From: Phyllobacterium sp. T1293
Lineage (GTDB): Bacteria > Pseudomonadota > Alphaproteobacteria > Rhizobiales > Rhizobiaceae
Length of the DNA stretch: 64,000 nt
Assembly (NCBI RefSeq): GCF_020731415.2
Contig: NZ_CP088273.1
Span: 2,299,001-2,363,000 of the forward strand
Reading direction: 5' to 3'
This document shows positions 1 to 64,000 of the stretch, in pieces (position 1 is the stretch's first letter; each line of letters begins with the position of its first letter). The position numbers and the translations under genes were made by a program. The notes under the pieces were generated by a model. It had not been told where the DNA came from. It saw only the letters and a program-made list of their open reading frames with translations, and did not search any database.

Positions 1-1
1 C

Positions 2-454
2 GAAGTCGAGATTCTTGACCTGATCGACTATCCGATGGCGTTTTTCGGCGAAGAACGCGCCACCACCGAGCAATCGGAAACCGCTGAGCGCTGGAAGAAG
101 AAGCTGCGCGAATTCGACGCCTATATCTTCACCGTTGCGGAATACAACCACGCGCCAACAGCTGTTTTGAAGAACGCCATCGATCTTGGTGATTTCATCC
201 ACAAGCCGGTCGGTTTTGTCGGTTATGGCGGCGTCGGTGGTGCGCGCGCTATCGAACATCTTCGCGGAATTTTCGTGGAAATGAGCGCCGCCTCGGTCAA
301 GACAGGTATTCACATCTCCTTCCCTGAATATCTGACTGTCGTCAAAGGCGAGAAGAAGCTCAGCGACTATGGTCATCTGAACGAAGCTGCCACCAATCAG
401 CTCGACCAGCTGGTCTGGTGGGGCAAGGCGCTGAAATCAGCCCGCACCGCCTAA
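2..454 (+). CDS. NADPH-dependent FMN reductase family protein (5' partial)
   Basis: The reading frame is already open at base 2, so the N-terminus lies outside the window; an internal ATG at 35 is not the true start. The visible part carries the flavodoxin-like motif AEYNHAPTAVLKNAIDLG, typical of the FMN-binding loop of the NADPH-dependent FMN reductase/chromate reductase family (SsuE/ChrR type), then a GYGGVGGARA segment. These cytosolic enzymes use NAD(P)H to reduce FMN or quinones. The substrate cannot be told from the sequence. A glutathione transferase gene follows 68 bases downstream on the same strand, which suggests a small detoxification cluster. Confidence 0.8.
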   Translation, partial: EVEILDLIDYPMAFFGEERATTEQSETAERWKKKLREFDAYIFTVAEYNHAPTAVLKNAIDLGDFIHKPVGFVGYGGVGGARAIEHLRGIFVEMSAASVKTGIHISFPEYLTVVKGEKKLSDYGHLNEAATNQLDQLVWWGKALKSARTA

Positions 455-522
455 ATTCCAGGGGTGGCCGTCATGCGGCCGCCCCTTTGCTTTTCCAGCA
501 ACAACGATTCAGGAGAAACACC

Positions 523-1203
523 ATGACCAAGAAGCTTACCCTGATCAGCCATCTCCTTTGCCCCTATGTGCAGCGCGCGGCAATTGCGCTCGCCGAAAAG
601 GGCGTGCCTTTTGAGAAAGTCTATATCGACCTCAACAACAAGCCCGACTGGTTTCTCAAGATTTCCCCGCTTGGCAAAGTCCCGTTGCTAAAGGTGGAGC
701 AGGAGGATGGCAGCGAGGCCATTCTGTTCGAAAGCTCGGTTATTGCCGAATATATCGAAGAAACCGAAGGCGAACCGCGTCTGCACCCCGATAATGCGCT
801 TGATCGCGCCCGCCATCGCGGCTGGATGGAATTCGGCTCAACCATCCTTTCGGATATCTGGTCGCTGGAAACCACCAAAGATGCAGGCCTGTTCGACGAG
901 AAGCTGAAAATACTGACAGGCAAATTCGGTCGTATCGAAGAGGTGCTGGGTGGTGGTCCATTCTTCGCGGGAAAGAAGTTCAGCCTTGTCGATGCGGTTT
1001 TTGCGCCGGTTTTCCGCTATTTCGATACATTTGACACCCTTGCCGAACATGGCGTGTTCGCGGCATATCCAAAAGTTCGTGCCTGGCGTCAGGCTCTGTC
1101 GGAGCGGCCAAGCGTCGTCGCTGCGGTCACTGCGGAATATCCACAGCTCCTGCGCCAGTTCATGGAACGCTATGATGCGCACATGCTGAAACTTGCGGCC
1201 TGA
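523..1203 (+). CDS. Glutathione S-transferase family protein
   Basis: A 226-residue protein starting at an ATG preceded by AGGAGAAACACC; longer in-frame starts upstream run into the previous gene and lack a ribosome site. The N-terminal thioredoxin-like domain (about 1-85) has SHLLCPYVQRAAIAL, where CPY sits at the usual catalytic position of omega/beta-like GSTs. ISPLGKVPLL supplies the cis-proline and FESSVIAEYIEE the glutathione gamma-glutamyl contact. An all-alpha C-terminal domain follows. It is cytosolic and conjugates or deglutathionylates small molecules; the CPY active site suggests thiol-transferase-like chemistry. Substrate unknown. Confidence 0.85.
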   Translation: MTKKLTLISHLLCPYVQRAAIALAEKGVPFEKVYIDLNNKPDWFLKISPLGKVPLLKVEQEDGSEAILFESSVIAEYIEETEGEPRLHPDNALDRARHRGWMEFGSTILSDIWSLETTKDAGLFDEKLKILTGKFGRIEEVLGGGPFFAGKKFSLVDAVFAPVFRYFDTFDTLAEHGVFAAYPKVRAWRQALSERPSVVAAVTAEYPQLLRQFMERYDAHMLKLAA

Positions 1204-1210
1204 ACCAGAA

Positions 1211-1564
1211 TTATTTGTCTGACCAGACTGCCAGTTCATAACCATCAGGGTCGGCGAAATGAAAGCGCCGGCCGCCGGGAAAGTCGAAAATCGGCTTGAC
1301 GATTTTTCCGCCGGCCGCTTCGACGCGCCTCAATGTGTCGGCAAGATCGTCCGCAAAGAGGATCACCAGCGGGCCACCCGGTTTGATATCTTCGCCAACT
1401 GCAAAGCCACCAGTCAGCTTCCCATCGGAAAACTCGCAATAATCAGGGCCATAATCCTTGAAAGTCCAGCCAAATGCCTCGCCATAGAAAGCGCGCATGC
1501 GCCCAATGTCACTCACATTGAACTCGATATAGTCAATACGCCTGTCTTTGCCCGATTGAGCCAT
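1211..1564 (-). CDS. VOC (glyoxalase/bleomycin-resistance) family protein
   Basis: A 117-residue single-domain protein starting MAQSGKDRRIDYIEF; a longer upstream start would overlap the preceding gene. It shows the two beta-alpha-beta-beta-beta modules of the vicinal oxygen chelate fold: IDYIEFNVSDIGRMRAFY at the start, and RRFHFADPDGYELAVWS with the usual DPDGYELA C-terminal motif. Members bind divalent metal and act as lyases, dioxygenases or drug-binding proteins. The gene follows an SRPBCC gene by 2 bases on the same strand, so the pair is co-transcribed. Function cannot be narrowed further. Confidence 0.8.
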   Translation of the reverse strand: MAQSGKDRRIDYIEFNVSDIGRMRAFYGEAFGWTFKDYGPDYCEFSDGKLTGGFAVGEDIKPGGPLVILFADDLADTLRRVEAAGGKIVKPIFDFPGGRRFHFADPDGYELAVWSDK

Positions 1565-1566
1565 CG

Positions 1567-1974
1567 TCACGTCCCCGGTGTTTCCAGAACGGCCTTCAAG
1601 GCCTTCAAATCCCGCAATACCCATGCCGCATCTTCGGCAAACTTGCCATCATTCATCTCCGGCATGCGAAAGAGGGTAAAACTAACCTCGCACCCATTAT
1701 TGTTCGGGATCACCCGCATCGGCGCATAGACCTCTTCGCCCGTTTCAGTGACGACCCAATGGTCGAGAACGCCATAATCATTCGGCGGGGAGAAACGTAT
1801 CCGCAGTTTTCCCGTGGGACCGTCCGCAAGCCACTCATCACCGAATTTCTGCAAGCCGGTTGCCAGTCCCGATGCCCATTTCGGCAGGTTGAGCGGATCG
1901 GAGGTAAAATCATAGGCGGCATGCCAATCGCGTTCGATGGATACCTGCAATGTTCGTGAGTCGCGCGTTGCCAC
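1567..1974 (-). CDS. SRPBCC (START/polyketide-cyclase-like) family protein
   Basis: The start is GTG at 1974, because a strong GGGAGG site sits 7-8 bases upstream; an ATG 24 codons further up has no such site. The product is 135 residues. The opening QVSIERDWHAAYDFTSDP and LPKWASG is the typical N-terminal helix-grip motif of SRPBCC ligand-binding proteins, followed by RIRFSPPNDYGVLDHWV. These proteins bind hydrophobic ligands in a deep pocket; many are of unknown role. It is first in a two-gene operon with the glyoxalase-fold protein and stops 2 bases before that gene starts. Confidence 0.75.
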   Translation of the reverse strand: MATRDSRTLQVSIERDWHAAYDFTSDPLNLPKWASGLATGLQKFGDEWLADGPTGKLRIRFSPPNDYGVLDHWVVTETGEEVYAPMRVIPNNNGCEVSFTLFRMPEMNDGKFAEDAAWVLRDLKALKAVLETPGT

Positions 1975-2183
1975 GGCTTGTCCTCCCAAATGACTGTTAC
2001 ATTCCCTACAGCTGAAGTGATCAGAGTCTGCCACCGGGGTGATCAAGGCTCGAATAGAATCCCTATAATCGATTTTATCCCATTGCCCGGCGATTTCCAG
2101 AACAACATTCCCGTCGCAAACCTTGCCTCACGCGGAGGTTCGCAGTAGTGCTTCCGGCAACTCCCAACAGGATAGAGAGCACG

Positions 2184-3575
2184 ATGAGCAATACCCGCAC
2201 CGAAACAGATACTTTTGGTCCCATCGAAGTCGCCGCGGACAAATATTGGGGCGCGCAAACCGAGCGCTCACTGCACAATTTCAAGATCGGCGGCGAGAGA
2301 ATGCCGATTCCACTGGTTCGCGCACTTGGTATCGTCAAACGCGCCGCTGCCGAAACCAACATGGCGCTCGGCAAGCTGGATGAAGTGACTGGCCGCGCCA
2401 TCACCGTTGCAGCCGAAGAAGTCATTGAAGGCAAGCTGGACGATCATTTCCCGCTGGTCGTCTGGCAAACCGGTTCCGGCACCCAGTCGAACATGAATGC
2501 CAATGAAGTCATCTCCAATCGCGCTATTGAAATGCTCGGCGGCGTAAAGGGTTCGAAGAAGCCTGTTCATCCCAACGATCATGTCAATATGAGCCAGTCT
2601 TCGAACGATACGTTCCCGACAGCCATCCATATTGCGGCTGCTGTTGAGGCAACGAAGCGGCTTTACCCTGCGCTTGATCATCTGACCGCAGCGCTGGCGA
2701 AGAAGGAAAAGGCATTCGCCGACATCATCAAGATCGGCCGCACACACACGCAGGATGCGACGCCCGTTACGCTTGGTCAGGAATTCTCCGGCTACCGTGC
2801 CGCGCTGGAATATGCCCGCAAGCGCATCGAACAGAGCCTTGCGGACGTGTTCCTGCTGGCACAGGGCGGCACTGCCGTCGGCACCGGCCTGAACGCGCCT
2901 GTTGGCTTCGACACAGGCTTTGCCGAAGCCGTCTCCGATATTACCGGCCTCAGCTTCAAGACCGCGCCGAACAAGTTCGAAGCGCTCGCCAGCCATGGGG
3001 CGCTTGCCAATTTCCACGGCAGCCTGAATGCACTTGCAACCGATCTCTTCAAGATCGGCAATGACATCCGCTTCCTTGGCTCCGGGCCCCGTTCCGGCCT
3101 TGGCGAACTGAAACTGCCGGAGAATGAGCCGGGTTCATCGATCATGCCGGGTAAGGTCAATCCAACGCAGGCGGAAGCGCTGACGATGGTTGCAGCACAG
3201 GTATTCGGCAATCAGACAACAGTCACCGTTGCGGCCAGCCAGGGTCACTTTGAACTCAACGTGTTCAAGCCTGTTATCGCCCTCAACGTTCTGCAGTCGA
3301 TCCGCCTGCTTGCGGACTCGATGGTTTCCTTTGCCGATAATTGCGTTGAAGGCATTGAAGCTGATGAAGTGCGCATTAAGGACCTGCTTGAGCGCTCGCT
3401 GATGCTGGTTACCGCCCTTGCGCCTGCCATTGGCTATGACAATGCAGCGAAAATTGCGAAGACCGCCCACAAGAACGGCACGACCTTGCGCGAGGAGGCT
3501 CTGGCCAGCGGTCACGTCTCAGCTGAAGATTATGACCGTCTCGTTCGTCCTGAACGCATGATTGCACCGGAGTGA
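2184..3575 (+). CDS. fumC: Fumarate hydratase, class II
   Basis: A 463-residue protein, the usual FumC length, that interconverts fumarate and L-malate in the TCA cycle; class II enzymes are iron-free homotetramers in the cytosol. The fumarase/aspartase superfamily signature [13 protein letters not shown] lies near residue 318. [19 protein letters not shown] (near 98) and [13 protein letters not shown] (near 138) are the other two active-site regions, with the catalytic serine in the GSSIMPGK loop. The start [12 protein letters not shown] was chosen because FumC proteins begin about there. It stands alone with flanking genes in unrelated pathways. Confidence 0.96.
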
Positions 3576-3591
3576 GAAGAGAAAATCATTT

Positions 3592-3659
3592 CATTGTGAA
3601 CAATGCGTCGAGAAAATAGTGGCTTTGTTTGACAATCAAATCTAGTTATTTGGTTGTCA
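3592..3659 (+). promoter_or_regulatory. Two palindromes upstream of the DoxX gene
   Basis: Bases 3592-3605 form a perfect inverted repeat CATTGT-GA-ACAATG. Bases 3630-3659 form a second with 12-base arms (TGACAATCAAAT and ATTTGGTTGTCA, one mismatch) and a 6-base spacer. The second overlaps a TTGACA -35-like hexamer at 3629-3634. This looks like an operator region controlling the downstream DoxX gene. No regulator gene is adjacent, so the binding protein is unknown. Confidence 0.5.
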
Positions 3660-3685
3660 CGACAAATTCTTTGGAGAACGACCCA

Positions 3686-4102
3686 ATGTCAGACAACGCA
3701 CTTGCCAACACATCAACATCAAGCAATGCCATCGTCACGCTGATCAGCCGCATTTTGCTGACCCTTCTGTTTATCCCAGCGGGATATGGCAAGCTGACCA
3801 ACCTCGCCGGTACGGCTGAATACTTTGCTGCCAAGAGCCTGCCGCTGCCAACCGTAACGGCTGTCATTGTCGGTCTCGTTGAACTCGTGGGTGGCCTTGC
3901 CGTTCTCTTCGGCTTCAAGACCCGCTATGCCGCTGCTCTTCTCGGTCTCTTTACCATCGGTGCGGCACTTGTTGCTCACCTTGCTCCATGGGATCAGGCG
4001 AACCAGACCCAGTTCTTCAAGAATCTGGCCATCGCAGGCGGTTTCTTTGTTCTGGCGCTGCATGGCGCTGGTGCATTTTCGGTTGATTCCAAGCTCCGCT
4101 AA
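3686..4102 (+). CDS. DoxX family membrane protein
   Basis: A 138-residue integral membrane protein starting MSDNALANTS, with GGAG about 10 bases upstream; an earlier ATG at 3629 lies inside the operator-like palindromes and is unlikely. Four hydrophobic helices are visible. ISRILLTLLFIPAGYGKL is the conserved first helix of DoxX/DoxD-like proteins, with the family GYGKL at its end. Some members sit in thiol- or quinone-linked oxidoreductase complexes and many respond to electrophile stress; that link is family knowledge, not seen here. The gene stands alone and ends at a bidirectional terminator. Confidence 0.85.
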   Translation: MSDNALANTSTSSNAIVTLISRILLTLLFIPAGYGKLTNLAGTAEYFAAKSLPLPTVTAVIVGLVELVGGLAVLFGFKTRYAAALLGLFTIGAALVAHLAPWDQANQTQFFKNLAIAGGFFVLALHGAGAFSVDSKLR

Positions 4103-4121
4103 AATCTGACTATACTTCACG

Positions 4122-4150
4122 AAAAAGGCCGCTTTTCAGCGGCCTTTTTT
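4122..4150. terminator. Bidirectional intrinsic terminator between doxX-like gene and msrA
   Basis: Inverted repeat AAAAGGCCGC / GCGGCCTTTT around a short TTTTCA loop, with T-runs on both strands. It can end the DoxX transcript on the plus strand and the msrB-msrA transcript on the minus strand. Confidence 0.85.
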
Positions 4151-4167
4151 GTTGTCTGGTTCTCTGG

Positions 4168-4854
4168 TCAGTTTGAAGCCTTCGCTTCGCTGACCAGAAC
4201 AGGCTTTGCCCGGTAATCCTGCGGGAAGAATTTACTCAAACCCTCAATCTTCGGAATATCGTAATAGGCAATATAGGGCTGCGTGGGGTGGATCGTCGCA
4301 TAATCCTGATGATAACCTTCGGCCGGGTAGAATTTGTCCAGCGCTGAAACCTTGGTCACGATCGGGTCCGAATAGGCCTTGGCCTTATCAAGCTGATCGA
4401 TATAGGCCTTGACGATCTTTGCCTGATCCTCGGTGGTGGTGAAGACCGCAGAGCGATATTGGGTGCCGGTATCCGGTCCCTGCCGGTTCAGTTCGGTCGG
4501 ATCATGCGCCACGGAGAAGTAGACCTGCAATATCTTGCCAAGGCTGACCACCTTGGGGTCAAAGGTCACTTCGACAGATTCCGCATGGCCCGTCGTGCCG
4601 GAGCTGACAGTCTCGTAATCAGCTGTTTCCTTCTTGCCGCCGGAATAGCCTGATACGGCGTTCGTCACACCTTTCAGGTGCTGGTAGACACCCTGCACAC
4701 CCCAAAAGCAGCCGCCCGCAAGAACGATGGTTTCTGTTTTCGTCGTGGCCGTCTGATCCACGGCAGGTGGCGGAACCATGGTGATGCTTTCAGCAAAGGC
4801 TGGTGCCGAAGCAAAGACAAGGCAGGAAGCAAGCAGGATTTGACGTAATTTCAT
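4168..4854 (-). CDS. msrA: Peptide-methionine (S)-S-oxide reductase, exported
   Basis: A 228-residue MsrA with a Sec signal peptide (KLRQILLASCLVFASAPAFA) cleaved around residue 21, so it works in the periplasm. The catalytic motif GGCFWG places the nucleophilic cysteine at residue 49. GYSGG, the YE pair and the HDPTELNRQGPDTGTQYRS substrate-binding region are intact. The mature protein contains no other cysteine, so the usual resolving cysteines are absent and this is a 1-Cys form. It lies 23 bases downstream of the exported msrB in the same operon; together they would repair both sulfoxide stereoisomers in envelope proteins. Confidence 0.93.
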   Translation of the reverse strand: MKLRQILLASCLVFASAPAFAESITMVPPPAVDQTATTKTETIVLAGGCFWGVQGVYQHLKGVTNAVSGYSGGKKETADYETVSSGTTGHAESVEVTFDPKVVSLGKILQVYFSVAHDPTELNRQGPDTGTQYRSAVFTTTEDQAKIVKAYIDQLDKAKAYSDPIVTKVSALDKFYPAEGYHQDYATIHPTQPYIAYYDIPKIEGLSKFFPQDYRAKPVLVSEAKASN

Positions 4855-4877
4855 AGTGCAATTCCTTTCACGGATAG

Positions 4878-5375
4878 TCAGGCGGCGGCCGGCTTGAAGC
4901 TCATGGCAACGCCATTCATGCAGTAACGAAGGCCGGTTGGTTTTGGACCGTCATCAAAGACGTGTCCGAGATGACCACCGCAGCGGTGGCAGTTAACGGC
5001 GGTACGCGACATGCCGAACGAACTGTCGGTTACTTCGGTGACGGCGCCTTTGATCGGTGACCAGAAACTTGGCCAGCCTGTTCCGCTGTCAAATTTCGTG
5101 TCCGAGTCGAATAGCGGTAAATCGCAACCGGCACAGGCGAAGGTGCCTTTGCGCTTTTCGTGGTTGAGCGGGCTGGTGAACGGGCGTTCCGTGCCCTCCT
5201 GCCGCAATACATCATATTGGTCGGCGGTCAGCAGCTTCTTCCACTCGGCATCCGTGTGCTCGACTTCGAAAGTGCCCGCTGCATAGGCCTTGGGCGTCGT
5301 CGTGGAAAAGCGCGCTGCAATCAGCGCTCCAAGCCCGAGAACAGCTCCGCCAAAAAGTGATCGGCGTGTCATCAT
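4878..5375 (-). CDS. msrB: Peptide-methionine (R)-S-oxide reductase, Tat-exported
   Basis: A 165-residue MsrB. The N-terminus MMTRRSLFGGAVLGLGALIA is a twin-arginine-type signal peptide (RRSLFGG), so the folded, zinc-loaded enzyme is probably exported to the periplasm. Two zinc CxxC pairs (Cys81/84 and Cys129/132) and the catalytic cysteine in RYCMNG (Cys152) are present. In FDSGTGWPSFW the position often occupied by the resolving cysteine (GCGWPSF in many MsrB) is threonine, so this is a 1-Cys type. First gene of the msrB-msrA operon. Confidence 0.93.
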   Translation of the reverse strand: MMTRRSLFGGAVLGLGALIAARFSTTTPKAYAAGTFEVEHTDAEWKKLLTADQYDVLRQEGTERPFTSPLNHEKRKGTFACAGCDLPLFDSDTKFDSGTGWPSFWSPIKGAVTEVTDSSFGMSRTAVNCHRCGGHLGHVFDDGPKPTGLRYCMNGVAMSFKPAAA

Positions 5376-5490
5376 GACATAGTCTCCCTGAACAGGATGA
5401 CCGAAGCATATCAGTCATCTGCAGGGAAATACGGATGAGAGCGGGTAAAAGTTACAGAGCATCCGAAAAATCACGGATAGTTGATGTAAC

Positions 5491-6189
5491 TCAACTGGAA
5501 ATAAGTGCAGCCTGTATGCGCTGTGCAAGCGCGGCAACTGCCGCAGGATCGGCACTCTGGCGCGAGGAAACAAGGCATGCCTCGGATTTGAGAATGATAC
5601 CGTCTTCCAGCACCTTCAGGTGATTGGCCTGCAGGGTCGAACCGGTCGAGGTGATATCAACGATGATATCTGCAGAACCGGAGGCTGGCGCACCCTCTGT
5701 TGCACCAAGGCTTTCGACAATGCGATAGACCTGAATGCCATGCATCTGTGAGAAGAACTGCTGGGTCAAACGCCAATATTTCGTGGCAATGCGCAGACGC
5801 CTGCCATGGCGCTGGCGGTATTCCGCAGCCACATCGTCAAGATCAGCCATGGTCGACACGTCGTACCAAACCTCGGGGACAGCCACGACCACATCCGCAT
5901 GGCCAAAGCCCAGCCGCGCCTCGATCTGCACACGCTCATCGGCAGCGGCAAGCGTTTCGCGGATCAGATCTTCACCCGTCACACCAAGATCAACGCTGCC
6001 ATAGCCCAATTCGCGGGCAATCTCGGAGGCTGACAGAAACAGGATATCGATCTTGTTGTCACCTTCAACCTGCGCACGGTAATTGCGCTGGTCTTTTGGC
6101 AGGACGACTTTCAGCCCCGCTTTTTCAAGGACTTCAAGTGCCTGTTCCTTCAGGCGGCCTTTGGAGGGAAGCGCAAGGGTAATGGTCAT
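5491..6189 (-). CDS. hisG: ATP phosphoribosyltransferase catalytic subunit (short form)
   Basis: A 232-residue HisG that joins ATP and PRPP in the first step of histidine synthesis. It is the short form lacking the C-terminal regulatory domain, and therefore needs HisZ for activity and histidine feedback. The PRPP-binding stretch [14 protein letters not shown] lies near residue 180, and [15 protein letters not shown] opens the protein. Its ATG overlaps the hisZ stop by four bases (ATGA), so the subunits are translationally coupled. Last gene of hisS-hisZ-hisG. Confidence 0.96.
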
Positions 6190-7307
6190 GGCGCAATCTT
6201 CTCCAGCCGGTCGAGCCAGATCGAAAAACCGACACCGGGGATTGAATCGACAGCGCCAAGCATCGTGAGCAAGCGGTCATAACGACCACCACCAACAATG
6301 GCGCCAAGTTCAAGATGATTCAAAGCCCGTGTTTCATAGACAAGGCCGGTGTAGTAATCGAGTGGACGGCCAAAGGCGGCGTCGTAGACAATATTTTCTG
6401 GCTCTATGCCCGCTTCGCGCACGGCAACAACGCGCGCCTCGAACTGATCGAGCGCCGGGCCAAGGTCAAATTCATTGGTCTTCGAGAAATTGCGCAGATG
6501 TCCCGCTGCCGACTGCAACGGCACACGAATGGCCAGGAATGTTTCCAGTGCGGCAAAAGCCTGTGCAGGCAGTTTCACCGAAGCCAGATTAGCTTTCTCG
6601 ATCAGGCGACGGGCAATTTCTGTGGGGCTACGGCCAGCACCGGGCGAGATACCGGCTGTCTGCATGTCCTGTTCCAGCTCCGTGGCCAAACCAGCCTCAT
6701 CACCTGTTGATACCAGCGCGGCGAGCCGCTCGGGCAGCGAACCGTTTTTCTGATTGGACGACAGATCAGCCAGCAGGCTTTTCAACTGTCCCGGATTGCC
6801 AAAGGCGCGCGCCAGCTTCTTCTGCCAGCCGCGCGGCAGGCCGAGTGCGGCCAGCACAGCCTCGAAAATCGCCTGATCGCCAAGCAGCGTTTCGAGTTCT
6901 GCCTTGGGAGCCACGAGCCGAATGGAAGCGATGGCATCGGCCAGCGAGCGGGCATCGGCACGGGCGCGGTTGGCGTCGCCAAGGTCCTCGATACCAGCCT
7001 GAAAGAACTCATTGCCGCCCTCGCGCCGCTGACGGAACACTTCGCCAAGATAGGCATAGCGCTTCGGCGTTGCAGCGTTCAGCTCGATATGATTGCGGCA
7101 GACCGGAATGGTGAACTCAGGCCGCAGGCACAGGCTCTGGCCATTCTCGTTCTCGGTCAGGAAAATCCGGCGGCGCAAATCCTCGCCCGCCATATCGAGA
7201 AACTGATCGGCAGGCTGAATGACCGGAATATCCACAAGCTCCGCATCCCGCGATGAAATCAGCGCGGCAAGGTCACTGGCAAAGGCAGGAGCGCGGGAAC
7301 CGGTCAT
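6186..7307 (-). CDS. hisZ: ATP phosphoribosyltransferase regulatory subunit
   Basis: A 373-residue paralogue of the histidyl-tRNA synthetase catalytic core that lacks the anticodon domain. It pairs with short HisG and confers histidine inhibition. Visible synthetase remnants are [12 protein letters not shown] (motif 2 region), [22 protein letters not shown], and [13 protein letters not shown] with GGGRYDRLL near the C-terminus. The start MTGSRAPAF was chosen because it falls 7 bases after the hisS stop; earlier ATGs overlap hisS deeply. Middle gene of the hisSZG operon. Confidence 0.94.
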
Positions 7308-7314
7308 ATCAGGA

Positions 7315-8829
7315 TCAGCCAGCCTTGGCCGCGTTGACGCGATCCTCGGCCTGCGCTTCAAGAATCTTGCGCACTTCCGTAATGAGATCAACTTCCTTGG
7401 CGGTGATCTGGGCCGGACGGCCTTCACGCCAAACCGTATTGTCTTCGATTTCCTGAGAAAGCCGCGCGCCTTCGATCAGATCCTTGATCTGCACTTCGCC
7501 ATTGTCGCGCTCCTGTGAGCCCTGAATGATGACGCAAGGCGCACCGCGCCGGTCGGCATATTTCATCTGCGGCTTCATACCGGAACCACCGAGATACATT
7601 TCGGCGCGAATACCCGCCTGCCGCAGGTCCGAAACCATCTTCTGATAACGGCCAAGACTTTCCGTGTCGCGGTCCATGACCAGAACGACCACGGGTCCAA
7701 CATTATCCGAATTATCAAGCTTGCCGAGGTTTTTCAGCGCCGTCATCAGGCGTGAGACGCCGATGGAAAAACCGGTTGCAGGCGTAGGTTCGCCGCGGAA
7801 GCGCGATACCAGACCATCATAACGGCCACCGCCGCCAACTGAGCCGAAGACGACCTTTTCGCCCTTCTCATTGGTCACGTCGAAGGTCAGTTCCGCTTCG
7901 AAGACAGGACCGGTGTAATACTCAAGGCCGCGCACGACTGACGGGTCGATACGAACGCGCGCGCCGTAACCGGCTGCTGAAGACAGTGCCTCGATGGTCG
8001 CAAGTTCTGCAACGCCTTCAACGCCCTTATCATTGCCAGCCACAACAGCCTCAAGGTTGGCGATGGTCTCGCGGCCATTGGCACCACCGGCTGAGGTAAA
8101 TGCCAGCACCTTGGCAATCGCAGTCTCATCGAGACCTGCGCCCTTGGTGAAGTCGCCGCTTTCATCAAGACGGCCCTTGCCGAGCAGGAGACGCACGCCG
8201 TCAACGCCGAACTTGTCCAGCTTGTCGATGGCACGCAGGACAACCAGACGCTGGCCCATCTTGTCATCACCGCCAAGCCCGATCGACTCAAGCACGCCGT
8301 CCAGAACCTTGCGGTTATTGACGCGGATGACGTAATCGCCGCGCTTGATGCCGACAGCTTCCATGACATCAGCCATCATCATGCACATTTCCGCATCCGC
8401 CGAGACGGAGGGAGCGCCAACCGTATCGGCGTCGAACTGCATGAACTGGCGGAAACGGCCCGGACCCGGCTTTTCATTGCGGAACACCCAACCGGCACGG
8501 TAGCTGCGATAAGGCTTTGGCAGGCTTTCGAAATTTTCGGCAACAAAGCGCGCAAGCGGCGCCGTCAGATCGTAACGCAGGGAAAGCCACTGCTCGTCAT
8601 CGTCCTGAAAGGAAAACACGCCTTCATTGGGGCGGTCCTGATCCGGCAAGAACTTGCCAAGCGCATCGGTGTATTCGATCAGCGGTGTTTCGACAGGCTC
8701 AAAACCATAGAGATCATAGACCTTGCGGATATCGGCCATCATCTTTTCGGCGGCACGCAGATCATCGGGAACCCGGTCCACAAAACCGCGCGGCAGCCGC
8801 GCCTTCAACCTGTCTGCCTTCGTTGTCAT
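7315..8829 (-). CDS. hisS: Histidyl-tRNA synthetase
   Basis: A 504-residue class II synthetase that charges tRNA-His in the cytosol. Class II motifs are visible: [13 protein letters not shown] (motif 2 lead-in), [26 protein letters not shown], histidine-binding [12 protein letters not shown], and motif 3 [10 protein letters not shown] with GFSIGVSRL. It is longer than the roughly 420-residue E. coli type and resembles the diverged alphaproteobacterial HisRS clade, which uses tRNA-His without G-1; the tRNA-His in this window has those features. First gene of hisS-hisZ-hisG. Confidence 0.96.
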
Positions 8830-8961
8830 GATTTTGATCCGATGCCTTGAAGTATCAATTTTGAATTGGAGTTTGCTCTAACCGATCAAGGCATTGAGGG
8901 CAAGGAATTACCGGCTCGCAATTGCCGCAACGCAGCGAGCCAGAGAGCAGTTTCATGACAT

Positions 8962-9612
8962 TCAAACCGGTCGTTTGAAATTGGCACGGATTTTTTCGAT
9001 CTCGGCGCGGCACTTGCAACCTTCGACATGATCGTTGACCAGCCCCATGGCCTGCATATGCGCATACATGGTGGTGGGCCCGACAAAGCTGAAACCACGC
9101 TTCTTCAAATCCTTGGAAAGGCGCACAGAGGCGGGTGTCGAGGGATTGGCGATCACGTGGCCATAATCAACGACCTTGGGGCGCTCATCCGCCGGTGGCT
9201 CAAAGCTCCAGAAATAAGCGCCAAGCGAGCCTTTCTCCTCAAGCAGTTCAATGACACGCTTCGCATTGTTGATCGTTGAGGTGATTTTGCCGCGATGGCG
9301 GATGATCCCGGCATTGCCAAGCAACCGCTCGATATCCTTGTCGCCGTAGCGGGCAACGCGCTCAAAATCAAAACCATCAAATGCCTCGCGGAAGTTTTCG
9401 CGCTTGCGCAGGATGGTGAGCCACGACAGACCCGACTGAAATCCTTCCAGACAGATTTTTTCGAACAGGCGATAGTTGTCCGTGACGGGACGTCCCCACT
9501 CATGATCGTGGTAGTGGATGTATTCAGGCAAAGCGCCGGGCCATGAACATCTGGTCACACCGCTTTCATCTGTCATCAATCCTGTCTTTACGGGCGTTTC
9601 TTCCGTCATCAT
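8962..9612 (-). CDS. tag: DNA-3-methyladenine glycosylase I
   Basis: A 216-residue helix-hairpin-helix glycosylase that removes 3-methyladenine from DNA. The start MMTEETPV was chosen because GGAAGGACAG immediately precedes it. Zinc-snap ligands match E. coli Tag: Cys22 in RCSWPG, His35 in YHDHEWG, and His195/Cys199 in NDHVEGCKC. SGLSWLTILRKRENFREAF and GIIRHRGKI, both typical of the family, are intact. The gene stands alone, between hisS and a divergent L,D-transpeptidase gene. A GGCTCGC/GCGAGCC inverted repeat lies just past its stop (8913-8941) without a T-run. Confidence 0.95.
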   Translation of the reverse strand: MMTEETPVKTGLMTDESGVTRCSWPGALPEYIHYHDHEWGRPVTDNYRLFEKICLEGFQSGLSWLTILRKRENFREAFDGFDFERVARYGDKDIERLLGNAGIIRHRGKITSTINNAKRVIELLEEKGSLGAYFWSFEPPADERPKVVDYGHVIANPSTPASVRLSKDLKKRGFSFVGPTTMYAHMQAMGLVNDHVEGCKCRAEIEKIRANFKRPV

Positions 9613-9802
9613 CTGTCCTTCCGGAACATGTTCACCTGACATTAACCAGTGGCCGAAACCATTCGATAACCACAACAAATGGTTTCCGATCAGAATCGCA
9701 TTTTATTGATCCTCGTTCACTTTTTTCTACCGCCACGCAGGCAAACTCAATCCGAAACCTGACAGATCCTGTCAGGAGTGTTATCGCCAAGAGAATTACC
9801 CG

Positions 9803-10597
9803 ATGAAGACCTCATTGCTGCTTCTGACCTCCTGCCTGACAATAGTATCATTCGGCGCTGATGCCAGTGAGCGCTACGCGACAAGGCCGCCCGTTGTCAT
9901 GAGCCCCGATCTTTCGGCGCCGTGGGTCATGCAGCTGCGTCAACGTCCGGTTGGCACATCAGCCAATATGCGCGACCGGGTTGTGCTGAGCGATCCACCT
10001 GTGCGTGGAACCATTATCAATCGCCGAGAGGCGAGACGCCCCGTTCGCACGCAGGAAGCGACAAACCCGGCAGCACGCGAAGTTTCATTCCGGCGGCCAG
10101 CAGAGCCCGCAACAGAGGCCCAGCCGAAAAAACGCGGTATGGACCCGAAATTTCTGCCGCAGACCGTTGCTTATGACGGACCACAGGCAGCCGGCACCAT
10201 CGTTATCGATACATCGCAGCGTTTCCTTTTCCTCGTCGAAGCGGATGGTCAGGCCCGCCGCTACGGTGTTGGTGTCGGCAAGGAAGGCTTTGGCTGGAAC
10301 GGCACCAACAATATCTCCCGGAAGGCGGAGTGGCCGGACTGGCGCCCGCCAGCCTCAATGATCGAGCGCGAGAAAGAAAAGGGCCACTATCTGCCTGTTC
10401 ACATGGAAGGCGGTCCGGCCAATCCGCTCGGTGCCCGTGCGCTTTATCTTGGCGATACGCTATACCGCATTCACGGCACCAATGCGCCATGGACAATTGG
10501 ACATGCCGTATCCAGCGGCTGCATCCGCATGCGCAATGAAGATGTCACTGATCTCTACGAACGCGTCAATGTCGGCACAAAAGTCGTCGTGATGTGA
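9803..10597 (+). CDS. L,D-transpeptidase (YkuD/ErfK family)
   Basis: A 264-residue exported cell-wall enzyme. The signal peptide is MKTSLLLLTSCLTIVSFGADA. A basic, proline-rich low-complexity linker (about 45-115) joins it to a YkuD domain (about 128-264) with the catalytic set HGTN (His224) and SSGCIRMRN (Cys240). These enzymes form 3-3 peptidoglycan cross-links or, in alphaproteobacteria including Brucella relatives, attach outer-membrane proteins to peptidoglycan; which of the two applies here is not visible. It stands alone, with a strong terminator 38 bases after the stop. Confidence 0.92.
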   Translation: MKTSLLLLTSCLTIVSFGADASERYATRPPVVMSPDLSAPWVMQLRQRPVGTSANMRDRVVLSDPPVRGTIINRREARRPVRTQEATNPAAREVSFRRPAEPATEAQPKKRGMDPKFLPQTVAYDGPQAAGTIVIDTSQRFLFLVEADGQARRYGVGVGKEGFGWNGTNNISRKAEWPDWRPPASMIEREKEKGHYLPVHMEGGPANPLGARALYLGDTLYRIHGTNAPWTIGHAVSSGCIRMRNEDVTDLYERVNVGTKVVVM

Positions 10598-10610
10598 GAG
10601 TTAGTGGGGA

Positions 10611-10674
10611 CGGCACCGGGGGCGGTGCCGGAATTGGGCGGTGGTTCCTTTGGACCGCCGCCCTTCTTTTTACT
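10611..10674 (+). terminator. Terminator after the L,D-transpeptidase gene
   Basis: Two hairpins in succession: GGCACC / GGTGCC at about 10612-10629, then a 9-bp stem GGGCGGTGG / CCGCCGCCC (10636-10663) followed by TTCTTTTT. The T-run overlaps the last codons of glcF on the opposite strand. Confidence 0.75.
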
Positions 10675-11995
10675 CAGCAGCCTGCAGGACAGGCGCTGGC
10701 ACACCTTCTGGTCTCGGGCCACCATAGACCCAATCCAGCAGTTCGACCGTATGAACAATAGGCATTTTTGCAGCACTGGCGATTTGGGTGATGCAGCCTA
10801 TATTGCCCGTGGCAATGATGCTCGCGCCGGTTGCCTCAATGTTTTTGACCTTGCGATCGCGCAGCGTGCGGGCGATTTCGGCCTGCATGATATTGTAGGT
10901 TCCGGCGGAACCACAGCACAAATGACCCTCGGCAGGTTCGCGGACGGTGAAACCAGCGGCTTTCAACAAATCCTTTGGCTGTCGGGTCAGCTTCTGCCCG
11001 TGCTGCATGGAACAGGCGGAATGGTAGGCGACAACCAGATCCGTCGACTGCAGAGGAGCAGGCAGATTAAGGGTTGTCAGATATTCGGTGATGTCCTTGG
11101 CAAGCCCTGAAATGACAGCCGCCTTGTCGCTATAAGCGGGATCAAGCCGCAGCATATAGCCGTAATCCTTGATCGTCGTGCCGCAGCCGGAAGCCGTGAC
11201 GATGATCGCATCGAGCCCGCCATTGTGCAGCTCGCGCGTCCAGACATCGACATTGCGGCGCGCATCATCCAGCGCTGCCTCCTCCCGGCCCATATGATGC
11301 ACCAGCGAGCCGCAACAGCCCTCGCCCTTCGGCACCACGACTTCGATGCCCAGCCGGGTGAGCAGGCGGATTGTTGCTTCGTTGATCCCCGGCTTCAATA
11401 CGGGCTGGGCGCAGCCGGTGAGGATCGCAACGCGTCCTTTCTTTTCGGTTGCCGGTTCGTGCAATCCAGGTTCGGCAAAGCGGGATTTTGCCGGAACCGA
11501 TTTTGGCGCAAGTTCAAGCATGGTGGCCAGCGGCTTCAACGCCTGAACGGATTTCAGCAGTGGGGCAAAAGGACGCCCGAGTTTCGCCGCCGTCAAAGAC
11601 AGCCTGAAGCGCGACGGATATGGCAGCACGAAGGCCAATAATGCCCTGATGAAACGGTTCATCACCGGACGTTTGTAGGTTTTTTCGATATGGGCGCGCG
11701 CATGATCCACCAGATGCATGTAGTTTACACCGGAGGGACAGGTGGTCATGCAGGCGAGGCAGGACAGGCAACGGTCCACATGCTTGACGATCTGCTCATC
11801 GGCGGCGCGGCCATTTTCCAGCATATCCTTGATCAGATAAATGCGGCCGCGCGGGCTGTCGAGTTCATTGCCAAGCGTGACATAGGTCGGGCATGTCGCG
11901 GTGCAAAACCCGCAATGCACGCATTTGCGCAGAATCTTTTCGGATTCGGCAACACCGGGGTCCTGCAATTGCTGCGGGGTGAAGTTGGTCTGCAC
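10670..11995 (-). CDS. glcF: Glycolate oxidase iron-sulfur subunit
   Basis: A 441-residue subunit that carries electrons from the flavin subunits of glycolate oxidase to the membrane chain. Two [4Fe-4S] motifs are seen: CVHCGFCTATCP (Cys25/28/31/35) and CLSCLACMTTCP (Cys76/79/82/86). Two CCG domains follow, with GEGCCGSLVHHMGRE near residue 220 and HLCCGSAGTYN near 357, each preceded by its TGCAQP or YHSACSMQHGQ partner. Last gene of glcD-(ASCH)-glcE-glcF, 3 bases after glcE. Confidence 0.95.
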   Translation of the reverse strand: MQTNFTPQQLQDPGVAESEKILRKCVHCGFCTATCPTYVTLGNELDSPRGRIYLIKDMLENGRAADEQIVKHVDRCLSCLACMTTCPSGVNYMHLVDHARAHIEKTYKRPVMNRFIRALLAFVLPYPSRFRLSLTAAKLGRPFAPLLKSVQALKPLATMLELAPKSVPAKSRFAEPGLHEPATEKKGRVAILTGCAQPVLKPGINEATIRLLTRLGIEVVVPKGEGCCGSLVHHMGREEAALDDARRNVDVWTRELHNGGLDAIIVTASGCGTTIKDYGYMLRLDPAYSDKAAVISGLAKDITEYLTTLNLPAPLQSTDLVVAYHSACSMQHGQKLTRQPKDLLKAAGFTVREPAEGHLCCGSAGTYNIMQAEIARTLRDRKVKNIEATGASIIATGNIGCITQIASAAKMPIVHTVELLDWVYGGPRPEGVPAPVLQAAE

Positions 11996-11998
11996 GTT

Positions 11999-13210
11999 CT
12001 ACACTCCTGCAACCATGCGGCCGGGGTTGAGAATACCCTCCGGGTCAAATTGCTGTTTGAGCCGCTTTGACAGCGCTGCCAAGGGCGCGGATTGCGGTTC
12101 GAAAACAGGTATTGAGGCACGAACCGCCACTGGAGCACGCACCAGCGTGGCATGGCCACCGCCATATTTTCTGATCAGCACCCGCACGGCTTCCGCTTCG
12201 GGTTCGCCTTCCAGCCGCATCCACACAAGTCCGCCCTGCCAGTCATAATAGGCGTCCACCGCAGCCCCCATCCGCATGGATGCGACCAGCTTATAGGCCT
12301 CCATCGGCGCCATCGAAACGCGCCAGACCGGCCGTTCGGTCCCGTCAGCGAAAGGAATAACGTCGCGCACTTCCTGCCAGAGTTTGCGCGAAATATCGCC
12401 GGAGATTTCTTCGATGGTACCTGCCGAGGACAACAATCCTCTTAGCATCGTCACCCGGTCGGCGACGGAAGGCGCAAAGCCTTCCAGCCGCAGTAATGTT
12501 GATGCCTCGCCTTTCAAAACGCCATCAATGACCCGGCCACAAATATTCACAGGCAGGTGCGCAGCGGATGCCACTTCGCCGCTGGAACCCATGGCGATGG
12601 CCATGGCACGCGCGGCCTCATCATCCATCAACCCTCGGATAATGAGCGTTGTTTCCGTCTCCGGCGCGGGCAGAACCTTGAAAGTGATCTCCGTTGCGAT
12701 GCCAAGCGTGCCCCAGGAATTGGCCATGCCCTTGGAAAGATCATAGCCGGTCACATTCTTGACCACACGGCCACCGGATTTGAACAATTCGCCCCGCCCC
12801 GATACGACCCGCACACCCAGCACATGATCGCGCGCCGAGCCCGCCTTCAACCGGCGCGGACCGCACAGATTGGTGGCGAGAACCCCGCCAAGGCTGCCTT
12901 GTCCTGCCGCCTCGCCCAGCAATGAGCCGTAATCCATGGGCTCGAATTGAAACGCTTGGCCTTTCGAGGCCAGCAGGGCTTCCAGCTCCGCGACTGGTGT
13001 TCCGGCTTTGGCGCTCAACACCAGTTCATCGGGCTCATACAGCGTCACGCCTACATATTTCGACAGGGCAATCGAATGTTCGGTCTGAAGAGGACGACCA
13101 AGCCCACGCTTGGAGCCATGGCCAGAGACTTCCACGGGCGCGCGCTCGGACAACGCCCATTGCACGGCCTCGACAATTTCTGCTTCGGTTGAAGGCGTGA
13201 ACATGGTCAT
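11999..13210 (-). CDS. glcE: Glycolate oxidase FAD-binding subunit
   Basis: A 403-residue FAD-linked subunit that with GlcD and GlcF oxidises glycolate to glyoxylate. The PCMH-type FAD domain covers about residues 1-175, with VSGHGSKRGLGRP, LSAKAGTPVAELEALLASKGQ and GGVLATNLCGPRRL, where the usual FAD-pyrophosphate contacts fall. The GRVVKNVTGYDLSKGM stretch is characteristic of GlcE. The start overlaps the preceding ASCH gene's stop region with a single spacer base, which implies tight translational coupling. Confidence 0.93.
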   Translation of the reverse strand: MTMFTPSTEAEIVEAVQWALSERAPVEVSGHGSKRGLGRPLQTEHSIALSKYVGVTLYEPDELVLSAKAGTPVAELEALLASKGQAFQFEPMDYGSLLGEAAGQGSLGGVLATNLCGPRRLKAGSARDHVLGVRVVSGRGELFKSGGRVVKNVTGYDLSKGMANSWGTLGIATEITFKVLPAPETETTLIIRGLMDDEAARAMAIAMGSSGEVASAAHLPVNICGRVIDGVLKGEASTLLRLEGFAPSVADRVTMLRGLLSSAGTIEEISGDISRKLWQEVRDVIPFADGTERPVWRVSMAPMEAYKLVASMRMGAAVDAYYDWQGGLVWMRLEGEPEAEAVRVLIRKYGGGHATLVRAPVAVRASIPVFEPQSAPLAALSKRLKQQFDPEGILNPGRMVAGV

Positions 13211-13211
13211 T

Positions 13212-13781
13212 TCATTGCCCGTCCAGAAAATCTTGGCCGCGTGGCGATAGCCGGTAGCCGATATCGAGACTGATGGTCAAACCCACCTCCTTGAGCTTGC
13301 GCACATCACGTTTGAATTTGACCGTTTCGACGCCAAGCTGTGCGGCGAGATTTGCAGCGACCACGCCCGGATGGTCGGCAATCATGCGCAGGATTTGCCT
13401 ATGATAACCGACATATTCAGCCGCTTTGTCCCAGCGCGCCAGCCGATCCATCAAAGCAACCTTGTCCGCTTGGGACAATGGTTCTTCGCGCAGAGCAGTT
13501 CTCTCATCGGCTTCAACACCTGCGATGGCGATACGATAGAGCGTTCCATCACCATCACGCAGATTGCGGGTCAAAGCAGCAATATTATCAAAACCGGCAC
13601 GTTTGGCGTCTTCCGCAGTCAGCTTGTCCGGGTTGACCATATCCACCGCACCGATGATCAGCGAACCAATGGTCGTGCGCAGACGCGTACCGGCCTTGAC
13701 GGTCGGACGAGTCCAGCGCCGAAACGCCAGATCGACTTCCCCGCGTGCAATAGCTTCCAGCGTTTGTGCCTTGAACAACAT
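13212..13781 (-). CDS. ASCH-domain / winged-helix protein inside the glc operon
   Basis: A 189-residue protein of unproven function. Residues 1 to about 95 (FKAQTLEAIARGEVDLAFRR, then WTRPTVKAG and GSLIIGAVDMV) resemble the ASCH domain, a PUA-like beta-barrel proposed to bind RNA or nucleotides. Residues from about 115 (ILRMIADHPGVVAANLAAQLG, then VETVKFKRDVRKLKEVGLT) read as a winged helix-turn-helix. It sits 3 bases after glcD and 1 base before glcE, so it must be co-translated with glycolate oxidase. A regulatory or RNA-binding role for the operon is inference; it has no oxidase motif. Confidence 0.75.
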   Translation of the reverse strand: MLFKAQTLEAIARGEVDLAFRRWTRPTVKAGTRLRTTIGSLIIGAVDMVNPDKLTAEDAKRAGFDNIAALTRNLRDGDGTLYRIAIAGVEADERTALREEPLSQADKVALMDRLARWDKAAEYVGYHRQILRMIADHPGVVAANLAAQLGVETVKFKRDVRKLKEVGLTISLDIGYRLSPRGQDFLDGQ

Positions 13782-13784
13782 CGA

Positions 13785-15281
13785 TCAGAATCTCGGAATA
13801 TCTGGAAATGGCACCTGACCGCGATGCACATGCATTCGGCCAAGTTCAGCGCAGCGGTGCAATTGCGGAAAAACTTTGCCGGGATTGAGCAGATGCTTGT
13901 CATCAAAAGCGCATTTGACCCGGATTTGCTGGTTCAGATCAATCTCGTTGAACATCTCAGGCATCAGATCCCGCTTTTCAACGCCGACGCCATGTTCGCC
14001 GGTAAGAACACCGCCCACCTTCACACACAGCCTCAGGATGTCAGCGCCAAAATCCTCGGCCTTGCGCAATTCATCGGGAATATTCGCGTCATAGAGGATC
14101 AGCGGATGCAGATTGCCATCACCCGCATGGAACACATTGGCGACGCGCAACCCGTATTTTTCCGACAGTTCGCGCATGCCAGCAAGAACCTTCGGCAGTT
14201 CCTTGCGCGGGATCGTACCATCCATACACAGATAATCAGGCGAGATGCGTCCAACGGCGGGAAACGCCGCCTTGCGCCCAGCCCAGAACGCCATGCGCTC
14301 ATCTTCGCTCTGGGATATCACGCAGGACGAAGCGCCGTTCTTACCCGCAATCTTCTCGACCATATCGATGAGATGGTTGACCTCAACTGCGGGGCCATCG
14401 AGTTCAATGATCAGCAGCGCTTCCACATCCAGCGGATAACCCGCATGCACAAAATCTTCGGCAGCATGGATTGCCGGGCGATCCATCATCTCCATGCCGC
14501 CCGGAATAATACCAGCGGCGATGATATCGGCGACGCATTGCCCGGCTGTTTCGCTTGAAGGAAACCCGACCATCAGTGCGCGGGCGGTTGCAGGCTTTTG
14601 CAGAATGCGCACAGTGACCTCGGTCACGACACCGAGCAGCCCTTCGGAACCTGTCATCAGGCCCAGAAGATCATAACCTTCCGAATCCAGATGCTTGCCG
14701 CCCAGCCGCACCACTTCACCTGTGATGAGCACCATTTCCAGCCCAAGCACATTGTTGGCCGTCAGCCCATATTTCAGGCAATGCACGCCGCCGGAATTTT
14801 CCGCGACATTGCCACCGATGGAACAGGCGATCTGCGAGGACGGATCAGGTGCGTAGTAAAAACCCTCATGCTCGACGGCCTTTGTGATGCCGAGATTGGT
14901 TACACCCGGCTGCACGACGGCGACGCGGTTCGGATAGTCGATTTCGAGAATGCGATTGAAGCGGGACATGACGAGCAGAACCGCATCTTCCAGCGGCAAT
15001 GCACCGCCGGAGAGCGAGGTACCTGACCCGCGCGGCACGACCTTCACATTGTTTTCATGACAATATTTCAGGACTTGCGAGACTTGGCGAACGGTCTGCG
15101 GCAGGACAACAACTAGCGGCAGCTGGTGATAGGCGGTCAGGGCATCGGATTCAAAGGCGCGCATTTCATTGGTGATATCAACCACGCCTTCATCAGGAAC
15201 AATGGCTTGCAATGCGGCAACGATGTCGCTGCGCCGCGCCATGATCGCCGCATCAGCCTTCGGCATCACCAACCCGGACAT
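13785..15281 (-). CDS. glcD: Glycolate oxidase, FAD-linked catalytic subunit
   Basis: A 498-residue flavoprotein of the D-2-hydroxyacid dehydrogenase/GlcD type that oxidises glycolate to glyoxylate. The FAD-binding PCMH core is clear: VVPRGSGTSLSGGALP (near 84), NRVAVVQPGVTNLGITKAV and SSQIACSIGGNVAENSGG. The C-terminal FAD-oxidase domain has NVFHAGDGNLHPLIL and GGVLTGEHGVGVEKRD. A strong GGGAGG site precedes the ATG. First gene of the glc operon; the promoter region upstream carries two palindromes, one of which recurs in front of a FadR-type regulator gene. Confidence 0.94.
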   Translation of the reverse strand: MSGLVMPKADAAIMARRSDIVAALQAIVPDEGVVDITNEMRAFESDALTAYHQLPLVVVLPQTVRQVSQVLKYCHENNVKVVPRGSGTSLSGGALPLEDAVLLVMSRFNRILEIDYPNRVAVVQPGVTNLGITKAVEHEGFYYAPDPSSQIACSIGGNVAENSGGVHCLKYGLTANNVLGLEMVLITGEVVRLGGKHLDSEGYDLLGLMTGSEGLLGVVTEVTVRILQKPATARALMVGFPSSETAGQCVADIIAAGIIPGGMEMMDRPAIHAAEDFVHAGYPLDVEALLIIELDGPAVEVNHLIDMVEKIAGKNGASSCVISQSEDERMAFWAGRKAAFPAVGRISPDYLCMDGTIPRKELPKVLAGMRELSEKYGLRVANVFHAGDGNLHPLILYDANIPDELRKAEDFGADILRLCVKVGGVLTGEHGVGVEKRDLMPEMFNEIDLNQQIRVKCAFDDKHLLNPGKVFPQLHRCAELGRMHVHRGQVPFPDIPRF

Positions 15282-15308
15282 GAAACCTCCCTCGCCTGCA
15301 ATGATCCA

Positions 15309-15331
15309 ACTGGTAAATTATTTTTACCAGT
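15309..15331. promoter_or_regulatory. Candidate operator upstream of glcD: ACTGG-N13-CCAGT
   Basis: A 23-base inverted repeat with 9-base perfect arms (ACTGGTAAA / TTTACCAGT) and a 5-base A/T-rich centre, 28 bases upstream of the glcD ATG. The same ACTGG-N13-CCAGT geometry occurs at 19658-19680 in front of the FadR-family regulator gene. It is probably an operator; its position near the start suggests repression. Confidence 0.55.
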
Positions 15332-15339
15332 GACACCAG

Positions 15340-15362
15340 CAGTTTCTAAACAGTCTAAACTG
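15340..15362. promoter_or_regulatory. Second palindrome upstream of glcD
   Basis: CAGTTT-N11-AAACTG, again 23 bases long, with a direct TCTAAAC repeat inside it. It lies 8 bases from the first palindrome and may be a second operator or the site of a different regulator. Confidence 0.35.
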
Positions 15363-15410
15363 TTGCCGTTCCTTCGTCATGGGGCGGCATGGAGCCAAAG
15401 TGACGCGCGA

Positions 15411-16040
15411 CTAGCTGGAACGCAGCTTTTCGAAACCCGCGACAAGTGCCGCAAGTCCAAATTCAAAGCCCTCATCCGGGGAGATATGTTCAACTTCGAC
15501 AAAAGCTTGAGCCAGCATTGGAAATGCCGCACGCATCTCAGGCGTCAAATCTGGCGAACCGATCTCCGGCATGGACGCCTGTTGCTCGAGCACCGAACCG
15601 ACAACGTAATGCCCCGTCACCCGCAACACATGCGCAGCCGGCACCAGATCGAAACCAGCGGCAACCATGAATTGAATTTGTGCCTCCACGGCTGGAAAGA
15701 ATACCGGACCTGGACGCGAACCCGCATGAATCCGCGCGCCGTCACGATAGGCCAGTAAGGCGCGCCTGAAGCCACGCGCATTCTCGGTCAGGAAATGCCG
15801 CCAGTCCTCGCCTTTCTCAGGGATGGACGGTCCATGATGTTCAACCAGAATCGCCTCGGCCAAAGCATCGAGCAAGGCAGCTTTGTCCTTGAAATGCCAG
15901 TAAAGCGCCGGTTGCTGCACACCAAGAGCCGTGGCAATGCGCCGGGTGGTCAGCCCATCAATGCCGGTTTCATCAAGCAGATCGAGAGCCACCCGGATAA
16001 CGCTCTCGCGCTGCAATTTTACATCACTACGTTTTGCCAT
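15411..16040 (-). CDS. tetR: TetR-type tetracycline repressor
   Basis: A 209-residue repressor starting MAKRSDVKLQRESVIRVAL; a TTG start 9 bases upstream is possible but unneeded. The helix-turn-helix GLTTRRIATALGVQQPALYWHFKDKAALLDAL is nearly that of plasmid TetR proteins. The C-terminal ligand domain keeps ENARGFRRALLAYRDGARIHAG, the tetracycline-pocket region of true TetR. It is divergent from a TetA-type efflux gene, with two tet-like palindromes between them, so it should repress both genes until a tetracycline-Mg complex binds. The assignment rests on remembered class C/A sequences. Confidence 0.9.
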   Translation of the reverse strand: MAKRSDVKLQRESVIRVALDLLDETGIDGLTTRRIATALGVQQPALYWHFKDKAALLDALAEAILVEHHGPSIPEKGEDWRHFLTENARGFRRALLAYRDGARIHAGSRPGPVFFPAVEAQIQFMVAAGFDLVPAAHVLRVTGHYVVGSVLEQQASMPEIGSPDLTPEMRAAFPMLAQAFVEVEHISPDEGFEFGLAALVAGFEKLRSS

Positions 16041-16049
16041 GCTTGACAA

Positions 16050-16093
16050 TTTATCACCGATAAAGGATATGTCTAGTTACTTATCAACGATAA
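16050..16093. promoter_or_regulatory. Two tet-type operators between tetR and tetA
   Basis: TTTATC-ACC-GATAAA at 16050-16064 and TTATC-AAC-GATAA at 16081-16093. Both have a 3-base centre and the TATC/GATA arms of classical tetO (consensus TCTATC-N3-GATAGA). Their tandem arrangement in the 66-base divergent gap matches O1/O2 of known tet operons. Confidence 0.8.
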
Positions 16094-16106
16094 ATAAGAG
16101 TTTCCC

Positions 16107-17306
16107 ATGACTTTCAACAAACCTCTGACCGTGATCCTGACGACCGTCACCCTTGATGCTATCGGCATTGGGATGATCATGCCCGTTTTGCCGCGGCTGC
16201 TGACGACGCTGGCTCATTCCGATAATGTCGCACGGCACTACGGTGTTCTTCTTGCCCTATACGCGCTGATGCAATTTGTGTTCGCGCCGCTGCTCGGCGC
16301 ACTGAGTGATCGGTTCGGCCGACGCCCTGTTATTCTCGGTTCCCTTGCAGGCGCGGCACTTGATTATCTGGTGATGGCTTTTGCGACTGTGCTGCCGCTG
16401 CTCTATATCGGCCGCATCATTTCAGGCGTCACCGGTGCCACCATGTCCGTGGCAAGTGCGACGATCGCCGACATCACTCCTGAACAGAACCGGGCCAAAC
16501 GTTTTGGCATGATCGGCGCCTGTTTCGGCCTCGGCTTCATCGCCGGGCCATTGCTCGGCGGTATCGCTGGCGGTTTCGGCGTCCACTATCCATTCCTGCT
16601 CGCCATGGCCCTCAATGGCCTCAACTTCCTGTTCGCTCTCTTCTTCCTTCCGGAAACCAGCAAGGGTGAGAAAACGCCCTTTTCACTGCGCAGCCTGAAC
16701 CCCATTGGCTCATTCCAGTGGATCACCAGTATCAAAACCCTGACGCCACTGGTTGCGATGTTCACACTGCTGCAACTGGTCGGCCAGTTGCCCGGTGCCC
16801 TCTGGATTATCTACACGCAGGACCAGTTTCTCTGGAGCGTCTCCACTGTTGGCATTTCACTCGCAGCATTTGGTCTGCTGCATGCACTGGTGCAGGGAAT
16901 GCTGACTGGCCCTGTGACCGGGAAGATCGGCGAAAAACGTACGCTGGTCCTTGGAATGGCCACGGACTGTATCGGTTATCTGCTGATGGCATTCGCCACC
17001 CAAAGCTGGATGGTCGCGCCCATTCTGTTTTTCCTTTCCATGGGCGGCATTGCAACGCCCGCACTTCAATCCATCATCACCCGGCAGGTTGATGCGAGCA
17101 AAGTCGGCGAAGTTCAGGGGGTTCTGGCAAGCGCAACCAGTTTGGCCGGTATTATCGGGCCGGTGATCTTCACGACGATTTATGCAGCAACGCGGACCGA
17201 CTGGAGTGGATTGGTGTGGGTTTGTGGTGCAGCGCTCTATGTTCTTTGCATTCCCATGCTGCGCGTCGTCGCCTATCGCCATGCCGAAAGTGCTTCGAGG
17301 GCTTGA
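16107..17306 (+). CDS. tetA: Tetracycline efflux MFS transporter, TetA type
   Basis: A 399-residue 12-helix major-facilitator antiporter that exchanges a tetracycline-metal complex for a proton at the inner membrane. VTLDAIGIGMIMPVLPRLL in helix 1, the loop 2-3 motif GALSDRFGRRPV, GRIISGVTGATMSVA and the C-terminal Q-rich IITRQVDASKVGEVQGVLAS all match TetA of classes A/C closely. It is divergent from tetR, with paired operators between. No transposon, integron or resistance island surrounds it, so it appears to be a resident chromosomal locus. Confidence 0.88.
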   Translation: MTFNKPLTVILTTVTLDAIGIGMIMPVLPRLLTTLAHSDNVARHYGVLLALYALMQFVFAPLLGALSDRFGRRPVILGSLAGAALDYLVMAFATVLPLLYIGRIISGVTGATMSVASATIADITPEQNRAKRFGMIGACFGLGFIAGPLLGGIAGGFGVHYPFLLAMALNGLNFLFALFFLPETSKGEKTPFSLRSLNPIGSFQWITSIKTLTPLVAMFTLLQLVGQLPGALWIIYTQDQFLWSVSTVGISLAAFGLLHALVQGMLTGPVTGKIGEKRTLVLGMATDCIGYLLMAFATQSWMVAPILFFLSMGGIATPALQSIITRQVDASKVGEVQGVLASATSLAGIIGPVIFTTIYAATRTDWSGLVWVCGAALYVLCIPMLRVVAYRHAESASRA

Positions 17307-17338
17307 CCTTCCGATAGTCAGGCAGAAAGAGTGCTCTG

Positions 17339-18238
17339 ATGGATCATTTGAACGATATGGAAATTTTTGCCCGTGTTGTTTCCGCCGGCAGCATGTCGGC
17401 GGCCGGACGGGAACTTGGACTATCCCCAGCCGTCATGTCCAAACGGTTGCGACGGCTGGAAGAAAGACTGGGTACACGGCTTTTGCAGCGCACCACCCGG
17501 CAGATAGCCCTGACCGAAACGGGCCAGGGCTATTATGAGCGGGTGCTTGCCATTCTATCAGGCATTGAAGAGGCGGAAGCTTTCGTGTCCCGCCGCTCCG
17601 AGCAGGCGCATGGTCAATTGAAAGTTTCTGCACCTACAACCTTTGGCCGTATGCATATTGCCCCGCATCTGGAACCCTTCATGCGGGCCAATCCTGACCT
17701 TTCCATCAATCTTATTTTGACCGACGAATTTGTCGATATTGTCGGCGAAGGTTATGACCTCGCCATCCGCATCGCCGAATTGTCGGATTCAAGTCTCGTC
17801 GCGCGCAAACTGGCGCCGGTGCGGCGGTTTCTTGTGGCCTCACCGCGCTATATCGCCGAGCATGGGATGCCATGCTCCATTGCCGATCTCGACAATCATG
17901 TTTGCCTTGCCGCGCACAATGGTGATCCCTGGCGCCTGAATGGTCTGGATGGCAGCATATCACTACGCCCCACTGGGCCAATCCTGACCAATTCCAGCGA
18001 AGTGGTGCGGGCGGCGGTGCTTGGCGGTCTTGGAATTGCCTTGCGCTCAACATGGGATATCGGCCCGGAACTGGCATCGGGTCAGTTGTTGCGCGTGCTA
18101 GAAGATTATGCAGCATCAGGCAATATCGCCATCTATGCGATCTACCCTTCCCGGCAGTTTCTTCCGGCAAAGGTGCGGGTGTTCATCGACTATCTCGCTG
18201 CGCTTTACGGGCCCGTGGCATCATGGGACCGGGTCTGA
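17339..18238 (+). CDS. LysR-family transcriptional regulator
   Basis: A 299-residue regulator. Its N-terminal winged HTH (about 5-64) reads MEIFARVVSAGSMSAAGREL, then LGLSPAVMSKRLRRLEERLG, close to the large CrgA/YhjC-like LysR subgroup. A periplasmic-binding-like effector domain follows, with SAPTTFGRMHIAPHLEPFM and the NSSEVVRAAVLGGLGIALRS dimer region. It starts 32 bases after tetA on the same strand, so read-through is possible, but nothing ties it to tetracycline. No oxidoreductase target is divergent from it. Its stop abuts the DUF3422 stop with no gap. Confidence 0.88.
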   Translation: MDHLNDMEIFARVVSAGSMSAAGRELGLSPAVMSKRLRRLEERLGTRLLQRTTRQIALTETGQGYYERVLAILSGIEEAEAFVSRRSEQAHGQLKVSAPTTFGRMHIAPHLEPFMRANPDLSINLILTDEFVDIVGEGYDLAIRIAELSDSSLVARKLAPVRRFLVASPRYIAEHGMPCSIADLDNHVCLAAHNGDPWRLNGLDGSISLRPTGPILTNSSEVVRAAVLGGLGIALRSTWDIGPELASGQLLRVLEDYAASGNIAIYAIYPSRQFLPAKVRVFIDYLAALYGPVASWDRV

Positions 18239-19546
18239 TCATTCGTCCTTGTGGGACTTGCGGATCGATTTGACCACAAACCACATGGCGATGATGGCGA
18301 CAGGGACAAATGCCGCCGTGACAACGGAAGAATGCAGGTCCGGCGCATAGGCTTCGACGCCCTTGGCGAGATAATAGAACAGCCCCACCACGTAGTAGGA
18401 AATCGCCGCAACTGACAGCCCTTCGACAGTGCGTTGCAAACGCAATTGCAATTGCGCGCGCCGGTTCATCGAACTCAGCAGATCACGATTCTGCCGTTCC
18501 AGTTCCACATCGACAGAGGTGCGCAGCAGCGTTGCCGCACGAGAGAGTTTTTCAGACAGGTTTTCCTGACGCTCGCTGACCGAATAACAGGTGCGCATGG
18601 CCGGGGCCATACGGCGCTGAATAAAGGCCGCCCATGTCTCGTATCCGGTTACAGACTCTTCGTGCAGCGCCGCCAGCCGTTCCAGCACAATACCATCATA
18701 GGCACGGCTCGCGCCGAAGCGATAAAGGCTTGACGCAGCATCAGCTTCCAGTTCCGCCGCCAGCAACGTCAATTCATCCAAAAGCTTATGATTATCCGCA
18801 TCCGCCGCACGCATTTCTGTTGTCAGCCCCGCCAGACGATCCTCAATACGGCGAATGCGCGGCGACAGGGAATGCGCCAGCGGCAGCCCGAGCATGGCAA
18901 GCGTTCGGTAGGTCTCTATTTCGATCACCCGCTGCGACAAGGCCCCGGCACGGGCGGGCGACAGACCATTGTCGAGAATGAGAATACGGGTCATCCCATC
19001 CTTATCCTGCCGAAAATCCGTGATGATCGAGGCAAGCCCATTTTCGACATCACTGTAGCACAGACTGGTCGGATCAAATTCCTCGATAACAGCGTCAGCC
19101 GCATTGTCTTTCCGGATAATCTCAAGCCGCACACCGTCGATGACCGTACCCGGAGGATTGAAACCATCGCCGAAAGGATGTTGTGCGGTCTGCCCCGTAC
19201 GCGGCACGGGACCTTCCCACAGATAGGTCGAGAATTCCGTATGCCGTTCCCAGCGCAAAGTACCGTTGCCCCACGGCATAATATGGTGGCGGGCATCGCG
19301 GGCGGGCGGCGTGATACCAATGCTTCGGCTCAGTTCCGCAAGCACCGCATGATCGACGGTTGAGCCCGCTTCAGTCATGAAAGCGAGCTGGATGAGGAGG
19401 CGCGGCGAATCCACCAGCGGATAGGGACGCGCATGAACTTCACCCAAGGCAATCGAACGCTCTGCATGTCCCGGAAAGCCCATGACGCCGGAACTTGAAG
19501 CAGCGCTTGCAAAAGCCGCCGCGGTCTTCAGTCTTTTCCCCTTCAT
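18239..19546 (-). CDS. DUF3422 family protein with two C-terminal membrane helices
   Basis: A 435-residue conserved proteobacterial protein of unknown function. The N-terminal half begins with the family's EVHARPYPLVDSPRLLIQLAF and continues to about residue 230 (LRWERHTEFSTYLWEG). The second half is helical, with a predicted coiled coil around IRRIEDRLAGL and LEADAASSLYRFGASRAYDG. Two membrane helices lie near 372-425 (VAAISYYVVGLFYYLA; VVTAAFVPVAIIAMWFVV), followed by a basic tail. The topology suggests a cytoplasmic domain anchored by a C-terminal hairpin. It is divergent from the FadR-type regulator. Confidence 0.8.
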   Translation of the reverse strand: MKGKRLKTAAAFASAASSSGVMGFPGHAERSIALGEVHARPYPLVDSPRLLIQLAFMTEAGSTVDHAVLAELSRSIGITPPARDARHHIMPWGNGTLRWERHTEFSTYLWEGPVPRTGQTAQHPFGDGFNPPGTVIDGVRLEIIRKDNAADAVIEEFDPTSLCYSDVENGLASIITDFRQDKDGMTRILILDNGLSPARAGALSQRVIEIETYRTLAMLGLPLAHSLSPRIRRIEDRLAGLTTEMRAADADNHKLLDELTLLAAELEADAASSLYRFGASRAYDGIVLERLAALHEESVTGYETWAAFIQRRMAPAMRTCYSVSERQENLSEKLSRAATLLRTSVDVELERQNRDLLSSMNRRAQLQLRLQRTVEGLSVAAISYYVVGLFYYLAKGVEAYAPDLHSSVVTAAFVPVAIIAMWFVVKSIRKSHKDE

Positions 19547-19656
19547 ATCGGCCCCTTGATCGCCTGTTCACAAGATGGTGAACGCAATGCCCTGTCCTTT
19601 CAATGCTACTTTACGCCAATCCGCTGCGGCTATGCGACGCTTATCGGCTGACGGAC

Positions 19657-19681
19657 AACTGGACAAAAGAATTGACCAGTT
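19657..19681. promoter_or_regulatory. Candidate operator upstream of the FadR-type regulator: ACTGG-N13-CCAGT
   Basis: AACTGG / CCAGTT inverted repeat, 25 bases overall, 55 bases before the regulator's ATG and 111 bases before the divergent DUF3422 start. It repeats the ACTGG-N13-CCAGT spacing of the palindrome at glcD. This suggests autoregulation plus control of the glc operon by the same protein. Confidence 0.5.
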
Positions 19682-19735
19682 TTGTGGTTTGCCGATACGC
19701 TGAAATCGCAAATCACTTCCGCGGACGATTTCACC

Positions 19736-20518
19736 ATGAGCAGCCCGATCTTTGCCCGCATCCAGCCGTCGCGCACCGCTGACGATATTGTCAGCCAGAT
19801 CGAAACGCTGATCCTTGAAGGCATTCTGCGCGTGGGGGACCGTTTGCCCGGCGAACGGGATCTTTCCGTACAGTTCGATGTCTCTCGGCCGATCCTGCGC
19901 GATGCCTTCAAGACGCTGGAAGCCAAGGGACTGCTTGTTGCCCGTCATGGTGGTGGAACCTTTGTTGCCGATGTCATCGGCGAGGTGTTTTCGAAGCCGG
20001 TGATGGACCTCATCTCCAGTCATAAGAAGGCAGCCGCTGATTACCTTGAATATCGCCGGGAAATTGAAAGTATCGCTGCCGATTATGCGGCCCGCCGGGC
20101 GACGGACGATGACCGGTTACTGCTCTCCCGAATCGTCGAGGCCATGCAATTGGCTTACGAGACCAATGACGCCAAGAAAGAGGCTGAACTGGATGTTGAA
20201 TTGCACAGCACCATCGGTGAGTGCGCGCACAATATCATCCTGCTGCACACGCTGCGCTCCTGCTACCGACTACTGGCCGATGACGTGTTCTACAATCGCA
20301 CAGTGATTTACGGTTTTCCCGGCGCGCGGGAAAAACTGCTGCAACAGCACAAAGCCATCGCCAATGCCATCATGGCATCCGATCCTGATGAAGCCCGGGC
20401 CGCTGTGCGCGCGCATATCGACTTCATCGAACAGGCGCAGCAGGATGCGGAACGCAGCAGCGCCTGGCAGGCAACGTCGCGATTGCGCCGGAGCCAGAGG
20501 GAATTGGATCGCCCATGA
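19736..20518 (+). CDS. GntR-family regulator, FadR/FCD subfamily (PdhR/LldR/GlcC-like)
   Basis: A 260-residue regulator starting MSSPIFARIQPSRTADDIVSQIE. The winged HTH (about 10-75) contains GDRLPGERDLSVQFDVSRPILRDAF, the FadR-type recognition region. The FCD effector domain (about 95-235) has ELDVELHSTIGECAHN and a later HKAIANAIMASDPDEARAAVRAHI, which supply the metal-binding histidines and aspartate of carboxylate-sensing members such as LldR, PdhR and GlcC. It shares a palindrome with the glc operon 4 kb away, so glycolate or lactate is a reasonable effector (inference). Its stop overlaps the next gene by ATGA. Confidence 0.88.
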   Translation: MSSPIFARIQPSRTADDIVSQIETLILEGILRVGDRLPGERDLSVQFDVSRPILRDAFKTLEAKGLLVARHGGGTFVADVIGEVFSKPVMDLISSHKKAAADYLEYRREIESIAADYAARRATDDDRLLLSRIVEAMQLAYETNDAKKEAELDVELHSTIGECAHNIILLHTLRSCYRLLADDVFYNRTVIYGFPGAREKLLQQHKAIANAIMASDPDEARAAVRAHIDFIEQAQQDAERSSAWQATSRLRRSQRELDRP

Positions 20519-21252
20519 AAACTATCGACTTCAAGCGGGCGCGTGGCCCGGACAGAATGCGTGTCTACGCCATAGGCGATGTGCATGGCCGCCTCGATCT
20601 GTTGCAGGCCATGCACCGGCGTATTCTTGAGGAAAACGAGAAGTCGCCGCCTTTCGACTGGGTGGTGGTGCATCTTGGTGACTATGTTGATCGAGGACCG
20701 GATTCTAAGGGCGTGCTCGACTATCTCGTCAATGCACAGAAGAAAACCCATCGCATGCTGACCCTTGCGGGCAATCACGATGTCGGGTTTTTACAATTCC
20801 TCGACAAAGGCGACGCGCACGGTGTTTTTGCCCGGCATGGCGGCAGGCAGACAGCCCAATCCTATGGCGTTACCATCGATTTCGATGAGCCTGCCTCGAT
20901 ATCGGCAGGGCGTTCCGCCCTGCTGCGGGCCATGCCGCCGGAGCATGTAGAATTCCTGAGCGGGTTGCGCCGCTCAACCGTGATGGGGGATTTCTTCTTC
21001 TGTCACGCAGGGGTTCGGCCCGGCGTCGATCTCGAACGGCAAAACCCTGAAGATCTTATCTGGATTCGCTGGGAATTTCTGGATGACCCTCACCTGCATT
21101 CCAAGGTAATCATCCACGGCCATACACCGGCGAGCGATGTGGAAGTGCGGCCAAACCGGGTCAATCTTGATACCGGGGCCTATGCCAGCGGCCGCCTCAG
21201 CGCCATTATGATCGACGCTGAAGGCAAGTCTTTTCTAGAAGCGACTGTCTAG
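20515..21252 (+). CDS. PPP-type serine/threonine protein phosphatase (metallophosphoesterase)
   Basis: A 245-residue single-domain phosphatase. All PPP signature motifs are present: GDVHG (21-25), GDYVDRG (55-61), GNHD (86-89), FCHAGV and HGHTP, which coordinate the dinuclear metal. The compact size without extra domains matches bacterial PrpA/PrpB-like or diadenosine-tetraphosphatase-like enzymes; the substrate cannot be told. The ATG overlaps the FadR-type regulator's stop, so the two are translationally coupled. That is an unusual pairing for a metabolic regulator. Confidence 0.9.
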   Translation: MKTIDFKRARGPDRMRVYAIGDVHGRLDLLQAMHRRILEENEKSPPFDWVVVHLGDYVDRGPDSKGVLDYLVNAQKKTHRMLTLAGNHDVGFLQFLDKGDAHGVFARHGGRQTAQSYGVTIDFDEPASISAGRSALLRAMPPEHVEFLSGLRRSTVMGDFFFCHAGVRPGVDLERQNPEDLIWIRWEFLDDPHLHSKVIIHGHTPASDVEVRPNRVNLDTGAYASGRLSAIMIDAEGKSFLEATV

Positions 21253-21260
21253 GGCAAGTG

Positions 21261-21401
21261 TTAACGCGAAGCGGAGCTGATTCCATAGCCATCGCTTGAT
21301 ACGGTGCGGCCGCCAGCATCAACTGATACCAGTTCGGCGCCCATGAAAAGGATTGATGCAAGCATCATAACGGTCAAAAGGGCGGCACTCTTCATAGTCA
21401 T
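21261..21401 (-). CDS. Small secreted or membrane-anchored protein, 46 residues
   Basis: A 46-codon reading frame encoding MTMKSAALLTVMMLASILF followed by MGAELVSVDAGGRTVSSDGY and GISSASR. The N-terminus is a convincing Sec signal or membrane anchor and the tail is short, polar and glycine/serine-rich. GGA lies about 11 bases before the ATG; a second ATG two codons in is an alternative. It converges on the phosphatase gene, 8 bases away. A small hairpin (CTGGC/GCCAG at 21429-21443) sits in its putative 5' leader. No family recognised. Confidence 0.5.
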   Translation of the reverse strand: MTMKSAALLTVMMLASILFMGAELVSVDAGGRTVSSDGYGISSASR

Positions 21402-21574
21402 TCGGGCGTTTCCATCAGTCTCTTCGGCCTGGCTTCATGCCAGCTAACCGGCCCGGCAACTACAGCCCACAATCCTTTCCAGCAAGTGAATCAAAGCCAC
21501 GCTCCACATGAATACGAACAAGGCAATTTGATTCAAATCTTGGCTGTTGCAGAGTTGCAACTGAATCGCCTGAC

Positions 21575-22273
21575 TCAGATCAGCGCAACCCAGGCGCGTG
21601 CCAAAGCGAGACCCGCGGCATCAGCTGGAACGCCATTCTCGGCGACCAGCGCCGGATAGTTTTCCAGCCAGTCGGCATTGTCCCGTATGATCTCGTCCGC
21701 AAAGACATGACGCCATTCTTCAACAAGTGTCGTATCCGCCTCGAAGTGAAATTGAATGCCGTAAACCGCCCGTCCGATGCGAAATGCCTGATTCCGGGTT
21801 ATGCCGCTTGAGGCAAGGTGAACGGCACCTTCGGGCAAGGTGAATGTATCGCTGTGCCAGTGGAAAATCGGAAAATGTTGGGGAACCGAGGACAGAACAG
21901 GATCGGACGCTGCTTCGGGTGTGACTGTAACTTCATGCCAGCCAAATTCCAGCTGGCGCCCCAGAATGTTTTCAGCGCCGTAGCCTCTGGCAACCAGCTG
22001 GCTGCCAAGACAGATACCAAGCACGGCCTTATCCGCATCGCCAAAACGCCTGATCAGGCGGGCAAGCAGCGGAAGATAAGGAAACTGTTCATCGGCAAGC
22101 GCATTCTGATCTCCGCCAAGCGAAATCAGCGCATCATAATCGGCATCATCGGAGGGCAGCGCCTCGCCAAGATGTGCCTGCACAAGATCAATCTGCGCAC
22201 CGGCTTCCGCCAGAGCCCGGCCAACCAGCCCGAGCCCGGTATGCTTATAATTCTGGATGACAAGAACCCGCAT
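21575..22273 (-). CDS. Class I glutamine amidotransferase-like protein
   Basis: A 232-residue single GATase1 domain. The nucleophile elbow LGICLGSQ (Cys88) and the catalytic His/Glu in GIQFHFEAD (His176, Glu178) are intact, as is SLGGDQ near residue 51. It resembles the GMP synthase-like stand-alone amidotransferases annotated near YfeJ/GuaA; the synthetase partner and acceptor are not encoded nearby. A gamma-glutamyl hydrolase role, as in PuuD-like proteins, is possible but not shown. The gene is transcribed alone. Confidence 0.85.
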   Translation of the reverse strand: MRVLVIQNYKHTGLGLVGRALAEAGAQIDLVQAHLGEALPSDDADYDALISLGGDQNALADEQFPYLPLLARLIRRFGDADKAVLGICLGSQLVARGYGAENILGRQLEFGWHEVTVTPEAASDPVLSSVPQHFPIFHWHSDTFTLPEGAVHLASSGITRNQAFRIGRAVYGIQFHFEADTTLVEEWRHVFADEIIRDNADWLENYPALVAENGVPADAAGLALARAWVALI

Positions 22274-22345
22274 TCTGCCTGCCCGCTGATCGCATTAAAG
22301 GTGATCTTGCGATAGCATGGACCTTTCACAGCCGGAAGCCACCAA

Positions 22346-22948
22346 ATGCCCCTGCAAAATCGTGTCACACCCTTTGGCGAGATCGTGTCTGTTCCCCAGC
22401 GGGGAACATTCATGGGAAATCGCGGTATCATTCACGATCCATTAACGCGCACTCTCCTGAAACGGCGTTGGACGACGAGAGCGTGGATCATCTGCGTCTG
22501 TCAGTTCAAGAATGTCAGACGGGATGTAATGGCACGGCAAAGCTGGACCGAACTGTTTTTCCTCGATGAAGCAACGGCGCTGAGTGCCGGTCATCGGCCC
22601 TGCTTTTATTGCCAGCGGCAAAGGGCAAAAGCGTTTCAGGCGGCGTGGGCGGACGGCAATGGTGTCTCCAAGCAATCAGCACTTGATATGGATAGGGTCC
22701 TTCACGAGGAGCGCCTTGATGCCGAGGGTGGCAAGAGGCGTCACCCGCTCACCAGTTCCATCGAGGACTTACCCGACGGAAGCATGATCGCCTCCGGGGA
22801 TAATGCTTTTCTCATTCGCGGCGGCCAGACCTATCTCTGGTCATGGGATGGTTATGTACCCCATACGCCACCGATACAGGATGTCGGTCTTCTTACACCG
22901 CCATCGACTGTGCAGGCCCTGCGCGCGGGGTATATGCCTGTCCTTTAG
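22346..22948 (+). CDS. Conserved hypothetical protein with CxC and CxxC cysteine pairs
   Basis: A 200-residue protein that I recognise only as a conserved rhizobial hypothetical. The N-terminal half has VTPFGEIVSVPQRGTFMGNR, GIIHDP, TTRAWIICVC (Cys50, Cys52) and, further on, SWTELFFLDEATALSAGHRP with CFYC (Cys86, Cys89), which together could form a zinc site. The C-terminal half (LPDGSMIASGDNAFLIRGGQ, YLWSWDGY) looks like a small beta domain. It has no signal peptide or membrane helix. It is divergent from the amidotransferase gene and converges on a GNAT gene with a 4-base gap. Function unknown. Confidence 0.75.
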   Translation: MPLQNRVTPFGEIVSVPQRGTFMGNRGIIHDPLTRTLLKRRWTTRAWIICVCQFKNVRRDVMARQSWTELFFLDEATALSAGHRPCFYCQRQRAKAFQAAWADGNGVSKQSALDMDRVLHEERLDAEGGKRRHPLTSSIEDLPDGSMIASGDNAFLIRGGQTYLWSWDGYVPHTPPIQDVGLLTPPSTVQALRAGYMPVL

Positions 22949-22952
22949 ACTA

Positions 22953-23492
22953 TTATGCGTTATTTATATTGAAAATGCATTCCATATGAATGTCATCAGG
23001 CTCCATTGCAAAGAGCTGGGGATCAGGCGTGCTGGTCACGACACAGCCAAGATGCTGGTAAAAATTCACCGTATGCTCGGAAGGAGTAGCGGAGACATAA
23101 AGGCCTTTTGCACCCAGTAATTTCGCTGCTTCCTTGCATCGTTCGAACAATTTGACACCAAGGCGCCCACCGCGATAGGCGTTACTGACATGCAGGAAGC
23201 TAAGTTGCAGCAAATCGCACCTGGAACCGAGCCAGACATTGTCAATAACAGCAGCACCGGCTAGTTTTTCACAATCAAAGATGCCAAAGAATTTCCCGCC
23301 ACGATCAAAACTTTTCTGGAGCAAAGGCGTATATTTTTCCGCCTCGCCCTCTTCCCATCCGGGCGCGTCACAAAAGTCCGGATGCAGGACCAGCTTACCA
23401 TCCTGCAACCGATAGATATTCTTGATGATTTCGCTACGGTCGATGCTCCAGACCTGCTCGATCTGCTCGCGGGTAAGTGGGCGTATTTCCAT
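22953..23492 (-). CDS. GNAT family N-acetyltransferase
   Basis: A 179-residue acetyltransferase. The acetyl-CoA pyrophosphate loop is visible as YRGGRLGVKLFERCKEAAKL (motif A), followed by KGLYVSATPSEHTVNFYQHL, with the motif B tyrosine in FYQHLG. The FGIFDCEKLAGAAVIDN beta strands precede it. The substrate is unknown; the closest general type is the small-molecule or antibiotic-like GNAT group. Its stretch is somewhat more A/T-rich than the flanks. Confidence 0.85.
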   Translation of the reverse strand: MEIRPLTREQIEQVWSIDRSEIIKNIYRLQDGKLVLHPDFCDAPGWEEGEAEKYTPLLQKSFDRGGKFFGIFDCEKLAGAAVIDNVWLGSRCDLLQLSFLHVSNAYRGGRLGVKLFERCKEAAKLLGAKGLYVSATPSEHTVNFYQHLGCVVTSTPDPQLFAMEPDDIHMECIFNINNA

Positions 23493-23580
23493 GCTTCTGC
23501 TCTGTATTTACCGAATATTTTATGCTCTTTCATCACATATAGAACAAAATGACATCTGGCAAATGACAGGAAGACATATC

Positions 23581-24483
23581 CTACACTTTGACGCTTGAGG
23601 GAACCGATCTGCCCAGCTTCCACCCAAGACTGGTACCAGCGGCAGCAATCAGGATCGCCGCCGACCCGACAAACTGACTTGGCTGCAACTGATGGCCGAA
23701 CGCGAAGTAATCGACCAGAATGGCGGCAATCGGATAGATGAAGGAGAGCGAGCCCGTCAGATGCGTCGGCAGCTTCTGGATCGCGCTATAGAGCAGAATA
23801 TACATCAACCCCGTATGAATAATGCCGATCGTGACGATGCTGCCCCATTGGACCGCGCCATTTGGCATGACGCTGAAGTCAGCCAAGGGGGCCATGAGTA
23901 CGATGCCCACGCAGACCTGAATGAGCGCAATCAGATGTGGCGGTGTGCCCTTGAGACGCTTCGCCACGATGGCAGCGATGGCATAAAGAAAGGCAGCGCC
24001 CAGCGACAGACCGATGCCCGCCATGTAGTCAGTGCCGGTATAGCTGGTCCCACTCGGCTTGGCCTGAACAATGAGAATCATTCCGGCAAACGCGACGGCG
24101 AGCCAGAACAGCTTGGTAAAAGTCAGCTTTTCCTTGAAAATCAGGGCGCCAAGCCCAACCAGCATGAATGGTTGCACATTATAGACTGTTGTCGCGATGG
24201 CGATGGAGGCGCGGGAATAAGCAGCAAACAGCAGAACCCAGTTCAAGACAATAGCAACGCCGCCAAGCACGGCAAGACCGAACAGCTTCCATGAAATCAC
24301 ATTGGGCCGCAGCAAACCCATGGCAGCACAGACGCCAAGCAATGTGAGAGCGCCAATGGCGCAGCGCCAGAAGACAACCGACAACACAGGTTGACCCGAC
24401 ATCAGCACGAACCAGCCAATCGTGCCTGAAATCATCATTGCAGCGGTCATTTCGACGCTGCCTCTTACAATATCCCGTTCCAT
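23581..24483 (-). CDS. EamA/DMT-superfamily exporter, divergent from an Lrp regulator
   Basis: A 300-residue inner-membrane protein with ten hydrophobic helices in two EamA repeats (about 10-135 and 155-285). The start MERDIVRG was chosen because AGGA lies about 8 bases upstream; the earlier ATG nine bases up leaves no room for a ribosome site. The first repeat contains GALTLLGVCAAMGLL and TVYNVQPFMLVGLGALIF, where the EamA signature falls. The divergent Lrp/AsnC gene 133 bases away is the typical arrangement for amino-acid exporters, so an amino acid substrate is likely (inference). Confidence 0.87.
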   Translation of the reverse strand: MERDIVRGSVEMTAAMMISGTIGWFVLMSGQPVLSVVFWRCAIGALTLLGVCAAMGLLRPNVISWKLFGLAVLGGVAIVLNWVLLFAAYSRASIAIATTVYNVQPFMLVGLGALIFKEKLTFTKLFWLAVAFAGMILIVQAKPSGTSYTGTDYMAGIGLSLGAAFLYAIAAIVAKRLKGTPPHLIALIQVCVGIVLMAPLADFSVMPNGAVQWGSIVTIGIIHTGLMYILLYSAIQKLPTHLTGSLSFIYPIAAILVDYFAFGHQLQPSQFVGSAAILIAAAGTSLGWKLGRSVPSSVKV

Positions 24484-24568
24484 GCAATCCATCCTGTTGT
24501 CTCGTGCGATGAGACTATTCGGAGGAAGGCGAATTTGATATACACAGAGAAAGGCGCAATGTGCGCTC

Positions 24569-24587
24569 TGCCTATTTAATAAAGGCA
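24569..24587. promoter_or_regulatory. Lrp-like operator in the lrp/eamA divergent promoter
   Basis: A 19-base imperfect palindrome TGCCT-ATTTAATAA-AGGCA with an A/T-rich centre, 29 bases before the Lrp gene. Length and composition fit Lrp/AsnC sites, but the assignment is by position only. Confidence 0.4.
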
Positions 24588-24616
24588 AATTCTACGAACC
24601 ACCTTATGAGGCGAAT

Positions 24617-25054
24617 ATGCTCGACGAAATGGACAAGACAATCCTCGGTATTCTTATCGAAGATGCGCGAATCTCGCTGAAGGAACTCAGCCAGAAAGTC
24701 GGGCTTTCATCACCCAGCGTTTCCGAAAGATTGCGGCGACTTGAAGAAAAGAAAGTCATCCGCGCTTTTACCGTCGATATCGACCCGGCGGCACTTGGCT
24801 ATAACCTGACGGCCATTGTCCGCGTCAGACCCCTACCCGGTATGCTGCACATTGTCGAACGGCTGATACAGGAAACCCCTGAAATCACCGAATGCGACAA
24901 GGTGACGGGCGATGACTGCTTTATCGGCAAGATCCATTTCCGCACGATGGAGCAGTTGGACACATTGCTCGACAGGCTGGCCGAAAAGGCGGAAACCAAC
25001 ACATCCATCGTCAAAACATCGCCGGTAAAACGGCGCCTGCCACCTTTGGGCTGA
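24617..25054 (+). CDS. Lrp/AsnC family transcriptional regulator
   Basis: A 145-residue feast/famine regulator. The N-terminal HTH ([40 protein letters not shown]) covers about 5-60. The RAM/AsnC ligand domain follows, with [18 protein letters not shown] and [12 protein letters not shown], the dimer and effector-binding strands. It probably senses an amino acid and controls the divergent EamA exporter and itself. Read-through into rsmE is possible, because the gap is only 46 bases and I see no terminator. Confidence 0.92.
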
Positions 25055-25100
25055 CACGCCCGGCTTGACCACCCTGTCTCCTCTCTGGCATCCATCATCC

Positions 25101-25835
25101 ATGCGCGCAAATTACAAAATGCAACGGCTCTATATTACTGCTGATCTTGCTGCAGGAAGGCGGGCTGAAGTACCCACTGAAGCCGTCAATTATCTCGCCA
25201 ATGTCCTGCGGATGAAAGAGAACGATGAAATCCTCGTTTTCAATGGCCGTGATGGCGAATGGCGCGCCGCCCTGCGCTTTGAAAGCAAAAAGAAACTGGC
25301 GCTTGAACCCCTAGAACTGACGCGGGAGCAACCTGTTTCTCCGGACCTCCTCTATTGCTTTGCACCGCTGAAGCAGGGGCGGCTCGATTACCTTGTGCAA
25401 AAAGCTGTCGAAATGGGTGCTGGTGTTTTGCAGCCGGTTATTACCCAGCACACACAGGTCACAAGAATCGGTACCGACCGGATCGACGCCAATGCGATCG
25501 AGGCAGCAGAGCAATGCGGCGTTCTGGCAATTCCACAAACGCGCGAGCCGGTTAAACTCGACAAGTTGCTGGATAGCTGGGACCCCCAGCGGCGCTTGAT
25601 TTTCTGCGACGAGGGTCATGATACCCATAACCCGTTGCCGCTCTTGCAAAGCCTGCCGCGTGGGCCGCTCGGCGTGCTCATCGGGCCGGAAGGCGGCTTC
25701 TCCGATGCAGAGCGCGAGACCCTGCGCAAACTGCCGTTTGTAACTGCCATTCCGCTTGGTCAGCGCATTCTGCGCGCTGATACTGCTGCCGTTGCCGCAC
25801 TCGCTCTTATTCAGGCGACGATCGGTGATTGGTGA
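25101..25835 (+). CDS. rsmE: 16S rRNA (uracil-1498-N3) methyltransferase
   Basis: A 244-residue SPOUT-class methyltransferase that modifies U1498 in the decoding centre of 16S rRNA. The N-terminal PUA-like part ([40 protein letters not shown]) leads to the trefoil knot with [20 protein letters not shown], then [12 protein letters not shown] and [20 protein letters not shown], the SAM-binding loops. The start [12 protein letters not shown] was chosen over an in-frame ATG 12 codons upstream with no family similarity. It precedes gshA by 107 bases. Confidence 0.95.
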
Positions 25836-25942
25836 GATACAAATTCTCTTGATGAGTGCATCAGAGAAATTTGCTTGCGCTCGTTTCCGAAAACAGCCAA
25901 TCACGCCTCAGTTAAGAACATTCTAGTGGGGAAGCACCATCC

Positions 25943-27316
25943 ATGGCGCGCGACACAACAGACGAGACGCCCCTTTCCGGCACGGAAGAACTGGCGACCT
26001 ATCTAGCTCAGGGTTCCAAGCCGCAATCCGCATGGCGGATCGGCACCGAGCACGAGAAATTCCCGTTCTACACCGAAGATAACAGCCCGGTTCCCTATGA
26101 TGGCCCGCGCGGTATCCAGGCGATCCTTGAAGGCATGCAGTCGAAACTTGGCTGGGAACCCATTATTGACGAGGGCAATATTATCGGCCTCGTCGAACCC
26201 ACAGGCCAAGGCGCGATCTCGCTTGAGCCGGGCGGTCAGTTCGAGCTATCGGGTGCGCCGCTTTCCACCATCCACCAGACCTGCCGCGAAACCAATGCGC
26301 ATCTGGCGCAGGTGCGTGAAATTGCCGAGCCATTGGGTATTCGTTTCCTCGGTCTTGGCGGCAGTCCGAAATGGACGCTGGCTGAAACGCCGCGCATGCC
26401 GAAGTCGCGCTACAACATCATGTCCAACTATATGCCGAAAGTCGGCAAGGATGGGCTCAACATGATGTATCGCACCTGTACCATTCAGGTGAATCTCGAC
26501 TTTGCCTCGGAAACCGACATGCGCCGCAAGATGCAGGTTTCGGTGAAACTGCAATCCATTGCCACGGCGCTTTTTGCCATGTCACCCTTTACCGAAGGCA
26601 AGCCGAACGGTCTGCTTTCGTGGCGCTCCGATATCTGGCGCGATACGGATAATAACCGCTCTGGCGTACTGCCATTCATCTTCAACGAGAATTTCGGCTT
26701 TGCTGATTACGTTGAATGGGCGCTCGATGTACCGATGTATTTCGTCCTGCGCCATGGCCGTTACCATGATTGCACCCATGTGACCTTCCGCCAGTTCATG
26801 AACGGCGCGCTGAAAGACTCAATTCCAGAAGGCACGCCCAATATGGGCGACTGGACCAACCATCTTTCGACACTGTTCCCGGAAGTGCGCCTGAAGCGCT
26901 TCCTTGAAATGCGCGGTGCCGATGGCGGTCCATGGCGGCGCATCTGCGCGCTCCCGGCGTTCTGGGTCGGCATTCTCTATGATGCCGAGGCGCTGGATGC
27001 AGCCGAAGCGCTCACCCGCGACTGGACCTATCCCGAGGTGCAGGCCCTGCGCGATGAAGTACCGCAAAAGGGCCTGCGCGCCACGCTGCGCAACCGCTCG
27101 GTGCATGAAATCTCGCGTGACGTGCTGGCGATTTCGCGACTTGGCCTGAAGAACCGCGCCCTGCTCAACAGTGAAGGCTTTGACGAGACCCACTATCTCG
27201 CCTCGCTGGAGGAAGTTGTCGCGCGCGGCACGACTTCAGCCGAACAGATGCTGAGCCAATATAACACCGTCTGGGGCAGCTCGGTTGAACCCGCTTTTCT
27301 GGAGTACGCCTACTAA
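25943..27316 (+). CDS. gshA: Glutamate-cysteine ligase, plant/alphaproteobacterial type
   Basis: A 457-residue ATP-dependent ligase making gamma-glutamylcysteine, the first step of glutathione synthesis. WRIGTEHEKFPF (near 30) opens the ATP-grasp-like GCS2 core. GLVEPTGQGAISLEPGGQFE carries the metal-binding glutamates, and MMYRTCTIQVNLDF and LFAMSPFTEGKPNGLLSWRS complete the substrate pocket. The sequence is of the plant-type GCS, shared with alphaproteobacteria and distinct from E. coli GshA. It is followed 12 bases later by an SDR gene with its own AAGGAGACG ribosome site, so the two are likely co-transcribed. Confidence 0.95.
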   Translation: MARDTTDETPLSGTEELATYLAQGSKPQSAWRIGTEHEKFPFYTEDNSPVPYDGPRGIQAILEGMQSKLGWEPIIDEGNIIGLVEPTGQGAISLEPGGQFELSGAPLSTIHQTCRETNAHLAQVREIAEPLGIRFLGLGGSPKWTLAETPRMPKSRYNIMSNYMPKVGKDGLNMMYRTCTIQVNLDFASETDMRRKMQVSVKLQSIATALFAMSPFTEGKPNGLLSWRSDIWRDTDNNRSGVLPFIFNENFGFADYVEWALDVPMYFVLRHGRYHDCTHVTFRQFMNGALKDSIPEGTPNMGDWTNHLSTLFPEVRLKRFLEMRGADGGPWRRICALPAFWVGILYDAEALDAAEALTRDWTYPEVQALRDEVPQKGLRATLRNRSVHEISRDVLAISRLGLKNRALLNSEGFDETHYLASLEEVVARGTTSAEQMLSQYNTVWGSSVEPAFLEYAY

Positions 27317-27328
27317 GGAGACGCCGTA

Positions 27329-28072
27329 ATGACCAAGACCATTCTGATCACAGGTGCAAGCCGTGGTATCGGCCGGGCGGCCGCTATTCTTGCAGGTAAA
27401 AAGGGATGGTCTGTCGGTGTCAACTATGTGGGCAATAAGGCTGCCGCCGATGAAGTGGTTGCCGCGATCATCGCTGGCGGCGGCAAGGCAAAAGCCATTC
27501 AGGGTGACGTTGCCAGCGAGGCTGATGTTATCTCGATGTTCAAGCAGAGCGAAGAACTTGGTCCGCTGGATGGGCTTGTGGTCAATGCCGGTATTGTCGC
27601 GCCCGCCTCGAAGCTAATGGATATCGACGTTGAGCGCCTGCAGCGCATGTTCGATGTGAATATTCTCGGCGCCTATGTCTGCGCCCGTGAGGGCGTGCGC
27701 CGTATGGCCCGTTCACGCGGCGGCAAGGGCGGATCAATTGTCATTCTGTCGTCAGCCGCTGCACGTCTTGGCGGCCCTTCCGAGTATGTCGATTATGCCG
27801 GATCGAAAGGCGCGATGGATACGCTCACCATAGGTCTTTCCAAGGAAGTTGGACCAGAGGGCATTCGCGTCAATGCCATTCGCCCCGGTCTGATTGAAAC
27901 CGATATTCATGCCAGTGGTGGTCAACCCGATCGCGCCCAGCGCCTCGGCGTGTCCGCACCACTCGGACGACCCGGCACGGCTGAGGAAGTCGGCGAATCC
28001 ATCGTCTGGCTGCTTAGCGATGCCGCATCCTATGTCACCGGCGCACTTCTTGATGTAACAGGTGGGCGCTAG
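27329..28072 (+). CDS. SDR family oxidoreductase
   Basis: A 247-residue classical short-chain dehydrogenase. The cofactor motif GASRGIG lies at the start, VNAG near residue 87, and the active-site set Ser (ILSSAAA), Tyr and Lys in YVDYAGSK. The C-terminal NAIRPGLIETDIHASGG loop and ALLDVTGGR end are typical of FabG-like enzymes. NADP(H) is likely, because the residues after the first beta strand (VNYVGNKAA) lack the acidic NAD determinant. The substrate is unknown; it sits directly after gshA. Confidence 0.88.
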   Translation: MTKTILITGASRGIGRAAAILAGKKGWSVGVNYVGNKAAADEVVAAIIAGGGKAKAIQGDVASEADVISMFKQSEELGPLDGLVVNAGIVAPASKLMDIDVERLQRMFDVNILGAYVCAREGVRRMARSRGGKGGSIVILSSAAARLGGPSEYVDYAGSKGAMDTLTIGLSKEVGPEGIRVNAIRPGLIETDIHASGGQPDRAQRLGVSAPLGRPGTAEEVGESIVWLLSDAASYVTGALLDVTGGR

Positions 28073-28147
28073 GCCAGAATTTGACTCCCGTTCGCAGACT
28101 TATGTGTTATGCGAAAGCCAGATTGTCTGACGCGGATTCCAGAGCCC

Positions 28148-29086
28148 ATGCCAAAACACCAAGCGCTTACCGAAGCTTTCATTCCCGAATTGCCGAACTA
28201 TTACCGGGGCAAGGTTCGCGAGAACTATGATCTGCCCGACGGGCGGCGCATCATCATTGCCACTGATCGGATCAGCGCCTTTGACCGGATTCTCGCCTGC
28301 ATTCCGCTGAAGGGCGAAGTGCTGACGCAGATGGCGCGCTATCAGTTCGAACAGACCAGGGATATCTGCCCCAACCATGTGCTTGATTATCCTGACCCGA
28401 ATGTCGTGGTCGCTCGCAGGCTGGATATTCTGCCGGTTGAGATCATTGTACGCGGCTATCTCGCCGGGACTACGAGCACATCGATCCTGACGCAGTACAA
28501 GGCAGGCAAACGCGCCATGTATGGCACCACCTTCCCGGATGGGCTGCAGGACAATGAAAAACTACCCGCCCCGATTATCACGCCGACATCCAAAGCCTTT
28601 GACGGCGGCCATGATGAACCATTGACCGCACAGGAAATACTGGACCAGAAACTGCTCACACAGGAGCAGTGGGACACGGTTTCCGCCTATGCGTTCAAGC
28701 TTTTCGCACGCGGGCAGGAAATTGCCGCAAGCCGCGGGCTCATTCTTGCCGATACAAAATATGAGTTCGGCACCGATGCGGACGGCAATGTTGTTTTGGC
28801 CGATGAAATCCATACATCGGATTCCAGCCGCTACTGGTTTGCCGACAGCTATGCGCCCGGCAAGCGTCCCGTCAGTTTCGACAAGGATTTCATCCGCACA
28901 TGGGTGGTCGAGCGGTGTGATCCCTACAAGGACGATATTCCCGAGATTCCACAGGATATGATCGACGCCACCACCAAGGTCTATATTCAGGCCTATGAAA
29001 CGATCACCGGTGAGAAATTTACCCCCGGTGATCCCGCTGTTGACCCACTGGAGCGTATTCGCGGGAATCTGGCACAGTATTTTTAA
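28148..29086 (+). CDS. purC: SAICAR synthetase (phosphoribosylaminoimidazole-succinocarboxamide synthase)
   Basis: A 312-residue purine-pathway enzyme that joins CAIR and aspartate using [23 protein letters not shown] (near 20) is the nucleotide loop. [11 protein letters not shown] and [16 protein letters not shown] follow, with [18 protein letters not shown] and the [10 protein letters not shown] end. It is the longer, 300-plus-residue type, resembling the yeast-like form rather than the 240-residue bacterial one. Alphaproteobacteria may carry both forms; only this one is in the window. The start MPKHQAL removes a 13-codon extension without similarity. It is a single gene. Confidence 0.92.
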
Positions 29087-29106
29087 TTGGTGATTGTGCC
29101 GCGCGG

Positions 29107-29132
29107 TGAGGTTTCAGGGGGGTGAAACCTCA
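29107..29132 (+). terminator. Hairpin after purC
   Basis: Perfect 10-bp stem TGAGGTTTCA / TGAAACCTCA with a six-G loop, 21 bases after the purC stop. No T-run follows, so it may slow or stabilise the transcript rather than terminate by itself. Confidence 0.4.
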
Positions 29133-29231
29133 TCAACGCCCATAACACCCTAACCCGATAAAAAGATTGAACTTTGAATACCAGCAAGGTTACTCTTTCT
29201 TCGTGCATTAGCCCGAAGGAGGATCGGCGCC

Positions 29232-30206
29232 ATGAATCTCGTAGACATGTTCCTGAAGGGACAGGGTGGGCAAGCTGTTGAGGCGCTGTCGCGCCAGTTT
29301 CAGCTTTCGCAACAACAGACAATCGCAGCCATCGAGGCGTTGATGCCAGCCTTTTCGCAAGGCTTGCAGCGCAACACTGCCGATCCAATGGGCGTTGGCG
29401 CGTTCATTCAGGCGCTCTCATCCGGCCAACATGTCAATTATTTTGATAATCCGCAGGCAGCCTTCAACCCGGCTGGCATTGCCGATGGGAATGCCATTCT
29501 CAATAATCTTTTCGGCTCCAAGGATCTGTCACGGGCGGTTGCCGATCATGCCGCACGGATGACTGGCATTGCCGTCAGCACCTTGCAACAGATGCTGCCT
29601 GTGTTGGCATCCATGACGATGGGCGGGCTTTACAAGCAGTCAACTGGCCAGTTTGCAGCGGCGGGTCTTGGCGGCGGCAATGTCATTGGCGATCTCATCG
29701 AACAGATGATGCGCCAGGGCGGCGGGATTGGCGGCCAGACTGCGCCAAACCAACAGGGCGCATCCAACCCCTGGGGGCAAATTCTGGAAAGTATGCTGGG
29801 TGGCGGTGCTGCCGCTCCGCAACAGCCACAGGGTCAGGGCAATCCATGGGGCAATAACCCGCTTGGACAGATTCTGGAACAGATGACACGCGGCGGGTTT
29901 CCCGGTGCCACACCGCAGGGCCAGCAACCCGCAGGAAATGCGCAGGCGCAGAACCCGTTTGGCGACAATCCGTTTGGCAAAATCTTCGAGGAAATGCTCG
30001 GCGGTGGCGCGCAGCGGCAGTCGGCACCCCAACCGGAGCCAAAACAACCGGATGAACCGGCCGCTGCACCATCCTCGCCCAATAATCCATACAAGGATAT
30101 TTTCGGCCAGATGTTCGAAACCGGGCGCAAGACCAGCGAGCAATATCAAAAAGGCATGGAAACCATTTTCGACCAGTATCTGCGCGGGATGGACCGCAAC
30201 AAATAA
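29232..30206 (+). CDS. DUF937 domain protein with a repeated glycine-rich tail
   Basis: A 324-residue protein of unknown function. Residues 1 to about 135 form a DUF937-like helical domain (FQLSQQQTIAAIEALMPAFS; MTGIAVSTLQQMLPVLASM). From about residue 150 an imperfect repeat recurs at roughly 150, 179, 209, 246 and 285, with consensus NPxGxIxExMxxGG. The spacers are rich in Gln, Gly, Pro and Ala. A related segment, METIFDQYLRGM, ends the protein. There is no signal peptide or membrane helix. The pattern suggests a multivalent or self-assembling tail with short amphipathic helices on flexible linkers. Confidence 0.8.
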   Translation: MNLVDMFLKGQGGQAVEALSRQFQLSQQQTIAAIEALMPAFSQGLQRNTADPMGVGAFIQALSSGQHVNYFDNPQAAFNPAGIADGNAILNNLFGSKDLSRAVADHAARMTGIAVSTLQQMLPVLASMTMGGLYKQSTGQFAAAGLGGGNVIGDLIEQMMRQGGGIGGQTAPNQQGASNPWGQILESMLGGGAAAPQQPQGQGNPWGNNPLGQILEQMTRGGFPGATPQGQQPAGNAQAQNPFGDNPFGKIFEEMLGGGAQRQSAPQPEPKQPDEPAAAPSSPNNPYKDIFGQMFETGRKTSEQYQKGMETIFDQYLRGMDRNK

Positions 30207-30220
30207 ATCTAAAGCCCATA

Positions 30221-30248
30221 AAGAAAAAGCCCGGCCAGAAGGCCGGGC
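30221..30248 (-). terminator. Terminator for the DUF1127 gene
   Basis: Perfect 8-bp stem GCCCGGCC / GGCCGGGC with an AGAA loop. An A-rich tract on the plus strand gives a T-run on the minus strand, so it ends transcripts coming from the DUF1127 gene. Confidence 0.75.
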
Positions 30249-30320
30249 AGTGGGCAGGCGGGGCACCGGGAGGGGATTCCGGTGTGAATGGGACGCCTGC
30301 TAAACAGTCAAAATCGATGC

Positions 30321-30608
30321 TTAGCTGATCGAGCGTGCTGCACGCACACGGGCCCTGACATCGGCCAATGCGCCCAGTCTCTCGCTCGGATCTTCAAGCA
30401 GCGAAGTGCCAAGGGCAGAATGCAGATCACCGCGCGTGACACCAATGTCATGCAACATTTGATCATTCCACTCACCGAGGCTCAAAATCGTTTTGCGATT
30501 GCGGCGGGCGACGATCATTCGGGTGACAAAGCCTGCGGCCTGAACCAGCGCGAAAGTGATCGCGGGCACAAATCCATTTACTTCAGTCGTTCTCGTTGTC
30601 GTCGTCAT
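30321..30608 (-). CDS. DUF1127 small protein
   Basis: A 95-residue protein with the arginine-rich DUF1127 (YjiS-like) helical motif RKTILSLGEWNDQMLHDIGV followed by TRGDLHSAL near the middle. The N-terminal half is moderately hydrophobic (FVPAITFALVQAAGFVTRMI). DUF1127 proteins are common in alphaproteobacteria; some have been linked to RNA turnover and to phosphate or carbon metabolism. GGAG lies 9-10 bases before the ATG. A LysR regulator is divergent 206 bases away. In Brucella the LysR protein VtlR activates small DUF1127 genes, so this pairing is suggestive, though identity with VtlR is not shown. Confidence 0.82.
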   Translation of the reverse strand: MTTTTRTTEVNGFVPAITFALVQAAGFVTRMIVARRNRKTILSLGEWNDQMLHDIGVTRGDLHSALGTSLLEDPSERLGALADVRARVRAARSIS

Positions 30609-30814
30609 CGCCCTACTCCTTTTGTAAATGGCGCTGATCAGAAGGGTTGAATCACGCAGAAACTATTTTCTACGCATCACGCCTGGTATCGTTTCAACAC
30701 CAGCGTTTCCTGAACATCTGTAGAATGATCCACAAAAATTGATTATTCAAACGAATGTTTTTCATGTAAACGTTCAATAATAATGATGGATCGAACCGTG
30801 TCGGGAGCAACGCC

Positions 30815-31771
30815 ATGAGCGCACCACTTGATCTTGACCAATTGCAGACATTTATTGCCATTGCCGATAGCGGCAGCTTCACCAGAGCCGCCGATGCAGT
30901 CAACAAAACACAGTCTGCGGTATCCATGCAGATGCGCCGGCTGGAAGAACGGGTTTCCAAGGCGCTGTTTGAGCGCGATGGCCGCACCAACAAGCTGACT
31001 GAAGATGGCGAGCGTTTACTCGCCTATGCGCGGCGCATGATGCAGCTCAATGGCGAAACCATCGCGGCTTTCGATGATACGCAATTACAGGGCCATATCC
31101 GCATTGGCACCCCGGATGATTATGCCGATCGCTTTCTGCCGGAAATCATGGCGCGGTTTTCCCGCTCCAATCCGCGGGTCGAGCTATCGGTTGTTTGCGA
31201 GCCCACTGTTAATCTCGACGAGATGATCCGCAAGGGCCAGCTTGATCTCGCGCTTGTCACGCAATGCGATGATATGCGCCGCTCGGAAGTTGTGCGCAGC
31301 GAGCAGCTGCTTTGGGTAACATCGGCGCACCATACGGTGCATGAAGAGAAGGTTCTGCCGCTTGCTGTTGGGCGCCCAACCTGTATCTGGCGTGCAGCAG
31401 CTATCGATGTGCTCGACACGATGCACCATGACTATCGCATCCTGTTCACCAGTTGGTCGGCAACGGTGCTCGCGGCGGCGGTGCTCGCAGGTCTTGCGGT
31501 GTCGATCCTGCCGGAATGTGCCCTGCGTCCCGGCATGCGTGTGCTTGGTGAAGCGGATGGTTTTGGCCGCCTGCCGGAGTTTGGCATCGGCATCATGCGT
31601 GGTCACACCAAGCCGTCAGCCATTGTCGACGCCCTCGCCCAGCATATTGTGGAAAGCCTCGATAACCTGTCCATGCCGACACCCGTCAGCATGACAGCAA
31701 CGGCTGTGCCCAACCTCGTCAATCAGCGCCTGCGGCAGGTGCGCTCCACCGAGTTGGTGCCCGGCTGGTAA
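30815..31771 (+). CDS. LysR-family transcriptional regulator, divergent from a DUF1127 gene
   Basis: A 318-residue LysR protein with GGGAG before its ATG. The HTH (LDQLQTFIAIADSGSFTRAA, DAVNKTQSAVSMQMRRLEE) spans about 7-65. The effector domain holds IRIGTPDDYADRFLPEIMAR and LAAAVLAGLAVSILPECALR. The intergenic region (30745-30790) has an A/T-rich inverted stretch around ATTATTCAAACG / CGTTCAATAAT that could be its binding site. It may control the DUF1127 gene and itself; the effector is unknown. Confidence 0.87.
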   Translation: MSAPLDLDQLQTFIAIADSGSFTRAADAVNKTQSAVSMQMRRLEERVSKALFERDGRTNKLTEDGERLLAYARRMMQLNGETIAAFDDTQLQGHIRIGTPDDYADRFLPEIMARFSRSNPRVELSVVCEPTVNLDEMIRKGQLDLALVTQCDDMRRSEVVRSEQLLWVTSAHHTVHEEKVLPLAVGRPTCIWRAAAIDVLDTMHHDYRILFTSWSATVLAAAVLAGLAVSILPECALRPGMRVLGEADGFGRLPEFGIGIMRGHTKPSAIVDALAQHIVESLDNLSMPTPVSMTATAVPNLVNQRLRQVRSTELVPGW

Positions 31772-31774
31772 TCC

Positions 31775-32344
31775 TTAGAGGCCGCCCTGCCACGCCTTGA
31801 TAGCGTCCAAGGGATAGACCAGCATCACAATGTTGAGGGTGAGATTATCGCGAATGACATATCCCGCCAAAAGCTCGAAGCAGATCGCGATGATAATCGT
31901 CAGCCACAGTGGCGCGCGCGATGCGAAGAAAAAGCCGATTACCATGAACAGGATATCGCAGACCGAATTCAGCACACTGTCGCCGGTATAACCGAGCGCA
32001 ATGGTCGCTTCGCGATAGCGATTGATGACCATATCGGTGTTCTCGAAAATCTCCCATGCCGCCTCAACAGCTATGGCAAAGAGCAGCCGAAAACCCACCG
32101 GCTTGCCGCGAGCGACAAGCCAGAGAATGCCGTAGAACAGAAAACCGTGGATGATGTGCGACAGGGAGTACCAGTCGGAAATATGCTGGGAATTATCCGA
32201 AGAGTTGACTTCGCCGACCCACAGCTTGACCGTACCGCAGGTACACATGGGATTACGCCCCATCAACAGCAGGATAATGGCAGTAAGCGCAATCATCGCT
32301 GCGCCGATCATGAGATAGTGGCGCAGGCTAAGACGTCCGGTCAT
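31775..32344 (-). CDS. DUF2585 (UPF0314) membrane protein
   Basis: A 189-residue inner-membrane protein, starting [11 protein letters not shown] because AGGGG lies 7 bases upstream and the length then matches the family. Four or five helices are seen ([66 protein letters not shown]). Conserved polar stretches are [27 protein letters not shown], and [20 protein letters not shown], rich in acidic and aromatic residues that could face the membrane interface. The function is unknown. It converges with the LysR gene, 3 bases apart. Confidence 0.87.
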
Positions 32345-32420
32345 CGGCATTCCCCTTTTCATCCCCGCAACATCGGCCTCCCAGACTTGACGCCATTCAC
32401 CACCCCGGTAGGAATAGGAA

Positions 32421-34004
32421 ATGACCGAAAAGTCCGAATCGACGTCCAATATCGCTGAATATTCCGTATCCGAAATCTCCGGAGCGCTAAAGCGTACTGT
32501 TGAGGATACGTTCGGCCATGTGCGCGTGCGCGGCGAAATATCAGGTTATCGCGGCCCGCATTCATCAGGCCACGCCTATTTTTCCTTGAAGGACGATAAA
32601 GCCCGCATCGAAGCTGTCGTCTGGCGTGGCAGCATGAGCCGCCTGAAATTTCAGCCCGAAGAGGGTATGGAAGTCATCGCGACCGGTAAACTGACCACCT
32701 ATCCCGGTTCATCCAAATACCAGATCGTCATCGAGCAGATGGAACCGGCTGGCGCAGGTGCGCTGATGGCGCTTCTGGAAGAGCGCAAGCGCAAGCTCGG
32801 TGCCGAGGGCCTGTTTGATCCGGCGTCCAAACAGTTGCTGCCGTTCATGCCGCGTATTATCGGGGTGGTCACATCCCCGACCGGCGCCGTCATTCGCGAT
32901 ATCATCCACCGCATTACCGACCGCTTTCCGCTGCATGTGCTTGTCTGGCCGGTGCGCGTGCAGGGCGAAACATCAGGTGCGGAAGTGGCCGCAGCCATCA
33001 ATGGTTTCAATGCCTTGCAACCCGGCGGTGCATTGCCCCAGCCTGATGTGCTCATCGTCGCGCGCGGCGGCGGCAGTCTTGAGGATCTCTGGGGTTTTAA
33101 CGATGAAGTGGTTGTGCGTGCAGTCGCAGCCTCTCACATCCCTGTCATTTCAGCCGTTGGTCACGAGACGGACTGGACGCTGATCGATCTTGCCGCCGAT
33201 GTCCGTGCGCCAACCCCAACGGGCGCCGCAGAAATGGCCGTACCTGTACGCGCCGACCTGCAGGCTAATATTGCAGCTTATGGTGCACGGCTTGCGGCTG
33301 GCATGTCGCGCTATCTCGACAATCGCCGTCAGGCGCAGCGGGCCCTTGCACGCGCGCTGCCCTCGGCAGACCAGTTGCTGGCATTGCCGCGTCGGCATTT
33401 CGATGAAACCGCCGCCCGGCTTGGCCGCGCCTTGCAGGCAAACACTCAGAAAAAACGTGGCCATTTTGACGGTCGCGCCCGGCAATTGTCACCGCGCGTC
33501 CTGCAACAGCGCTTCCGTGAAAAGCAGCGGGAAGTAACGGTTTTCGGCGATCGTCTGCCGCGCAGCCTCGCCGTTTTCTTGCGGGATCGCCGTGCGGTTT
33601 TCGTTCGCTACGCACATCGCCTGTCGCCGGAACCCATTGCGCGTCTTGCAGTACGAGGGCGCCAGAGCCTCACCCAGCTGGAGCGCCGTCAGGATCAGGC
33701 TATCGGCCTCACCCTTGACCGGGCCAAGCGGCGTGGCAGCGAACTTGAACGGTTGATGAAAACACTCTCGCATGAAAGCGTGCTCGAACGTGGCTTTGCC
33801 ATTGTGCTCGACACATCAGGTGCGCCGGTGAAACGCGCAGCGGCGGTTGCCAGTGGCGACAATCTGACACTGCGCTTTCAGGATGGGGATGTGCAGGCTG
33901 TTGCCAGTGAGGGCGATGCTAATCCTGTTCGGCCCAAGCCGGAGCGCCCCGCGCCAGCCAAGAAACCGCCGGTGCCGGGCACTGATCAAGGTTCGCTCTT
34001 CTAG
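32421..34004 (+). CDS. xseA: Exodeoxyribonuclease VII large subunit
   Basis: A 527-residue nuclease subunit that, with several XseB copies, degrades single-stranded DNA to oligonucleotides. The N-terminal OB fold (about 15-115) has [20 protein letters not shown] and [20 protein letters not shown]. The catalytic domain contains [31 protein letters not shown] and [20 protein letters not shown] (APTPTGAAE follows). The C-terminal coiled coil and [11 protein letters not shown] complete the family pattern, followed by a proline/lysine-rich tail. xseB is not in the window. It is divergent from DUF2585. Confidence 0.95.
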
Positions 34005-34100
34005 CCTAAAGTATAAGTTTGTGGAGAGATAACATTCATCCAGCCGTCAAATCCGGCTGCTAGGAGGACTGCATCTATCTTGAACCCCCGAGTGCCCAGA

Positions 34101-35189
34101 ATGAAGACATTATTCGTTTCCGCTACCGTTCTGCTATGGGCAGCATTCGCGCTCCCGGCCTCTGCCGAGGACTTCGGAAAACTTTCGCTTCTGGGCGAGG
34201 TCGTTCTGCCCACCGGCCTTAAAATCGCGGGTGTCGAGTTCGGCGGTATTTCCGGGCTGGACTATGACGTGGCCAATGACATCTATTATGCCATTTCGGA
34301 TGACCGCTCAGAGAAGGCCCCCGCACGCTTTTACACGCTCACGATCGCGATGAATGAGAAAGGTATCAACGGCCTCGACATCGTCTCGACCCGGACTTTG
34401 CTGGATGCCGAGGGCAAGCCATTTGCCACCAAAGATGTCGATCCGGAATCCATCCGCTTCAATCCGGCAACCGGTACAATATATTGGACAAGCGAAGGCG
34501 ACCTGACTGGCAAGCCAGCCGTGCGCGAGTCCCGCACCGATGGCACGCTTGTCCGTGAGTTCGCTTTGCCCGATGCCTATCTGCCGAATTTTTTCAAGAC
34601 GCGCGGCGTGCGGAACAATCTCTCTTTTGAAAGTATGACCATCTCGCCTGACGGCAAAACCCTGCTGGTGGGCACGGAAAATGCACTCGTTCAGGACGGT
34701 GAGGCAGCCACGCTAGACGCTGGCAGCCGCTCACGCATTCTCGCCTTCGATATTGCATCGGGAAATGCAACTGCCGAGTATGCCTATGACATCGGCCCGA
34801 TATTTGCCAAGGCAACACAGGCGCCCTACTGGAACGACAATGGCATGTCAGAATTCGTTGCCGCTGGTGACGACCTGCTGACGGTTGAACGCGCGTTTGC
34901 GATGGGTGTCGGCAATCAGATTAATTTCTACCGTGCGAGCTTCAATGGAGCAACCAACGTCAATGGAGAGGCGTCGCTCAAGGACAAGCAAGTTTCGCCC
35001 CTCAAAAAGGAACTCCTGTTGAAACTGGGCGAAGGTGACTTTGGCCTCGACATCGACAATATCGAGTCCATCACCTGGGGCCCTGAAATCAACGGGCGTA
35101 AAACCCTTGTGGTTGCCTCCGATAACAATTTCAATCCGGCACAGTTTACGCAGTTCGTCGTCTTTCAGCTTGCACCATCGACAAACTAG
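34101..35189 (+). CDS. Exported esterase-like/phytase-like beta-propeller protein
   Basis: A 362-residue protein with signal peptide MKTLFVSATVLLWAAFALP-ASA. An upstream in-frame TTG (34080) also follows an AGGAGG site, but that site is 12 bases away, so the ATG was preferred. The mature part shows the esterase-like activity of phytase pattern: EFGGISGLDYDVANDIYYAI, SDDRSEKAPARFYTL, VDPESIRFNPATGTIYWTSE, NLSFESMTISPDGKTLLVGT and LDIDNIESITWGPEINGRKT. Family members are periplasmic or secreted phosphoesterase-like proteins; activity on phytate is not assured. It sits between xseA and the convergent binding-protein gene. Confidence 0.82.
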   Translation: MKTLFVSATVLLWAAFALPASAEDFGKLSLLGEVVLPTGLKIAGVEFGGISGLDYDVANDIYYAISDDRSEKAPARFYTLTIAMNEKGINGLDIVSTRTLLDAEGKPFATKDVDPESIRFNPATGTIYWTSEGDLTGKPAVRESRTDGTLVREFALPDAYLPNFFKTRGVRNNLSFESMTISPDGKTLLVGTENALVQDGEAATLDAGSRSRILAFDIASGNATAEYAYDIGPIFAKATQAPYWNDNGMSEFVAAGDDLLTVERAFAMGVGNQINFYRASFNGATNVNGEASLKDKQVSPLKKELLLKLGEGDFGLDIDNIESITWGPEINGRKTLVVASDNNFNPAQFTQFVVFQLAPSTN

Positions 35190-35206
35190 ATCGGATCAAC
35201 TTCTCG

Positions 35207-36304
35207 CTATTCCCGTGTCCATTCCGGGCTGTTGAGTTCAATCAACGAGCGCGACCAATCTTCGATGAAGCGCTGCCTTTGAGCCCAATCCTGAACTGCG
35301 AGCAGTGCCGGGCCAATGCGAATGGGCTGGGCAATACCTGACTCCTTCAGGTTCTGCGGGCCGTCGACATCAGGCGGCAGGCTGCCCGTCTCGGAAAAAT
35401 AGAACGCATTGTTCCGGGCAATCAATTGCCCGCGTTCTGATAAGAGATAGTCGAGAAACTGTGCGCCCAGATCGCCATGTTTGGCGGATTCGGGAATCAG
35501 CGCACCACGGCTCAGCACCAATGTGTAATCGCGCGGCACCACGACCCGGAGGTCTGGATGCTTTCGCGCTGCATCATAGGCGTAGGAGCCAAGCATATTA
35601 TAGCCGATATAAAGACGCCCGCTTGCTACTTCCTCAAGAATTTCGCCGGTACAGCAGCGCGCCACGGCAGAAGCACGCGCCATGCTTTCCAGCAGGCGGC
35701 CAAAGACAGTGTTCGTCTGCCGCGCATCATTGAAAGCAAGCAGATAGCCGATGCCGGAGAGGCGAATGTCGTAGGTGCCAACCCGGCCGCGGTAATAATC
35801 AAGCTTTTCACGCAACAGGTCGGCAAGCTCAACATGGGTTCGGGGAACCTCGGCTGGTGGCACCTTGCGGGTATTGTAGACGAAAACGGCAGGTTCATAG
35901 GTGAAACCGAAAACCTCGTCGCGCCAGTTGGCCCAATCGGCGACCCGCGCTGTCTCAGGCGATGTATGGGAGGCCGCGCAGCCATCATTGGCCAGTTTCA
36001 ACAGCTGATCAACGGATGAGGACAACAGGAGATCGCCGAGAGGCTGGTTTTTACGGCAGGCCTCACTGGCCAATGCATGCAGCTCATTGGTCAGATACTC
36101 GATGTAATCGATTGTTATACCGGGCACGGACTGCTGAAAATCATCAATGAGCGGCTTCATCGCCGCCAGATCAGTGGTTGAATAGATCGTCAGCCTGCCG
36201 GTTTCGGTCTGAAGCGCGGGAAACTCTGTGCGGTTGTCTTCGGCGGGGAAAGCCGGAAATACACCGAAGAGGGTGGCGAGAATGGCCGTGAAAACTCTCA
36301 TCAT
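35207..36304 (-). CDS. Periplasmic solute-binding protein encoded with a two-component system
   Basis: A 365-residue exported protein with signal MMRVFTAILATLFGVFPAFP-A. It has the fold pattern of Fe3+/polyamine-type (cluster 1) binding proteins: RLTIYSTTDLAAMKPLIDDF near residue 37, GDLLLSSSVDQLLKLANDG, VFGFTYEPAVFVYNTRKVP, and LIPESAKHGDLGAQFLDYLL near the end. No permease or ATPase is adjacent. The start overlaps the kinase stop (ATGA), so it is translated together with the sensor and probably presents ligand to it. That resembles TctC-TctDE-like sensing, but the ligand is unknown. Confidence 0.85.
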   Translation of the reverse strand: MMRVFTAILATLFGVFPAFPAEDNRTEFPALQTETGRLTIYSTTDLAAMKPLIDDFQQSVPGITIDYIEYLTNELHALASEACRKNQPLGDLLLSSSVDQLLKLANDGCAASHTSPETARVADWANWRDEVFGFTYEPAVFVYNTRKVPPAEVPRTHVELADLLREKLDYYRGRVGTYDIRLSGIGYLLAFNDARQTNTVFGRLLESMARASAVARCCTGEILEEVASGRLYIGYNMLGSYAYDAARKHPDLRVVVPRDYTLVLSRGALIPESAKHGDLGAQFLDYLLSERGQLIARNNAFYFSETGSLPPDVDGPQNLKESGIAQPIRIGPALLAVQDWAQRQRFIEDWSRSLIELNSPEWTRE

Positions 36305-37686
36305 TTCACGGCCCCTTTGTATAATGGCAATGTCAGAACCACCGTAAAACTTTTCTCATCGCGTGCGCGAAAGCCAAGTGTGCCGCCATGGGCGTTCACC
36401 ACTTCCTGCGCAATGGCAAAACCGAGGCCGGAGCTGCCTTCGTGGGATTTTGACGTCGCAAAACGCTGTGTAGCTTTTTCCCAACCCTCAGGTGGAATGC
36501 CGGGGCCATCATCCTCAACTTCCACATAGGCATCAATCGCATCGGAACGCACCCGCACCTCGAGCCGCTGGTCGGTACCATGGCGCAAAGCATTGTCGAT
36601 GACATTGACGATGGCTTCGCGCAGGCTGACAGCGTCGCCAAGTACAAAAGGACGGTCGTCGGGTGCTTCGAACGAGATGACAATATCCGGATCAACCGTG
36701 ATCGGAATCGCAGCGCGATAAGCACGGCGGGCCACGTCCACAAGGCTGATTGGCTCCAGCTGGATCGAGTCGGCACGGTGGATGACCATGGCATGGCTGA
36801 GCAACTGATTGGTCAGGCGCGCCAATTCGCCGGTGCGCTGCTGCACGCGCTCAAAATGCTGACGTCCGGCTTTGTCGAGTTTGTCATGACCGAGAAGATC
36901 AATCTGGGCCGAGAGGGCCGTCAGTGGGGTTCTTATCTGATGGGCAGCGTCGGCGATAAACCGTTGCAGCAAATCCACGCGCTCATCGAGACGGCCCATG
37001 AAATGATTGATGGAACTGACGAACGGATCAAGCTCGCGTGGAACATCCACCGTTACGGGCGTCAGGTCATGCGGATCGCGGCGGCGCACCGCCGCGCCAA
37101 GCCGCTCGACGGGCTGCAGCGCATAGCGGATGGCGAGCATTGCACCGGCAAAGGCGAGAAGGCTCATGATAACAACAAGGATTGTGGCGCGCAGAGTAAG
37201 CTCGCGGGTCAAGGCTGAGCGTGCCTCATTGGTTTGCGCCACGATGACATAGGCACGCCCACTAACGGACGGGTCCGCCAGCACACGCGTGGCGCGGGCG
37301 ATGCGCACCGCCTCGCCCTTATAGGTGCCTTCACTGATATCAAGCGCATCCCGGCTGCCATCAGGAGGTTCGGGGCTTTGCAGATCATCATAACCGGTAA
37401 CGGTTTTGCCCTTCGTATCAATAACGCGGTAAAAAATCCTGTCGCGTTCGGCCAGACCAAGCAATTCGAAAGCCGATGTCGGCAAACGAACAGTGAGAGC
37501 GCCATTTTCGACAGAAAGGCTTTCGGCCATTTGCAGGGCCGCGCCGACGAGAAGCCGGTCATAGGCTTTGTCAGCAGCCGTTTCCGCATAGTACCACGCG
37601 GCGCTGACCAGCAACGCCGCGCCAATACCGAGCACCAGCGAAATACGCCGGGCCAGCCGCGCGAAAAGTGACGGTTCATGATGCAT
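36301..37686 (-). CDS. Sensor histidine kinase (TctE-like)
   Basis: A 461-residue membrane kinase. TM1 lies at about 13-33, then a periplasmic region of about 130 residues, TM2 at about 165-187, and a HAMP segment. The HisKA box FIADAAHQIRTPLTALSAQ has the phospho-acceptor at His249. HATPase motifs follow: N box NVIDNALRHG, G1 VEDDGPGIPPEG, and G2 SSGLGFAIAQEV. Length and periplasmic domain fit the TctE/QseC group. The start overlaps the response-regulator end by 11 bases and the stop overlaps the binding-protein start. Confidence 0.92.
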   Translation of the reverse strand: MHHEPSLFARLARRISLVLGIGAALLVSAAWYYAETAADKAYDRLLVGAALQMAESLSVENGALTVRLPTSAFELLGLAERDRIFYRVIDTKGKTVTGYDDLQSPEPPDGSRDALDISEGTYKGEAVRIARATRVLADPSVSGRAYVIVAQTNEARSALTRELTLRATILVVIMSLLAFAGAMLAIRYALQPVERLGAAVRRRDPHDLTPVTVDVPRELDPFVSSINHFMGRLDERVDLLQRFIADAAHQIRTPLTALSAQIDLLGHDKLDKAGRQHFERVQQRTGELARLTNQLLSHAMVIHRADSIQLEPISLVDVARRAYRAAIPITVDPDIVISFEAPDDRPFVLGDAVSLREAIVNVIDNALRHGTDQRLEVRVRSDAIDAYVEVEDDGPGIPPEGWEKATQRFATSKSHEGSSGLGFAIAQEVVNAHGGTLGFRARDEKSFTVVLTLPLYKGAVK

Positions 37687-38371
37687 CGCCGGCCACCAGT
37701 TGATAGCCCAGCCCGCGCACCGTTACGATACGTGCCTGCGCACCTTCCAGTTTCTTGCGGAGCCGGCCCACATAAAGCTCAATCGCATTGGCGTTGGCGG
37801 CGGCCTCATCGAAGCCGAAAATCTGGTCAAGCAGTTCATCCTTACTGAAAACACGGCCGGGACGCGCAGCCATCACCTCAAGTAAGGTCAGTTCGCGGCG
37901 CTTCAACTGGACTTCGCGCTTACCCACATGGACAGAGCGCGCACCCCGGTCGATAGCGATGTCGCCGCACTTGATCAGATTGGTCGCCTCTCCGCCGGTG
38001 CGGCGCCGGATCAGCACGCGGGCGCGGGCTTCAAGCTCGCGAAAATCGAAAGGTTTGACGAGATAATCATCGGCGCCAAGATCGAGCGCGCCAACACGAT
38101 CTTCAATCTCTGACCGCGCCGTCAGCACGAGAACAGGAACGGTATTGCCGGATTTGCGCAGGCGCTTGAGAATCTCAAAACCATCCATATCAGGCAGCAT
38201 GACATCGAGAATGATCAGCGCATATTCGGTGAAATCGATGATCTCGGCGGCATCGCGGCCATTGGTTTCCCAATCCACAGCATGGCCGATCGCCTCGAAA
38301 CGCTTGGCGATAGCCTCCCCCACATCATGCGTATCCTCAACCAGCAATATGCGCATGGTTTTCATTGGCAT
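37676..38371 (-). CDS. OmpR-family response regulator (TctD-like)
   Basis: A 231-residue regulator. The receiver domain has the acidic pair in VEDTHD, phospho-acceptor Asp56 in LIILDVMLPDMDGFE, the switch Thr in VLTAR and Lys106 in LVKPFD. A C-terminal winged helix (about 130-228) ends in AIELYVGRLRKKLEGAQARI and TVRGLGYQLV, the PhoB/OmpR DNA-binding pattern. Starts at codons 1, 4 or 6 are all possible. First of the three-gene regulator-kinase-binding protein operon. Confidence 0.93.
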   Translation of the reverse strand: MPMKTMRILLVEDTHDVGEAIAKRFEAIGHAVDWETNGRDAAEIIDFTEYALIILDVMLPDMDGFEILKRLRKSGNTVPVLVLTARSEIEDRVGALDLGADDYLVKPFDFRELEARARVLIRRRTGGEATNLIKCGDIAIDRGARSVHVGKREVQLKRRELTLLEVMAARPGRVFSKDELLDQIFGFDEAAANANAIELYVGRLRKKLEGAQARIVTVRGLGYQLVAGDAS

Positions 38372-38467
38372 GAACGCCCTTCGGGATCAATGAAGATGAC
38401 ACGGACTTGGCAAACGGGAATGCGGGAGATATTCAATGCCGCCCACATATAAACCGAGAATAAGACG

Positions 38468-38905
38468 ATGATTATTCGACCAAGACAGCGCGACGACATA
38501 TCCAGGCTTGTGGCGATCTGGGAAAGTGCCGTCAGAGCCACGCATCATTTCCTTGCGGAGGAAGACATCCAGTTTTTCCTGCCACTCGTTCGCGACGAGG
38601 CTCTTCCGGGTCTTGAGGTGTGGGTTGCACAATCATTGTCGGGCGAGCTTCTGGGTTTCATGGGCTTGTCAGACGAGAAGGTTGAAATGCTGTTCGTTGA
38701 TCCGGCCAACCATGGCCGGGGAACCGGAAGCCGCCTTCTTGATCATGCAAGAACGCTGAAAGGCCGACTCAGTGTCGACGTTAACGAGCAGAACCCGGAT
38801 GCTCATGGTTTTTATCGCAAATATGGATTTGTCGAAATTGGCCGCTCTGAACTTGACGGGTCAGGGCGCCCCTTCCCGCTCATTCACATGCAACAACCAG
38901 CCTGA
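38468..38905 (+). CDS. GNAT family N-acetyltransferase (YjaB-like)
   Basis: A 145-residue acetyltransferase. IIRPRQRDDISRLVAIWESA opens it, EKVEMLFVDPANHGRGTGSR with LLDHAR forms the acetyl-CoA loop, and the tail VNEQNPDAHGFYRKYGFVEI carries the motif B tyrosine. The pattern matches E. coli YjaB-type small GNATs; the substrate is not known. It is divergent from the response regulator and converges on hicB. Confidence 0.88.
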   Translation: MIIRPRQRDDISRLVAIWESAVRATHHFLAEEDIQFFLPLVRDEALPGLEVWVAQSLSGELLGFMGLSDEKVEMLFVDPANHGRGTGSRLLDHARTLKGRLSVDVNEQNPDAHGFYRKYGFVEIGRSELDGSGRPFPLIHMQQPA

Positions 38906-38930
38906 GTGCTTGTTCTATCGGGATAGACCC

Positions 38931-39323
38931 TCAAGCTTCAATCTCGCGCTTGGCGGCACTGGCCAGAAAGGCGGAGCGTGTCGTACCTCGCGCCTTGACG
39001 GTATCGTCAATAGCACGCAACAGGCCGCGCTCAAACGTGACGTTGGCTCTGACAACCGCCGTATCATTGTCAATCAGTGGTACGAAAACCAGATAGGCGC
39101 CCGCCGCGAGTTCATCCCTGATGTCTTGCCGTGCTAAAATGTCCCCATGGCTCGATGGGGCTGGAAGCTCCGCATCCTCGGCATATAGGCGGAGTGCTTC
39201 GACAGCATTGCGGACGATATCGTCGGCTTTATCTGCTGCCGAATAGACCCCTTTGATATCAGGGAACTGAATGCCGAACGCGCTGTCTTCATCCTTGTGA
39301 ACCAATGCAAAATAGTGACGCAT
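38931..39323 (-). CDS. hicB: HicB-type antitoxin
   Basis: A 130-residue antitoxin. The start MRHYFALVHKD was chosen because AAAGGG lies 8 bases upstream; two longer ATG starts overlap hicA further. Residues 1-70 have the partially degraded RNase H fold (DSAFGIQFPDIKGVYSAADK, ADDIVRNAVEALRLYA). The C-terminal part (GLLRAIDDTVKARGTTRSAF, LASAAKREI) is a ribbon-helix-helix-like DNA-binding segment, so it probably neutralises HicA and represses the operon. It begins 37 bases after the hicA stop. Confidence 0.88.
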   Translation of the reverse strand: MRHYFALVHKDEDSAFGIQFPDIKGVYSAADKADDIVRNAVEALRLYAEDAELPAPSSHGDILARQDIRDELAAGAYLVFVPLIDNDTAVVRANVTFERGLLRAIDDTVKARGTTRSAFLASAAKREIEA

Positions 39324-39360
39324 CTTATACCCTTTCCGGATCATCTGATGTGGGAGGAGG

Positions 39361-39543
39361 TCAGAGCCAGCCTGCATCTTTCGCTATTGACCGGGCCGTG
39401 CCGATCGGCAGATCCTTCTTTGGATGAGGCACGATCAAAGTAAGGGTGCCTTTGCGAAACTTGTGATGGGAACCACTGACAGAGACCAGTTCGAAACCTT
39501 CGTCCTTCAGTCTCTTAATGATCTTGCGGCTGTCACGCTCCAT
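39361..39543 (-). CDS. hicA: HicA-type mRNA interferase toxin
   Basis: A 60-residue double-stranded-RNA-binding-fold toxin starting MERDSRKIIKRLKDEGFELV; an ATG 11 codons upstream is less likely, as HicA proteins are about 60 residues. VSGSHHKFRKGTLTLIVPHP contains the catalytic histidine of the G-S-H-H motif, and KKDLPIGTARSIAKDAG ends the fold. HicA cleaves mRNA in a ribosome-independent way and is held by HicB. The toxin gene comes first, as usual for hicAB. Its 5' side faces tRNA-His. Confidence 0.9.
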   Translation of the reverse strand: MERDSRKIIKRLKDEGFELVSVSGSHHKFRKGTLTLIVPHPKKDLPIGTARSIAKDAGWL

Positions 39544-39855
39544 TTCAATCCCAATCGAATGTGTCAATATATACACACTACGGCATAATCACGCAATAAC
39601 AGTACGCATTATTATGCCCACTGAATAGTGAAACGATGAGGCCCAAAGCCGTTGAATGTATCAAAAAGGCGCAGAAGTATTGGGCGCTTGGTTCCGGGCC
39701 GAACAATGAATGTGCTGCCACATACCATCCCTCGCCACGAAACCGCCATGGCATCCAACACCAGACATATAGTGCAAAATTGAGAACGCCAGCACGGCGC
39801 GCATTGCTGAATTATGAAAATATTTAAATAGAGAAAAATCTGCGAGATTGAGAAG
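39544..39855. other. A/T-rich gap between hicA and tRNA-His
   Basis: No convincing gene; an open frame of 63 codons here has no ribosome site or similarity. It holds the hicAB promoter region: GTGT-N8-ACAC at 39561-39576, and GGCATAAT / ATTATGCC inverted arms at 39582-39589 and 39611-39618, either of which could bind HicB. The rest is A/T-rich without clear structure. Confidence 0.45.
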
Positions 39856-39932
39856 TGGTACGGACGGGTGGATTCGAACCACCGACCTCAGGAGCCACAA
39901 TCCTGCGCTCTAACCAACTGAGCTACGACCGC
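39856..39932 (-). tRNA. tRNA-His (GTG anticodon)
   Basis: A 77-base tRNA including encoded CCA. The D stem is GCTC/GAGC, the anticodon stem CAGGA/TCCTG with loop TTGTGGC (anticodon GTG, read by CAC/CAU), and the T stem GGTGG/CCACC with TTCGAAT. The acceptor pairs are G1-T72 wobble, C2-G71, G3-C70, G4-C69, a T5-T68 mismatch, then C6-G67 and G7-C66. The discriminator is A73 and the genomic base before G1 is C, not G. Loss of G-1 with A73 is the derived alphaproteobacterial state. Confidence 0.96.
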
Positions 39933-40009
39933 GCACCGTCTTCTTTTCGACAGGGGTCACATACGTAAGATTGATGCTTTTGGCAAGCACCCGATGCAAC
40001 AGAAAGGTA

Positions 40010-40052
40010 AAAACAAACAAAAAAGAAAAGGCCGGGGGAGGACCCGGCCTTT
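40010..40052 (-). terminator. Terminator for the phasin gene
   Basis: Perfect 10-bp stem AAAGGCCGGG / CCCGGCCTTT with a 6-base loop. The A-rich tract on its left gives a long T-run on the minus strand, ending the phasin transcript before tRNA-His. Confidence 0.85.
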
Positions 40053-40061
40053 CCCATTAGT

Positions 40062-40096
40062 GCAAGACCCATACGGGAGGAACTATTGGGTCTTGC
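40062..40096 (-). other. Stable hairpin in the phasin 3' untranslated region
   Basis: Perfect 10-bp stem GCAAGACCCA / TGGGTCTTGC with a 15-base loop, lying between the phasin stop and its terminator. It is not itself followed by T's. It could protect the mRNA or be part of a 3'-derived small RNA. Confidence 0.4.
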
Positions 40097-40155
40097 TTGT
40101 CCAGCGGCTGGGAGGAGGAGTGCCGCCGGAGTATTTTTTGATCAAAAGCGCCTGA

Positions 40156-40611
40156 TCAGGCGACCTTGACATCCTTGATTGCCTTCTCAACAGCCGACTT
40201 GACTGGAGCGGAGATTTCTTCAACAGCCTTGGTAGCAACTGTCTGGAATTCCTTGGCCTGGTCTGTAAGGGCTTCAGCCTGCTTGCGAACGAATGCGCTC
40301 TGCAGTTCGATAACTTCGCCGAAAGACTTAACGCCGATCAGAGCTTCGATATGAGCAAAGCTTGCTTCGGTGTTGGCGCGCAGCGCAGCCAATGCCTTGA
40401 GCGAAAGAGCAGCAGTGTTCGACTGTGCAGTTTCGAAAGTGCTTTCGAGTGTCTTCTGTGCAGCTTCAGCCTGATCCTTGATCTTGGCATAAGCTTCCTT
40501 GGACTGGGCAACGCCCTTCTCGGTGAATTCGCGAACCTGATCGGTTACAGCGGTTGCATCAAATGTAGGGATCGAGAACGCATCAGCAGTCTGTTTGGTT
40601 GTCTTGCTCAT
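40156..40611 (-). CDS. Phasin family protein
   Basis: A 151-residue, almost entirely helical and alanine-rich protein of the phasin family, which coats polyhydroxyalkanoate granules. Characteristic stretches are VREFTEKGVAQSKEAYAKIK, DQAEAAQKTLESTFETAQ, ALAALRANTEASFAHIEALI and FGEVIELQSAFVRKQAEALT. The tail is lysine/valine-rich. It has its own promoter with a long inverted repeat and its own terminator. No PHA synthase lies in the window; in Rhizobiales phasins are usually scattered and controlled by PhaR (AniA). Confidence 0.9.
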   Translation of the reverse strand: MSKTTKQTADAFSIPTFDATAVTDQVREFTEKGVAQSKEAYAKIKDQAEAAQKTLESTFETAQSNTAALSLKALAALRANTEASFAHIEALIGVKSFGEVIELQSAFVRKQAEALTDQAKEFQTVATKAVEEISAPVKSAVEKAIKDVKVA

Positions 40612-40683
40612 AATATGTTCCTTCCGGTTGCAGCCTGTCTATGCGACTGCTTGTGAATTCATGGGTTGTATATAGCTGCATTT

Positions 40684-40719
40684 ATTGTGCATTGCAACAT
40701 TTCTTTTGCAACGCACAAT
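40684..40719. promoter_or_regulatory. Candidate PhaR-type operator upstream of the phasin gene
   Basis: Two inverted copies of ATTGTGC(A/G)TTGCAA separated by 8 bases: 14-base arms, one mismatch, 73-108 bases upstream of the phasin start. TGC-rich sites of this kind (TGCxxTGCA-like) are known for PhaR; the match is by memory, not alignment. Confidence 0.5.
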
Positions 40720-40901
40720 CAAAGGCCTGATTTTCCATCGAAATATTTTTGTGGAGCGTCTTTGAAGTTAACTAAACCAAGAGAAAGACGTGTGAGGTAG
40801 ATGCGTATGAGTGGACGATTGACCGCCTTAGCTTTATTAACAGAGTATTAAGACAGTCCGCAGACAGCGGGTCTTTCATTGTGGAGTACACCGGTCAACC
40901 G

Positions 40902-43900
40902 ATGACGTCTGGAACCTACCCCTTCATCGATATTGCCGTTCTGGATGAAATTCGCGAGCATTTTGCCAATGGCGATGCGCTTGTGGTTATTTCGCCGGAT
41001 CTGGAGAGCGTCATATGGGCCAATGGTCAGGGCGCAGCTGCTCTCGGCTATCCGACCATTGATGACATTCTGGACGCCGGATCGGTGCTCAACGTTCAGG
41101 CCCGGCGTCAGCTGATGGCGCTCGATGGTTTCCCTGCCATTGGCCATGGCCGCACGGTTTCCCTGCGCGTGGCCTTTGGATTGGCCAGCCGCATCCTGAC
41201 ATTTCAGGCAAGCGATCTGACCCTGCCACGCGGCGAACCGGCTATCCTGCTCTCCATCGCCAACACGTCGCGAATGACATCAGAAGCGGAAATTGCCACC
41301 CTCGCGATCAAGGGGTTCGGTGACAGCACGACCCATGCGGCGATGATTGATGCCACGGGCAAGGTGCTGGCGGCATCGGACCAGTTTCACGCCATCGGAT
41401 TCAGCGACAAGATTTTGGGCGATCTGGTGCGCGAAGTGCGGCTGGAACGCAACCGGCTCGTCAAACGACCAGTGCAGGCATCAGGCGGTTTCGTGCCGAC
41501 AGGTATTGCGCGGCTGACCGACAGCCCTGCCCTGCACCTGCTGTTCGCCATTGAGGACATCAACCGAAATACGGGGCAATCCGCAACGGTTGATGAGAAG
41601 CTGCCAGAGCCTGTTCTCACGCCGCAAGAGGTGGTCGCACCGGATACCGGCGCACCGCAAAACATTGCTGCGGCTGTTGAACCAATCACTGCAACTGTCC
41701 CGGAACCGATAGCCGAGCAAAAGGCTGAAGCGGAGCCGGAAGGCGGTGCTTTTCAATACAGGCCATCTGACACCCCTGTCCGCTTTGTCTGGAAAGTGGA
41801 TGCGGATGCCAGATTCAATGAAGTATCGCCGGAGTTTGTTGGTGCCGTTGGACCCAATTCGGCTGATGTTATCGGAAAGTCCTTCCGCGATGTCGCCAAG
41901 GTTTATGGGCTGGATAGCGGTGGCGAGATAGCCGATCTGCTGGAACGGCGTGATACGTGGTCAGGCCGGACAGTTCAATGGCCCATTGAGGGCACCGATT
42001 TACGCGTTCCCATCGAACTTGCGGCCCTGCCAATTTACTCGCGCGAGCGGGTTTTCATGGGCTTTCGTGGTTTTGGCGTTGCCCGGATGGGCGATGTTAC
42101 AACCGACCCTGAGGCCATCGGCAAGGTGCTGGCTCCCGAACCAGCCATGCCAGTTGATGCATTCAATGGCGAAAAACCTGCCATTGCCGTTACACCTGAA
42201 GCACAGGTCGAAACACCGCGCGACGAAGCCAGACCCGAATTGATCGAAGGAAATGTCATTCCCCTGAAGACCAATCGTCTTCCACGGGATGATGGCCGGT
42301 TGAATGATGCGGAGCGCAATGCTTTCAGGGAAATCGCAGAGCGCCTTCGTCGCGAAGTTCTTGCTGATAATCCAAAGGAATTGGACCCTATTCCTGCACC
42401 TGTTGTCGCGGATGTTGAAACGACATCAGGTCGGCCCGCCACGGGATTGACGAAATCGGAGCCAGTTACGCCGCCGGTTCCTGCTCGAGTTGTGCCGCCG
42501 GTTCCTGCTGCTGAAGTTGTTGGTCCGGGGTATGACGCATCGGCTGGTAAAGCTGCAACAGCAATTGCCCCGGAAAAGGATTTTGCCGAGAACATCCGGA
42601 CAAAGGCGCGGCAGGGCGTGGATACCGCCATTCTGGCGGCGCTGCCCCTTCCCGTTCTGATCCATCGCCATGGCATTCTTCTTTATGCCAATAAGGCGTT
42701 GCTCGATGCTACGCTTTATGAATCGCATGAAGCCATCAATGCAGCCGGCGGGTTGAATGCGCTTTTTGCCGAGAACCCTGATCAAGCCGACGGCGAGGAT
42801 ACTGATGGTGTGAACCTGCGCCTCAGCAACGACACGACCAAGCGCGTGCAGGCTCATTTGCAGGCGGTTCGCTGGGACGAAGACGGCGAACGTGCCTTGA
42901 TGCTCGCCCTTTCGCCGGAAGCACAGGCTCCAGTTGTGCAGACACAGGAACAGCGCTTTGACGACAGCGAGCGGCAGCTCCTGCAAACGCGGATCGATGA
43001 GCTTAACGCCATTCTTGATACGGCAACGGACGGAGTTATCCTGCTTGATTCCGCCGGTGCAATCCGCTCGGTCAATCATTCAGCGGCTGCGTTGTTTGGC
43101 TACGAGCCGGAAGAAGTGGAAGGCAAGGCATTTTCCCTGCTCTTCGCCATCGAGAGCCAGCGGGCCGCGATGGACTATGTCAGCAGTCTCTCGGACAATG
43201 GCGTTGCCAGTGTTCTCAACGATGGCCGCGAAGTTATCGGCCGCGAGAGCAAGGGACGGTTTATTCCGCTGTTCATGACCATTGGCAAGCTTGATGCGTC
43301 AAAAGGCTTTTGTGTCGTGTTGCGCGACATCACGCATTGGAAGCAGGCCGAAGAAGAACTGGTCAGCGCCAAACGCGAGGCGGAGCGCACCTCCAGCCAG
43401 AAGAGCGAATTTCTCGCACGCATCAGCCACGAAATCCGCACACCACTCAACGCCATTATCGGCTTCTCGGAGTTGATGGCGGACGAGAAATTCGGCCCTA
43501 TCGGCAATGAGCGCTATCGCGACTATCTCAATGATATCAGCCGCTCCGGCAATCATGTGCTGTCGCTTGTCAACGATCTACTCGATATTTCGAAGATCGA
43601 AGCGGGTGCCGTTGAGTTCGACTTCCAGGCGGTATCGCTGAACGAGGCCCTGACCGAAGCCGTGGCAATTATGCAGCCACAGGCCAATCGCGAGCGGGTA
43701 ATCATCCGCTCCAGCCTGACATCGCGTCTACCGGATATCGTCGCGGATCAGCGTTCAATCACGCAGATCGCCCTCAATCTTCTGTCCAATGCCATCCGCT
43801 TTACAGGACCGGGCGGGCAGGTGATCATTTCGACCAGCTACGAGCCGAGTGGCGATGTGCTCCTGCGCGTGCGCGATACGGGCATCGGCATGACACGGCA

Positions 43901-44099
43901 GGAAGTCGAGCAGGCATTGCGGCCCTACAAGCAGATCACCACGCCAAAGCATGCGCGCACGGATGGGACTGGTCTTGGCCTGCCGTTGACCAAGGCTATG
44001 GCCGAGGCAAACCGGGCGAGCTTCTCTATCGACTCGACGCCGGGACGCGGAACCATGGTCGAAATCAGCTTTCCGTCGACCCGCGTTCTCGCCGACTGA
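40902..44099 (+). CDS. pdhS: PdhS-like PAS-domain sensor histidine kinase
   Basis: A 1065-residue cytosolic kinase without membrane helices. The start MTSGTYPFIDIAVLDEIREH resembles Brucella PdhS; a GTG 7 codons upstream is possible. The N-terminal 190 residues form a sensor-like region. A long low-complexity Pro/Glu/Ala stretch covers about 220-290 and 410-560. A PAS domain (about 693-815) begins ELNAILDTATDGVILLDSAG. The HisKA box ARISHEIRTPLNAIIGFSEL has His at about 843, and the HATPase has NLLSNAIRFTGPGG, DTGIGM and DGTGLGLPLTKA. The kinase core is of the PleC/DivJ/PdhS type that acts on DivK to control the cell cycle and polarity; PdhS identity is likely, not proven. Confidence 0.85.
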   Translation: MTSGTYPFIDIAVLDEIREHFANGDALVVISPDLESVIWANGQGAAALGYPTIDDILDAGSVLNVQARRQLMALDGFPAIGHGRTVSLRVAFGLASRILTFQASDLTLPRGEPAILLSIANTSRMTSEAEIATLAIKGFGDSTTHAAMIDATGKVLAASDQFHAIGFSDKILGDLVREVRLERNRLVKRPVQASGGFVPTGIARLTDSPALHLLFAIEDINRNTGQSATVDEKLPEPVLTPQEVVAPDTGAPQNIAAAVEPITATVPEPIAEQKAEAEPEGGAFQYRPSDTPVRFVWKVDADARFNEVSPEFVGAVGPNSADVIGKSFRDVAKVYGLDSGGEIADLLERRDTWSGRTVQWPIEGTDLRVPIELAALPIYSRERVFMGFRGFGVARMGDVTTDPEAIGKVLAPEPAMPVDAFNGEKPAIAVTPEAQVETPRDEARPELIEGNVIPLKTNRLPRDDGRLNDAERNAFREIAERLRREVLADNPKELDPIPAPVVADVETTSGRPATGLTKSEPVTPPVPARVVPPVPAAEVVGPGYDASAGKAATAIAPEKDFAENIRTKARQGVDTAILAALPLPVLIHRHGILLYANKALLDATLYESHEAINAAGGLNALFAENPDQADGEDTDGVNLRLSNDTTKRVQAHLQAVRWDEDGERALMLALSPEAQAPVVQTQEQRFDDSERQLLQTRIDELNAILDTATDGVILLDSAGAIRSVNHSAAALFGYEPEEVEGKAFSLLFAIESQRAAMDYVSSLSDNGVASVLNDGREVIGRESKGRFIPLFMTIGKLDASKGFCVVLRDITHWKQAEEELVSAKREAERTSSQKSEFLARISHEIRTPLNAIIGFSELMADEKFGPIGNERYRDYLNDISRSGNHVLSLVNDLLDISKIEAGAVEFDFQAVSLNEALTEAVAIMQPQANRERVIIRSSLTSRLPDIVADQRSITQIALNLLSNAIRFTGPGGQVIISTSYEPSGDVLLRVRDTGIGMTRQEVEQALRPYKQITTPKHARTDGTGLGLPLTKAMAEANRASFSIDSTPGRGTMVEISFPSTRVLAD

Positions 44100-44189
44100 A
44101 ATCGACCAGACAAATAATCTGATATATAAATCATCTGTTGGATTGATTTAGCCCGGATTGGCATTCTCCAGACAAAGGAGAAGCCAATC

Positions 44190-44750
44190 ATGAAAACATT
44201 GATCCTCATATTTCACCCTGATTTCAAACAGTCACGCGCCAATCGCGCTCTGGCCGACGCAGCAATGCAGATCCCCGGCACGGAAGTGTTCGACGTTCAG
44301 GCCGCCTATCCGGACGGGAACATCGACAGTGACGCAGAAGTCGAGCGCATGCTTTCGGCTGACCGCATTGTCTATCAGTTTCCGATCCAGTGGTACGCTG
44401 CACCGCCGATCCTGCAGGCATGGCAAAATGCCGTACTGACCCGCATGTACTACATCAATTACGAGAATGAGGGCCGGTTGCTGGAGGGAACACCCCTGTT
44501 CATCGCGACGACGGCGGGCAATACACCAGCAGCCTACACGCCGCAGGGCGTCAATCTGATGCCTGTCAGTGCGCTGCTCAACCCCTTGCGCTCCATGGCC
44601 AACCGTTGTGGCCTTCCCCTCGCCGAACCGTTTGTCGTGTATGAGACCATGAAAGCGGATGACGAAACGCTGCGAAAAGCCGGGGCATCCTACGCTTCAT
44701 GGCTGTCACGCGCATCAATACCCCACATGAATGTCGTCGAGCAGGCCTAG
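44190..44750 (+). CDS. NAD(P)H-dependent oxidoreductase, flavodoxin-like fold
   Basis: A 186-residue flavoprotein of the quinone reductase (KefF/MdaB, flavodoxin_2) type. KTLILIFHPDFKQSRANRAL forms the FMN/FAD loop, ADRIVYQFPIQWYAAPPILQ is the family hallmark around the isoalloxazine ring, and TTAGNTPAAYTPQG follows. A good AAAGGAGAAGCC ribosome site precedes the ATG. It probably reduces quinones with two electrons; it stands alone after the kinase, with its own upstream A/T-rich region. Confidence 0.9.
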   Translation: MKTLILIFHPDFKQSRANRALADAAMQIPGTEVFDVQAAYPDGNIDSDAEVERMLSADRIVYQFPIQWYAAPPILQAWQNAVLTRMYYINYENEGRLLEGTPLFIATTAGNTPAAYTPQGVNLMPVSALLNPLRSMANRCGLPLAEPFVVYETMKADDETLRKAGASYASWLSRASIPHMNVVEQA

Positions 44751-44771
44751 CTCTGGCTGTATGACAAAGTT

Positions 44772-44794
44772 TGAGGCAATCACCGCTTGCCTCA
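44772..44794 (+). terminator. Hairpin after the NAD(P)H oxidoreductase gene
   Basis: Stem TGAGGCAA / TTGCCTCA with a 7-base loop, 21 bases after the stop. Only a weak T-rich tail follows, so termination is uncertain. Confidence 0.4.
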
Positions 44795-44950
44795 TTCAAC
44801 CCTCAATGTGATGGCAAACGCTCTGCAACAAATTGGCGGCAAACAGTGCCTAGGCCTTGAATTGCAACGGATGATCGCTAAACCGTAGAAGGTGAAGCGT
44901 GAAACCTTTCCGGCGCGCACCCGGAAGCAGTGTAGACATCGGAAATATTC

Positions 44951-46912
44951 ATGTCCTGGTACAGGCCGAGGAACATTCTCGCAACGATCATTCTATTGGC
45001 TCTCGTTGCCGCGGGTCTCCTTGCCGCCATACCTTATCTCGTCAGCACGGATGTTATTCGCGCCCGACTGATCCAGGAACTCAGCAACTGGACGGGCTAT
45101 AGCGTCGAATCCCGCCAAACGCCGCAAATCTCTTTCTTTCCGGTCTTTTCCGCTTCGCTTGGCGACGTGACAATACGAAACCCATGGCAGAGTGGAGGCA
45201 CGCCCTTCATGAAAGCTGAACGCATCGAGGTCGACCTGTCGCTGATCTCGGCGCTGATGGGACGCACCGAATTCACCGAAACAAAGCTTATCCGCCCGCG
45301 TTTTGTTATCGATGAACCGATCAAGAGCCTTTCGCAAATCGGTGAATCGCTGGCCAAAACCGATGGCCGCGTTGGCGATGTCATGCGCGAGGCCCGTGCC
45401 GCTATCGAAGCCAATCCAGCAAAACCTGATATGAGTAATGTATCGTCACAGCCTTTCGGCCGCATACGGCTGGAAGATGCTGTGGTGACGTTCAAACGCC
45501 CGCTCAATGGTGCAGAAGAGCAGATTTCCAGCATTAGCGGTGTTTTCGAATGGCCGCAAACATCGGGTGTTGCGAGTTTTCGCGGCAATGCCATCTGGCA
45601 CGGTGAAGAGACTGAAATAGACAGTTCGGCAAGCAAGGCCCTGCTGCTTCTGGCCGGCGGCACGAGCCCGCTACAGGTCAACCTCACATCGACGCCTTTG
45701 ACCCTTGCCTTTAACGGTTCAGCCAATATCTCGAAGAACCAGTTTTTTCAGGGCACCCTGTCTCTGACCTCGCCTTCCCTGCGCCGAACCCTGGAATGGT
45801 CGAAAACACCGTCAATTCCCGGCGCGCCCATCGGCAGCTTTGCGCTTGATGCGACGGTTTCAGGCTCAGCCAACCGTATGAAAATGGACGGACTGACCGC
45901 AACACTTAACGACAATCCGGCCAAGGGCGGTATTGAGATCGTCCTGAATGATGGGACGCCGAGCATTACCGGAACGCTGGCTTTCGAAACACTTGATCTT
46001 CGCTCCGTTCTTTCAGGCTTCATGCCGCTGCCGGATGGTTCGGCCAATTCGAACGCGGTTATCGACACCCGTTTTCTTAAACAGGCAAATGTTGACCTGC
46101 GTGTTTCCACCCAGAAGGCGACGGCGGGGTCGATCAACCTTACCAATGTTGCGGCAACGGCGCAGGTGCGCAACGGCCGGGCCATTTTTGATATTGGCGA
46201 GGCATCGGCGTTCAACGGTTCTGTCGCGGCGAGTTTTCAGCTGGCTGAAGAAGGCGATGGCGGCGCCACAGGCGAATTACGCCTCAACGGAACCGACGTG
46301 AACAGCGCATCCATCGCCCCATTGCTGGGTCTGGGCAACCGTTTTGAGCTTGGCAAAGGCACAATCTCCGTGGTTCTTAAAGGCCCGATCACCCGGTGGT
46401 CATCGGCAATGGAAAACGCCAAGGGGACGCTGAGTATGCGTTTTGGCACCGGGCAGATCAAAAGCCTCGATTTCAACAACCTGCTCAACAAGGCCAAAAC
46501 CGACCGATTTTTCAGCCTGAACGAGAAAACGGATGCATGGCTCGCATTTGACCGGATGGAGATCAAGGCCAATATCATGGATGGTGTGGCGGCGCTCGAT
46601 ACGGCGCAGGTCCAGATGAAATCAGGCGTATTGAACTTTGCCGGTATTGTCACGCTGATCGGCAAGAGTCTGGCTCTGACCGGAGACTACGCAATGCCGG
46701 TCGCCACGCCTGCTCCAGCCCCAACACCAGCGCCCGCACCGGCGACGACAACCCCTGCCCCGGCAACAACGCCAGCACCTGCAGAAACTGCGCCTCAGGC
46801 TGCAGCGCCTGCGGACCAGAAGCCCGTGCAGACCTTCAACCACACGCGCTTTTTTATCGGCGGTTCATGGGACAACCCGTTCATTTCGCCGATTATTGCA
46901 CCGGCGAATTGA
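44951..46912 (+). CDS. AsmA family protein
   Basis: A 653-residue envelope protein with one N-terminal membrane helix (NILATIILLALVAAGLLAAI), so the bulk lies in the periplasm. The N-terminal AsmA part has VIRARLIQELSNWTGYSVES and SFFPVFSASLGDVTIRNPW. The C-terminal AsmA_2 part contains LRLNGTDVNSASIAPLLGLG and NAKGTLSMRFGTGQIKSLDF. AsmA-like proteins form long grooves implicated in lipid transfer between membranes. Near the C-terminus (about 580-625) is an Ala/Pro/Thr repeat (PAPAPTPAPAP), perhaps spanning peptidoglycan. It converges with potI, 8 bases apart. Confidence 0.88.
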   Translation: MSWYRPRNILATIILLALVAAGLLAAIPYLVSTDVIRARLIQELSNWTGYSVESRQTPQISFFPVFSASLGDVTIRNPWQSGGTPFMKAERIEVDLSLISALMGRTEFTETKLIRPRFVIDEPIKSLSQIGESLAKTDGRVGDVMREARAAIEANPAKPDMSNVSSQPFGRIRLEDAVVTFKRPLNGAEEQISSISGVFEWPQTSGVASFRGNAIWHGEETEIDSSASKALLLLAGGTSPLQVNLTSTPLTLAFNGSANISKNQFFQGTLSLTSPSLRRTLEWSKTPSIPGAPIGSFALDATVSGSANRMKMDGLTATLNDNPAKGGIEIVLNDGTPSITGTLAFETLDLRSVLSGFMPLPDGSANSNAVIDTRFLKQANVDLRVSTQKATAGSINLTNVAATAQVRNGRAIFDIGEASAFNGSVAASFQLAEEGDGGATGELRLNGTDVNSASIAPLLGLGNRFELGKGTISVVLKGPITRWSSAMENAKGTLSMRFGTGQIKSLDFNNLLNKAKTDRFFSLNEKTDAWLAFDRMEIKANIMDGVAALDTAQVQMKSGVLNFAGIVTLIGKSLALTGDYAMPVATPAPAPTPAPAPATTTPAPATTPAPAETAPQAAAPADQKPVQTFNHTRFFIGGSWDNPFISPIIAPAN

Positions 46913-46920
46913 AGCCGGAA

Positions 46921-47739
46921 TTAATGACGGGCCGCTGCCTGCTCGTCGCGCGCCTTCTGCACCTCGCGGCGTTTATTGGCAAGCGACGCGATGACCACGC
47001 CCACCGCAACAATGGCAATCAGGATGGTACAGGCGGCATTGATCTCCGGCGTTACCCCCAAGCGAACCTGTGAGTAAATGCGCATCGGCAAGGTGGTGGC
47101 ACCCGGCCCAGATGTGAAGCTAGAAATCACCAGATCATCAAGTGACAGGGTAAAGGCCAGCATCCAGCCTGAAACAACAGCTGGCAGGATCACCGGCAGC
47201 GTCACCTTGAAGAAGGTCGTAACAGGCGTTGCACCCAGATCCATCGCCGCTTCCTCAAGCGAACGGTCGAACGTCACGAGACGCGACTGCACCACCACGG
47301 CCACGAAACACATGGTGAAGGTGATATGGGCGAGCGTAACCGTCCAGATGCCGCGGTCAAAGCCGATAGCTACGAACAGCAGCAGCAGCGACAGGCCGGT
47401 AATCACTTCGGGCATAACCAGCGGCGCATAGATCATCGCTGAAAACAGCATCCGGCCACGGAAGCGGGTGTAGCGCGTCAGCGCCAGTGCGCCGAGTGTT
47501 CCCAGAATTGTCGCAACTGTTGCCGAGATAAGGCCGACGCGGATGGTCACCCATGCTGCATCGATGAAGCTCTTATTGTTGAACAGGGACACGTACCATT
47601 TGGTCGAGAACCCCGCCCAGACAGTGACGAGGCGCGACTCGTTAAAGGAGAACACCACCAGCAGGACAATTGGCAAATACAGAAATGCAAAGCCAATAAC
47701 CAATGAGACAATATTAAAGCGGGACCAGGTTGTGTTCAT
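46921..47739 (-). CDS. potI: Polyamine ABC transporter permease PotI/PotC type
   Basis: A 272-residue inner-membrane permease starting MNTTWSRFNIVSLVIGFAFL, 1 base after potH. It has six helices, with the EAA loop in SLEEAAMDLGATPVTTFFKV and the conserved DDLVISSFTSGPGATTLPMR segment of polyamine permeases. It pairs with PotH to form the channel driven by PotG. Last gene of potFGHI. Confidence 0.93.
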   Translation of the reverse strand: MNTTWSRFNIVSLVIGFAFLYLPIVLLVVFSFNESRLVTVWAGFSTKWYVSLFNNKSFIDAAWVTIRVGLISATVATILGTLGALALTRYTRFRGRMLFSAMIYAPLVMPEVITGLSLLLLFVAIGFDRGIWTVTLAHITFTMCFVAVVVQSRLVTFDRSLEEAAMDLGATPVTTFFKVTLPVILPAVVSGWMLAFTLSLDDLVISSFTSGPGATTLPMRIYSQVRLGVTPEINAACTILIAIVAVGVVIASLANKRREVQKARDEQAAARH

Positions 47740-47740
47740 G

Positions 47741-48652
47741 TCACTTCTCGCTTTCCTGGGCTTTGGCTTCCGACCGCTGGAACAGCACAATAGGCACAAC
47801 AAGCAGCGCCAGGAGAACGACTGCAACCGCAGAAGATAATGGCCAGTCGCGATTGGCGGAGAACTCGTTCCATAGCGTCTTGCCGATCATCAGCGTTTCA
47901 GAACCACCAAGCAGATCGGGGATAACAAACTCGCCGACAGCCGGAATGAAAACAAGGAAACATCCGGCGACGACGCCGGGCAGCGAGAGCGGAAAGGTGA
48001 TTTTCCAGAAAGCCGTGATGGGCGGGCAACCAAGATCTTCAGCCGCTTCCACAAGGGAATAGTCCATCTTTTCCAGCGTCGAATAAATCGGCAAAACCAG
48101 AAATGGCAGATAGGAATAGACAATACCGATCAGTACGGCGGTATTCGTGTTGAGAATATTCAGCGGTGTATCGATGACATTGGCCCAAATCAGAAACTGG
48201 TTGAGCAGGCCCTCGGGTTTGAGAATACCGATCCACGCATAGACGCGGATAAGGAAACTTGTCCAGAACGGCAGGATTACCAGCATCAACAGGGTCGATC
48301 GGACAGTGGCAGGCGCCCGCGCCATACCATAGGCAATAGGATAACCGACGAGTAGCGTCAGAAACGTCGAAATACCAGCAATGATCACGCTGGAAAGATA
48401 GGCTTTGACATAAAGCGGATCGCTTCCGAGGAACGTATAATTGTCCCAGGAGAACTGCGAGATGCTGTTGATGAACCCTTGCCAGCCAGCCCAAATATCA
48501 ATCGTTGGCGTATAGGGAGGGATCGCCATCGTCACCTGTGACAGCGAAATCTTGAAAACGATAATGAAGGGGATGAGGAAGAAGATCAGCATCCACAGAT
48601 AGGGAACGCTGATAACCAGCCTGCTGACGACCGATGCTATCAATTTTTGCAT
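47741..48652 (-). CDS. potH: Polyamine ABC transporter permease PotH/PotB type
   Basis: A 303-residue inner-membrane permease starting MQKLIASVVSRLVISVPYLW. The EAA loop is visible in LVEAAEDLGCPPITAFWKIT, and the C-terminal helix region holds FVIPDLLGGSETLMIGKTLW. PYLWMLIFFLIPFIIVFKIS is the first helix of PotB/PotH proteins. It lies 11 bases after potG and 1 base before potI. Confidence 0.93.
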   Translation of the reverse strand: MQKLIASVVSRLVISVPYLWMLIFFLIPFIIVFKISLSQVTMAIPPYTPTIDIWAGWQGFINSISQFSWDNYTFLGSDPLYVKAYLSSVIIAGISTFLTLLVGYPIAYGMARAPATVRSTLLMLVILPFWTSFLIRVYAWIGILKPEGLLNQFLIWANVIDTPLNILNTNTAVLIGIVYSYLPFLVLPIYSTLEKMDYSLVEAAEDLGCPPITAFWKITFPLSLPGVVAGCFLVFIPAVGEFVIPDLLGGSETLMIGKTLWNEFSANRDWPLSSAVAVVLLALLVVPIVLFQRSEAKAQESEK

Positions 48653-48663
48653 GACATCGCCCC

Positions 48664-49809
48664 CTATGCTATCAGCAGGATACCGGCATCGGTATCGAAA
48701 TTGACCCAAACCATATCGTCATAACCAAGCGGATTTTCGACCGTGCGCACCGCGTTGAGACTGGCCGCCTTGATGATGCGGCCGCTTTCAAGCCGCACAT
48801 GGAAAACGGTCATGTCGCCAAAATAGGCAATATCATAGAGTTCGCCATGGGCGGCATTGATGCTGGTATCAGCCGGCTCTTTGCGGCTGAGGCGGATTTT
48901 TTCGGGCCGGATGGCAAAGCCGACTGTTTGACCAGCAGAGCAATCACGCGTTGCGTCAGTGCGGATGGTGATCTTGTCGGCAGGAACGTTGATATCGACC
49001 TTGCCGGGAACTGTGGTCGAAACCGTGCCTTCAAACATATTCACATTGCCGATGAAGTCGGCGACAAATTTCGAATTGGGGGCTTCGTAAACTTCCGCCG
49101 GTGTTGCCACCTGCTTGACCTTGCCTTTGTCCATAACGGCGATACGGTCAGCCATGGTCATGGCTTCTTCCTGATCGTGTGTCACGACCACGAAGGTAAG
49201 GCCAAGCTTCATCTGCAGGTCCATCAACTCGAACTGGGTTTCTTCGCGCAGCTTCTTGTCGAGCGCGCCAAGAGGCTCGTCCAGCAGCAGAACTTTTGGC
49301 CGTTTGGCAACACAGCGGGCAAGCGCCACGCGTTGACGCTGACCGCCGGAAAGCTGATGCGGTTTGCGCTTGGCGAACTGCTCCAGTTTCACCAGCTTCA
49401 GCATTTCGGCGACACGCGCCTCGATCTCATTCTTCGGCATGCCGTCCTGCTTGAGGCCGAAGGCGATATTGCCCTCCACCGTCATGTGCGGGAACAGGGC
49501 ATAGGACTGGAACATCATATTGACGGGCCGCTTATAGGGCGGGATGCCGCGCAAATCCTGTCCGTCAAGCAGGATGCGACCGGAGGTTGGCTCTTCAAAT
49601 CCGGCAAGCATACGCAACAACGTCGACTTGCCACAGCCCGAAGCGCCCAGAAGGGCAAAGAATTCCCTGTTGTAGATCGTCAGGGACAAATCATCGACAG
49701 CGGTGAAGTCGCCGAACTTCTTGGTTACATTTTCGAAGGAAATATAGGGTTTTGCTTCAGGATCGTTCCAAGGTGCGAATTTACGGCGAAAGCTTCCCAG
49801 TGATTTCAT
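48664..49809 (-). CDS. potG: Polyamine ABC transporter ATP-binding protein
   Basis: A 381-residue ATPase starting MKSLGSFRRK. Walker A is GASGCGKST, the signature LSGGQRQRVALARC, and Walker B LLLDEPLGALD, with a Q-loop near MMFQSYALFPHM and H-loop VTHDQEEAMT. A C-terminal TOBE domain (about 290-381; VGFAIRPEKIRLSRKEPA) is typical of PotG/PotA. It is the energising subunit for putrescine- or spermidine-type uptake. It is separated from potF by 71 bases containing a hairpin. Confidence 0.94.
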   Translation of the reverse strand: MKSLGSFRRKFAPWNDPEAKPYISFENVTKKFGDFTAVDDLSLTIYNREFFALLGASGCGKSTLLRMLAGFEEPTSGRILLDGQDLRGIPPYKRPVNMMFQSYALFPHMTVEGNIAFGLKQDGMPKNEIEARVAEMLKLVKLEQFAKRKPHQLSGGQRQRVALARCVAKRPKVLLLDEPLGALDKKLREETQFELMDLQMKLGLTFVVVTHDQEEAMTMADRIAVMDKGKVKQVATPAEVYEAPNSKFVADFIGNVNMFEGTVSTTVPGKVDINVPADKITIRTDATRDCSAGQTVGFAIRPEKIRLSRKEPADTSINAAHGELYDIAYFGDMTVFHVRLESGRIIKAASLNAVRTVENPLGYDDMVWVNFDTDAGILLIA

Positions 49810-49845
49810 GATTTGCCCCGGCAGTTTCTTTGGTCTTGATGTTAA

Positions 49846-49872
49846 AAACCCCGGCATTTTCTGCCGGGGTTT
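49846..49872 (-). terminator. Intercistronic hairpin between potF and potG
   Basis: Perfect 11-bp stem AAACCCCGGCA / TGCCGGGGTTT with a 5-base loop, giving a T-run on the minus strand. It should act as a partial terminator, so that the binding protein PotF is made in excess over the membrane subunits. Confidence 0.8.
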
Positions 49873-49880
49873 CTCGAAAT

Positions 49881-50972
49881 TTACTGGCCTGTTACAACTT
49901 TGGTCCAGAGCCGCGTTACTGTCCGCTGCGTTTTTGTATCGTAAGGCGTCACGGTGAAGAGCTTCTTCAGCGTGGCTTCATCCGGATAAACCGCTGGATT
50001 TTCCAGAATGGATTTGTCGATGAACTCCTGCGAAGCCTTGTTGCCGTTGGCATAGGAAACGACGTTCGATGCCTTGGCAGCCACTTCCGGGCGCAGGATG
50101 TAGTTGATGAATTCGTGTGCTTCAGCCACATGCGGCGCATCGGCAGGGATAGCCATCACGTCAAACCACATCTGCGCGCCCTGCGACGGGATCGCATAGT
50201 CGACCTTCACACCGGCATTGGCTTTTTCTGCGCGATCCTTGGCCTGCAGAATGTCACCGGAATAACCGAGCGCGAGGCAGATATCGCCTGCGGCCAGCGC
50301 ATTGATATATTCGGACGAATGGAACTTGCGGATAGATGGGCGAACCGCCGTCAACAGATCAGCGCCCTTGGCGAGTTCATCAGGATTCTTGCTGTCCGGA
50401 TCAAGACCAAGATACGCGAGCGTTGATGGCAACACATCCGATGCGGAATCAAGAACATGAATACCGCAATCCTTGAACTTGGCGGCCATTTCCGGCTTGA
50501 ACAGGATGTCCCAGTTCGGACGTTCGTCGGTGCCGAGAATTTCCTTCATCTTGTCGACATTATAGCCAAGGCCAGTTGTTCCCCACATGTAGTCGACTGC
50601 GTACTGATTGCCCGGATCGTATTTCTCAATGCGCTGGTTGATCAGGTCCCATGTGTTTTTCAGGTTCGGCAGCTTCGACTTGTCGAGTTTCTGGAAAACA
50701 CCGGCAGCAATCTGGCGCTGGAGGAAGGATGCCGTCGGGACAACAACGTCATACCCCGTACCGCCAGCCAACAGCTTTGTTTCGAGGATTTCATTGGAGT
50801 CGAAGGTATCATAGACAACCTTGATGCCGGTTTCCTTGGTGAAATCAGCAAGGATAGTGTCATCAATATAATCGGACCAATTATACACGTTGACGACGCG
50901 TTCCTGTGCGCCTGCCGCCGTGGCAAGCCCAAGGGCAAAAGTGGCCGTTAAAAGAATGGATTTGATACCCAT
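49881..50972 (-). CDS. potF: Polyamine-binding periplasmic protein
   Basis: A 363-residue binding protein starting MGIKSILL, chosen because GGAGG lies 5-6 bases upstream. Its signal peptide ends at ATAAGA-QE. VVNVYNWSDYIDDTILADFT is the classic PotF/PotD opening, with the acidic/aromatic ligand residues of SDYID. YDVVVPTASFLQRQIAAGVF and YMWGTTGLGYNVDKM follow. Similarity to PotF suggests putrescine. First gene of potF-potG-potH-potI; the gamma-glutamylputrescine genes 5-8 kb away fit that substrate. Confidence 0.94.
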   Translation of the reverse strand: MGIKSILLTATFALGLATAAGAQERVVNVYNWSDYIDDTILADFTKETGIKVVYDTFDSNEILETKLLAGGTGYDVVVPTASFLQRQIAAGVFQKLDKSKLPNLKNTWDLINQRIEKYDPGNQYAVDYMWGTTGLGYNVDKMKEILGTDERPNWDILFKPEMAAKFKDCGIHVLDSASDVLPSTLAYLGLDPDSKNPDELAKGADLLTAVRPSIRKFHSSEYINALAAGDICLALGYSGDILQAKDRAEKANAGVKVDYAIPSQGAQMWFDVMAIPADAPHVAEAHEFINYILRPEVAAKASNVVSYANGNKASQEFIDKSILENPAVYPDEATLKKLFTVTPYDTKTQRTVTRLWTKVVTGQ

Positions 50973-51141
50973 AAATGCCTCCATGCTACTGACACCTGAT
51001 CTTTCAGCCGTGTCAGGGGTTCCCAAGTTTATCCTACCTTTTTAGATTGCGATCACTTCGTCAACTGGGTTGCAGCAACTCCTTTGCTGAAAGTTGCAGA
51101 TGAACGAAATTTTGAATGCAGCATTTTGGCGCACGGGGCCG

Positions 51142-52089
51142 TCAGGCAGCCCGGTTTCTCGCTGAAACGGAACGCTGGCGACGATATTCCCAGCCAAGAT
51201 GGAAAAGCAGTGCGGTCAGAATAATGCCGCCACCAATGATGGTGCGCTGGGCTGGCACTTCATTGTGCAAAAGCCAGACCCAGACGGGCCCAAGCACTGG
51301 TTCGAGTGTGCCGATCAGTGCAGCCAGCGCCGACGGAATGAGGCGTGCTCCGCTGACAAAAAGCGCGAGGCCAAGACCGAGATTGACCGCACCGAGGGCA
51401 ATCAGGAAGCCAAAATCACCCATACTTACCGAAAATGATCCCGCCATAAGGGATGCCGCGCAGGCCGCCATGACGGTCCCGAGAAAAACAGCTGGTGTCA
51501 TGCGCAGATGGGCCTTGCGCCGTGTGATAACTGTGGCCGAGGCGAAGGATATGGCAATCAGCAATGCGAGAAGATCACCAATGGGTGAAACCTCACCATC
51601 AAGCGAATCGGAAACCATGATGGCGACACCGGCAATCACAACTGCAATCGCACCCCAGGTTGCAAAGCTTACCCGCTCGCGGAACAAGACCCAGGAAATC
51701 AGCGCCGCGAGAAGCGGCACTGCCGCTTGAAGCAAAAGAACATTGGCAACTGTTGTATAGGACAGAGCGACAATGAAGCAGGCCGAGGCAATGGCAAAAC
51801 AGATGCCGACGCCTATTCCCGCCAGTCCCATATTCCGAAACAGAACCAGCGTACCACGCGGACCATCGCGCACCAGCATGAAGCAGAGAAGGAAAAGCGC
51901 GGCAAACACGGAACGCCAGAAAACAACGGCCCAATTATCGGTGGTTTCAAGGAACCGCGTGAGAGCGCCGCCTGTGCTCCAGGCTATAGCCGAGCCCGCA
52001 ACAAGCAGACAGCCAATCATGGCATCCGACGCGCTTTTGGCGGGATCAGGTGCGGCGACAGGCGGCAGCGGAACGAACGAAACACTCAT
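51142..52089 (-). CDS. EamA/DMT-superfamily transporter
   Basis: A 315-residue inner-membrane exporter-like protein with ten helices in two EamA repeats (about 22-155 and 170-300). The first repeat holds AWSTGGALTRFLETTDNWAV and VFWRSVFAALFLL, and the second ALAALIGTLEPVLGPVWVWL, the most conserved EamA stretch. The N-terminal 20 residues are a proline-rich cytosolic tail and the C-terminus is basic. The substrate is unknown. It lies between potF and the ScfR-type regulator without a regulator of its own. Confidence 0.87.
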   Translation of the reverse strand: MSVSFVPLPPVAAPDPAKSASDAMIGCLLVAGSAIAWSTGGALTRFLETTDNWAVVFWRSVFAALFLLCFMLVRDGPRGTLVLFRNMGLAGIGVGICFAIASACFIVALSYTTVANVLLLQAAVPLLAALISWVLFRERVSFATWGAIAVVIAGVAIMVSDSLDGEVSPIGDLLALLIAISFASATVITRRKAHLRMTPAVFLGTVMAACAASLMAGSFSVSMGDFGFLIALGAVNLGLGLALFVSGARLIPSALAALIGTLEPVLGPVWVWLLHNEVPAQRTIIGGGIILTALLFHLGWEYRRQRSVSARNRAA

Positions 52090-52185
52090 GAGCGCAGAAT
52101 GCCAAATTTCAAGCTCGTGTTGAGCTTGGGAAACGACTGGAGATTGTCGCTTTTTGCATTGTCTTCGCCAGCAAATCCAGTGGTA

Positions 52186-53607
52186 TCACTGAAAATCGAA
52201 GGCACTGAGACCCGTCACCATTTCGTCCAGTCCGAGCGGGCGGGTAACTGGCGGCTCGGCGCGCGACAGACAGGCCGAGCGTTCACACAGGCGGCAGGCA
52301 GGACCGACCGGCGTTGCGCCGATCCCCTTCCCACCAAGGGCCGCCCCATAAACAGTTTCATCGGCAAAGCCGATATCGCAGCCAAGCAGAATCGCCGTGC
52401 GGCGCGGACGCTCATTGAAGCCGCCCTGCGGGCCTTCCAGCGTGCGGGCGATGGTCATGAATTCGGCGCCGCCGGGCATTTCGATGGCTTCTACAAGAAT
52501 CTGCCCCGGCTGGGCAAAGGCGGCATGCACCGCCAGTTTGGGGCACTCGCCGCCAAAGCGCGATTGCGGATAGCTCTGTGCCCCTGCCCGGCGAAAACGA
52601 TTGCCCGCATGGTCAACCTCGAGCATGAAAAACGGAATACCGGCGGCACCCTGCCTTTGCAGCGTTGTCAGCCGATTGGCCGCCTGTTCAAAGGAAACAT
52701 TAAAACGTGAGCGCAGCACATCGACATCATAGCGGGCACGCAGGGCAGCAGTCTGGAATGCCTGATAGGGCATCATCAAGGCTTGCGCCGCATAACGGGC
52801 AAGTTCGAACCGCGCGATACGGCGCGCTTCATCGGAGGATAGTTTCAGCTCCTGAATCTCCGCGGCGATCACCACCTGCATGCGAATGAGCACGGCCTCG
52901 ATGGCCAATTCACGCAATTGATCGAATGGCGACAGGCGCTCCGAGATGAAAAGGCGCTGCGAATGCCGGTCATAACGCCGCCGCCAATTGGGCATGGTCG
53001 CGACAGGTAAAACGCGGACGGTGATCCCGTGCTCGCTCTTCAGCCATGCTTTCAAGGCACCGGCCAGATCGTCGCCGGGCTTGATCAGATGGAGAAAACT
53101 ATCCACCTCGCCTTCAATCCGGGCAAAATGGTTGGGTTTGCGTTCAAGCACTTCGCGGACTTCACTCAGCGGCAAACGTGTGGCCGATAAGGAAGGTGCA
53201 TGCCCTTCTTTTGCCAACATGCCTGAAAGGTCAGACAGGCGCTCCAATGATTCCCGATAGGCGCGGTAAAGTTTGACGATGCCCGCCGCTGCATTGGGCG
53301 CGGCATCACCAATCTCGATCAATTCCTGATCGCCGGGCAATTCACCATTGAGCAGGGGATCAGAGAAGACCTCTTTCAGCGCAGCCATGGACGAGCCGGT
53401 TTCAACCTGCAGCGTATCAAGCTCAATCTTGTATGTGGATGACAATTTCAGAAGCAGCTGGACAGTCAGCGGGCGCTGATTGCGCTCGATCAAATTGAGG
53501 TAGGACGGAGAAATACCCAGAGCTTCGGCCATGGCCGTCTGCGTCAGCCCCTGCTCGTTGCGAATGCGCCGGATGCGTGGACCGGCAAATATCTTTCCCT
53601 CGGCCAT
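52186..53607 (-). CDS. ScfR/RamB-type short-chain acyl-CoA-sensing regulator
   Basis: A 473-residue XRE-family regulator. The HTH (about 10-65) has IRRIRNEQGLTQTAMAEALG, then ISPSYLNLIERNQRPL. A middle IrrE/DUF955-like segment (about 180-280) includes LAIEAVLIRMQVVIAAEIQE. The C-terminal domain has FNVSFEQAANRLTTLQRQGA and four cysteines in the CRLCERSAC cluster and its neighbours. This architecture is that of RamB/MccR/ScfR regulators, which control glyoxylate-bypass or methylcitrate genes in response to acyl-CoA. It is divergent from isocitrate lyase, which it very likely regulates. Confidence 0.88.
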   Translation of the reverse strand: MAEGKIFAGPRIRRIRNEQGLTQTAMAEALGISPSYLNLIERNQRPLTVQLLLKLSSTYKIELDTLQVETGSSMAALKEVFSDPLLNGELPGDQELIEIGDAAPNAAAGIVKLYRAYRESLERLSDLSGMLAKEGHAPSLSATRLPLSEVREVLERKPNHFARIEGEVDSFLHLIKPGDDLAGALKAWLKSEHGITVRVLPVATMPNWRRRYDRHSQRLFISERLSPFDQLRELAIEAVLIRMQVVIAAEIQELKLSSDEARRIARFELARYAAQALMMPYQAFQTAALRARYDVDVLRSRFNVSFEQAANRLTTLQRQGAAGIPFFMLEVDHAGNRFRRAGAQSYPQSRFGGECPKLAVHAAFAQPGQILVEAIEMPGGAEFMTIARTLEGPQGGFNERPRRTAILLGCDIGFADETVYGAALGGKGIGATPVGPACRLCERSACLSRAEPPVTRPLGLDEMVTGLSAFDFQ

Positions 53608-53676
53608 ATCAGCCCCTTATGTCAGCAATATTGACAAGATTTACACAATCGTACCGTGATAATCACTATTACAAAG

Positions 53677-53692
53677 TTTACAAATTTACAAA
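53677..53692. promoter_or_regulatory. Tandem TTTACAAA sites between the ScfR-type gene and aceA
   Basis: Two back-to-back TTTACAAA octamers in the 250-base divergent gap, 70 bases upstream of the regulator's start. RamB/ScfR-family sites are TTTGCAAA-like, so this is the likely operator. ATTTGTCAAA at 53697-53706 may be a third half-site. Confidence 0.55.
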
Positions 53693-53857
53693 CCATATTT
53701 GTCAAAGCCGCGACATGCTAACTCGATAAATCCACATAATATGGCGATATTTATTGGAATTACTGCGCTGCAATGTAAATTCAGTCACATGAACGCAGCC
53801 ATCGAAACTCCCATTTGGACTGTCTGCGATCGCCTCAACAGAGCTTGGAGAAAGATA

Positions 53858-55147
53858 ATGACTGATTTTTACAACCTGGTACCAAATGCCCCTGGAGGTC
53901 GTTTCGATGGTATTGAACGTCCCTATACGCCTGACGATGTCAAAAAGCTGCGCGGTTCCGTTCAGATCAAATATACTCTTGCTGAAAACGGAGCCAACCG
54001 CCTCTGGCAGCTCATCCATGAAGACGATTTCGTCAACGCCCTTGGCGCGCTCTCGGGCAATCAGGCGATGCAGATGGTGCGTGCGGGCCTCAAGGCGATT
54101 TACCTCTCCGGCTGGCAGGTTGCTGCGGATGCAAACACCGCTTCCTCCATGTATCCTGACCAGTCGCTGTACCCTGCAAACGCTGCTCCAGAACTGGCAA
54201 AGCGCATAAACAAGACGTTGCAGCGCGCCGACCAGATTGAAACAGCAGAAGGCAAAGGCCTGTCGGTTGACACATGGTTCGCGCCGATCGTTGCGGATGC
54301 GGAAGCCGGTTTTGGTGGCCCGCTCAACGCTTTCGAGATCATGAAGGCTTTCATCGAGGCCGGTGCTGCGGGTGTGCATTATGAAGATCAGCTGGCATCG
54401 GAAAAGAAGTGCGGCCATCTCGGCGGCAAGGTTCTGATCCCGACCGCTGCGCACATTCGCAACCTGAACGCGGCGCGTCTTGCTGCCGACGTCATGGGGA
54501 CACCGACGCTGGTTATCGCCCGCACAGATGCGGAAGCTGCGAAGCTTCTGACCTCGGATATTGACGAGCGCGACCGGCCCTTCGTTGACTATGATGCCGG
54601 ACGGACCACAGAGGGCTTCTATCAGGTCAAGAATGGTCTCGAATCCTGTATCGCCCGGGCAATCGCTTACGCACCGCATGCGGATATGATCTGGTGCGAA
54701 ACGTCAAAGCCCGATCTGGAACAGGCCAAGCGCTTTGCCGAAGGCGTGCGCAAGGAACATCCGAACAAGCTGCTTGCCTATAACTGTTCACCTTCGTTCA
54801 ATTGGAAGAAGCATCTGGACGAAGCGACGATTGCCAAGTTCCAGCGCGAGCTGGGAGCGATGGGCTACAAATTCCAGTTCATTACGCTGGCTGGTTTCCA
54901 TCAGCTCAACTTCGGCATGTTCGAGCTGGCTCGCGGATATAAGGACCGTCAGATGTCCGCCTATTCCGAGTTGCAGGAAGCGGAATTTGCAGCCGAGGTA
55001 AATGGCTACACCGCGACCAAGCACCAGCGCGAAGTTGGCACGGGTTATTTCGATGCGGTTTCGCTGGCTATCACCGGCGGACAGTCTTCGACAACGGCCA
55101 TGGGTGAATCGACCGAGACGGCACAGTTCCGTCCAGCTGCCGAGTAA
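53858..55147 (+). CDS. aceA: Isocitrate lyase
   Basis: A 429-residue enzyme that cleaves isocitrate to glyoxylate and succinate in the glyoxylate bypass. The start [10 protein letters not shown] is preceded by GGAGAAAG; longer frames upstream lack similarity. The catalytic motif KKCGHLGGK is at 183-191 (Cys185). [20 protein letters not shown] and [10 protein letters not shown] supply metal and substrate contacts, and [15 protein letters not shown] and [13 protein letters not shown] complete the active site. It is divergent from its probable regulator, followed by a small gene and a terminator. Confidence 0.96.
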
Positions 55148-55201
55148 CAGGCAACCAATCCGGACCGTCGGCGAGGCCCTTACATGCCGCCGGTCCACTC
55201 A

Positions 55202-55222
55202 GGACAATCATCTCGATTGTCC
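55202..55222 (+). other. Hairpin between aceA and the downstream small gene
   Basis: Perfect 8-bp stem GGACAATC / GATTGTCC with a 5-base loop, 55 bases after the aceA stop and 32 bases before the next start. No T-run follows, so it is more likely an mRNA-stability or leader element than a terminator. Confidence 0.4.
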
Positions 55223-55253
55223 CACTGCAACGCCAGAAACAAGGAGCATGATC

Positions 55254-55487
55254 ATGGCACCGCAGACACGCGTGAAGGAACGGGCCGAGGAGCAATCATC
55301 GGCCATGAATGCAGACCAGCAGGCTGTCATTCGCATGGTCGCGAATGATCTGCATCGCCTCAACCAATCCGTCATGAAGGCGGTTGACGCCGGTGTGTCC
55401 GTGGAGCTGGTTCGCTCTGCCCGCCACCATGGCGGCGACGGCAACTGGGGCGACCTTTTGATCCCGGTTGTTGTGACCCGGCAATAA
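55254..55487 (+). CDS. Small conserved-looking protein downstream of aceA
   Basis: A 77-residue protein starting MAPQTRVKERAEEQ, chosen over an ATG two codons earlier because AAGGAGC is then 7 bases upstream. The middle is helical (NADQQAVIRMVANDLHRLNQ, SVMKAVDAGVSVELVRSARH) and the end is GDGNWGDLLIPVVVTRQ. There is no signal peptide or known domain. It lies 106 bases after aceA and just before a strong terminator, so it is probably expressed from the aceA promoter and may be linked to growth on acetate or fatty acids (inference). Confidence 0.65.
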   Translation: MAPQTRVKERAEEQSSAMNADQQAVIRMVANDLHRLNQSVMKAVDAGVSVELVRSARHHGGDGNWGDLLIPVVVTRQ

Positions 55488-55537
55488 GCTCACCGTGGCC
55501 TTCTCTGGTTTCGGTCTGGAACCAGCACGGCGCGCTG

Positions 55538-55575
55538 AACCGTCCGCAAGCAATTGCGGACGGTTTTGGTTTTCG
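55538..55575 (+). terminator. Terminator of the aceA transcript
   Basis: Perfect 12-bp stem AACCGTCCGCAA / TTGCGGACGGTT with a 4-base loop and a T-rich tail (TTGGTTTT). Confidence 0.88.
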
Positions 55576-55649
55576 CAAACGGGTTAGACGAAAGTCTGGA
55601 TTGATTGATACTTGGTGATCTGCAACTCTGCACTGGAGTTCGAGAAACA

Positions 55650-55862
55650 ATGATACCTCTCAAAACAACTGCCATCGATCTGGCACGCTATCTCGGCAGT
55701 CTGGCGTCACAAGCTGAACTATTGAAAGATACGTTTGAAACGGGTGACGCGAGCTATATAGCGGGCGCTCGCGGTGTAGTTGTTAGGGCTAGAGATATGG
55801 CCCAAAGCGCAAGAAAAACCCGTACACTCGCAACGCTTTCCACAAAATCCTGAGCCCCACCT
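55650..55862 (+). pseudogene. Truncated antitoxin of the HI1420/HigA-like addiction-module family
   Basis: The open frame encodes 67 residues. YLGSLASQAELLKDTFETGD, then ASYIAGARGVVVRARDMAQ, match the N-terminal half of addiction-module antidote proteins (usual form: YLxSPEAIAAYLxEAFETGD, then GVVARARGM). After residue 56 the similarity continues in the next frame (YTRNAFHKILSP against the usual LxRExLYKALSP), as if one A was lost from the A5 run near 55813. The palindromic repeat then begins exactly where the rest of the helix-turn-helix should follow. No toxin gene is adjacent. It is a remnant rather than a working antitoxin. Confidence 0.6.
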
Positions 55863-55865
55863 CTC

Positions 55866-55956
55866 CGTCATCCTCGGGCTTGACCCGAGGACCCATAACC
55901 AAGAAGCGCAGGGAGACCTCCCCGTAGTGGTCCTCGGGTCAAGCCCGAGGATGACG
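55866..55956. repeat. Palindromic intergenic repeat, copy 1
   Basis: Two perfectly inverted 28-base units (55866-55893 and 55929-55956), beginning CGTCATCCTCGGGCTTGACC and ending CCCGAGGATGACG. Each contains its own CCTCGGG-CTTGA-CCCGAGG hairpin. The 35 bases between the units are unrelated to those in copy 2 at 63870. This is a REP-like family common in Rhizobiales. Confidence 0.85.
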
Positions 55957-56082
55957 AAAGATTGAGAGGGACGGAAGACCCTGAAGAGGTGAAGTTTGGC
56001 GACACAATTTTCTTTTGCCCACCCTCCCATAGCGCGCAATTTTCATCTATCATCCTAAAAGTGCAATAAATTCTGGTGATTG

Positions 56083-57516
56083 ATGCCTTCTGAAACCCCT
56101 GAAAAGAAACCCGCAAAGACTTCAACGCGGCGGCGCACGCCTGCTTATGTCAAATCCACGCGGGGCGTGAAAAACTGGCGAGAAGCTTCCGAATGGCTGG
56201 CCTGGCGGGATATCGAAGACATTGAATGCATCACACCCGATCAGGCCGGTGTTGCGCGCGGCAAGATGATGCCGTCGAAGAAATTCACCTCCAACACATC
56301 GCTGGCGCTGCCTTCCGCCGTGTTCATGGCAACGATATCCGGTGACTATCCTGAAGACGGTCATGGCTTCTCCTATCCGGAAGATGATGGCGATCTGAAA
56401 CTGATGCCGGATCTTTCCACCTTGTCCGTTGTGCCTTGGGAAAGTGATCCGACCGCGCAGGTCATTTGCGATCTCGTGAACAAGGACGGGGAAGCCGTAG
56501 AATTTACACCGCGCAACGTTCTGAAGCGCGTCGTGGCGGCCTACAACAAGAAGGGCCTCAAGCCTGTTGTCGCGCCGGAAATTGAATTCTATCTCGTCAA
56601 GAAAAACCCCGATCCTGATTATCCGCTGACACCGCCGGTTGGCCGGTCGGGCCGCGCTATTGGTGGCGGTCAGGGCTATTCCATCGCGGGCGTCAATGAA
56701 TTTGACGAGCTGATCGATGATATCTACCACTTCTCCGAAGGTCAGGGCCTTGAGATCGATACGCTGATCCACGAAGAAGGCGCCGCGCAGCTCGAAATCA
56801 ATTTGCGTCATGGCGATCCGGTGGAACTGGCCGATCAGGTTTTCCTGTTCAAGCGCACGATCCGCGAGGCAGCGCTGAAACACGATATGTACGCCACCTT
56901 CATGGCCAAGCCCATTCAGGGTCAGCCGGGATCGGCCATGCATATTCATCAGTCGATCGTTGACAAGAAGACCGGACGCAATGTGTTTTCCAACCCTGAC
57001 GGTACGGAGAGCGAAGCATTCAGGCATTTCATCGGTGGTATGCAGAAGCACGTCCCGGCTTCACTGGTGATGTTTGCGCCCTACGTGAACTCCTATCGCC
57101 GATTGACGCCCGCAGCCTCGGCGCCTGTTAACGTAAAGTGGGGTTATGATAATCGCACAACGGCATTCCGTGTTCCACGTTCAGACCCGGCGGCGCGGCG
57201 CGTGGAAAACCGCATTCCTTCATCAGATGCCAACCCCTATCTCGCTTTGGCGGCGTCACTTGCCTGCGGGCTGCTCGGCATGAACAACAAGATCGAGCCT
57301 GATGCTCCAGCTTCCACGACGGTCAATGACAATCTCATTGAATTGCCGCGCGGGCTGATCGAGGCGACCATATTGTTCGAGCACGACAAGGACCTGACTG
57401 CCATGCTGGGGCAATCCTTTGCGATTACCTATGCGGCCATCAAGCGCGCTGAGTTCGAGACGTTCATGGAGGTTATCAGCCCCTGGGAGCGCGAATATCT
57501 GCTGCTGAATGTTTGA
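56083..57516 (+). CDS. puuA: Glutamine-synthetase-family enzyme, gamma-glutamylputrescine synthetase-like
   Basis: A 477-residue member of the GS superfamily starting at an ATG one codon after an in-frame TTG. The GS active site is visible as VAPEIEFYLVKKNPDPDYPL, EEGAAQLEINLRHGDPVELA, GQPGSAMHIHQSIVDKKTGR and NSYRRLTPAASAPVNVKWGY, the ATP-, metal- and glutamate-binding stretches. Length and sequence fit PuuA-type ligases that join glutamate to putrescine or another amine. A PuuB-like oxidase gene follows on the same strand, separated by a repeat cluster. Confidence 0.87.
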   Translation: MPSETPEKKPAKTSTRRRTPAYVKSTRGVKNWREASEWLAWRDIEDIECITPDQAGVARGKMMPSKKFTSNTSLALPSAVFMATISGDYPEDGHGFSYPEDDGDLKLMPDLSTLSVVPWESDPTAQVICDLVNKDGEAVEFTPRNVLKRVVAAYNKKGLKPVVAPEIEFYLVKKNPDPDYPLTPPVGRSGRAIGGGQGYSIAGVNEFDELIDDIYHFSEGQGLEIDTLIHEEGAAQLEINLRHGDPVELADQVFLFKRTIREAALKHDMYATFMAKPIQGQPGSAMHIHQSIVDKKTGRNVFSNPDGTESEAFRHFIGGMQKHVPASLVMFAPYVNSYRRLTPAASAPVNVKWGYDNRTTAFRVPRSDPAARRVENRIPSSDANPYLALAASLACGLLGMNNKIEPDAPASTTVNDNLIELPRGLIEATILFEHDKDLTAMLGQSFAITYAAIKRAEFETFMEVISPWEREYLLLNV

Positions 57517-57527
57517 GATTTCGGTTA

Positions 57528-57712
57528 TCTCCCCCTTGTGGGGGAGAAAGCGATTTCAGCACTTAGCGAGCGAGCATAGCGAAGCACAGCTCAAGTGCTA
57601 GAAATCGCAAGAGAGGGGATTTGAAATCAGAGCTATCCCCCTCACTTGGATTTTCTAAAGATTTAGCAAAGGGCTAAATCCAAGAAAATCCTTTCTCTCC
57701 TCCAAGGGGAGA
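57528..57712. repeat. Cluster of nested palindromes between puuA-like and puuB-like genes
   Basis: Four structures in 185 bases: TCTCCCCC-TTGT-GGGGGAGA (57528-57547); a stem GCGATTTC-A-GCACTT / AAGTGC-TA-GAAATCGC (57550-57608); a stem GGATTTTCT plus GATTTAGC / GCTAAATC plus AGAAAATCC (57648-57691); and a closing TCTCCTCCAAGGGGAGA (57696-57712). The related outer elements in opposite orientation make the unit look like a miniature mobile element. It contains no gene. Confidence 0.7.
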
Positions 57713-57754
57713 CATAAGCGGCGCCTGTATTTCCAGATTGGATTGCAAGATAAC

Positions 57755-59041
57755 ATGGCATATCAATCCCCCATCTCTCCCGGCATCTCCTGGTATGAAT
57801 CAACCATTGATGATCGCACCGAATATCCGGCATTGGATGGCTCGCGAACGGCCGATGTCGTCATTGTCGGCGGTGGCTTTACCGGGCTTTCGGCCGCTGT
57901 TCATCTTGCCTCGGCGGGTGTTGATGTGGTTTTGCTGGAGGCCTATCGCTTTGGCGACGGTGCTTCCGGTCGCAATGGCGGTCAGCTTGGCACGGGTCAA
58001 CGCAGTTGGGCGGAGGAACTGGAAGGCCAATATGGCTTCACCCGCGCCAAGGCACTTTTCGATCTTGCCGAGGAAGCCAAGGCGCACCTTTTGCAATTCG
58101 CCGAGACACACAAGATCGATATCGAATTCGTGCCCGGACAAATGTCCGCGGTACATAAAAAGCGTTATCTGAAAGATTATCAGGCCCACGCGGAGCTGAT
58201 GACCACGCGTTTCGGTTATCCGCATATTCACTACATGGATGCCACGGAAACGGCGGAACGGCTTGGTTCGACGCGCTATCTCGGCGGTGTTTACGACGCA
58301 GGCACCGGTCATATCCAACCCATGAAGCTTGTTGTCGGCACCGCAAAGGCTGCGGCCAAGGCCGGGGCCCATCTTTATGAAAACACCAAGGTGACAGGCA
58401 TTCGCTCTGAAAATGGCCGCGTCACTGTTGCAACGGCTAAAGGCAGTGTCACCGCTGCAAAGTGCCTGATCGCGGTCAACGCCTATGGTGGCAATCTTGA
58501 ACCGGTCAGCGCCTCCCACGTAATGCCGATCCGGTCCTTCATTGGCGCAACAGTGCCATTAGGCAGTGACAGTCCTGTTTTGCCCGGCGGCGAGAGTGTT
58601 GACGACTCCCGCTTTGTCGTGCGCTATTTCCGCCGCTCGAAGGATGGCCGGCTGCTGTTTGGCGGACGTGAAGCCTATACGGCCGATAACCCGCTCGATA
58701 TCAGCACACATATCCGCCGGCAGATCGCCGAGATTTATCCGGCACTCGCGAACGTGGAAATCACCCAAGCCTGGGGCGGATCGGTCGGCATTACCCTGCC
58801 ACGCCAGCCCTTTGTGCGTGAGGTCATGCCCAATGTCATTTCGGCGGGCGGCTATTCCGGCCATGGCGTAATGCTGTCGAACTATGTCGGAAAGCTTTAC
58901 GCGGAAACGGTTGCGGGCAATCGCGACCGCCTGAAATTGCTGGAAGAGCTGAAAATACCCTCATTCCCCGGCGGACGTACATTCCGAGCGCCGCTGCTGT
59001 TTCTCGCATTGAGCTGGTATGCCTTGATGGATCGGATTTAA
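57755..59041 (+). CDS. puuB: FAD-dependent oxidoreductase, gamma-glutamylputrescine oxidase-like
   Basis: A 428-residue DAO-family flavoenzyme. ADVVIVGGGFTGLSAAVHLA (near 32) is the dinucleotide fold, with the E-rich LLEAYRFGDGASGRNGG loop after it. GRLLFGGREAYTADNP and ITQAWGGSVGITLPRQPFV lead to the C-terminal YSGHGVMLSNYVGKLYAETV flavin contact. These features match PuuB/OrdL-type oxidases that convert gamma-glutamylputrescine to its aldehyde, making peroxide. It starts MAYQSPIS. Its place after the PuuA-like ligase supports the role. Confidence 0.87.
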   Translation: MAYQSPISPGISWYESTIDDRTEYPALDGSRTADVVIVGGGFTGLSAAVHLASAGVDVVLLEAYRFGDGASGRNGGQLGTGQRSWAEELEGQYGFTRAKALFDLAEEAKAHLLQFAETHKIDIEFVPGQMSAVHKKRYLKDYQAHAELMTTRFGYPHIHYMDATETAERLGSTRYLGGVYDAGTGHIQPMKLVVGTAKAAAKAGAHLYENTKVTGIRSENGRVTVATAKGSVTAAKCLIAVNAYGGNLEPVSASHVMPIRSFIGATVPLGSDSPVLPGGESVDDSRFVVRYFRRSKDGRLLFGGREAYTADNPLDISTHIRRQIAEIYPALANVEITQAWGGSVGITLPRQPFVREVMPNVISAGGYSGHGVMLSNYVGKLYAETVAGNRDRLKLLEELKIPSFPGGRTFRAPLLFLALSWYALMDRI

Positions 59042-59053
59042 GGGCTGCCCCAT

Positions 59054-59833
59054 TCAATGATTTGTGTAACTTCCGGGGCTAAAAAGAACCTGGACTTTCT
59101 CCGAATTCATCAATTGCTTGGGAGAAAACCAGAAACGTCTTTTGCTGTCTGAATTTCCGTCAATCGCAATGTTCAAGCTACGAAATGCCGCGAGCCAAAC
59201 CAGCTTTGAACAGTAAAAACCGGAATCATCATTGAGATCAAAATTGAAAAACTCGTAGGGGCGACCAAGGTATTTTTTCGCTTCAACTGCAACTTTTGCG
59301 CGTTGCTCACCGGACAGGTTTTTTATCCGACCGTGCCACACCTCTTCTCCGGGGCGAGAGGAAAGCCAATCCGCATAGGAGTGTCTGATGACGCCTTTGC
59401 CCGAAATGGCTTCAATCACAAACGGCTTGCCGCCTTCAATCTCGATGATGCCGACGTGGCCGACATAGACGATCGTTCCCAATGCGAATTCTTCAATTTT
59501 CGTATCAGTTCCAAGGTCTTCAACGTCGACGCTTTCAATCCCGGCATATTCTGCAGCGAACTCCGCGAAACTGAGTTCTGCCAACCGTGTTCTGTCGGTT
59601 GCAGAAAGCTGTGAAGCTGGGTCACTGGCCTGTCGTTCCAGATACAGTTTCTTTTCCGCTACCCATGTTGGCTCGTCATAAAAATCGGTGGGAACCAGTT
59701 TCATTTCGGTGATGTACGACGTCGAGTATGGAACCAGAACTCCGGGTTTCTTTGGCCATATGAAATCGCCCTGCTCAAAGGTAGCAGGATCAGGTCGTAA
59801 TATTTCTGCGGGGAGCGTTTGCAATTCAGGCAA
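59054..59833 (-). CDS. Permuted papain-fold (YiiX/NlpC-P60-like) protein
   Basis: A 259-residue cytosolic protein without signal peptide. The permuted NlpC/P60 (YiiX/YebB-like) pattern is visible: the histidine comes first in IVYVGHVGIIEIEG (His126), then KPFVIEAISGKGVIR, and the cysteine later in GFYCSKLVWLA (Cys208). KKYLGRPYEFFNFDLNDD lies just before the cysteine. The catalytic pair is intact, so it is probably a hydrolase, amidase or acyltransferase. It begins 1 base after the stop of a ketoacyl synthase III gene. I cannot assign a substrate. Confidence 0.78.
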   Translation of the reverse strand: MPELQTLPAEILRPDPATFEQGDFIWPKKPGVLVPYSTSYITEMKLVPTDFYDEPTWVAEKKLYLERQASDPASQLSATDRTRLAELSFAEFAAEYAGIESVDVEDLGTDTKIEEFALGTIVYVGHVGIIEIEGGKPFVIEAISGKGVIRHSYADWLSSRPGEEVWHGRIKNLSGEQRAKVAVEAKKYLGRPYEFFNFDLNDDSGFYCSKLVWLAAFRSLNIAIDGNSDSKRRFWFSPKQLMNSEKVQVLFSPGSYTNH

Positions 59834-59834
59834 T

Positions 59835-60959
59835 CTAAACCTTTTTCACAATCACACTGCCGACGGAATAACCTGCGCCAAAGGAGCAGATAACACCAAG
59901 ACTGCCCGGTGCGAGATCGTCGGAATACTTTGAAAATGCGATGATAGAGCCAGCAGAGGATGTATTGGCATAGTCCTGCAGAATGTTCGGCTGTTCACCA
60001 GCGTCGGGCTCGCGGCCCAATACTTTTGATCCGATCAAGTCATTCATGCCTTTGTTGGCCTGATGCAGCCAAAGCCTTGAAACATGCGCGGGTGCAATGT
60101 TCTCGTCGGCGAGGTGGGTGAGAATAAGGTCAGACACAATCGGCACGACCTGCTTGAACACCTTGCGGCCTTCCTGACGGAACAGCATGTCACGGCGGTC
60201 GGTCATATGGCCTTCGCGGGTGCGGCGCAGAAAGCCGTTATTATTACGGATATTGTTGGAAAACTGGGTGAGGCAGCGGGTCGAGATGATCTCAAAACGA
60301 TCAGATGCCGTTGCAAGATCGTCACGCTCCAGAAGCACAGCGGTGCAAACATCACCGAAAATAAAATGGCAGTCGCGGTCACGCCATTCGAGGTGGGCCG
60401 AACAAATCTCCGGATTGACCATCAGGATTGCCCGGGCAGAACCCGAACGGATCATATCGGCAGCCGCCTGAATGCCGAATGTCGCCGATGAACAGGCGAC
60501 ATTCATGTCAAAGCCAAAACCCTGAATGCCCAACGCTTCCTGTACTTCGATGGCGATAGCGGGATAGGCACGCTCGTGATTGGATGCTGCGCAGATCACT
60601 GCATCCACATCAGCCGCAGTGCGGCCTGCCTTGGCCAAAGCATCAGTTGCCGCCTTCACTGCCATCTCGGCCATGACAGATATTTCGTCGTCACTCCGCT
60701 CGGGCAAAACAGGGTGCATAATCTCAGGATCAAGAATACCTGATTTGTTGAGCACATAGCGGCGTTCGATACCCGATGCACGGAAAATGAAATCTTCAGC
60801 GGACATTGTCAGCGGCGCACGCGTGCCCGCCGCAATCTCATCGGCATGGATTTCATTCTGCCTGGTGGCATAGGTATTGAATGCCTCAACGAGCTCGGCA
60901 TTGCTGATGGAGAGTTCCGGCGTAAACACACCAGTACCGCTTATGACGACCTTATGCAT
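59835..60959 (-). CDS. 3-oxoacyl-ACP synthase III-like (FabH-type) protein
   Basis: A 374-residue thiolase-fold enzyme, longer than the usual FabH of about 320 residues. The catalytic triad is clear: Cys156 in NVACSSATFG, His299 in LWLHQANKGMN and Asn332 in DYANTSSAGSI. VAVICAASN-type ends and the C-terminal GSLGVICSFGAGYSVGSV are typical of KAS III. An insertion in the N-terminal part (YATRQNEIHADEIAAGTRAP, RSDDEISVM region) distinguishes it from housekeeping FabH. First of a two-gene operon with the permuted papain-fold protein, which suggests a specialised acyl product rather than bulk fatty acid synthesis. Confidence 0.85.
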   Translation of the reverse strand: MHKVVISGTGVFTPELSISNAELVEAFNTYATRQNEIHADEIAAGTRAPLTMSAEDFIFRASGIERRYVLNKSGILDPEIMHPVLPERSDDEISVMAEMAVKAATDALAKAGRTAADVDAVICAASNHERAYPAIAIEVQEALGIQGFGFDMNVACSSATFGIQAAADMIRSGSARAILMVNPEICSAHLEWRDRDCHFIFGDVCTAVLLERDDLATASDRFEIISTRCLTQFSNNIRNNNGFLRRTREGHMTDRRDMLFRQEGRKVFKQVVPIVSDLILTHLADENIAPAHVSRLWLHQANKGMNDLIGSKVLGREPDAGEQPNILQDYANTSSAGSIIAFSKYSDDLAPGSLGVICSFGAGYSVGSVIVKKV

Positions 60960-60987
60960 GGCGTTTCCATAGTTTTTATCTGTCTCA

Positions 60988-61029
60988 AGCGTTAGACGCT
61001 CAATTGTTCCCGCGCAAGCTATCTTGCGC
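60988..61029. promoter_or_regulatory. Two palindromes between the synthase III gene and the phosphate permease
   Basis: AGCGT-TAG-ACGCT at 60988-61000 and GCGCAAG-CTAT-CTTGCGC at 61012-61029, both perfect, in the 139-base divergent gap. They could be operators or RNA hairpins in the leader; no consensus recognised. Confidence 0.4.
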
Positions 61030-61098
61030 TGTCATCAAGAGTTCACGGGCGAGTCTTAGCTTTCCCCGGTGTTTGAATTCAATACTGGGGATTTTCTG

Positions 61099-62703
61099 AT
61101 GACGGTAAGCAATGCGACTGACGCACGTCTGGTGAAAGACGAACACCCGCTCGACAAGCCAAACAATTTGGGGAACTGGCCGAATTATGCTGTGGTTGCC
61201 ATCCTGATCGGCGGCCTTTTTTATGTAGGATATTCTCTTACCCAGGATCTGACCAGTTCGGTTGCCGTACCGTGGATTCTTCTCGGTCTTGCACTCGTCA
61301 CCGCACTCGGCTTTGAATTCGTCAATGGTTTCCACGACACGGCCAATGCCGTTGCGACGGTGATCTATACCAATTCCCTGCCCGCCGAGATCGCCGTGAT
61401 CTGGTCCGGCATTTTCAATTTTCTCGGGGTCATGACCGCAAGCGGCGCTGTCGCCTTTGGCATCATCTCCCTGTTGCCAGTGGAACTGATCATGCAGGTT
61501 GGTTCCAGTGCTGGTCTTGCCATGGTGTTTTCACTGCTCACCGCAGCCATCCTATGGAATCTTGGCACCTGGTATCTCGGCCTGCCCGCTTCCAGTTCGC
61601 ATACATTGATCGGTTCGATTGTCGGCGTCGGTCTGGCAAACCAGTTTCTGGCACCATCCGGCACTGCTACCAGCGGCGTTGACTGGTCCAAGGCGACTGA
61701 GGTCGGCATGTCTCTGTTGATTTCGCCGCTTGTCGGCTTTGGCATGGCGGCACTGCTGCTCATCGTCATGAAAGTGCGTGTGAAGAACAAAGCGCTCTAT
61801 GAAGCGCCGAAGGGCCAGACACCTCCACCTTTGTGGATTCGCGGTCTGCTGATTTTCACCTGCACCGGCGTTAGTTTTGCCCATGGCTCCAATGACGGTC
61901 AGAAGGGCATGGGTCTGATCATGCTGATCTTGATCGGTGTCGTGCCCACTTCCTTTGCGCTGAACCGCACCCCTGATATCAACTATCTCGAAGCCTACAA
62001 GTCTGCCGCAACTGCCGCAGCAACCACACTGCGCACCTATGAAAAACCCGGCATCACCGTGACCGATGCCAATGCAGTGGTCAGCAACGCCGTGCGCAGC
62101 AAGACATGGAGCGATGAGACCACTGTCGCACTGCGTCAGTTCATCGAAAAGACCAACACAAGCATTTCGCCTTATGGTTCCGCTTCGTCAGTACCGGTTG
62201 GCATGGTCAGCAATACCCGTAACGACATGTACCTGACCGGTGAAGCGCTGAAACTGATCGACAAGGCCAAGCTGTTGCCAATGCAGCCTGCCGATATTGC
62301 CACCATCAAGACCTATCATCAGGCCATCGACAACGCGACGAAGTTCATCCCGACATGGGTGAAGGTCGCCGTCGCGCTGGCCCTTGGCCTTGGTACAATG
62401 GTTGGCTGGCGGCGTATCGTTGTGACCGTCGGCGAAAAGATCGGCAAGACGCACCTCACCTACGGGCAAGGCGCGTCGGCTGAACTGGTTGCCATGGGAA
62501 CAATCTTCACTGCCGATACGCTGGGTCTGCCCGTCAGCACAACCCACATCCTCTCATCGGGTGTCGCCGGATCGATGGTTGCCAATGGTTCGGGCTTGCA
62601 GATGTCGACAGTCCGTAATCTGCTGATGGCCTGGGTGCTGACGCTCCCCGTCTCTATCGCGCTGTCATTCACGTTGTTCCTGATCCTGCGCCATATTATC
62701 TAG
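61099..62703 (+). CDS. pitA: Inorganic phosphate transporter, PiT family
   Basis: A 534-residue low-affinity phosphate permease with ten or more membrane helices. The start MTVSNATDARLVKDEHPLDK was chosen over an ATG 10 codons earlier. The PiT signature appears twice in inverted halves: GFEFVNGFHDTANAVATVIY near residue 75, with GLPASSSHTLIGSIVGVGLA, and in the C-terminal half GLPVSTTHILSSGVAGSMVA. A soluble loop (about 300-430; YKSAATAAATTLRTYEKPGI) separates the halves. It is longer than E. coli Pit because of that loop. Confidence 0.93.
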   Translation: MTVSNATDARLVKDEHPLDKPNNLGNWPNYAVVAILIGGLFYVGYSLTQDLTSSVAVPWILLGLALVTALGFEFVNGFHDTANAVATVIYTNSLPAEIAVIWSGIFNFLGVMTASGAVAFGIISLLPVELIMQVGSSAGLAMVFSLLTAAILWNLGTWYLGLPASSSHTLIGSIVGVGLANQFLAPSGTATSGVDWSKATEVGMSLLISPLVGFGMAALLLIVMKVRVKNKALYEAPKGQTPPPLWIRGLLIFTCTGVSFAHGSNDGQKGMGLIMLILIGVVPTSFALNRTPDINYLEAYKSAATAAATTLRTYEKPGITVTDANAVVSNAVRSKTWSDETTVALRQFIEKTNTSISPYGSASSVPVGMVSNTRNDMYLTGEALKLIDKAKLLPMQPADIATIKTYHQAIDNATKFIPTWVKVAVALALGLGTMVGWRRIVVTVGEKIGKTHLTYGQGASAELVAMGTIFTADTLGLPVSTTHILSSGVAGSMVANGSGLQMSTVRNLLMAWVLTLPVSIALSFTLFLILRHII

Positions 62704-62715
62704 GCGCACGAAATA

Positions 62716-62743
62716 AAAATGGCCGGCATTTACCGGCCATTTT
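62716..62743. terminator. Bidirectional terminator between pitA and an SDR gene
   Basis: Perfect 11-bp stem AAAATGGCCGG / CCGGCCATTTT with a 6-base loop and T-runs on both strands; it serves the convergent pitA and SDR genes. Confidence 0.88.
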
Positions 62744-62746
62744 GTT

Positions 62747-63589
62747 TTATTCCTTTGGCGCGTCGGCACCTTCCGTAACGTCAGCCCAGGCCACAAAATC
62801 GCGCTGGAGTTCAACAATCTTGTTACGCGCTCCGGCCAGCGCCGCCTTGCCGAGCAACAGCCGCAACGGCGGCTTCTTCGCTTCGACCGCCTGCATAATC
62901 GCTTTTACCGCGCGCACTGGATCGCCCGGCTGATTGCCGCTGGAATTTCTGATCTGCTCTGCCCGCTGATCCGATGTCTCACGGTAATCTTCGATGGTTC
63001 TCGGTGCTTCATTGGCCGAACGTCCGGCCCAATCCGTACGGAAGCCACTGGGTTCAACGATCAAAACCTTGATGCCGAGGTGGGCCGCTTCCTTCGACAG
63101 GGATTCCGAAATCGCTTCGACACTGAATTTGGTTGCGTTGTAGAAACTGACGGCAGGGTTGGCCACAAGACCGCCGATCGACGAAATGTTGACGACCATG
63201 CCGGAGCGTTGCTTGCGCATGACGGGCAGCACCGCGCGGGTCATATTGACCAGACCCCAGACATTGATTTCGAACATTTTGCGGACTTCATCAATGTCGC
63301 TTTCTTCAAGCGACCCGAAATAGCCGATACCGGCATTGTTGACGAGCACGTCTATGCGGCCAAACCGGACTTCTGCCGCCTTGACCGCAGCCGCAATATC
63401 CTCGGTCCTGGTCACATCAAGCTTGAGAACAAGGGCATTCTCCTCGTTGCCCTTGGCAAGATCTTCAATCTGCGCCGTGTTGCGCGCGGTGATAACGGTG
63501 GGATAGCCGAGTTCAAGCGTATGGCGCGCAAGCTCGCGACCAAAACCGGTTGAACAGCCAGTGATGAACCAGACGGGTTTCGATGTCAT
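62747..63589 (-). CDS. SDR family oxidoreductase
   Basis: A 280-residue classical short-chain dehydrogenase. The cofactor motif is ITGCSTGFGRELARH, with ITARN suggesting NADP(H), VNNAG near residue 84, and the catalytic Ser (NISSIGG) with Tyr and Lys in SFYNATKFSVEA. The VEPSGFRTDWAGRSANEAPR loop places it among the retinol-dehydrogenase-like or oxidoreductase SDRs of unknown substrate. It stands alone; the upstream region holds no regulator. Confidence 0.88.
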   Translation of the reverse strand: MTSKPVWFITGCSTGFGRELARHTLELGYPTVITARNTAQIEDLAKGNEENALVLKLDVTRTEDIAAAVKAAEVRFGRIDVLVNNAGIGYFGSLEESDIDEVRKMFEINVWGLVNMTRAVLPVMRKQRSGMVVNISSIGGLVANPAVSFYNATKFSVEAISESLSKEAAHLGIKVLIVEPSGFRTDWAGRSANEAPRTIEDYRETSDQRAEQIRNSSGNQPGDPVRAVKAIMQAVEAKKPPLRLLLGKAALAGARNKIVELQRDFVAWADVTEGADAPKE

Positions 63590-63790
63590 GACAGTGTCCT
63601 TGAAAGATGGGTTGCCCCGTTGATCGGCGTGCGATCAACCAAAAGCAGCCATTGCGTGAATTGGACGACATTTTTGATGTACGCCAATATGGCCCCGTTT
63701 CAAGACAAAAGCGTGTGATTTAACGCTGAGTATATACCCTTAAGCAGACTGCTGTGGTGTGGTTCGTGGTTCGTGGTTCGTGGCTCGACA
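63590..63790. other. Gene-free stretch with a tandem heptamer
   Basis: No gene seen from the SDR start to the repeat element. It is A/T-rich near 63655-63740 and may hold the SDR promoter. GGTTCGT is repeated three times at 63761-63781, followed by the partial GGCTCG. Confidence 0.5.
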
Positions 63791-64000
63791 AGCTCACCAT
63801 GAGGGAGAGTGTGGATGCAACTCTAATCGCCAGCATTGCAGAACTTGGCTCCCTGCATCCACCCATTTCCGTCATCCTCGGGCTTGACCCGAGGACCTAA
63901 AATTCAAAAGCACCAAGCTCCAGGTTGTTGGATTTCCTTTGCGTGGTCCTCTGGTCAAGCCCGAGGATGACGGGGAGAGTTATCTCCCTCATGGTGAGCT
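63791..64000. repeat. Composite inverted-repeat element at the window edge (copy 2 of the 28-base palindrome)
   Basis: An outer perfect 18-base inverted repeat, AGCTCACCATGAGGGAGA (63791-63808) and its complement (63983-64000), encloses two 28-base units (63870-63897 and 63945-63972) identical to those at 55866-55956 except for one base in the right unit. There are no coding sequences inside. The outer right arm ends exactly at the window edge, so the element may continue. Confidence 0.75.

Follow-up and report, generated by a model that had tools for sequence, protein, structure and literature searches.

A predicted wide operator connecting a GntR/FCD regulator with the glycolate oxidase genes of Phyllobacterium and other alphaproteobacteria

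Described regulators of glycolate and related genes

Algae and plants release glycolate as a major carbon compound, and its use by bacteria begins with glycolate oxidase. In Paracoccus denitrificans, GlcR, a GntR repressor of the FadR subfamily encoded beside glcDEF, was reported to bind DNA less in the presence of glycolate (PMC11323563). In the window, that is, the whole stretch of 64,000 nucleotides of the plant-associated bacterium Phyllobacterium sp. T1293 analyzed here, a regulator likewise lies near glcDEF, though tetR/tet, lysR, and DUF3422 separate it from glcD, whereas the Paracoccus regulator is directly divergent. Judging from gene order, the regulator adjoining glcDEF in P. denitrificans is presumably GlcR (Pden_4400), and the intergenic region common to the two contains TGGTATAATTTTCAGACCA, a TGG-N13-CCA palindrome. 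This presumed GlcR (L146) is 38.9% identical to the window regulator and was grouped apart from it, and both were grouped apart from PdhR and LldR of Escherichia coli, in a quick tree with SH-aLRT support only.

In sites of the FadR subfamily, GT and AC are typically separated by 3 nt, or by 2 in certain groups; this spacing is typical rather than defining, and exceptions such as NanR were listed (PMC4494728). E. coli PdhR, LldR, and GlcC share the GntR-FCD architecture of the window regulator, and PdhR has an almost identical SRPxLRxA stretch in its recognition helix and aligns without gaps from the winged helix-turn-helix (wHTH) into the FCD domain. The E. coli PdhR and lldP sites carry the same TGGT half-site with AA/TT flanks, but their promoters scored best at TGG-N5-CCA (GT-N3-AC), against N13 here; in the glcC promoter, spacings 5 and 13 were tied at a weak score. 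DhdR of Achromobacter (PDB 9jpj) is, like the window regulator, a FadR-type protein, a repressor of a 2-hydroxy-acid gene whose site, GTTATCAGATAAC, is likewise not GT-N3-AC and whose footprint at its own gene overlaps the -35 region; it differs in its 13-bp palindrome, its half-site sequence, and its effector, D-2-hydroxyglutarate (PMC8651671). Finally, a comparative study of 2016 predicted a GlcC motif that differs in half-site spacer between alphaproteobacteria and the beta and gamma classes (PMC5343134). The accessible text of that study gives neither a spacer length nor a list of proteins; its motif may or may not belong to the present protein and spacing, but a spacer difference in alphaproteobacteria had already been hinted at in print.

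The regulator, the glc operon, and two palindromes

The automatic open reading frame of the regulator starts at a TTG at 19682, while its relatives align from 19736 and carry an ATG at that point. The protein belongs to the GntR family, FadR subfamily, with an N-terminal GntR wHTH (Pfam 69.3 bits, cut-off 27) and a C-terminal FCD domain (87.3 bits, cut-off 24.3). By the curated NCBIfam cut-offs, it is not an equivalog of PdhR (220 of 330 bits), LldR (182 of 311), or GlcC (150 of 301). Its AlphaFold model (pLDDT 84.7) has a fold that matches GntR/FCD structures. Residues D153, H157, H205, and H227 are invariant in 14 homologues, at spacings close to those of the metal ligands of Atu1419, and the regulator may bind a metal. 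As for the operon (table 1), glcD had GlcD and TIGR00387 (541.7 bits, cut-off 567.9) as its best matches, though under the cut-offs, and the open reading frame between glcD and glcE had a homologue in only 1 of the 80 named loci (L102; best 80 of 477).

Table 1. Features of the glycolate oxidase locus in the window
Feature	Position	Strand	Basis or composition
glcF, glycolate oxidase iron-sulfur subunit	10670..11995	-	NCBIfam GlcF 462 bits (cut-off 333)
glcE, glycolate oxidase subunit	11999..13210	-	NCBIfam GlcE 280.5 bits (cut-off 284)
189-aa open reading frame between glcD and glcE	13212..13781	-	no Pfam family found
glcD, glycolate oxidase FAD subunit, first gene of the operon	13785..15281	-	NCBIfam GlcD 703.6 bits (cut-off 897)
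Predicted operator, glcD promoter	15309..15331	.	TGGTAAA 15311-15317, 5-nt spacer, TTTACCA 15323-15329
Predicted operator, regulator promoter	19658..19680	.	TGGACAA 19660-19666, 5-nt spacer, TTGACCA 19672-19678
GntR/FadR-subfamily regulator with FCD domain, 260 aa, GlcR-like, likely the binding protein	19736..20518	+	Pfam, NCBIfam, AlphaFold

The initial annotation had pointed to ACTGG-N13-CCAGT with identical 23-base geometry in both promoters, and both copies are indeed there without a mismatch. They are the only two in the window, at 28-50 nt 5' of the glcD start (ATG 15281) and 56-78 nt 5' of the probable ATG of the regulator. About 0.1 occurrences per 64 kb would be expected at the genome-wide rate. 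In the genome of 5.07 Mb, however, the pattern occurs at 9 places, as compared with 6 for the reversed control, and with up to 2 mismatches the window has 33 matches, where 20.0 (sd 4.6) would be expected. By itself, the 5+13+5 pattern is therefore weak evidence, near chance genome-wide, and it is the comparative evidence that carries the argument. The same holds for the core TGGTnAA-N5-TTnACCA, which with up to 1 mismatch is at chance level in the genome (11 places, 12 for the control).

A symmetric 27-base scoring matrix was trained on other genera, using the spacing-scan sequences of the named loci except L066. In the window it exceeded 5 bits only at the two palindromes, with 32.6 bits (glcD) and 31.0 bits (regulator), against a background in which 8.8 bits was the 99.9th percentile of 2000 mononucleotide-shuffled promoters. 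The other seven exact copies of ACTGG-N13-CCAGT in the genome scored from -10.4 to 7.7. Thus, the two palindromes stand out by these scores and, at glcD, by arms of 9 bases each (ACTGGTAAA...TTTACCAGT). Scanning for consensus sigma-70 promoters gave no match at either palindrome; by promoter alignment, TTGACC at 19672-19677, within the regulator-side palindrome, is a candidate -35 box.

Conservation of the predicted operator and of its spacing

Conservation in relatives, on which the proposed connection was to stand or fall, was examined in named alphaproteobacterial loci containing the regulator (best 80 of 477), and the motif is kept 5' of both glcD and the regulator. TGG-N13-CCA was found in 73 of the 80 regulator promoters, being absent from the other 7, and in 60 of 70 glcD promoters from the same best 80. 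Every other spacing between 0 and 25 occurred in at most 9 promoters; in the regulator promoters, spacing 12 was found in 8 of 80 and spacing 14 in 2 of 80, and the narrow TGG-N5-CCA in 2 of 80 regulator and 4 of 70 glcD promoters. The spacing is rigid. ACTGG-N13-CCAGT itself, exact in the window, did not hold as the conserved unit, which is TGGTnAA-N5-TTnACCA with AAn/nTT flanks; the glcD sites of six Phyllobacterium start with AGGTAAA. The suspicion of an unusually wide site proved right: the 2-3 nt typical of the subfamily are replaced by GT-N11-AC, and the distance between the half-sites exceeds that of the usual FadR-type site by 8 bp. Over the 1,250,452 bases of the named loci, the matrix had 129 matches of at least 14 bits, none of them away from the two promoters. 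The on-target matches are not independent, as these loci formed the training set; the absence of off-target matches and the Phyllobacterium panel are independent.

Within Phyllobacterium, as part of a second panel, the site was found 5' of glcD in 11 of 11 genomes with the regulator and in 0 of 9 without it. Site and regulator changed state at least twice on a tree of glcD from 19 congeners and three times on a wider tree of 22 rows including three outgroups; both trees leave out G018, in which glcD is divided between two contigs. In the second panel as a whole, in which 53 of the 55 genomes having glcD were examined (G042 and G043 left out), sites above 10 bits at glcD were present in 18 of the 22 genomes that have the regulator and in 0 of the 29 that lack it (Fisher p = 2.6e-10, uncorrected for kinship). 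This count excludes G029 and G033, which have homologues of 38% and 34% and no site at glcD, and at least one panel genome, G056 (outside the genus), duplicates the record of a named locus (L143). The four genomes lacking the site at glcD (G044, G046, G051, and G056) have homologues of 44-56% identity. The wide site also adjoins homologues beside lactate genes in Azospirillum (L147) and Leisingera (L149). Conservation, co-occurrence, and rigid spacing together strongly support the initial proposal, which linked the GntR/FCD regulator to the glycolate oxidase operon.

Besides the two operators, the own genome has 9 places with the core at up to 1 mismatch, of which 6 scored below 10 bits and 3 scored 18.5, 16.4, and 14.2 bits. 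The first of these three resembles a sequence in the regulator-less genome G001, the last lies inside an open reading frame, and the 16.4-bit place, upstream of a porin-like gene, is a candidate further target. A genus-wide pattern search (2 mismatches, 19 genomes) returned recurring ACTTGCAAAAT..., AAATAGCTAAT..., and AACTAGG... among the matches listed (10 genomes); as these were also found in regulator-less genomes among the matches listed, they were not counted as sites.

The protein that probably reads the site

Co-loss within the genus does not single out the GntR/FCD regulator, because the lysR-DUF3422-regulator block was lost as a whole: in all 8 regulator-less congeners examined (G018 left out), the phosphoesterase gene otherwise found after the regulator begins beside glcD. 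LysR sites follow a T-N11-A rule, which the GGT-N11-ACC of the glcD site would fit, and the LysR-type regulator encoded at 17339-18238 could accordingly be the binder; lysR is the divergent gene adjoining glcD in 6 of 19 congeners (G005, G007, G009, G014, G017, and G019) and in many named loci, and the site lies within the region from which the two diverge. We nevertheless rejected this reading as highly improbable, since the site depends on the GntR/FCD regulator rather than on the neighboring lysR. Among the best 80 of 477 loci, those without a detected lysR (searched within the fetched stretch of each locus) have the site in 40 of 43 regulator and 31 of 34 glcD promoters, and those with lysR in 33 of 37 and 29 of 36. 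In congener G012, the 1.5 kb adjoining glcD contain DUF3422 and lack lysR, yet a 29.4-bit site is present; 13 of 15 homologues in a class-wide panel, their neighborhood lying mostly outside view, keep an upstream site of at least 10 bits. Moreover, in 9 named loci (best 80 of 477) the regulator is directly divergent from glcD, 122-210 bp apart, and at least one site is present in all 9, in which lysR was not found. Another reading is that an unlinked transcription factor binds both promoters, with the regulator merely as a target; in its favor, the regulator's DNA-binding domain is close to the one of PdhR, and the site in the PdhR promoter is narrower by 8 bp. We give this reading a very slight chance, considering that the regulator and the glcD site are present together and absent together, with at least two changes in the genus, and that the site is kept 5' of the regulator across alphaproteobacteria beside differing target genes.

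The initial annotation also considered half of a looped arrangement, and for the FCD protein Atu1419 a DNA-looping tetramer has been proposed (PMC7797058). Five of the 9 directly divergent loci do have two sites, 74-111 bp apart. The remaining 4 have a single site at the threshold used (14 bits), common to glcD and the regulator, and the distances of 74, 84, 105, 108, and 111 bp share no single helical phase. As each element in the window is a complete palindrome of rigid internal spacing, 4.3 kb from the other, looping by a regulator tetramer is unsupported and can be given hardly any probability. It is somewhat less improbable, though still unlikely, that the palindrome at 19658 also controls the divergent DUF3422 and that the latter takes part in glycolate use. 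DUF3422 starts at 19546, in the same intergenic region, and 51 of the 80 named loci (best 80 of 477) have it in divergent orientation no more than 600 bp from the regulator. However, the site is kept 5' of the regulator where DUF3422 is absent, and it therefore belongs first to the regulator.

Very probably, then, both palindromes serve the GntR/FCD regulator as operators, and it would act as a glycolate-released autorepressor of glcDEF. The regulator would bind directly to the wide inverted repeat before glcD and before its own gene and, by blocking RNA polymerase at both promoters, would repress rather than activate itself and glcDEF. A 2-hydroxy acid, most likely glycolate (by analogy with Paracoccus GlcR) and possibly lactate, would bind the FCD domain and release the regulator. 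The inducers of the two proteins may differ, since the tree places the window regulator apart from the presumed GlcR.

We see about even chances for a broader reading, in which FadR-type regulators of a large branch in alphaproteobacteria, lying at glycolate and lactate genes, recognize a rigid operator with half-sites 8 bp more widely spaced than those of PdhR and LldR, with a nearly unchanged recognition helix and a wHTH-FCD junction gapless against PdhR, so that operator spacing evolved without a change of half-site. If true, the dimer would presumably span the 8 extra bp with its DNA-binding domains placed on the DNA unlike their arrangement on the narrow site. For a widespread rhizobial regulator, the analysis supplies a precise predicted operator, identifies two promoters as its clear targets, and points to a likely inducer; for Paracoccus GlcR it offers a site hypothesis. 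A passing remark on spacer length also becomes a structural question, that of relatives which may read the same half-site at two spacings.

The wide palindrome before glcD and the regulator gene

The initial annotation had placed ACTGG-N13-CCAGT palindromes in the promoters of glcD and of a GntR/FCD regulator gene, and both were confirmed in the sequence (see table). The bare motif is weak evidence, because it occurs at 9 places in the 5.07-Mb genome versus 6 for a reversed control pattern. Scored with a matrix built from named alphaproteobacterial loci, Phyllobacterium left out, the two palindromes reached 32.6 and 31.0 bits and the seven remaining exact places -10.4 to 7.7 bits; only the two palindromes exceeded 5 bits in the window.

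The named loci were collected starting from an alignment of 14 regulators, and the best 80 of 477 confirmed loci, mostly from Rhizobiales with some Rhodobacterales and metagenome-assembled genomes, were used. With k varied between 0 and 25, occurrences of TGG-Nk-CCA were counted in the regulator and glcD promoters. Among these best 80 of 477 loci, a single peak was found at k = 13 (73/80 regulator promoters and 60/70 glcD promoters), and the conservation in relatives that the initial annotation had proposed to check was thus observed before both genes. The second-highest counts were 8 and 9, and k = 5, the canonical FadR-type arrangement, stayed at background (2/80 and 4/70). As a check of the method, the pdhR and lldP promoters of Escherichia coli gave k = 5, and the glcC promoter gave a weakly scoring tie between k = 5 and 13.

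An alignment of the sites yielded the consensus AAnTGGTnAA-N5-TTnACCAnTT. As read from it, the right half in regulator promoters is TTGACCA, followed about 17 nt further by a loosely conserved TA...T, which probably places the operator over the -35 box. The same alignment shows a TTTGC-like box some 20 nt ahead of the site in glcD promoters, where the operator would then probably overlap the -10 region. A consensus promoter scan of the window found no promoter.

Two further elements were observed. A 16.4-bit operator match, TGGTCAAGCTAAATGACCA, is present in another part of the window's genome (L234:2196-2214). It precedes a porin-like ORF (921-2024, minus strand) by about 170 nt and is the best lead to a possible further target. 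Among the matches listed, ACTTGCAAAATCAATTTTACCAGTT (G000:C1:20042-20066) has a near-identical form in 9 of 10 Phyllobacterium genomes, regulator present or not, and is probably another element.

The probable binding protein

A panel of relatives comprised 59 genomes, 55 of them with glcD, of which 53 were examined. Sites above 10 bits were found in the glcD promoter of 18 of the 22 genomes with the regulator versus none of the 29 without it (highest 0.5 bits); two genomes with weak homologues, set aside from this count, had no site. Four genomes (G044, G046, G051, and G056) had a homologue and no glcD site. Within Phyllobacterium alone, the proportions were 11/11 and 0/9, and the genus tree required at least two changes. 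In the regulator-less congeners, a phosphoesterase gene starts beside glcD in all 8 examined; the whole stretch of lysR, the DUF3422 gene, and the regulator is therefore absent from this place.

The main rival reading is that the product of the neighbouring lysR gene binds the site. However, where the fetched stretch held no lysR, the site was still present in 40/43 regulator promoters and 31/34 glcD promoters (best 80 of 477 loci), and the congener G012, with no lysR beside glcD, has retained both regulator and site. Throughout the 1,250,452 bases of the named loci, all 129 matches of at least 14 bits to the matrix lay upstream of the regulator or glcD (70/80 and 63/70 loci, respectively, among the best 80 of 477). 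G012 and the LysR-free loci point to the regulator as the binding protein.

A domain search assigned this regulator to GntR proteins with an FCD domain. Its closest NCBIfam equivalog was PdhR, with a score below every cut-off, and an AlphaFold model (pLDDT 84.7) with Foldseek confirmed the family, a result that bears on the family and not on how the dimer sits on DNA.

Genes around the operator

Features of the glycolate oxidase region (window positions)
Feature	Position	Strand	Remark
189-aa ORF	13212-13781		between glcD and glcE; no Pfam family
glcD	13785-15281	-	operon order glcD, 189-aa ORF, glcE, glcF
Palindrome, glcD promoter	15309-15331		
tetR-like repressor and tetracycline-type MFS efflux gene	15411-17306		between glcD and lysR
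LysR regulator	17339-18238		nearest YafC/TtdR (NCBIfam)
DUF3422 protein	18239-19546		
Palindrome, regulator promoter	19658-19680		
GntR/FCD regulator	19736-20518	+	

A homologue of the 189-aa ORF was found at 1 of the 80 named loci (L102; best 80 of 477). The efflux gene matched tet_MFS_A_B_C_D of NCBIfam (537.6 bits, cut-off 475); the tetR/efflux pair also adjoins glcD in congeners G015 and G016, with fragments in G004, and is absent from this place in the other 15 (19 congeners examined). In 51 of the best 80 of 477 loci, the DUF3422 gene and the regulator gene are divergent. This linkage, kept across relatives, is a hint that the protein acts in hydroxy-acid metabolism; the literature searched yielded no mention of the protein. 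Considering that a Pseudomonas TtdR is said to control ethylene glycol metabolism (PMC13357446), the LysR protein may, by analogy, be a second regulator of glcD.

Reach of the wide site and a proposed mechanism

Among 289 genomes across the class, 15 homologues of 36-45% identity were found, 13 with an upstream site of at least 10 bits. An Azospirillum homologue adjoins an L-lactate permease and a Leisingera homologue a TRAP transporter and D-lactate dehydrogenase, each with TGG-N13-CCA in the divergent region. At a Hoeflea locus (L068:8001-11734), the genes after the regulator look from their sequence like lutABC for L-lactate use, which suggests that glycolate and L-lactate oxidation are controlled together. 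A quick tree separated the wide-site regulators from LldR and PdhR of E. coli and placed GlcC on a long branch of uncertain position.

In a Paracoccus denitrificans record, glcDEF and a regulator of 38.9% identity are divergent and flank TGGTATAATTTTCAGACCA. From gene order we presume this regulator to be GlcR. It falls into a different subgroup of the quick tree from the window protein. GlcR is reported to be a repressor that binds DNA less well in the presence of glycolate, an effect not seen with glyoxylate; the available text of that study maps no GlcR site (PMC11323563).

D153, H157, H205, and H227 are invariant among the 14 aligned regulators, and their spacing nearly matches that of Asn137, His141, His192, and His214, the metal ligands described in the FCD protein Atu1419 (PMC7797058). 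By analogy, such ligands would suit a 2-hydroxy acid. On this basis we propose that the regulator would bind and repress its own gene and likewise glcDEF, and that glycolate or a related acid would relieve repression. Looping, in which each palindrome would be half of one arrangement as the initial annotation had offered as an alternative, is not needed, because a single site is present in 4 of the 9 loci where glcD and the regulator are directly divergent (best 80 of 477).

In FadR-subfamily sites, GT and AC are described as typically 3 nt apart, or 2 in some groups (PMC4494728); the gap here is 11, and the site was rightly called unusually wide. A 2016 comparative study stated that alphaproteobacterial GlcC motifs differ from beta- and gammaproteobacterial ones in spacer length, the text available giving no length (PMC5343134). 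The literature searched, as far as its text was available, held no footprint or structure of an equally wide site in this regulator group. The predicted operator with its two clear targets is sound and testable, and the wide geometry of the site is the interesting point.
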